Shown: positions 1 to 23,966 of the stretch, in pieces
Position numbering within the stretch: the first letter of the stretch is position 1
Layout: each line of letters begins with the position of its first letter
Virus record (IMG/VR): IMGVR_UViG_3300028612_000679
Coordinates: 1-23,966 of that record
Length of the DNA: 23,966 bases
DNA from: a virus
Reading direction: 5' to 3' (one strand)
Notes under the pieces: generated by a model
What the model saw: only the letters and a program-made list of their open reading frames with translations
Database searches by the model: none
Told to the model about the DNA's origin: nothing
Position numbers and translations under genes: made by a program

Positions 1-392
1 GGGCGTACCGATGGACCGATTATTCGTTCTTTATTTCCTATACACAAAAAATACCTATAAAGTGTGAATCTCATATCTGTGTTAATTAGACTCCCCTTAA
101 TCGGTACGGAGAGTATAGAATCACTATATAAGTTACTGTTTTTATTGCGTACCGATTAGGGACCGATTAGGCCGTACCGATTAGGGACCGATTGCGAACG
201 TACCGATAGATTGGCCAGTCGTAAGCGCCACGCTCTACATGTGTGTTAGCTGGTCAATACAGTGAATCCGGGCCTCCGTACCGATTTCGGCTAATCGGTA
301 CGCAATCGGTACGGCAATCGGTACGCCAAGTTGGACTTGTCATGCCCGAGATCGAGTGATAAGCAGGACGCTTAACAGAAGGACCGATTCGA
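1..392. other. Non-coding control or origin-like region
   Basis: No convincing gene lies in these 392 bases. Positions 20-147 are clearly more AT-rich than the rest of the window, with runs such as ACAAAAAATACCTATAAA and CTATATAAG, like a DNA-unwinding element. The flanks and the right half are packed with CGTACCGAT boxes, described separately. The region ends at an AAGGA ribosome binding site for the gene at 393. I find no clear consensus promoter. TATAGAAT near 114 is a possible -10 but lacks a matching -35. AT-rich DNA beside clustered repeats suggests an iteron-type replication origin. A multi-operator control region is the alternative. The sequence alone cannot separate the two. Confidence 0.6.
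4..325. repeat. Iteron-like array of CGTACCGAT boxes
   Basis: Five direct copies of CGTACCGAT are at 4-12, 148-156, 173-181, 199-207 and 277-285. Four inverted copies (ATCGGTACG) are at 100-108, 294-302, 305-313 and 317-325. Shorter GGACCGAT boxes follow at 13-20, 160-167, 185-192 and 381-388. Positions 148-172 and 173-197 are a near-perfect 25-bp tandem repeat, each unit holding one long and one short box. The boxes at 277-286 and 293-302 form a perfect 10-bp inverted repeat with a 6-base spacer. The last three inverted copies are 11 and 12 bp apart, about one helical turn. This fits cooperative binding of a DNA-binding protein, such as a replication initiator or a repressor. Confidence 0.8.
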
Positions 393-926
393 ATGTTTAA
401 CGCCGATTTGATAGTCTTGCTGCTAGTCAGTATTGTAGCGATAATCCTCGGAACCGCTTTTGCGCGTCAGCGTCATAAGCCGGATCAGTATTGGCTCAAG
501 CGCAACGTCTGCCCACACTGTCGGGCCCGGAAGTTACTTCAGCACACCCCGTTGAGCGACACAGCGTTCGTCACGACATGTCGTAAATGCGAGCAGCAGT
601 GGCACACCCAAGCCACCGACATGCCTGAAGTCCCGCAGATCATAATGCCGATCGGACGACGTAACTGGTATCCCGAGCTGCGGTTCTTCTGGAGCCAGCA
701 GACGCAGAACCCGGTGTTCCAGACGTTCGTCGGTGAAGTCGAATTCGACGCGATCGGTCTTGTCCGGGACCACGGCCTTAACGCCGACACCCCCCGCGAT
801 CTGCTGGCAGCACTGTATCATCATGGGATCGAACCATCTCGTGAAGCATACAACAAGCCGGAATTCGACTATAAGTATTTCATCGAGTCGGCTGGGATCG
901 ACTCGGACGACAGGAAGAAGGACTGA
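393..926 (+). CDS. Membrane-anchored zinc-ribbon protein, unknown function
   Basis: A 177-residue protein of unknown function. Residues 4-23 are a continuous hydrophobic segment (Leu/Ile/Val-rich) followed by Arg and Lys, so it is probably an N-terminal membrane anchor with the rest in the cytoplasm. A CPHC pair near residue 40 and a CRKC pair near residue 63 form a likely zinc ribbon. The C-terminal half is acidic and aromatic-rich, ending in a charged DDRKKD tail. The ATG at 393 has AAGGA nine bases upstream, inside an AGAAGGACCGAT box that resembles the nearby repeats. One dispersed palindrome (530-540) lies in the zinc-ribbon coding region. It is the first gene after the non-coding region. 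Confidence 0.75.
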   Translation: MFNADLIVLLLVSIVAIILGTAFARQRHKPDQYWLKRNVCPHCRARKLLQHTPLSDTAFVTTCRKCEQQWHTQATDMPEVPQIIMPIGRRNWYPELRFFWSQQTQNPVFQTFVGEVEFDAIGLVRDHGLNADTPRDLLAALYHHGIEPSREAYNKPEFDYKYFIESAGIDSDDRKKD

Positions 927-930
927 CACC

Positions 931-1104
931 ATGGCGAAACCGACTACCACCGTCGCCCTGACCAACGAAGACTTATACTGGATTATGGAATGGTCCGGCC
1001 AAGCCGTACCCAGCGGCGAGGACGAGATGTCGCACGAGGAAGCCAAGACCTACCGTAAGCTGCTTCGGGCGCAATCGCGGGTTTACCGCAAGAATAAGGA
1101 CTGA
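931..1104 (+). CDS. Small hypothetical protein (57 aa)
   Basis: Not recognised. The start is the ATG at 931, four bases after the stop of the previous gene, with a GGA-rich stretch (AGGAAGAAGGA) upstream. A longer reading of the frame from 733 would lie inside the previous gene and is rejected. The product is 57 residues: a Thr-rich start, a short aromatic acidic stretch (EDLYWIMEW), and a helical basic C-terminus with several Arg, Lys and Tyr. The start-site context is repeated almost exactly at the next gene, suggesting these small genes arose by local duplication or share a translation signal. Confidence 0.65.
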   Translation: MAKPTTTVALTNEDLYWIMEWSGQAVPSGEDEMSHEEAKTYRKLLRAQSRVYRKNKD

Positions 1105-1108
1105 CACC

Positions 1109-1264
1109 ATGGCGATGACGAAAGCGAACAAGCAGTTTCTCCGGTATTTGGTGAAGAACCATCCGGACAAGAGCGACGAGTACATGGCAGACGAGTGCGA
1201 GTGCGCCCTCACCACTGTCCGTAAGTACCGCAAAAGGCTCAATCCTGAAGGGACCAAGCCATGA
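1109..1264 (+). CDS. Small helix-turn-helix-like protein (51 aa)
   Basis: A 51-residue protein starting at the ATG at 1109, four bases after the previous stop and in the same GACACCATGGCGA context. Residues 9-44 resemble a small helix-turn-helix: KNHPDKSDEYMA as a first helix and turn, then an ALTTVRKYRKRL recognition-like helix. The same segment recurs in the N-terminal half of the protein at 3117-3428, with about 16 of 36 positions identical by eye, including KNHP, DE and TVRKYR. A DNA-binding or adaptor role is inferred. The reading ends in an ATGA overlap with the next gene. It is a candidate reader of the repeat boxes in this region, but no sequence evidence links them. Confidence 0.72.
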   Translation: MAMTKANKQFLRYLVKNHPDKSDEYMADECECALTTVRKYRKRLNPEGTKP

Positions 1265-1458
1265 ACCATATCCCACTACTGAAGGCGCTCGTGCATATCG
1301 CGAGCTATCGGTCTGGCGGCTTGGTCAAGCAGGGAGAGTGCAGCGGCGATCGCAGCGACATGATCCACACGGCCCGGCAGGCGCTTATGGCGCGTTACAA
1401 CACCATCGCTTCGCGGGCCCTCGTAATGGCCGAGCGCGAGATCAGGGAGGCCGAGTGA
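1261..1458 (+). CDS. Small hypothetical protein (65 aa)
   Basis: Not recognised. The ATG at 1261 overlaps the stop of the preceding gene (ATGA), so translation is probably coupled. The 65-residue product is predicted to be mostly helical, with a basic middle and an acidic last helix (MAEREIREAE). There are no membrane segments and no paired cysteines. Its stop overlaps the start of the next gene in the same manner, placing it in a compact early-type cluster of small genes. Confidence 0.65.
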   Translation: MNHIPLLKALVHIASYRSGGLVKQGECSGDRSDMIHTARQALMARYNTIASRALVMAEREIREAE

Positions 1459-1760
1459 TGACGCAGTATGAACGCCAGCAAGTGCCGGTATCGTCGTTGC
1501 AAGATGGCGATGTATTCGAGCTGCCCCGGCGCCGGGACGTCCGCTGCAAGGTAAGCTTCCACAAGCTGATGGATGACGAAGACGGGCGCCGGATCGGCGT
1601 AATCGGCTTCAACATCATCGAAGGATCGCTCGGCAGGCCGTGGATCAGCCTTCCAGCCGACTACCCGATCTGGCTGCTGCTGCCGACGACCACCTACGTT
1701 CATCTCGGCGGCAAGGACTGGATGAACAGCCTGACCGAGCAGCACGGCGTCAAAGACTGA
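1458..1760 (+). CDS. Hypothetical protein, small beta-rich fold (100 aa)
   Basis: The start is the ATG at 1458, within TGATG shared with the stop of the previous gene. A longer reading from 1338 overlaps that gene and lacks a ribosome site. The 100-residue product has alternating hydrophobic stretches (VFELPRR, VRCKVSFHKL, RIGVIGFNII, PIWLLLPTTTYVHLG) that suggest a compact beta-sheet domain. DGDVFELP near residue 17 is a turn-strand pattern common in small SH3-like or nucleotide-handling folds, but I cannot assign a family. Confidence 0.65.
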   Translation: MTQYERQQVPVSSLQDGDVFELPRRRDVRCKVSFHKLMDDEDGRRIGVIGFNIIEGSLGRPWISLPADYPIWLLLPTTTYVHLGGKDWMNSLTEQHGVKD

Positions 1761-1792
1761 TGGCCGTCGTACCACCACCCCGGAGAGACACC

Positions 1793-2899
1793 ATGTCCAC
1801 CCAACCCAAAGCAGCGCCGATAACGTCCGCCTTCGTGTCCGGGTTATCGGACTACCATAGCGCGTACGGATACAGGCACGAGCTGCCTATGCTGTCAGAA
1901 CACGACTGGCGGCGGGGCCTTTTCTGGCGCTGGAACACCTTCGACGTGCAGATCGGCAACGGAGAAGGCGTGATGGCGTGCTATCTGGCGAAACTGCCGT
2001 TCTGGAAGTGGATGACGCGCCTTCTCTTCGAGAAGTACGATCCTGCCGAGTGGCGAAAAGAGACGCGGAAGTCACTTCCGGAGCCAGAGCCCGAGGAATT
2101 CCGCTACCCAGCCGGGCTCGATCTGTCGGCCTTCTGGTTCCGTCTGGACTTCGACGGCAAGAACCCTCGCGATCCGGGCTTCGAGTGGGCTTGGGAGCGC
2201 GATCTGCTGCCGGTCGAAGAAGTCGAGCTGAAGTATGGCCACCCAGCCGGTCTGACGGACTTCAGGATAGACCGAGATGGATACCACTATAAGCAAGACG
2301 GTGCAGATAAGTCGCGGCAGGCGGCTGAAGGCGACGTCACACATACCGAGTGGGACGAATTCATGGCGTCCGAATTCGTTTCCCTGAATGACTTTCTTGC
2401 GTGGAAGAAAGGCGAGATCAAGGACCACAGAGAGCGCCTTCACGACTTCGACGACACGTACGAACGGCCAAGGTGCCGCTGTGGGCGATCCTACACCGAG
2501 CTGAATGTACCAATGGCCAAAGACGGCAGCAGATGGGCGTACAAGAAGAGCTTCTACAAGTGCCTAGACTGCGATCGTAAATGGACGTCCAAGGCTTTGA
2601 GGGCGGCTCTCGACGGATTCCCGATCGACGAGAAGGGTTTGCGCCGCAGGAAGAACCGGGACCGGGGCAGGGGACGCGGCGAGAGCCGACGAGCACAGAA
2701 GCGGCGAACGGAGACGCACGATGTTGTTGAATGCGCTGTGTGCCAGAGCGGGAACACCGCTAAATGCAGTGATTACCAGAAGGCATACGGGGAACAGAAA
2801 CCACGCTTAGGGCTCCGGACTGACAACGAATTAGCGCCCCCGGCGCCGCCTATGCTGTATGGGGACCACAACCCCCCGCCGCATTGCGATTTTCCTTGA
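1793..2899 (+). CDS. Hypothetical protein with two Cys clusters and a basic linker
   Basis: A 368-residue protein from the ATG at 1793, chosen because it repeats the GACACCATG start context of the genes at 931 and 1109. An ATG at 1760 overlapping the previous stop would add 11 residues. The N-terminal 200 residues are rich in Trp, Phe and Asp. A CRCG and CLDC pair about 30 residues apart forms a likely zinc ribbon. A strongly basic Arg/Lys/Gly stretch follows (near DRGRGRGESRR), then a second CAVC...C cluster and a Pro-rich tail. The zinc ribbon beside a basic linker suggests nucleic-acid binding. No enzymatic motif is visible. A perfect 15-bp copy of the dispersed palindrome lies at 2066-2080. 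Confidence 0.7.
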   Translation: MSTQPKAAPITSAFVSGLSDYHSAYGYRHELPMLSEHDWRRGLFWRWNTFDVQIGNGEGVMACYLAKLPFWKWMTRLLFEKYDPAEWRKETRKSLPEPEPEEFRYPAGLDLSAFWFRLDFDGKNPRDPGFEWAWERDLLPVEEVELKYGHPAGLTDFRIDRDGYHYKQDGADKSRQAAEGDVTHTEWDEFMASEFVSLNDFLAWKKGEIKDHRERLHDFDDTYERPRCRCGRSYTELNVPMAKDGSRWAYKKSFYKCLDCDRKWTSKALRAALDGFPIDEKGLRRRKNRDRGRGRGESRRAQKRRTETHDVVECAVCQSGNTAKCSDYQKAYGEQKPRLGLRTDNELAPPAPPMLYGDHNPPPHCDFP

Positions 2900-2916
2900 T
2901 AGGTAGGAGGTAATTT

Positions 2917-3120
2917 ATGACACGGTACGGACGACTCAAGAAGTCACCCCACCCCAGCGTTGTGACGCGGACGATAAACCGATATGCTGCGGCAGTCGAA
3001 GCGAAGGCTTTCGAGGGTACGATCCCGTGGGACTGCGACGAGGCGATCGAGATGCACGAAGAGATCGACAAAGAGCTACAACTGGCCGAGCTGGCGCTAC
3101 GAAGGCTGATAAACCGATGA
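2917..3120 (+). CDS. Small helical protein sharing a module with its neighbour (67 aa)
   Basis: A 67-residue protein with the strongest ribosome site in the window: AGGAGG at 2905-2910, six bases before the ATG. The last 45 residues resemble the C-terminal half of the next protein: Y..AV.A.AF.G, then an acidic helix ending in AE..LR.L.N, with about 18 of 37 aligned positions identical by eye. It lacks the helix-turn-helix half that the neighbour has. The module looks like a helical hairpin that could mediate dimerisation. It shares an ATGA overlap with the next gene. Function unknown. Confidence 0.72.
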   Translation: MTRYGRLKKSPHPSVVTRTINRYAAAVEAKAFEGTIPWDCDEAIEMHEEIDKELQLAELALRRLINR

Positions 3121-3428
3121 AGAAGTCAGACAAAGAGACGCTGATATTCGCGATCAAGAACCACCCGGAGAAAACCGACGAGTGGCTTGCCCGGCTGGCG
3201 AGCTGTTCGATCGACACGGTGCGCAAGTATCGCCGGGTATATGGACAGAGCCGGGCAGAGAAACTGCACAGGACCAAGGCCGAGAAGGCGCTCACGGCCT
3301 ACCGGGAAGCGGTCAAGGCGTACGCGTTCATGGGCTCACAACCGCTCGAAGACCATGACGGAATCGAGGCAGAGCTGCGGGACGCAGAAAACGATCTACG
3401 GGAGCTGCTTAATCTGCCGCCGTGCTAG
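3117..3428 (+). CDS. Two-module helix-turn-helix protein (103 aa)
   Basis: The start is the ATG at 3117, overlapping the upstream stop. Residues 5-42 resemble the whole 51-residue protein at 1109 (shared KNHP, DE, TVRKYR). Residues 60-101 resemble the 67-residue protein at 2917. It therefore looks like a fusion of the two, or their common source. The N-terminal half has the helix-turn-helix look of DNA-binding or terminase-small-like adaptor proteins, with recognition helix SIDTVRKYRRVY. The C-terminal half is an acidic helical hairpin suited to oligomerisation. A regulator or origin-binding role is an inference. It ends convergently, overlapping the minus-strand gene at 3409-3642 by 20 bases. 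Confidence 0.75.
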   Translation: MKKSDKETLIFAIKNHPEKTDEWLARLASCSIDTVRKYRRVYGQSRAEKLHRTKAEKALTAYREAVKAYAFMGSQPLEDHDGIEAELRDAENDLRELLNLPPC

Positions 3429-3642
3429 GGTGCATGTGGGCCTGCCAAGCTGCAATCTCCGGATCAACCGGCTCGATCAGCGGCAGGCCGAGGATCGCCC
3501 GGCTCCAATTACGATCATCGTTTATGCGACGTATCCAGCCCCGGATCACGTCGCCTTTTGCGTTGCGCCTGTATCCGTTGTAGCCATTGCCGTCGTAACG
3601 CCGGTCGATCGGCGGAGGCATTAAGTCAAGTTTCTGCATCAT
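3409..3642 (-). CDS. Small hypothetical protein downstream of primase (77 aa)
   Basis: Not recognised. The ATG at 3642 overlaps the stop of the primase gene (ATGA), so it is probably the last gene of the leftward operon and translationally coupled. The product is 77 residues, basic and Tyr/Gly-rich near residues 14-32 (RRYDGNGYNGYRR), then Trp- and Pro-containing with an acidic stretch. There is no obvious catalytic or metal-binding motif. It meets the rightward gene cluster tail to tail, and I see no hairpin terminator between them. Confidence 0.6.
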   Translation of the reverse strand: MMQKLDLMPPPIDRRYDGNGYNGYRRNAKGDVIRGWIRRINDDRNWSRAILGLPLIEPVDPEIAAWQAHMHPSTAAD

Positions 3643-6149
3643 AGGTCAGAGATATCTACTTCGTCCGGGTCCTGAAGTTGCCCGGCAACCCAAGCCCTTA
3701 TCTTGTCGTTGTCGATCTTGCCGTCCTTGCCCCGGAAGAGCTGGGGCTTCTGCGACCATACGCGGTGATTATCGCCTTTGATCTTCATCCGGCCAAGGTA
3801 CATGAACCCGTGTTCGGACAGCATCTGCTTGAGCAGACGCCCGTAGGGAGCCACACCGCCATGCTCTGCCATCTTCTCGTCGGTCAGGCCGCTACACAGC
3901 AGCTTGTCGCAGAATAGCGGGTCCGTGCTCTCTGACAGGGCCGTCTCGAAGGCTTCTTCTTCTTCGCTCTGATTGAGGAAGATCATCTCGGCCTTCGATG
4001 CCGATATAGGGGCTCTCTTCTTGGGATTAAAGCCCGGCGATATCTCGTATTCGAGCAGCCACTTGCGGATCGCGCCGTCGTGTTTCTCCAAGGCGCCGTA
4101 AAGCCGGTCATAGTAGTGCGGATTAGCTGCCTCGAAAGCCTTGATCGCTGCGTCGGTCTGCCACTTCGAGAACATCGGGTAATACCGCGTGTCGGACTTA
4201 TCGACTGGCATACCGTCCTTGTGGTTTGTCACGAGCAGATAGTTGACCGTGTTGATAACCTTGTACCAGTCAACCCGCATACGCCGAACGGAGGCCATAA
4301 GGTTCGTGATGTAGGGCTTGAGCTTGTTCATCACGTCGAAACGGTTGGCGCCGTGCAGCCTGATCTCTTCGATGAAGCAGAATTGGTGCCCTTCGGCCCA
4401 TGCGGTATTCTTCTCGATCAGGGCTTCGCCCGGCACGGTGTGGACGTTATCGGCCCCGAGCACTGTGCCCATCATCTCATAGAAGAACGTCTTACCGTCG
4501 CCCTGTGTACCTTGGATGATCGGAGCCCAATTCACCCGCTTTCCGGGGTTCTGTACGATGAAGGCGAAGAAATCCAGAAGTAACTTCCGATCTGCCTCGT
4601 GGACGAACATGTGATCGAGATGCCCGAGGACGATCTTGATTGCTGCCTTGTCCGCCTTGGTCAGTTTTTCAGGCACTTCCGGGATACCTATGCCCGTGTA
4701 CATGTTGGCGTAGTCTTCGCCGTTCAAGTTGAAGATCGGCTCTTCGGTCGGCAGGTACATCTTGTTGGCGACAATAGGAATCTGATAGCGGTTCAACGCG
4801 GCTTGGCTGGCAGAGTGCTCGGGCGTCGAGTTGCCTTCCAGCCGGTCCCGCTTCGTCATCATAAACCGGGCGAACGTGGAGTCGAAGGCGATCCGGGTCA
4901 GGCTACGCGACGATTCCAGATTGAAGAACGTCTCGTCTTCCTGCACGTACACGTAGTTGACGAGCCACGGCGGCGTCGTGCGGTTAGCCGGGTCCTCGTA
5001 GCGGACCATCTTGCGGATCGTCGGCACGGACATGGAAACCCCGGCGACTTCCTTCACGCGGGCCTTCAGATCAATGATGATGCCTTCGCGGACGATCTGA
5101 TCGAACGCGATCGTCTTGATACGGTTCATCACGTCGCGGACAGCCGGGAGATCAGGCGCGTTTTCGATCGCCGCCTTCACGTCGTCCAGCTCTTCGTTCG
5201 CGATCCTGTCTTCTTCGAGCTTGGCGTGCTTCAGGATGAACCGGGCCGTGATCGGCTCCCGGCGCTTGCCTTCGATGTTGAACGACTTCCAGCGGTCGTC
5301 CAGTACTTCGGAATCGTACTTCGAGCCTTGCGCGGACCACTCGTGCCACAGCATCAAACCTTCGTCCGAGCCGTCGAATTGGTGGTACAGGGCCATACCA
5401 ATATGGAACCAGATATCGTGATCGTCCACGTCTGGTATCATTTGTAACTTGGCGCGAAGATCGTCCGGGCCGATCTGCACCTTATGCTTATCGGTGATGA
5501 ACGGATCGTCGAAGTCCAGCTCGCGCCCGGACGTCGGGTCGGCCCGTTCGACTCGAGTCATCTTCGACGCCCGTTTCCAACCGCGCTCGCGAGCTATGCG
5601 GTCAAATTCGTCCGCGATCTTCTGCGCCTGCTTCTCGGTGATCGTCGGCAGCTTGTCGATCGGCGTGTTGTGCGGCGCCTTCTTGTCTTTCCAGCGATAC
5701 GGTTGCTCGGTATCCGGGTGGACGTGGAACGCGACAAACTGCTGGCCGTCCCCGAGTACTTCGAGCTTGACCGAGCGGCCTTCGTCATCTTCGTACCGGG
5801 TGGACTGGACCTTGCGGAATGGCTTCTCTGCCCGGTAAACGAGCAGCATTTTCGGCGGCTGACCGACACGCTCGATCGTCTCGCCAAGCATCTCGACGGT
5901 GAATTCCCGCATGTGCTCGACGATATCGGAGTCGTAGCAGTCGATATCGACGCCCGGCGTCTTCTTCGTCTTGATCCCTACGCCGAAGTTGCCCCGGCCC
6001 TTGCGGATCGCGGCGTCCACACGCTTCGGCCCGTGGACGGTCGTCTCCCACTCTTTGCCGAACGGACGCTTTTCGCCGGGACGGATGAAGCAGATCGAGT
6101 AACCGGAATCGAGGGACGCTTGCCCATATTTCTTGAGATATGCGACCAC
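3639..6149 (-). CDS. Bifunctional primase-polymerase / superfamily 3 helicase
   Basis: An 836-residue replication protein expected to prime and unwind phage DNA. The N-terminal prim-pol domain (about residues 1-190) shows the catalytic acidic motif GVDIDCYD at 66-73 and the downstream GDGQQFVAFHVHP motif at 133-145. A helical middle region near 228-310 resembles a PriCT-like domain. The C-terminal ATPase (about 500-700) belongs to the D5/DUF5906 type: Walker A GTQGDGKT at 547-554, Walker B QFCFIEEI near 589-596, and a sensor-like NYLLVTNHKD at 636-645. The GTG at 6149 lies three bases after the regulator stop. Unlike most replication genes here it is on the minus strand, behind its own regulator. 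One dispersed palindrome is at 4577-4587. Confidence 0.93.
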   Translation of the reverse strand: MVAYLKKYGQASLDSGYSICFIRPGEKRPFGKEWETTVHGPKRVDAAIRKGRGNFGVGIKTKKTPGVDIDCYDSDIVEHMREFTVEMLGETIERVGQPPKMLLVYRAEKPFRKVQSTRYEDDEGRSVKLEVLGDGQQFVAFHVHPDTEQPYRWKDKKAPHNTPIDKLPTITEKQAQKIADEFDRIARERGWKRASKMTRVERADPTSGRELDFDDPFITDKHKVQIGPDDLRAKLQMIPDVDDHDIWFHIGMALYHQFDGSDEGLMLWHEWSAQGSKYDSEVLDDRWKSFNIEGKRREPITARFILKHAKLEEDRIANEELDDVKAAIENAPDLPAVRDVMNRIKTIAFDQIVREGIIIDLKARVKEVAGVSMSVPTIRKMVRYEDPANRTTPPWLVNYVYVQEDETFFNLESSRSLTRIAFDSTFARFMMTKRDRLEGNSTPEHSASQAALNRYQIPIVANKMYLPTEEPIFNLNGEDYANMYTGIGIPEVPEKLTKADKAAIKIVLGHLDHMFVHEADRKLLLDFFAFIVQNPGKRVNWAPIIQGTQGDGKTFFYEMMGTVLGADNVHTVPGEALIEKNTAWAEGHQFCFIEEIRLHGANRFDVMNKLKPYITNLMASVRRMRVDWYKVINTVNYLLVTNHKDGMPVDKSDTRYYPMFSKWQTDAAIKAFEAANPHYYDRLYGALEKHDGAIRKWLLEYEISPGFNPKKRAPISASKAEMIFLNQSEEEEAFETALSESTDPLFCDKLLCSGLTDEKMAEHGGVAPYGRLLKQMLSEHGFMYLGRMKIKGDNHRVWSQKPQLFRGKDGKIDNDKIRAWVAGQLQDPDEVDISDL

Positions 6150-6152
6150 GGG

Positions 6153-6434
6153 TTACTCGCTATAGAGATTGGGGTGGAACAGCTCGCGGGGGAAACACTC
6201 TTTGCCCAACGTGCGCTCGATCTCAATAGCGGTTTCCGGTGATACGCGTCCCCTCATTTTCATTAGTGCGAAAGCATTGGCTGACATGCCGATAGCTTCG
6301 GCCAAGTCTGATAGCTTGGCATTACGGCTGTGGAAAACACAGGCAAGGTTCAACAGATAACGGTGTCGGTCGGTTTCGTCAGTGTCGCCATCCAGCCAGT
6401 CCGGCTGCGGCCACGGGCCTGTGCTCGCGGTCAT
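6153..6434 (-). CDS. Cro/YdaS-like helix-turn-helix regulator
   Basis: A 93-residue protein whose residues 41-85 look like the Cro/YdaS class of helix-turn-helix proteins: LSDLAEAIGMSANAFALMKM, then RVSPETAIEIERTLG and the typical ending PRELFHPNL. It is expected to bind an operator as a dimer. It is the first gene of the leftward operon with the primase. Its upstream region holds a perfect 16-bp palindrome overlapping its own -35 box, which fits autoregulation and control of the divergent genes. The first 30 residues are acidic and Trp/Asp-rich and do not belong to the DNA-binding fold. It could act as a Cro-type switch, but no partner repressor is visible here. Confidence 0.8.
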   Translation of the reverse strand: MTASTGPWPQPDWLDGDTDETDRHRYLLNLACVFHSRNAKLSDLAEAIGMSANAFALMKMRGRVSPETAIEIERTLGKECFPRELFHPNLYSE

Positions 6435-6461
6435 ATCGGTCCCTCGAAATAGAAGATCGGC

Positions 6462-6490
6462 GTATTAACCTTCTGACATGATGATGTCAA
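6462..6490 (-). promoter_or_regulatory. Predicted sigma70-type promoter for the primase operon
   Basis: On the minus strand a perfect TTGACA (6490-6485) is followed, after 17 bases, by TAATAC (6467-6462). The regulator start codon lies about 28 bases downstream of the -10. The -35 shares bases with the palindromic operator, so a bound regulator would block RNA polymerase. Confidence 0.6.
6474..6489. promoter_or_regulatory. Palindromic operator TGACAT-GATG-ATGTCA
   Basis: A perfect 6-bp inverted repeat with a 4-base spacer in the divergent intergenic region. It overlaps the -35 and spacer of the leftward promoter and sits 15 bases from the rightward -35. Its position next to a helix-turn-helix gene is the usual arrangement for an autoregulated phage switch. 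Binding by that regulator is an inference. Confidence 0.6.
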
Positions 6491-6504
6491 ACCTGAAATA
6501 CCCA

Positions 6505-6533
6505 TTGACAGGGAACATAAGGGGGCCTAGTAG
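6505..6533 (+). promoter_or_regulatory. Predicted sigma70-type promoter for the rightward block
   Basis: A perfect TTGACA at 6505-6510 is followed, after 17 bases, by TAGTAG at 6528-6533, a poor -10. Transcription would start near 6540 and read into the gene at 6583. The strong -35 with a weak -10 could mean that an activator is needed, or that the -35 is accidental. Confidence 0.5.
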
Positions 6534-6582
6534 CCATCGCTCCCAATTCAGGGACCGAAACCGTAAACGAAGGATCGAATAG

Positions 6583-6981
6583 ATGCTCGAAGAGAAAGTC
6601 GAAACACTCACCACCGAAATCGTTAGCCTGCGCAAGACGCTCGAAAAGGCGTTGCCGGGCCTGATGGCTGGCGGTGCGGCGACTGAAGCAGACGCGGAAG
6701 AAAAGACCGCGAAGAAGGCTCCGGCCAAGAAGGCCCCGGCCAAGAAGGCCCGGGCCAAGAAGAAGGTCGAGCCCGAGCACGATGCGGACGAAGTTGCCGC
6801 CATCATGCGCAAGGCGGCGAAGGAAGTCGATAAGCAGGCCGTGATGGACTACATCTCGGAACAGGACTGCGAAGACCTTGCTGACCTTCTGACCAAGCCC
6901 GAGCTGTTCGACGGCGCCTACGCGTTCGCTGAAGGCCAGCTTGGCGAAGACGAAGAAGAAACCGAAGACGACGATATCTAA
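6583..6981 (+). CDS. H1-like Lys/Ala-rich protein with acidic tail
   Basis: A 132-residue protein with four parts: an N-terminal heptad-like helix (LEEKVETLTTEIVSLRKTLEKAL, residues 2-24), an Ala/Lys/Pro-repeat basic stretch (about 43-63) like a histone H1 or AlgP tail, a helical middle (70-117), and a strongly acidic C-terminus ending EETEDDDI. The ATG has GAAGGA eight bases upstream. It is the first gene after the divergent promoter. The coiled coil plus basic repeat suggests a DNA-binding oligomer. The acidic end resembles tails of single-strand DNA-binding proteins that recruit replication partners. No specific family is recognised. Confidence 0.72.
   Translation: MLEEKVETLTTEIVSLRKTLEKALPGLMAGGAATEADAEEKTAKKAPAKKAPAKKARAKKKVEPEHDADEVAAIMRKAAKEVDKQAVMDYISEQDCEDLADLLTKPELFDGAYAFAEGQLGEDEEETEDDDI
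6712..6756 (+). repeat. 15-bp tandem repeat (three copies) encoding KKAPA
   Basis: Three tandem copies of AAGAAGGCCCCGGCC at 6712-6726, 6727-6741 and 6742-6756, differing at one base each, followed by a partial AAGAAG. They encode KKAPA, KKAPA and KKARA. Such in-frame repeats expand or shrink by slippage, so the length may vary among related phages. Confidence 0.85.
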
Positions 6982-6990
6982 TCTCGTCTT

Positions 6991-7089
6991 AGCAGCGGCG
7001 TTGCCTTTGCGCTGCTGCGGCCAGACCGCCCATCGGTCTAGGCTGGAACAAGGCCCCCGGAGCTGTTCATGGTGCGGCGTCCGGGGGCC
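6991..7089 (+). other. Three consecutive stem-loops in an intergenic region
   Basis: The gap between the genes at 6583 and 7138 holds three hairpins in series: AGCAGCG/CGCTGCT (6991-6997 with 7010-7016), AGACCG/CGGTCT with a 5-base loop (7023-7028 with 7034-7039), and a perfect 10-bp GGCCCCCGGA/TCCGGGGGCC (7052-7061 with 7080-7089). No T-run follows the last stem, so a simple intrinsic terminator is not well supported. It may be a structured RNA, an RNA processing site, or an attenuator-like element limiting transcription into the next genes. Confidence 0.55.
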
Positions 7090-7137
7090 CAAAGGCCAGA
7101 TTGAGAAGCGAGAACAGCAATGCTCGGAGAATCGAAG

Positions 7138-7548
7138 ATGTCGCTCGGATACGTACGCGGAAACACATGGGTCGTTGACGAGCACTTCAAGGCTTGGAGC
7201 GAATCCGACACGTATCAGACAATGGTTCAAGTCGCTGCCCGGCAAGGGTTCCACTGGACTATCGAGTATTCGTACAGCGCCCGGCGCTACACATGCGACA
7301 TCAATACGATCCGCCAGACCGGCCCGAGCCAGTACCAGATCATCTTGCAGGCCAATGCTTTCGATGCACACCCGATGCTCGCATTGGTTAAGGCGATCCG
7401 ACGCTACAATATCCTTACCCCTTTTATTACTGTCCTGCTGATCGAGCTTGAGTGCCACGTGCTGCGTCAGAAGTTACTTCCGATGCGCCGTTTGGAGAGT
7501 GAGCTTGAGAAGCTGGCGGACGCAATCACGATCGGCATGTTGAAGTGA
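7138..7548 (+). CDS. Hypothetical protein (136 aa)
   Basis: Not recognised. The ATG at 7138 is preferred because GGAGA lies seven bases upstream. An ATG at 7120 would add six residues but has a poorer ribosome site. The product is alternately hydrophobic and aromatic in the first 80 residues (YVRGNTWVVDEHF, HWTIEYSYSARRYTCDI), then has a hydrophobic helix (ILTPFITVLLIELECHVL) too polar to be a certain membrane segment, then a charged helix. A dispersed palindrome (7470-7480) encodes QKLLP near the C-terminus. Its stop overlaps the GTG start of the next gene, implying coupling. Confidence 0.65.
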   Translation: MSLGYVRGNTWVVDEHFKAWSESDTYQTMVQVAARQGFHWTIEYSYSARRYTCDINTIRQTGPSQYQIILQANAFDAHPMLALVKAIRRYNILTPFITVLLIELECHVLRQKLLPMRRLESELEKLADAITIGMLK

Positions 7549-8387
7549 GTCGGAGGAACCGCCCTGTTTACGTTATTTCGCTATCCGGTGGGCTCGCCTC
7601 TGCCGCCAGCGCAATTATCGCGCACGAGATGGGGTTGGACTTTCGTATGGTGTTTGCCGACACTCTTATCGAGCACCCGGACTTGTATAGGTTCGTTGAA
7701 GAGCTTTCTGAAGCTTTGCAGACGCCGTATGTCCATTTGATTGACGGGCGGGACCCGTGGGAAGTCTTCGTTGATCGTGGTTTCTTCGGCAACTCTCGAA
7801 CTGCGCATTGCTCTAAAGACTTAAAAACGGCGAAAGTTGCCGAATGGATGGAGGCTAAAGTCTTTCACTTCGATCCGCTTGTGCTCGGCATGTACAAGGA
7901 CGAAGAAGACAGATTGGACCGCGCAAGAGCAAACTGGTCGCCGCAGCAAGTGACTTCACTTTTGATAGAGCAGAAAGTCACGCCCGGCGAGGCGGACAAA
8001 CTGGTTCGTAAATACGTCCCGCAGCGCCCGGCGCTCTACGACATGGGATTTGTTCATAACAACTGCGGGGGAATGTGTGTTCGCGCCGGTCAAGGGCAGT
8101 TTGCTCACCTATTGAAAACCCGTCCTGAATTCTATTGGCAACAAGCCGAGAGAAACGAGTGGGCCAGAGGGGAAATCGAGAAGCGGGTTGACGATCGAAT
8201 CAGTCGAGGCGTCTATAAAGGTGATGCAGACGAAGTCCCTTCGGGCGGGTTCATTCGTGTGCAGAAGGATTATGAGATTGAGTATCTGCACATGAAAGAA
8301 TTCGCAGAGAGGGTGTTATCTGGTGAGCTGGACCCGCCTTCGTACGAAGTCGGTGGCTGCGGTTGTTTTGTGGATGATGAATTGTGA
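7545..8387 (+). CDS. PAPS-reductase-like PP-loop (adenine nucleotide alpha hydrolase) protein
   Basis: A 280-residue protein of the phosphoadenosine-phosphosulfate reductase / PP-loop superfamily. The nucleotide-binding loop SGGLASA is at residues 14-20, followed by the usual strand-helix pattern (FRMVFADTLIEHPDLYRFVEEL). Cysteines at 89 (HCSK) and 174/178 (CGGMC), plus CGC near the C-terminus, could hold a metal or Fe-S centre or a thiol relay. The GTG start at 7545 overlaps the upstream stop (GTGA), and the gene ends the same way. Phage members are poorly understood. Roles in sulfur transfer to DNA or RNA, or in sulfate reduction, are possible. Codons are less GC-rich than in neighbouring genes, hinting at separate acquisition. 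The exact reaction cannot be told from sequence. Confidence 0.82.
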   Translation: MSRRNRPVYVISLSGGLASAASAIIAHEMGLDFRMVFADTLIEHPDLYRFVEELSEALQTPYVHLIDGRDPWEVFVDRGFFGNSRTAHCSKDLKTAKVAEWMEAKVFHFDPLVLGMYKDEEDRLDRARANWSPQQVTSLLIEQKVTPGEADKLVRKYVPQRPALYDMGFVHNNCGGMCVRAGQGQFAHLLKTRPEFYWQQAERNEWARGEIEKRVDDRISRGVYKGDADEVPSGGFIRVQKDYEIEYLHMKEFAERVLSGELDPPSYEVGGCGCFVDDEL

Positions 8388-9829
8388 GCGAGAATAGCAT
8401 GACAATGCCGAGTAAGTGGATCGACATCTGCCGCAACGGGCCATTGACGCCTATGCAAGTGGCCGAGAAGATGGCCTCTGGACACTCGGTGTTCTCCCCC
8501 AGCGCGAGCGAAATGTCGATGACATGCTCGGAATCGCTCTATCTCAATGCGATTGCGGAAGATAACCAGACCTACGAGGCAGCAGAGGGCACGGTGGCGC
8601 ACTCTATGGCGGAAGAGTGGCTGAAGACAGGCGAGCGCCCCGATCACCGCATAGGCGACACCTTCGATATAAAGGGCTTCGAGATCGAAGTCACAGACGA
8701 GATGCTGGGCTTCGTTGGGGACTTCGTGAAGCTCTGCGAACGAGAAGGCGAGGGTGCGGATTTTGCGGAGAGTGAGAAATTTGTCGATACCGCACATTTA
8801 ACGCCTATTCCGGATCAAGGCGGGACCGGCGACTTCATAGCTATCTTCCCCCTATACATGACGATCATTGATCTGAAGTACGGCAAAGAGAAGGTCGAAG
8901 CGTATTACTTCGACGATGACGGCAACCGCAGGATCAATAAGCAGCTAGGTGTGTACGCCAGTGGCGTATTCCGTGAGTGGGACTGGCTGTACAACTTCCA
9001 GCAGATCAAGATTGTCATCTCCCAGCCGCGCCTGCCGCACCCGACGAGCGAGATCGTCATCACCCGCGAAGAGCTGATCGAATTCGAGGACTATGCTCGC
9101 GAACAGTGGGCGAAGTGCTGGCAACCCCGAGAGCTGCTGACCCGGACACCGAGCGTCAAAGGCTGTCGGTGGTGCGCCGTCCGGGCAAACTGTTCGGCCC
9201 TGTATCTGTTCCTCGAAGAAGCCACCGACGTCTTCTCGTCCTTCGACGACAATGGCGACATTGTTGAAGGCGAATTCGAGGAAGTGCAATTCGACAACAA
9301 GGCGCTGATGCTGGCGAACGACAAGGTGCTCGATCCCCTGTCGCCGTCACCTTTCCCGGCGATGCCAGACCCGCGTGAGCTGTCAACGAAGGCGATGGCG
9401 AAGTTACTTCGGTATCGCAAGCTGATGGAGAATTTCTTCAACTCGATCGAGCGCGAGCTGCTGGATCGGGCGATCAGCAAGGAAGAAAGCATCCCGTGGT
9501 GGAAGCTCGTCGAAGGACGATCGCAGCGCCGCATGGTGGATGACAAGGAATTCATTCTCGAAACAGTGGCCGAATGGGGCCTGAAAGAGAGTGACATTTA
9601 CAAGACAGTTATGGTTTCTCCCGCCGAGCTGGAACGCCTGCTTCATACGAAGCTGAACAAGGGCAAGGCCAAGCGTGAGAAAGGACGAGTTTCATCTGCC
9701 AAGGTTCACGCCATGGTGGATGAATCCGGTCTGACGGTTAAACCGGCAGGCCAGAAAACCTTGGCTCCGGATAGCGATAACCGCTCTGCGTTGCCCAAGG
9801 ACGGGGACGTGTTCGATTCGTGGGATTGA
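8384..9829 (+). CDS. DUF2800 PD-(D/E)XK nuclease with Fe-S-type Cys pattern
   Basis: A 481-residue protein of the phage DUF2800 family, related to Cas4/RecB-type exonucleases. GTVAHSMAE near 69-77 is the usual first motif. Asp150 (GGTGDF), Asp163 and Lys165 (IIDLKYGK) form the nuclease core, followed by QLGVYA at 187-192. Cys48 plus the CX2CX5C cluster at 261, 264 and 270 matches the four-cysteine 'iron staple' of Cas4 and AddB nucleases, suggesting a 4Fe-4S cluster. It is immediately upstream of a DUF2815 gene and DNA polymerase, the usual phage replication/recombination module. The GTG at 8384 is coupled to the upstream stop. An internal ATG at 8399 is a possible alternative start. A dispersed palindrome is at 9400-9410. 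Confidence 0.88.
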   Translation: MSENSMTMPSKWIDICRNGPLTPMQVAEKMASGHSVFSPSASEMSMTCSESLYLNAIAEDNQTYEAAEGTVAHSMAEEWLKTGERPDHRIGDTFDIKGFEIEVTDEMLGFVGDFVKLCEREGEGADFAESEKFVDTAHLTPIPDQGGTGDFIAIFPLYMTIIDLKYGKEKVEAYYFDDDGNRRINKQLGVYASGVFREWDWLYNFQQIKIVISQPRLPHPTSEIVITREELIEFEDYAREQWAKCWQPRELLTRTPSVKGCRWCAVRANCSALYLFLEEATDVFSSFDDNGDIVEGEFEEVQFDNKALMLANDKVLDPLSPSPFPAMPDPRELSTKAMAKLLRYRKLMENFFNSIERELLDRAISKEESIPWWKLVEGRSQRRMVDDKEFILETVAEWGLKESDIYKTVMVSPAELERLLHTKLNKGKAKREKGRVSSAKVHAMVDESGLTVKPAGQKTLAPDSDNRSALPKDGDVFDSWD

Positions 9830-9867
9830 CGCGTCTGAAAATGTGAAAGTGGAAGAAAGGTAATACG

Positions 9868-10509
9868 ATGGCACGTAAAGTCGTGAAGAAGGTTCCGGTG
9901 AAATTCAAGGGCGGGCGCAAGGGTTTGTGCGTGCTCTATGACGATGGATTGATCCGGGTTGACGGCGTTCGCTTCAGCTACCCCCATTTCAAGAAGCCCT
10001 ACGCGGGCGACGGAGACGGTGAAGCGAAATTCGGCGTTGTGGGTTTGCTCCCCAAGAAGGGCAACGAAGCCGCGAAGAAGCTGATCGACAGTCGGATCGC
10101 AGAGCTGCTGAAGGAAAACAAGGTCAAGGCGCTCGCGTCTGACAAGAAGTTTATCCGAGACGGCGACGAGTCCGACAAGGAAGAGCACGAAGGCCACTGG
10201 ACGATCTCGGCACGGGAAACCCGCAAGCCGCCGCTGCGCAATGCACAGGGCGAAACTGTGGAGCCCGAAGACGTCGAAGAGCTGTTCCAGCCGGGCTTTT
10301 GGGGTTCGATCCTTATCCGTCCTTGGTTCCAGAACAACAAGTACGGCAAGCGCGCCAACGCCGGGCTTCAGTCCGCGCAGATGATCTGCGAAGACGAGAC
10401 GTTCGGTGAAGGCCGTATTTCCGATGAAGAGCTGGATGACATCTACGATACGTACGATGATGACGGCTCTGTCGATGACGAAGAAGATGACGACGACATC
10501 GACATTTAA
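9868..10509 (+). CDS. DUF2815 single-stranded DNA-binding protein
   Basis: A 213-residue protein resembling the DUF2815 family, which is regarded as a phage single-stranded DNA-binding protein. The typical N-terminal RVDGVRFSYPHFKKPY segment (about 30-45) is present, then a Gly/Lys stretch, a GHWTISARETRKPP segment and GFWGSILIRPWFQNNKYGKRANAGLQSAQ (two conserved blocks, about 135-175). The last 30 residues are almost all Asp/Glu, ending DDDDIDI, a tail like those that bind replication partners. The ATG has GAAAGG upstream. The 38-base gap from the nuclease gene is one of the few non-overlapping joins in the block. It probably protects single-stranded DNA at the phage fork and works with the polymerase. 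Confidence 0.85.
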   Translation: MARKVVKKVPVKFKGGRKGLCVLYDDGLIRVDGVRFSYPHFKKPYAGDGDGEAKFGVVGLLPKKGNEAAKKLIDSRIAELLKENKVKALASDKKFIRDGDESDKEEHEGHWTISARETRKPPLRNAQGETVEPEDVEELFQPGFWGSILIRPWFQNNKYGKRANAGLQSAQMICEDETFGEGRISDEELDDIYDTYDDDGSVDDEEDDDDIDI

Positions 10510-10521
10510 TCGGAAGTAACT

Positions 10522-10596
10522 TCGGGCGGGGACAGCCTCGCGACGCCGACTAAGCAGGAATTGAGCTGCGGTGGCCGGGGTTGCATTCCCGCCCGA
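10522..10596 (+). other. Long-range RNA stem before the polymerase gene
   Basis: TCGGGCGGGGA (10522-10532) can pair with TTCCCGCCCGA (10586-10596), with one G-U pair, over a 53-base loop. It spans the leader of the polymerase gene and ends 18 bases before its start codon. The upstream arm overlaps the end of a dispersed palindrome (10513-10523). It may affect translation of the polymerase. Otherwise the 105-base gap holds no gene. Confidence 0.45.
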
Positions 10597-10614
10597 TACT
10601 TTTCAGGATCACAC

Positions 10615-12717
10615 ATGCGCCTTCACTTGGACTTTGAGACGTACAGCGATATCGACCTGAAGGATAAGGGGCTCGATCTCTATTCGGCGCACCCGTCCTG
10701 TGAAGTGCTGCTTTGCGCGTGGGGCGTGGACGACGAAAAGGTCCGCCTGTGGGACCCGACACGGGGCGAGAAGATGCCCGCGCAGCTTCGTGAGCTGCTG
10801 GAAGATGATGACGTAGAGCTGCACGCGTTTAATGCGCAATTCGAGCGCACGATCATGCGCCGGGTACTCGGCATAGAGCCGAACGTCAAACGCTGGCGTT
10901 GTACGATGGTTCATGCGTACATGCTGTCCTTTACCGGCGATCTGGCCGAAGTAGGGCAGCAGATCGGTATATCACAGGACAAGCAGAAGCTGGCGGAAGG
11001 CAAGCGGCTTATCCACTTATTCACCAAGCCGCAGAAGGTCACGAAGAACCAACCGCTGCGCCGCCGTGACGAGATTTCCGATCCGGACGAATGGGAGCGG
11101 TTTCGCGAATACTGCGTTATGGACGTCATCGCAGAACGGGAGATTCATTCCTTTCTGGATCAACCGCAATTCGCTGTGCCGAAACGCGAGTGGGCCTTCT
11201 ACGCGCTCGACCAAGTAATCAACGATCGCGGCATACCGATCGACCGGGACTTCGCGGACAAGGCGTACAAGATGGCGTCTCGCCGCAAGGCGATCCTGAT
11301 CGACAAGATGAACGCCATCACCGGCTTGCAGAACAGCAACAGCGGCGATCAGCTCGTGCCGTGGCTCAAGGTCCGGGGATACCCGTTCGATGATCTGCGC
11401 AAGGATACGGTCAAGAAGGTCCTGTCGGTCGATCAGGCACGCAAGGATGGTGACAAGCTCCCCAAGGGCGAGATCGAATTCACCCTGACCGACGAAGCGG
11501 TAACGATCCTCAAGCTGCGGCAGAAGTCAGCCCGCACTACGCACACGAAGTACAACGCCCTGCTGAAAGCGATGGGGGATGACATGCGTATGCGCTTCAT
11601 CCTTCAATTCGCCGGGGCGAGCCGGACGAACCGTTTTGCCGGGCGCCGGTTCCAGCCGCAGAACCTTACGTCGCTACACAGCTTGTCCGACAACCCTGAA
11701 GTCATCGAGATTCTCAACGAGGCGATTCGCACGGACGATGACGAATTCCTCGAAGTGCTCATGGCAGAACCGCTCGACGCTCTGGCCGGGCTGGTTCGAT
11801 CGGCAGTGTTCGCGGAGGATGGTAAGACTTTCCGGGTCTGCGACTTGTCGTCGATCGAGAGTGTGACGATCGGATGGGTGACAGGGTGTGAGCGCCTTCT
11901 CAATGTTTTCCGGGACGGCAAGGACGCGTACAAGGACTTTGCGACCGAGCTGTATAACGTCGAGTATGATGACGTGACGAAGACGCAGCGCAAGATGGCA
12001 AAACCGGCCACACTAGGCGCCGGGTATAGGCTCGGCGGGGGAGAGCTGTACGACGGCAAGAAGACCGGGCTGTGGGGTTACGCGGAAGGCATGGGTGTCG
12101 AGATGACACGCAAGGAAGCCCACGAGAACGTGCGCACTTTCCGGTCGGTCTATAGCGAGATACCCAAGGCGTGGTACGCGCTGGAAGATGCCATCATGCG
12201 GACGATCCGCAAAGGTGTCACGACCAAGGCTTGCAAATGCACCTTCTCGATCGTGCGCTCGGATCGTGTTACGAAGGACAAGTTTCTCGTCTGCAAGCTG
12301 CCGTCCGGACGCAAGATTTACTATCACAAGCCGATAATCAAGAAGAAGCCGTTCGTCTTCAAGGATCGCGACACGGGCAAGCCCAAGAAGGTGATGAAGG
12401 ATCAGATCACCTACATGGGGAAGATGCAGAACGGCAGGAAGTGGGTAAGGATCGACTCCCACGGCGGCAAGTTTATCGAGAACATCGTGCAGGCGATCGC
12501 CCGCGATATCCTGCGGGAAGGGATCATCACGGCACACCAAGCCGGGTTTTTCATTATCATGCACGTTCACGACGAAATTGTGTGTGAGGAACGGGAGGAT
12601 GACCAAGCGCATAGCCTTGAAAAACTTCGAGAGTGCATGATACGACCGATTAAATGGTGCGCCGATATGCCGCTTAACGCTGCCGGGCACGAAGGCAAAT
12701 TTTATCGCAAGGACTAA
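10615..12717 (+). CDS. Family A DNA polymerase with 3'-5' exonuclease
   Basis: A 700-residue replicative polymerase of the phage DNA polymerase I type. The proofreading domain has Exo I DFETYSD at residues 6-12, Exo II NAQFERT near 80-86, and Exo III YCVMDVIAE near 165-173. Polymerase motif A is CDLSSIES (the usual Tyr is Leu/Ser, as in many phage relatives), motif B is KTQRKMAKPATLGAGYRLG, and motif C is HVHDEIVCE. The start is the ATG at 10615, with CAGGA upstream and immediate entry into Exo I. A TTG 54 bases upstream would add residues unlike the family. It has no 5'-3' exonuclease domain. It probably copies the phage genome with the DUF2815 protein, the nuclease and the SNF2 helicase. 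Confidence 0.95.
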   Translation: MRLHLDFETYSDIDLKDKGLDLYSAHPSCEVLLCAWGVDDEKVRLWDPTRGEKMPAQLRELLEDDDVELHAFNAQFERTIMRRVLGIEPNVKRWRCTMVHAYMLSFTGDLAEVGQQIGISQDKQKLAEGKRLIHLFTKPQKVTKNQPLRRRDEISDPDEWERFREYCVMDVIAEREIHSFLDQPQFAVPKREWAFYALDQVINDRGIPIDRDFADKAYKMASRRKAILIDKMNAITGLQNSNSGDQLVPWLKVRGYPFDDLRKDTVKKVLSVDQARKDGDKLPKGEIEFTLTDEAVTILKLRQKSARTTHTKYNALLKAMGDDMRMRFILQFAGASRTNRFAGRRFQPQNLTSLHSLSDNPEVIEILNEAIRTDDDEFLEVLMAEPLDALAGLVRSAVFAEDGKTFRVCDLSSIESVTIGWVTGCERLLNVFRDGKDAYKDFATELYNVEYDDVTKTQRKMAKPATLGAGYRLGGGELYDGKKTGLWGYAEGMGVEMTRKEAHENVRTFRSVYSEIPKAWYALEDAIMRTIRKGVTTKACKCTFSIVRSDRVTKDKFLVCKLPSGRKIYYHKPIIKKKPFVFKDRDTGKPKKVMKDQITYMGKMQNGRKWVRIDSHGGKFIENIVQAIARDILREGIITAHQAGFFIIMHVHDEIVCEEREDDQAHSLEKLRECMIRPIKWCADMPLNAAGHEGKFYRKD

Positions 12718-12720
12718 TTG

Positions 12721-12909
12721 ATGGCTACGCGGGTAACGGTTGAGTGCGATATGCGGATTGCGCCTACATGCGTAGGGTTGGGCGATCCGTATCCGACGCG
12801 CAAGGGCGCACGAAACGCAGCATACCGTGCAGGATGGAGGCGTGAAGGCCGCATTGATGTGTGCCCCGAGTGCGGTAAACGAGCGATACTGAAGATAAGG
12901 AAGGATTGA
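12721..12909 (+). CDS. Small zinc-binding protein (62 aa)
   Basis: A 62-residue protein starting at the ATG three bases after the polymerase stop. Cysteines 9 and 17 and a CPEC pair near residue 49 could bind one zinc ion. The middle is Arg-rich (TRKGARNAAYRAGWRREGR), consistent with nucleic-acid contact. Codon use is more AT-ending than in the polymerase. Its stop overlaps a TTG start of the next gene. No family is recognised. Confidence 0.65.
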   Translation: MATRVTVECDMRIAPTCVGLGDPYPTRKGARNAAYRAGWRREGRIDVCPECGKRAILKIRKD

Positions 12910-13181
12910 TAGTGCGGGACCACAGGTATCACGGGTTCGAGAACCACGAGGACGAACGATTAGACGAGACATGCTACATCTGCAACGGCGGATTGGCAGT
13001 GTGCGAAGTTTGCAAGGCGGGCGAGTGCGAGCTTCCGGAAGAGTGCCCCGGACGAGCTATGACTGCGGAAGAGCGAGAGCTTATATGCCAAGGCGATCTT
13101 GAATTCTATCTCGGGTGTTGGTGGCACAAAGGCGAAATCGTCTGGACGGATAAACTAGGAACGAAGGTAGCGTACCGATGA
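12906..13181 (+). CDS. Small Cys-rich protein (91 aa)
   Basis: A 91-residue protein with eight cysteines: CYIC near residue 23, CEVC near 33, then C at about 40, 47, 61 and 71. It has the look of a double zinc-binding phage protein. The TTG at 12906 overlaps the preceding stop (TTGA), matching the coupling seen in this cluster. A GTG at 12912 is the alternative. It ends in an ATGA overlap with the methyltransferase gene, and its last codons contain an isolated CGTACCGAT box (13171-13179) like those of the left-end array. Function unknown. Confidence 0.68.
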   Translation: MIVRDHRYHGFENHEDERLDETCYICNGGLAVCEVCKAGECELPEECPGRAMTAEERELICQGDLEFYLGCWWHKGEIVWTDKLGTKVAYR

Positions 13182-13939
13182 CTTACGAAGTGGAAGTAAC
13201 TTCCGGCAAGGGTATCGCAGACGCGATCGTGAAGTCCTATGTCAAGTGGGATCGCAAGCCTGCTGACCTTTACCCGACTCCGGTAGAAGCGACGGAAGCC
13301 CTGATTCCTGTGCTCAAGGCAATGAAGCGTCCGGATGGCACGCCGGTCAAGAAAGTGTGGGAACCCTCGTGCGGCGATGGACGGATTGCTCGTGTCCTCG
13401 AATGGCACGGCTTTGAAGTTACTGGGACTGATCTGCGAGAATATCCCGGTTACGGATTCGGCGGTATCGACTTCATCAATGATGATCCGATCGAGAAGCT
13501 TGGGTGGGACCCGCGTGACGACATAGACGTTATCGTCGGCAACCCGCCCTTCAGTCTGGCCGAAGAATTCATTCGTAAGGCGCGCTCCTATTGTCCCAAT
13601 GTCATCATGCTTCTGAAACAGACTTACTGGAACACCAAGGGTCGCAGCGAGGGACTGTGGAAAGACGAGACGCCGAGCCTAGAACTGAAGCTGACATGGC
13701 GACTTGCTTTCTTGAAGAAGGAACGCGGCAAGTCCCCGCTTATGGACTGCATGTGGGTTTGCTGGATGGCGGATCGAGCAACAGTCGAGAACGAGGACGG
13801 CGAGAAGTATTGCTTTACAAAGCCGCTGGGGAAGAAGGAATATCCCGGATATCCTGACATCGGCTTAATGCCTGCCCTGCAAGTGCTCGAAGGCGAAATG
13901 CACGAGCTGACGAAGTTACTTCGAGGCGGCGATGCCTAA
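13178..13939 (+). CDS. Adenine-type DNA methyltransferase
   Basis: A 253-residue S-adenosylmethionine-dependent DNA methyltransferase. DLYPTP near residue 30 is typical of phage adenine methyltransferases. The SAM-binding motif I is WEPSCGDGRIARVLE near 66-80. Catalytic motif IV is GNPPFS near 122-127. The target-recognition part is short. No restriction enzyme partner is seen next to it, so it is probably an orphan enzyme that modifies phage DNA to escape host restriction or mark it for regulation. Dispersed palindromes lie in both its N-terminal codons (13193-13203) and its C-terminal codons (13912-13922). Its 3' end overlaps the VRR-NUC gene by eight bases. Confidence 0.88.
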   Translation: MTYEVEVTSGKGIADAIVKSYVKWDRKPADLYPTPVEATEALIPVLKAMKRPDGTPVKKVWEPSCGDGRIARVLEWHGFEVTGTDLREYPGYGFGGIDFINDDPIEKLGWDPRDDIDVIVGNPPFSLAEEFIRKARSYCPNVIMLLKQTYWNTKGRSEGLWKDETPSLELKLTWRLAFLKKERGKSPLMDCMWVCWMADRATVENEDGEKYCFTKPLGKKEYPGYPDIGLMPALQVLEGEMHELTKLLRGGDA

Positions 13940-14294
13940 GCGCCAGCCGGAAGGCAAGATCAAAGACGAGTGCCGCGACGATCACGCGAAGCCGAACGAT
14001 CTTCTTTTCTGGCAGATCGAAGGCAAGTCGCGCAACGGGATACCGGACACGATTGCCGAGAAGGTCGCGGGCGGGATCATCTTCATCGAATTCAAGGTGC
14101 CCGGCAAAGAGCCTACCGATCAGCAGTGGCTCCGTATTTGGGAGCTGCGCCAGACCGGACAGGAGGCGTGGTGGTGCGATTCCGTTGAAGGCTATCGCCG
14201 CTTAGTTGGGCTTGATCCGGGCGGCTATGAAGTGCGTTATCCGGAGCGGATCAAGAAGCTCGTCGCGCTCGGCACAGTGGCCAATCAGCTATGA
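13932..14294 (+). CDS. VRR-NUC domain nuclease
   Basis: A 120-residue protein with the compact phage VRR-NUC fold, a PD-(D/E)XK-type nuclease: an N-terminal helix with Lys-Ile-Lys-Asp-Glu, then the sequence RNGIPD near 36-41 supplying the acidic residue, IFIEFKVPG near 51-59 (ExK catalytic pair) and QQWLRIWELRQTGQEAWW, the usual helix-strand end. It starts at the ATG at 13932 inside the end of the methyltransferase gene. VRR-NUC genes often sit next to SNF2 helicases in phage replication modules, as here with one gene between. It is expected to process branched or flap DNA. Confidence 0.87.
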   Translation: MPKRQPEGKIKDECRDDHAKPNDLLFWQIEGKSRNGIPDTIAEKVAGGIIFIEFKVPGKEPTDQQWLRIWELRQTGQEAWWCDSVEGYRRLVGLDPGGYEVRYPERIKKLVALGTVANQL

Positions 14295-14749
14295 GCTTCG
14301 AGCCAACAAGATACTGCGCTTACGGAGATCATCGGGCTTATGCGTTTGCTTTCCGAGATGATAAGCGTTCGATCTGCTTAGATTGCCACGCCAAGCGCGA
14401 GCGCGAGGCAAGAGGCCCTGCAACGCGAGAAAGAGAGTTGCGTCGGCTGTGGCGGTATTTGCTCCATTACGCTAAACGTCGTGCCGATCAAAAAGTCTTA
14501 CCGTTTGATCTGTTCGATCACGCCGAAGAGATGGAACGACGGATAATGGCTGGCGTCTGCGAGATGACGGGTTTGCCGCTGAAGATGGAAGCGGGAAAAC
14601 GCGACTGGAACAGCCCTTCGATACACCGAATGACCCCAAAAGAAGGATATGTAATCGGTAACGTCCGAGTTATTTGTTTCGCCTTGAATGCCGCTATAGG
14701 CGAGTGGGGCGAGGACCGCTTGCGTGAAGTGATATCCGCATGGAAGTGA
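14291..14749 (+). CDS. HNH-like endonuclease domain protein
   Basis: A 152-residue protein with an N-terminal zinc-type pair (CAYGDH...CLDC) and a C-terminal HNH-like signature: CEMTGLPL, then SPSIHRMTPKEGYVIGNV and ICFALN. In many free-standing phage HNH enzymes this reads SLDRIDP..GY..NV......N. The Asp of that motif is replaced by His, so activity is uncertain. The middle is a basic helix. It lies between the VRR-NUC and SNF2 genes, which are often neighbours, and its codons are less GC-rich than theirs. That fits a homing-type insertion. It overlaps both neighbours by a few bases (ATGA at 14291, and the helicase start at 14740). Confidence 0.62.
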   Translation: MSFEPTRYCAYGDHRAYAFAFRDDKRSICLDCHAKREREARGPATRERELRRLWRYLLHYAKRRADQKVLPFDLFDHAEEMERRIMAGVCEMTGLPLKMEAGKRDWNSPSIHRMTPKEGYVIGNVRVICFALNAAIGEWGEDRLREVISAWK

Positions 14750-16338
14750 CTTCTTTCGCGGACCGCTACAGAGCTGTTGAGCTATTCCGGTCAAGCCTTC
14801 ATCGCTACCAGAAGCGGGCTGTGGACTTTGTGTTGCAGCGGCCATTTTCTGCACTTTTCCTAGATGTCGGTATGGGCAAGTGCGCGATCATGTTGACTTT
14901 GATTGCAGAGCTTATTAAGCGTGGCGAGTTTCAAGGCCCTTGTCTAGTAGTCGCTCCTTTAAGGGTTGCACGCGCTACTTGGACTTCCGAGATCAGGACG
15001 TGGAAACAGTCTGCCGGGCTCGACTACCAACTGATCCGGGCCGAAGACAGCGATCCCGACATAGACGCGATCTGGCGGGAGAAGTACCAGAAGCGGTATC
15101 AGGCCGAGCGCCGGGTAGGGGAGGACCCGAAGACGGCACAGCGCGCAGCAGCACGGTACGCAGCGCCGTTTCGCCTAGCAGCCAAAGAGCGCAAGCGCCG
15201 GGCACAGACGCGCAATCTGAAAGCCGATATCCACATTATCAATATCGAGGCGCTGGAATGGCTCGTCGGCTATTGGGAGCACAGGGGCAAGACAACCGGC
15301 AAGACGTGGCCGTACAAGATGGTGGTGCTCGACGAGAGCAGTAAATTCAAGGACTACACGACCAAGCGGTTCAAGGCGCTGAAGAAGTGCCTGTCGCGGA
15401 TCACCCGGCTCCACGAGCTGACGGCCAGTCCGGCAACGGAAGGCTATGAACAGCTCTTCGCGCAGCTCTATCTTCTCGATCGCGGCAAGAGACTTGGCCG
15501 GGCGATCGGGACGTACCGGGCGAAGTATTTCCATAAGATCAGCTTGGGCAAGAACAGCAGGCACCACAAGTACGAGCTGCGGAAGGGCGCGGACAAAGAG
15601 ATCGGCAAGAAGATCGCGGACGTCTGCCTCGTGATGAAGCAGGAGGATCACAGGGACGAGCTGGGCGATCTGGAATGGAAGCCAGTCATGCGCCGGATTG
15701 AGCTGGACCCGGAGCTGATGAACCGCATAGACGACTTCCAGAAGAGCTTCATCCTAAAGCTCGACGATCTGCGAATCGAGGCACTGAATTCCGCCGCGCT
15801 GTTCAACAAGCTGCTGCAAGCGACGTCGGGTGCGGTGTATGACGAAGAGAAAAATGTCGTGCCGGTGCATGACGAGAAGATCGAAGCTCTGCGCGAGTTG
15901 AAGGAAGAGCTGCAAGGCGAGCCCCTTCTCGTGCCGTATTGGTTCCAGTCCAGTCTCGCCCGGCTGAAGAAGGCTTTCCCCGGCGCGGTCGCCATGGACA
16001 AGGAAGGCCGGGCGGTTGACGAGTGGAATAAGGGCAAGATCGACATGCTCTTCATGCAGGCCGCAGGGACAGCCCACGGCCTGAATATGCAGAAGGGCCC
16101 CGGACACGATCTCTGTTGGTTCGATCTCCCGTGGAGCGCCGAGCTTTATGAGCAGATGATAGGCAGACTCGCCCGACAGGGGCAGCAGCAACTCGTTCGA
16201 TCGCATGTGCTTTCGTGTATTGGCACGGTTGACGAGTATGTGTACAAGTGCCTTCAGGACAAGCAGGAAGGGCAGCGCCGCTTGTTTGAATTCATCCGTG
16301 CCGAGCGAGCGCGTATCGAGATGAAACTGGCTGCGTAG
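14740..16338 (+). CDS. SNF2-type DNA helicase/translocase
   Basis: A 532-residue superfamily 2 ATPase. An RYQKRAVDF Q-like motif is near residues 22-30, Walker A DVGMGKCA at 42-49, motif Ia VVAPLRVARATW at 70-81, Walker B/motif II VVLDESSKFKD at 195-205 and motif III LTASPATEG at 227-235. The C-terminal lobe ends with motif VI EQMIGRLARQGQ, required for ATP hydrolysis. A charged Arg/Lys/Glu-rich stretch (about 110-160) between motifs Ia and II looks longer than in usual phage relatives. The ATG at 14740 overlaps the HNH-like gene, and a dispersed palindrome (14743-14753) sits right at the start codon. Probable role: DNA unwinding or remodelling with VRR-NUC. Confidence 0.92.
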   Translation: MEVTSFADRYRAVELFRSSLHRYQKRAVDFVLQRPFSALFLDVGMGKCAIMLTLIAELIKRGEFQGPCLVVAPLRVARATWTSEIRTWKQSAGLDYQLIRAEDSDPDIDAIWREKYQKRYQAERRVGEDPKTAQRAAARYAAPFRLAAKERKRRAQTRNLKADIHIINIEALEWLVGYWEHRGKTTGKTWPYKMVVLDESSKFKDYTTKRFKALKKCLSRITRLHELTASPATEGYEQLFAQLYLLDRGKRLGRAIGTYRAKYFHKISLGKNSRHHKYELRKGADKEIGKKIADVCLVMKQEDHRDELGDLEWKPVMRRIELDPELMNRIDDFQKSFILKLDDLRIEALNSAALFNKLLQATSGAVYDEEKNVVPVHDEKIEALRELKEELQGEPLLVPYWFQSSLARLKKAFPGAVAMDKEGRAVDEWNKGKIDMLFMQAAGTAHGLNMQKGPGHDLCWFDLPWSAELYEQMIGRLARQGQQQLVRSHVLSCIGTVDEYVYKCLQDKQEGQRRLFEFIRAERARIEMKLAA

Positions 16339-16351
16339 AAGGACCGATCAG

Positions 16352-16498
16352 ATGGCACGACCTAAGAAAGTGAAGAGTAGCCGCGTATGTCCGGAATGCG
16401 GTGGACGGCACACGAAGATATTTTCCTGCAACACCGGGAAGTATACATGCCAAATCTGTTCGCACGAATATGATCCTCCTGTTCGGGGGGCAGCGTAA
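16352..16498 (+). CDS. Short zinc-ribbon protein (48 aa)
   Basis: A 48-residue reading from the ATG at 16352, with AAGGA ten bases upstream, to the TAA at 16496-16498. It encodes a basic N-terminus (MARPKKVKSSR) and a classical zinc ribbon: CPEC at residues 13-16, Cys26, and CQIC at 33-36. The TAATG junction overlaps the next start, supporting translation. The upstream AGAAGGACCGAT (16337-16348) is identical to the one before the gene at 393. Function unknown. The fold suggests nucleic-acid or protein contact. Confidence 0.7.
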   Translation: MARPKKVKSSRVCPECGGRHTKIFSCNTGKYTCQICSHEYDPPVRGAA

Positions 16499-16830
16499 TG
16501 GGGCGACCGAAATTATCCCCTGACACGGCTAGGGCACTAGAGCGCAGCGGATACCGCGTAAGCTCGCTATATCAGCGCCCGGTCGCAGACAGCCGGAAGC
16601 TCAAGCAAGTATGCGAGCCCGCAGACCCGTGGACGGCTCACGTCTATCTGCCAGACAAGAGCACGCCGGTTCCGTGGTTCGCCCGCAAGATCGCGATCGC
16701 GAATGGAGCCACAGCCGATGAAGCCGTGATAGCTGCCATCCCCCGGACGGGCGGTTTGATGTCGAGCTACCGCCTTCTCGGGGAAGCCATAGACAGCCTG
16801 ACACAGACGGTCAGGGGGCGCCCGGCATGA
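16498..16830 (+). CDS. Hypothetical protein (110 aa)
   Basis: Not recognised. The ATG at 16498 overlaps the stop of the preceding mini-gene. It begins with MGRPKLSPDTARALE, a basic helical start often seen in small phage DNA-associated proteins. The rest alternates short strands and helices (WTAHVYLP, PWFARKIAIANGATADEAVIAAI), without catalytic or Cys motifs. It ends in an ATGA overlap with the next gene and lies just upstream of the terminase genes. Confidence 0.65.
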   Translation: MGRPKLSPDTARALERSGYRVSSLYQRPVADSRKLKQVCEPADPWTAHVYLPDKSTPVPWFARKIAIANGATADEAVIAAIPRTGGLMSSYRLLGEAIDSLTQTVRGRPA

Positions 16831-17180
16831 CGAATTATCGCTTAGGCTGTCTAATGGTAGTTGACGCCAAGAAGGATCAGTGGTTCGCGCAGATCGTCGA
16901 AGAAGGCGCCCCAGCACGCGGGTTCTTCAAGCCGGTCGCCAGCGGACTCGGCACAGGCAAGCAAGAGACGCTGATGAAGGTTTGTGGTTTTGCCGGGCTG
17001 AAAGAGCCGCCGCCGCTCGCTATGCGGTCAGAGCGGGTGACGGCTGATGTAGTCCAGATCGGCCTTCTCGACGCTATGCGACGTTGCGCCCGAGCGATGG
17101 ACGATCTGACAACCGATATCGCGCTTGCCCGGCACGACTTTGAGACGAGCGGCGTAGATCAATATGAATTCGACTTGTAG
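16827..17180 (+). CDS. Hypothetical protein (117 aa)
   Basis: Not recognised. It starts at the ATG at 16827, overlapping the upstream stop. The first 50 residues have a strand pattern (LGCLMVVDAKKDQWFAQIVEEG), followed by a helical C-terminal half (VVQIGLLDAMRRCARAMDDL) that ends in an acidic YEFDL. There is no membrane segment. It lies eight bases before the terminase small subunit gene, which has its own AGGA ribosome site, so it could belong to either the early or the packaging unit. Confidence 0.65.
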   Translation: MTNYRLGCLMVVDAKKDQWFAQIVEEGAPARGFFKPVASGLGTGKQETLMKVCGFAGLKEPPPLAMRSERVTADVVQIGLLDAMRRCARAMDDLTTDIALARHDFETSGVDQYEFDL

Positions 17181-17188
17181 GAACAGAG

Positions 17189-17884
17189 ATGGCGCTTCGA
17201 GCTAACAAACAATCGAAACTGGATGACACCCGGCCTCGTCGCGGGCGCCCGCCTAAGTCCGGCGAAGTAACTTCCGAGATAGTCGATAGCGGCTGCGCCA
17301 CCATGACGCAGATCGCACAGATGTTTCGCACGGATACCAAGACGCTCCCCAAGAGGATGCGTGGTATCCAGTCGGCAGGCAAGAACAAGAAGGGTTACAC
17401 GGTCTATTCGATCGCGGAAGCCGCCACGCGCATTGTCCGTCCCGGCTATGAGATGGAAGAGTATATCCGGCAGATGTCTCCGCAAGAGCTGCCGCCGCTA
17501 CTCTCGAAGGAATTCTGGAACGGGCAGAACGCTCGTATCAAATTCGAGGAACAGATGGGGCGCCTGTGGCCGACTGATCGCGTGGTCGAATGCTTCGGTG
17601 CCGGGCTCTCTGCTTTGCGTATGGCTATCCTGCTGGTAAAGGATGGCGTCGAGCGCGAAGAGCAGCTTACCCAAGCACAGCGTGACGCAGTACAACGATT
17701 TATGGACGCGGCGATCAATGACGCCCGCGAATCCGTTATGGAAAAGATGAAGGAATTCGACTGTGCTTACGAGCTTGAAGACGACGGGGGAATTCAAGGA
17801 CTCGAAGGGCCGGACGATCGAGCCGGTGACGACGGAAACCTTCTTGCGTCCGAGGACGACGAAGAAGAAGATATCGGGATATGA
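17189..17884 (+). CDS. Terminase small subunit (DUF1441-like)
   Basis: A 231-residue packaging protein. An Arg/Pro-rich N-terminus (TRPRRGRPPKSGE) precedes a helix-turn-helix like that of lambda Nu1 and the DUF1441 family (MTQIAQMFRTDTKTLPKRMRGI, about 38-60), then the YSIAEAA segment. The middle and C-terminal helices suggest oligomerisation and binding to the large subunit. The last 20 residues are strongly acidic (EDDEEEDIGI). It would recognise the packaging site and recruit the large subunit. The ATG has AGGA seven bases upstream. Its 3' end overlaps the large-subunit frame by up to 122 bases. A dispersed palindrome is at 17264-17274. Confidence 0.82.
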   Translation: MALRANKQSKLDDTRPRRGRPPKSGEVTSEIVDSGCATMTQIAQMFRTDTKTLPKRMRGIQSAGKNKKGYTVYSIAEAATRIVRPGYEMEEYIRQMSPQELPPLLSKEFWNGQNARIKFEEQMGRLWPTDRVVECFGAGLSALRMAILLVKDGVEREEQLTQAQRDAVQRFMDAAINDARESVMEKMKEFDCAYELEDDGGIQGLEGPDDRAGDDGNLLASEDDEEEDIGI

Positions 17885-19991
17885 GACACTTGGCGCGCTG
17901 CTGTCCGCCACCACCGCAAAGAGCCTAGTCCCGCCCCGGCGCGTTACTGTATCCGAGTGGGCCCAAGATACCCGCAAGCTCAATAACCCCGGCTCGTACG
18001 TCGGGGAATGGCGCAACGATACCGTGCCGTATCTCCGCAAGCCGATGGACTTGCTGACGTCCGTGTCCTACCGGGCGATGGTGTTCGTCGGCCCGGCGCA
18101 GTGCGGCAAGACCGAGATCATTCTCAACTGGACCGGCTACAGCGTAACCACGGACCCGCAGGACATGATGATCTACTCGCCCACCTTCACGGCGGCGCGA
18201 GACTTCTCAATGCGTCGTATCGACCGCCTGCAACGTCACACCCCGGAAGTCAAAGCCGAGCTCATGCGTGACGCCGACTCGGATAATAAATTCGACAAGC
18301 ACTACCAAACCGGGATGATGCTGACCCTGACCTATCCCAGCGTCACCGAGTTAGCCGGTCGCCCGGTGGGCCGGATCGCCATGACAGACTATGATCGTAT
18401 GGCGGAAGACGTAGGCGGCGACGGCAACCCCTTCGATCTGGCGTCTAAGCGCACCACCACTTTCGGCAGCTATGCGATGACACTGGCCGAGAGCAGCCCG
18501 TCGAGAGAAGTTGCACTAGACGGCCACAAGAAAGTCCTGAAGGGCCACGAAGCCCCGCCCACGACGGGTATCCTTGCTTTGTACAACCGTGGCGATCGTC
18601 AGCGGTGGGTGTGGCCGTGCCCGCACTGCGGAAGTTACTTCGAGGGCACGTGGGAGCACATGAAATGGGATACGTCGCTCAAGTCGAACATGGCACAGGC
18701 CGAGAGCTGCTACATGGAATGCCCCGACTGTACCGGGCACATATCCCCGTCGCAGCGCAATTCCATGAACCGCAAGGGCGTCTGGATCGCAGAGGGGCAG
18801 GAAGTCGATTTCGAGGGTACGCCGTACGGTGAAGGCCGGTCCTCCAACATAGCCAGCTTCTGGCTCCGGGGCGTGGCCGCTGGTCTGACGACATGGCCGG
18901 TACTCGTGAAGACGTATCTCGACGCCGAAGACGACTATCAGTCGAGCGGTGACGAAACCGCGCTCAAGAAATTCTTCAACACGGACCTTGGCGAAATCTA
19001 TATCGACCGGGCGCTGCTGGATGAATCAGTCCGAACCCCGGAAGACTTGGAGAGCCGACAGGAGAGCTGGCCGGTGCGCTGCGTACCCAAGCCGGTTCGC
19101 TTCTTGCTCGGGCTCGTTGACGTGCAGAAGAACCACTTCGTGGTGCAGATCATCGGCATAGCGCCCGGCGCTACCCGGTTCGACATGTATCTCGTGGATC
19201 GCTTCACGATACGCTACAGCGACAGGATTGATCCCAGCTCCCCGGAAGGCAAAGAGAGCTACATGTTCGTTAAGCCCGGCGCTTATCTCGACGATTGGGA
19301 CAAGATCATCGAAGAAGTCATGGAAGCGCAGTACCCGCTAGACGACGATTCCGATCGCTACATGTCTGTCCGCATGACGTTCTGCGACTCTGGCGGTGAA
19401 GCGGGCGTGACAACTAACGCTTACAACTTCTACCGTAAGATCAGGAAAGAGGGCTGGCTGGGCCGGTTCTATCTCGTCAAGGGCGACAGGCGACCGGGCG
19501 CGCCCCGCGCGCACGTCACCTATCCAGACGCCGACAAGAAGTCGAGAGCCGGGGCCCGAGGGGAAATCCCGGTACTGATGCTCAATCCCACGATCAACAA
19601 GGACGATCTCGACAACAGGCTCGATATCGTCGCGCCCGGCGAAGGCATGATACACTTCCCCGAATGGCTGATGCTAGACGGCGCAGATCGTGATTCGGGC
19701 GCCAAGATGGAATGGTTCTATTCGGAAATGACTTCCGAGATCAGGGAACCGAGCAAAGGCTGGGTGAAGGTCAAGAAGCGCAACGAGGCGTGGGACTTGT
19801 TCTACTACGCCATCGGGGCTTGTGCTTCGAGCTATCTTGGCATAGAGAAGCTGGACTGGTCGAACCCCCCGCCGTGGGCCGACGAATGGGACAACAATCC
19901 GCTGGTCGTATCTGGCGATCAGGAAGGGCCCTTCGCGGAACAAGAGGACGGGCACTTCGATTGGGCCGCTATGGGACGAAACTTAGGATGA
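17763..19991 (+). CDS. Terminase large subunit (GpA family)
   Basis: A packaging motor and nuclease of the lambda GpA family, 742 residues from the GTG at 17763. Walker A is VGPAQCGKTE at about 109-118, and a Walker B-like RIAMTDYDRM is near 204-213. The zinc-like CPHCG...CPDC segment is in the middle, and the C-terminal nuclease includes LLGLVDVQKNHF and TFCDSGGEAG. The true start is uncertain: GTG 17763, GTG 17826 or TTG 17844 are all in frame, and family homology begins around TLGALL. The gene overlaps the small-subunit end in another frame. It cuts concatemers and translocates DNA into proheads. A dispersed palindrome is at 18631-18641, with a variant at 19725. Confidence 0.93.
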   Translation: MLTSLKTTGEFKDSKGRTIEPVTTETFLRPRTTKKKISGYETLGALLSATTAKSLVPPRRVTVSEWAQDTRKLNNPGSYVGEWRNDTVPYLRKPMDLLTSVSYRAMVFVGPAQCGKTEIILNWTGYSVTTDPQDMMIYSPTFTAARDFSMRRIDRLQRHTPEVKAELMRDADSDNKFDKHYQTGMMLTLTYPSVTELAGRPVGRIAMTDYDRMAEDVGGDGNPFDLASKRTTTFGSYAMTLAESSPSREVALDGHKKVLKGHEAPPTTGILALYNRGDRQRWVWPCPHCGSYFEGTWEHMKWDTSLKSNMAQAESCYMECPDCTGHISPSQRNSMNRKGVWIAEGQEVDFEGTPYGEGRSSNIASFWLRGVAAGLTTWPVLVKTYLDAEDDYQSSGDETALKKFFNTDLGEIYIDRALLDESVRTPEDLESRQESWPVRCVPKPVRFLLGLVDVQKNHFVVQIIGIAPGATRFDMYLVDRFTIRYSDRIDPSSPEGKESYMFVKPGAYLDDWDKIIEEVMEAQYPLDDDSDRYMSVRMTFCDSGGEAGVTTNAYNFYRKIRKEGWLGRFYLVKGDRRPGAPRAHVTYPDADKKSRAGARGEIPVLMLNPTINKDDLDNRLDIVAPGEGMIHFPEWLMLDGADRDSGAKMEWFYSEMTSEIREPSKGWVKVKKRNEAWDLFYYAIGACASSYLGIEKLDWSNPPPWADEWDNNPLVVSGDQEGPFAEQEDGHFDWAAMGRNLG

Positions 19992-19997
19992 CGATCA

Positions 19998-20255
19998 ATG
20001 GCGACTTTGCCCGCTCCACAGGACGAAGCCACCCGGCTGAAGTATCAAGGCTGGCTGATCGAGGCGAGGGAAGCCTATAACGATCTTGTTACGGGTGTCC
20101 GGGCCCGCGTCTTCGTCGATCAGAACGGTGAGCGGATTGAGTACGATCGGGTTAGCGCCAGCGCCCTTTCGAGCTGGATCGCCACTCTCGAAAATGCTTT
20201 GAGCCCCGCGCTGGCGCGCTACCGCCGTCCGCGCCCACTAGGATTCACCTTCTGA
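19998..20255 (+). CDS. W: gpW-like head-tail joining protein
   Basis: An 85-residue protein that matches the lambda gpW pattern: a first helix (LKYQGWLIEAREAYNDLVTG), a beta-hairpin containing VDQNGERIEYDRVS, a second helix (LSSWIATLENAL), and a basic RRPRPLGFTF tail equivalent to the RRRGPAGF end of gpW. It binds the portal after packaging and prepares the head for tail attachment. The ATG is seven bases after the terminase stop, with AGGA upstream. The gene stops in a TGATG overlap with the portal gene, the same order as in lambda. Confidence 0.85.
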   Translation: MATLPAPQDEATRLKYQGWLIEAREAYNDLVTGVRARVFVDQNGERIEYDRVSASALSSWIATLENALSPALARYRRPRPLGFTF

Positions 20256-21919
20256 TGTCTTATCCAGCTCCCGTTGTTTTTGACGCCGAAGAAGCCGCCC
20301 GCCACGAAGCGGGCGAAATGGCATTTGGCGGCGCGATCGAAGGCGCCGAGCGCCTGAAGCGCGAAACCGTCAACTGGAATCCAACTCGCGTGTCCCCGGA
20401 CAGGGCGATCAACACGGTGCGCCCGGAAGCCGATGCCCGGTCCCGCGACATGATGATGAACGACGGACACACGCAAGGCGTGGTCCGGCTTCAGAAGGAC
20501 AGCATCATTGGCGGCAGCTTCCGGCTCAATGCGAAGCCGGATTACCGCGTGATCTACGGCGAGGACAGCGAAGCCGCCGCAGAGTACGGCGAAGAGCTGG
20601 CAGCGGTGGCCGAGTCACGCTTCAATCTGGCGGCGGCGTCGGAAGATTGTTATTTCGATCGCGGCGGGATGATGAATTTCACCGAGATGCTGCGCCTCCA
20701 AGTCGGAGCGTATCTCTACACGGGCGACTGCTTCGAGACGGTCGAGTACCAGAACCCCGATCCGCAGCGGCCTTTCCGCACGTCGTTCCAGCTCGTCGCC
20801 CCGCAGCGTGTCACGAACCCGGATGGCCGGGACGATACCGAGACGTTGCGCCGGGGGATCGAGATCGACCGCTACGGCAAGCCGCTCAATTTCTGGATTC
20901 AGGACGGTTACGACTTCGATCTCTATCCCGGATCGGCAGGCCGCAAGTGGAAGCGTGTACCGGCACGCAAACCGTGGGGCCGTCGCCAAGTGATCTTTCT
21001 GCGTGACGCCAATCTGATCGACCAAACACGCGGCATGTCCGAGATGGTGGCTGCGCTCGCGCACATGCGTATGACGAAGAAGTTTTCCGAGATCACGCTT
21101 CAGCGCGCAGTGGTGGACGCGACGTACGCTGCGGCGATCGAGAGCGAGCTGCCGAACCACGAAGTCATATCGGCTATGGGCGGCGGCGAGCAAGGCTGGG
21201 TCAACGCGATCGGCCAGTACATGAACATGCTGCAAGGCTACCTTGGCGGCAGTGAGAATATCGCGATCGACGGTGTGCAGATGCCCCATCTGTTCCCCGG
21301 CACGAAGTTGAACCTTCAGGGCGTGGGCGCTCCTGCCGGTGTCGGAAGTGACTTCGAGACGTCGCTACACCGCCGTATCGCTGCGACGCTTGGCGTCAGC
21401 TACGCCGAGTATGCGCGAGACTTCACCAAGGGTAGCTATTCGTCCGCGAAGGCCGAAATCGCTACTGCCGAGCGCACGGCCAACGTAAAGAAGAAAATGT
21501 GCGCCGAGCGTCTGGCGACGATGCGGTATCAGCTATGGTTTGAAGAAGAGATGGGGGCAGGCAATCTCCCCCTCCCTCCCGGTCGCAACCGCACGGATTT
21601 CTATCGCCCGCTGATGAAGGACGCGTACACCCGTTGTACGTGGATCGGCACTGGCCGGGGGCAGATCGACGAGCTGAAGGAAACGCAGGCCGCGATGCTC
21701 CGCGTCAAGGCAGGCTTCTCCACATTCGAGGAAGAGTGCGCCAAGCTGGGCCGCGACTATCGCGAGACGTTCGCACAGCGCGCTAAGGAAAACCGCTTGC
21801 AGGAACGTCTCGGCCTGTCCTTCACACTGGACGCCAGCAAGGACGGTCAGAACGAAGCGGGCAACACGATCACCGAAGATGATCCAAACGAGCAAGGTGG
21901 TTCCAATGCCGAAGAGTAA
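20255..21919 (+). CDS. B: Portal protein (lambda gpB family)
   Basis: A 554-residue portal protein, similar in length to lambda gpB. It would form the dodecameric channel at the head vertex through which DNA is packaged. Family-like features are the N-terminal NPTRVSPDRAI segment, the NDGHTQGVVRLQKDSIIGGSFRLNAKPD region (two blocks, about 68-95), VIFLRDANLIDQTRGMSEM near 248-266, and a C-terminal AYTRCTWIGTGRGQIDELKE block (two parts). The last 40 residues are acidic and Asn-rich, probably disordered. The ATG at 20255 overlaps the gpW stop. Its end overlaps the protease start by 14 bases. A dispersed palindrome is at 21345-21355. Confidence 0.93.
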   Translation: MSYPAPVVFDAEEAARHEAGEMAFGGAIEGAERLKRETVNWNPTRVSPDRAINTVRPEADARSRDMMMNDGHTQGVVRLQKDSIIGGSFRLNAKPDYRVIYGEDSEAAAEYGEELAAVAESRFNLAAASEDCYFDRGGMMNFTEMLRLQVGAYLYTGDCFETVEYQNPDPQRPFRTSFQLVAPQRVTNPDGRDDTETLRRGIEIDRYGKPLNFWIQDGYDFDLYPGSAGRKWKRVPARKPWGRRQVIFLRDANLIDQTRGMSEMVAALAHMRMTKKFSEITLQRAVVDATYAAAIESELPNHEVISAMGGGEQGWVNAIGQYMNMLQGYLGGSENIAIDGVQMPHLFPGTKLNLQGVGAPAGVGSDFETSLHRRIAATLGVSYAEYARDFTKGSYSSAKAEIATAERTANVKKKMCAERLATMRYQLWFEEEMGAGNLPLPPGRNRTDFYRPLMKDAYTRCTWIGTGRGQIDELKETQAAMLRVKAGFSTFEEECAKLGRDYRETFAQRAKENRLQERLGLSFTLDASKDGQNEAGNTITEDDPNEQGGSNAEE

Positions 21920-23351
21920 CGAGATCAACATCACCGCCAGCCGCGCCAGCGGTCGCGATTGCCTGATCCACCAAGAGAGCGCCAATGAATTCCTGATGGG
22001 TCTGGCGCGTCACGAAGCAACTTCCAAGGCCGACGTCGCGCAGATCGAAGCGGACGCTCGCGAGTCACTTGCGATCGCGTACGGCTATGACGATTCCGAA
22101 CCGGAAGGCCCGGCGAAGCCGTTCGTGTACAAGGACGGGATCGCGGTCATCCCGGTACACGGGACCCTGCTTAATCGGTTCAACGGATCGTGGGGCTTCG
22201 TCACCGGGTACAACTATATCCGCCGTCAGATGAACCTTGCAGCATTCGACGATGACGTCGAGATGATCGTGCTCGATATCGATTCGCCGGGCGGCGAAGC
22301 GGCGGGCAACTTCGAGCTGTGCCGTGAGATCATGGAATTGCGCGAAGACAAGCCGATCCTAGCTGTCGTCGATTCGCGCTGCATGTCTGGCGGATATTCG
22401 ATCGGCGCGAGCTGCACCCGGATGATGGCTATCCCCAGCGCGAGCATCGGCTCGATCGGCGTGTACCGGATGCACATGGATATTTCCGGCGCCATGAATC
22501 AGCAGGGCGTCAAGGTCACGTTCGCAGTGGCCGGGGAACACAAGACAGACGGAAATCCCTTTGAACCGCTGCCCGATAGCGTGCTCAAGGATTGGGAAGA
22601 GTCCGCAGGAAAGACGTGGGACGACTTCATATCGGTGGTCGCAGATGGACGCGATCTCCCGGTCGAAGACGTACGCGCAACACAGGCTCGGGTGTACCGG
22701 GCAGACGAAGCCCTTGCATTAGGGTTAATAGATGCAGTAAAGACACCTTCGGAAGCGGTTGCGGCCTTCGTCGCAGAGCTTGCCGATGATAAACCTTTGA
22801 GCGACGAGGAAGAAGAAATCATGGACACCAAGGGAAAGAAGGCCGGTCAGGAAGCAACTTCCGACACCACGAACAACAGCGCCCCGCAGAGCGTTTCCGC
22901 TGATGCGATCGCTGCGGCCATCACCGCGCACGAAAACCAGAAGCGCGAACGCCGGGTGGCGATCCGCTCGCTTCCGGAAGCAGAGGGCCGCGACAAGCTC
23001 GTCCAGACGCTGATCGAAGATACCGACAACACCCCCGAGCAGTGCAAGATGATCCTTGCTTCTGCGGGCAAGGACTCGGTCGAAGCCGCACCGCCTGCTG
23101 GCGATGACGATGAAGGCGAAGGCGAAGACGACAACGACGATGCAGGCAAGGAAGCTGCCAAGGGCAAGCAGCCTGCCGATAACGTCAATCACTTCGCCGC
23201 CATCATGGGCAACAGCGAACACCCGAACATCGGTAGCGGCACGGAAACGGGCGGCAGCAATACCGGCGAGAAGTCGGACGCCGAGATGGCACAGGATATC
23301 TTGGGCGCGCAGGCTTTGGCTGGCGGGCGCAAGCTCGAAAAGACGGCCTGA
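21906..23351 (+). CDS. C: Prohead protease (S49 family, lambda gpC-like) with scaffold tail
   Basis: A 481-residue capsid-maturation protease of the SppA/S49 family. The fold includes IAVIPVHGTL at 79-88 and LDIDSPGGEAAG at 123-134. The catalytic Ser161 lies in MSGGYSIGASC, and the Lys213 base in GEHKTDGNPFE. Residues from about 300 on are low-complexity, charged and Ala-rich, typical of a scaffold extension. The ATG at 21906 has AAGGTGG five bases upstream. An ATG at 21879 lacks one and adds nine residues. The 3' end also appears to be translated separately as a scaffold. It would cleave scaffold and portal during prohead maturation. Variants of the dispersed palindrome are at 22014 and 22851. 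Confidence 0.9.
   Translation: MPKSNEINITASRASGRDCLIHQESANEFLMGLARHEATSKADVAQIEADARESLAIAYGYDDSEPEGPAKPFVYKDGIAVIPVHGTLLNRFNGSWGFVTGYNYIRRQMNLAAFDDDVEMIVLDIDSPGGEAAGNFELCREIMELREDKPILAVVDSRCMSGGYSIGASCTRMMAIPSASIGSIGVYRMHMDISGAMNQQGVKVTFAVAGEHKTDGNPFEPLPDSVLKDWEESAGKTWDDFISVVADGRDLPVEDVRATQARVYRADEALALGLIDAVKTPSEAVAAFVAELADDKPLSDEEEEIMDTKGKKAGQEATSDTTNNSAPQSVSADAIAAAITAHENQKRERRVAIRSLPEAEGRDKLVQTLIEDTDNTPEQCKMILASAGKDSVEAAPPAGDDDEGEGEDDNDDAGKEAAKGKQPADNVNHFAAIMGNSEHPNIGSGTETGGSNTGEKSDAEMAQDILGAQALAGGRKLEKTA
22821..23351 (+). CDS. Nested in-frame scaffold protein (Nu3-like, predicted)
   Basis: Inside the protease gene, in the same frame, an ATG at 22821 (residue 306) is preceded by GAGGAAGAAG, a strong ribosome site, about six bases away. 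Translation from it would give a 176-residue protein: a Lys/Gly/Thr-rich start, a helical core (VSADAIAAAITAHENQKRERRVAIRSL in parts), a highly acidic Asp/Glu stretch, and a helical C-terminus ending GRKLEKTA that could bind the capsid protein. In lambda the scaffold Nu3 is made exactly this way, inside gene C. The product has no protease residues. Internal initiation is inferred, not shown. Confidence 0.62.
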   Translation: MDTKGKKAGQEATSDTTNNSAPQSVSADAIAAAITAHENQKRERRVAIRSLPEAEGRDKLVQTLIEDTDNTPEQCKMILASAGKDSVEAAPPAGDDDEGEGEDDNDDAGKEAAKGKQPADNVNHFAAIMGNSEHPNIGSGTETGGSNTGEKSDAEMAQDILGAQALAGGRKLEKTA

Positions 23352-23365
23352 CGGTCGCGACCACC

Positions 23366-23387
23366 GCCCCCGGCTTCGGCTGGGGGC
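23366..23387 (+). terminator. Stable hairpin between protease/scaffold and decoration genes
   Basis: GCCCCCGGC (23366-23374) pairs with GCTGGGGGC (23379-23387), including one G-U pair, over a TTCG tetraloop, an unusually stable RNA hairpin. No T-run follows, so it is not a classical intrinsic terminator. It may partly stop transcription or protect the downstream mRNA from exonucleases, raising decoration and capsid protein yield. Confidence 0.5.
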
Positions 23388-23437
23388 AAATTGCAAGAAG
23401 CCGCTCAATCGGGCGTGCGAAGTAAAGGAAGTATATC

Positions 23438-23851
23438 ATGGCAGAAGATCGGATTCTTGCCGGTTATCGCACGGTCGATTCCGTCGAGCCGGTACAGCTC
23501 TACGCTGGCGAAAAGCAGGTAGTCACCACGCAAGGCGTGCTGGCCGCTGGCCTGACTCTCGGGCAGATCAACGCACAGGGCACCACGTCGAAATTCCCGA
23601 TCGTGGCTCTCGTCGATGAAGAGCTGGTCGAGTACGACGCCGCTGGCACGGATGGCTCGGAAGTCCCTTACGGTGTGCTCCCGCACGCGCTGGACACGTC
23701 GGCTACCGGCTATAACGCTACGGTCGATACGCCGGTCATCATCGAAGGCGTCCTCAATTTCGAGGCGCTGGACACTGACGCCGAATACGCGGCCCTGAAA
23801 GCCGCTTTCGCCGCCGCCCCGTGCGGTATCGTCATCCAGAAGCTCTACTGA
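23438..23851 (+). CDS. D: Head decoration protein (lambda gpD-like)
   Basis: A 137-residue protein matching the lambda gpD (HDPD) family in length, position and motifs: GEKQVVTTQGVLAAGLTLGQI (two blocks, near 25-45), the PYGVLPHALDTSATG segment near 77-91 and VIIEGVLNFEAL near 100-111. gpD trimers bind the expanded capsid and stabilise it after DNA entry. The ATG has a strong AAGGAAG site upstream. It is flanked by hairpins on both sides, which may adjust its high expression relative to its neighbours. Confidence 0.87.
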   Translation: MAEDRILAGYRTVDSVEPVQLYAGEKQVVTTQGVLAAGLTLGQINAQGTTSKFPIVALVDEELVEYDAAGTDGSEVPYGVLPHALDTSATGYNATVDTPVIIEGVLNFEALDTDAEYAALKAAFAAAPCGIVIQKLY

Positions 23852-23877
23852 TCGTCAGCAGGGTCTAGCCACTCTAA

Positions 23878-23898
23878 TGCTCGGGGGCCGACCGAGCA
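23878..23898 (+). terminator. Hairpin between decoration and capsid genes
   Basis: TGCTCGG (23878-23884) pairs perfectly with CCGAGCA (23892-23898) over a 7-base loop. It is 27 bases before the capsid start codon and has no following T-run. It could tune mRNA stability or reading into the capsid gene. A true terminator here is unlikely because the capsid gene has no separate visible promoter. Confidence 0.4.
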
Positions 23899-23925
23899 GC
23901 GGAGCTAAGACAGGGAAAAGGAAAG

Positions 23926-23966
23926 ATGTTCAATCTCTACAATACGGCTACGCTGCTTGATGTAGT
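23926..23966 (+). CDS. E: Major capsid protein (lambda gpE-like), start only
   Basis: The window ends 41 bases into this gene. The visible residues MFNLYNTATLLDV resemble the start of lambda gpE-type capsid proteins, which begin with a short Tyr-Thr-Thr-x-x-Leu-Leu segment. The ATG is six bases after a strong AAAAGGAAAG ribosome site, consistent with high expression. The position right after the decoration gene matches lambda order. Only the N-terminus is seen, so the call rests mostly on context. Confidence 0.7.
   Translation, partial: MFNLYNTATLLDV

Follow-up and report, generated by a model that had tools for sequence, protein, structure and literature searches.

A repeat array beside cos in Casjensviridae phages is a probable replication origin with the phage primase-helicase as its proposed reader

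The window analysed here is a whole virus record of 23,966 bases and represents the start of a contig from a Casjensviridae-type (Chi/BcepNazgul-like) phage. Its replication and packaging genes are syntenic with those of this family (primase, gp3, DUF2800 exonuclease, Enc34-type SSB, PolA, VRR-NUC, helicase, terminase and portal). Erythrobacter phages R16L and R22L match it at the DNA level with about 77% identity over 40% of bases 1–8000, and their proteins are 87% (polymerase) and about 79% (primase) identical to those of the window; BcepNazgul, AH2, Chi and other Casjensviridae are more distant relatives. We found no tRNA or Rfam match, and none of the tested window proteins was a typical plasmid Rep. 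The features relevant to the array at the left end are as follows.

4–20, + strand: CGTACCGAT box (4–12) followed immediately by a GGACCGAT box (13–20)
21–147, unstranded: AT-rich stretch (by composition) between box groups, with one reverse box inside; candidate unwinding element
100–108, − strand: CGTACCGAT box
148–207, + strand: box cluster, CGTACCGAT at 148, 173 and 199 alternating with GGACCGAT at 160 and 185; 25-bp tandem
277–325, both orientations: box cluster, CGTACCGAT at 277 (+) and 294, 305 and 317 (−), with 11–12 bp spacing and a 10-bp inverted repeat
381–388, + strand: outlying GGACCGAT box that overlaps the Shine-Dalgarno region of the first gene (393); R16L keeps the CTTAACAGAAGGACCGATTCG around it
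393–926, + strand: first gene right of the array, with a membrane segment and a zinc-ribbon-like motif; about 31–33% identity to the syntenic R16L/R22L gene
3639–6149, − strand: proposed initiator, PrimPol + PriCT_2 + SF3-type helicase (DUF5906)
3750–4001, − strand: its C-terminal winged-helix domain (predicted; residues about 717–800), the proposed box reader
6153–6434, − strand: small HTH protein of the gp3 type, encoded upstream of the primase (PHROG 7401, as Chi gp3), with a GGGACCGAT box immediately before its ATG
17189–17884, + strand: small terminase subunit (DUF1441, PHROG 141)

The repeat content given in a preliminary description of this DNA held up almost entirely. Nine exact copies of the 9-mer CGTACCGAT lie in two orientations, at 4, 148, 173, 199 and 277 (+) and at 100, 294, 305 and 317 (−), and the single further exact copy in the window, at 13171, falls within coding DNA. 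The most frequent 9-mer of bases 1–400 has 9 copies, compared with a maximum of 4 in 2,000 first-order Markov shuffles. The 25-bp tandem (148–168 identical to 173–193), the 10-bp inverted repeat (277–286 and 293–302), the 11- and 12-bp box spacings and the AT-rich stretch (about 21–147) are all present, and the region is non-coding as claimed, with no open reading frame of at least 50 amino acids before the first gene start at 393. Of the four GGACCGAT boxes assigned to positions 4–325, three (13, 160 and 185) lie in that span and the fourth (381) lies outside it. GC skew, proposed in the same description as a check, gave no signal and was uninformative. The locus therefore has two features of an iteron origin, a cluster of repeated boxes in non-coding DNA and an adjoining region that is AT-rich by composition.

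The array probably lies beside the cohesive end site. Chi has 12-base cohesive ends, 5'-GGTGCGCAGAGC (PMC4342425), a 12-bp cos has been measured for AH2 (PMC3483164), and cos overhangs are annotated in the BcepNazgul record. The R16L record ends in CGCAGAGCCGC, which resembles the Chi cos GGTGCGCAGAGC. Alignment to R16L indicates that base 1 of the window falls inside the array region and that cos and one more box lie further left, outside the window; with the first boxes aligned, cos would lie about 165 bp left of base 1. Comparable arrays in relatives are non-coding, lie no more than about 650 bp from cos, towards the primase, and surround AT-rich DNA, the centre of which is a median of 282 bp from cos in the related loci. 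On the other side of cos, R16L has a non-coding, GC-rich region (record positions 1–570; L013:1–570) packed with CGCCAGCC/GGCTGGCG repeats; a GC-rich stretch of this type was not seen in BcepNazgul.

We then surveyed 72 loci, each containing a primase and either a cos or a contig end that could be identified. Arrays were clearly above shuffles in 52 of them, and the remaining 20 had no significant array by this method. After removal of near-duplicates, the median array has eight boxes over 343 bp. Both box orientations occur in every array that exceeds its own shuffles by two or more (55 of 55), and same-orientation neighbours are mostly 8–13 bp apart, with 9 or 11–12 bp the commonest distances. 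The word itself differs: CGTACCGATT in the window is replaced at the same place by GGAACCGATT in R16L and R22L, and AGGTCCGAAT, AGGTTACAA and GTGACAGT occur in other relatives. In the cos-proximal region of ten other phages, most have boxes in two orientations around AT-rich DNA, with a group-specific word; in FoX4 and Carli the array is weak or absent by box counts. Thus, where the preliminary description had looked to conservation of the boxes in related phages, place and general layout are kept and the word varies from phage to phage. By our own reading, many words appear to fit a skeleton like AGGnnnCnnA (AGGTCCGAAT, AGGAACCGATT, AGGTTACAAA, AGGTAACAGAT and AGGGGCACGATC). A search for the same words in unrelated viral contigs returned many matches, which were unconnected.

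A gene start lies just right of the array in both the window and Chi, as would be expected if a phage repressor or activator bound the boxes and controlled the early genes from 393. In the window, GGACCGAT boxes at 381, 6435 and 16341 also immediately precede three genes (that at 393, gp3 at 6434 and a small, zinc-finger-like ORF at about 16353) and overlap their start regions, which suggests that the box reader may additionally regulate these three genes. However, the BcepNazgul array sits between two gene 3' ends, those of gene 01 and the primase; no flanking start is there to be controlled, which makes a general operator role unlikely. In AH2 too, the array is adjoined by the primase 3' end and not by a gene start. 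No sigma-70-like site was found in the array, and the candidate regulators fare poorly: gp3 varies little or not at all between phages whose boxes differ, and neither BcepNazgul nor AH2 has a counterpart of Chi gp1 next to the array, for which reason gp1 was also rejected as a reader. We also rejected the boxes as a general gp3–primase autoregulatory operator, as a box-like match upstream of gp3 was present in just 8 of 47 phages (p < 0.05); for the window only, such autoregulation is suggestive. The operator array raised as an alternative in the preliminary description is therefore disfavoured, and we consider it improbable.

The protein that we propose as initiator, the primase encoded at 3639–6149, matches the Pfam families Prim-Pol (PF09250), PriCT_2 and DUF5906, its profile matches pRN1 ORF904 and the NrS-1 primase, and its predicted structure matches the NrS-1 fold. 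In an AlphaFold2 model (mean pLDDT 88, 56 sequences) the C-terminus consists of helices at residues 729–740, 753–761 and 771–779 followed by a hairpin of strands at 783–790 and 793–799, so that residues 729–799 are predicted to adopt a winged-helix layout. PrimPol, SF3 helicase and predicted winged helix are thus combined in one protein, as in the pRN1 type. A C-terminal winged helix on a primase-helicase, here from predicted structure, is also a feature of the P4 type; the Toprim primase of that type is absent, with PrimPol PF09250 in its stead. In one related locus (L215, 8001–10456) the primase is interrupted, its open frame stopping about 540 residues in.

To identify the box reader, we compared phages that are closely related and have different boxes. 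Chi and SP-030 have GGTTACAA and GGTAACAG, respectively; notable divergence between them is confined to gp1 (37% identity), the primase (81%) and gp3 (86%), whereas the small terminase is 99.5% and the large terminase 98% identical, and identity is 94–99.5% for the remaining replication and packaging proteins that were compared. Between L222 and L228, two loci with different boxes, gp3 shows 100% identity and the primase does not differ up to about residue 550, but identity is down to 73–80% over residues 751–844. The same C-terminal divergence is found in L266/L269 and L278/L279, where boxes differ, and not in L266/L272 and L241/AhaSv, which share a box. Across different-box sisters (L222/L228, L266/L269, L278/L279 and L216/L223) the C-terminus is 18–31 points less conserved than the rest of the primase, versus a deficit of at most 9 points in same-box sister pairs. 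With one pair per clade, the four different-box and seven same-box pairs separate completely, a 1 in 330 chance if the pairs are independent. In 70 pairs whose primases are at least 60% identical over residues 1–690, box similarity had its highest partial correlation with primase residues 701–836 (r = 0.51–0.52), followed by residues 561–630 (0.44), with other segments at 0.44 or below.

A limit on these comparisons is linkage. The primase 3' end adjoins the array in most informative pairs, so one recombination event can swap both, and co-variation alone is no proof of recognition. Indeed, DNA comparison of L222 and L228 places the exchange from within the primase 3' end across the array, stopping before cos, with the parts compared elsewhere mostly 83–98% identical. 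Among the informative pairs, L278/L279 alone has a gene between primase and array, and that gene changed too; in L271 the array is 2 kb from the primase, and this locus has no sufficiently close sister for a linkage-free comparison. When single primase columns were compared with boxes family-wide, no column was significant and the winged helix was not singled out. What co-variation does exclude, on the sequences compared, is unchanged proteins as strict box readers. A family-wide Mantel test ranked gp3 (Cro-like) above the primase, but this is contradicted by the close pairs, and gp3 as reader is ruled out by L222/L228 and L266/L269, given its identity or near identity between phages with different boxes. 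A candidate initiator encoded in the same genome and co-varying with the boxes, a further feature of iteron origins, is accordingly present subject to this linkage.

The same comparisons bear on packaging. Boxes bound by the small terminase in the manner of lambda cosB could initiate cutting at the nearby cos, and the array does resemble cosB in having repeated sites near cos, within about 650 bp. Relative to the structural genes, lambda cosB lies on a side comparable to that of the array. In contrast to cosB, however, the boxes change without change in the small terminase, which we rejected as reader because it is 99.5% identical between Chi and SP-030 (large terminase 98%) despite their different boxes; boxes and small terminase do not co-vary, and a partial Mantel test of TerS given the primase was not significant. 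A packaging-like signature is, moreover, kept beyond cos, on the side opposite the array, while the boxes vary. There, GGCTC(A/T)GCG is followed after 37–39 bp by GGGACC in 15 of 24 related loci, and AGTACC lies near this distance in most of the remaining loci; the signature is seen in L222 and L228, for example. We regard it as a candidate terminase recognition signature, and a packaging role for the array itself as very improbable.

We conclude that the array is, with high probability, a replication origin whose boxes would be read by the phage's own PrimPol-SF3 helicase through its C-terminal winged helix. This function is best supported because the array is conserved beside cos family-wide and its boxes co-vary with the winged helix. 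The origin suggested in the preliminary description thus gains in strength, and the plasmid-like phase attached to it is without support. Copies of the primase-helicase (3639–6149, − strand) would bind the CGTACCGATT-type boxes through the winged helix and build rings, in the two orientations, about the AT-rich DNA. They would then melt this DNA and make the first primers, and the phage's own family-A DNA polymerase, SSB and helicase would carry the forks onward; binding, melting, priming and the direction of replication at the array are all inferred.

By analogy, the best reading is an origin that operates in the manner of P4 ori (P4 being a satellite phage) and uses an initiator of the pRN1 type. 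In P4, the alpha protein attaches to the origin repeats through a winged-helix domain, and pRN1-type proteins also carry one (PMC4234260, which for P4 cites Ziegelin and Lanka 1995 and Yeo 2002). As in P4, short repeats would be read by a phage-encoded primase-helicase with a winged helix; unlike P4, which has a bacterial-type Toprim primase, the window phage has the archaeo-eukaryotic PrimPol type, and its array stands beside cos. With pRN1 ORF904 and BIP-1-type phages the protein shares PrimPol, helical/PriCT_2, SF3 helicase and C-terminal winged-helix domains, and an origin 3' of the initiator gene (PMC4234260; proposed in the window). Those origins are proposed to be large stem-loops without iterons, whereas the window has an iteron-like array with a phage-specific word. 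Plasmid iteron origins and ori-lambda similarly place repeated boxes beside AT-rich DNA, with the (proposed) initiator in the same genome. The differences from plasmid iteron origins are that the window proteins tested include no typical Rep, that the proposed initiator combines primase and helicase in itself, and that the boxes in Casjensviridae arrays run in both orientations.

The PrimPol-SF3-winged-helix initiators have been proposed to recognize stem-loops rather than repeats (PMC4234260). If this held here, as for pRN1 and phage BIP-1, the inverted boxes would be hairpins recognized by shape and not by word. The array strand does fold more strongly than its shuffles (z = −4.1), a result that inverted boxes lead one to expect, and both the domain set and the position 3' of the initiator gene agree with this proposal. 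Yet each phage keeps its box word closely in direct and inverted copies alike, the words co-vary with the winged helix, and orientation patterns vary between phages, so that no common stem-loop is evident. We consider a stem-loop origin very improbable.

A repeat-reading origin, if right, would run counter to that proposal. For the phage family as a whole, it would predict where replication starts, which protein initiates it and which domain sets the specificity, and dozens of naturally occurring domain/word pairs would then help in working out how the DNA word of a winged helix can change. The hosts of Chi-like phages include many Gram-negative bacteria, and many genomes of these phages are sequenced. 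We found no replication origin for Casjensviridae in the literature searched, the scope of which excluded subscription papers and preprints; the word 'repeat' is absent from the text of the AH2 paper (PMC3483164), and the Chi genome announcement mentions no repeats (PMC4342425). Array and reader may further form a swappable 'origin plus reading head' cassette, in which the array and the last ~100 primase-helicase codons are exchanged together between close relatives with near-identical other replication genes, giving many mutually incompatible origin types. We hold this idea tentatively, at slightly less than even chances. If true, one PrimPol-SF3 protein alone would fire an iteron origin, and competition with co-infecting relatives or satellites may have driven the diversity of origin types.

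Separately from the array, the palindrome GAAGTNACTTC recurs in these genomes: the window has 12 copies, and R16L and R22L have 25 apiece.

GAAGTNACTTC sites in the window: 530, 2068, 4577, 7470, 9400, 10513, 13193, 13912, 14743, 17264, 18631, 21345

Their spacing, about 0.7–7 kb, is more even than random. In R16L, 8 of 25 copies are intergenic (6.8% expected), with a median of 38 bp to a gene boundary. BcepNazgul has 12 copies in 45 kb and Chi has none; in L203, L208 and L210, GAAATNATTTC seems to take the place of GAAGTNACTTC. A ParB-like protein (R16L ORF_23, PHROG 1033) is a possible candidate for the binder of GAAGTNACTTC.
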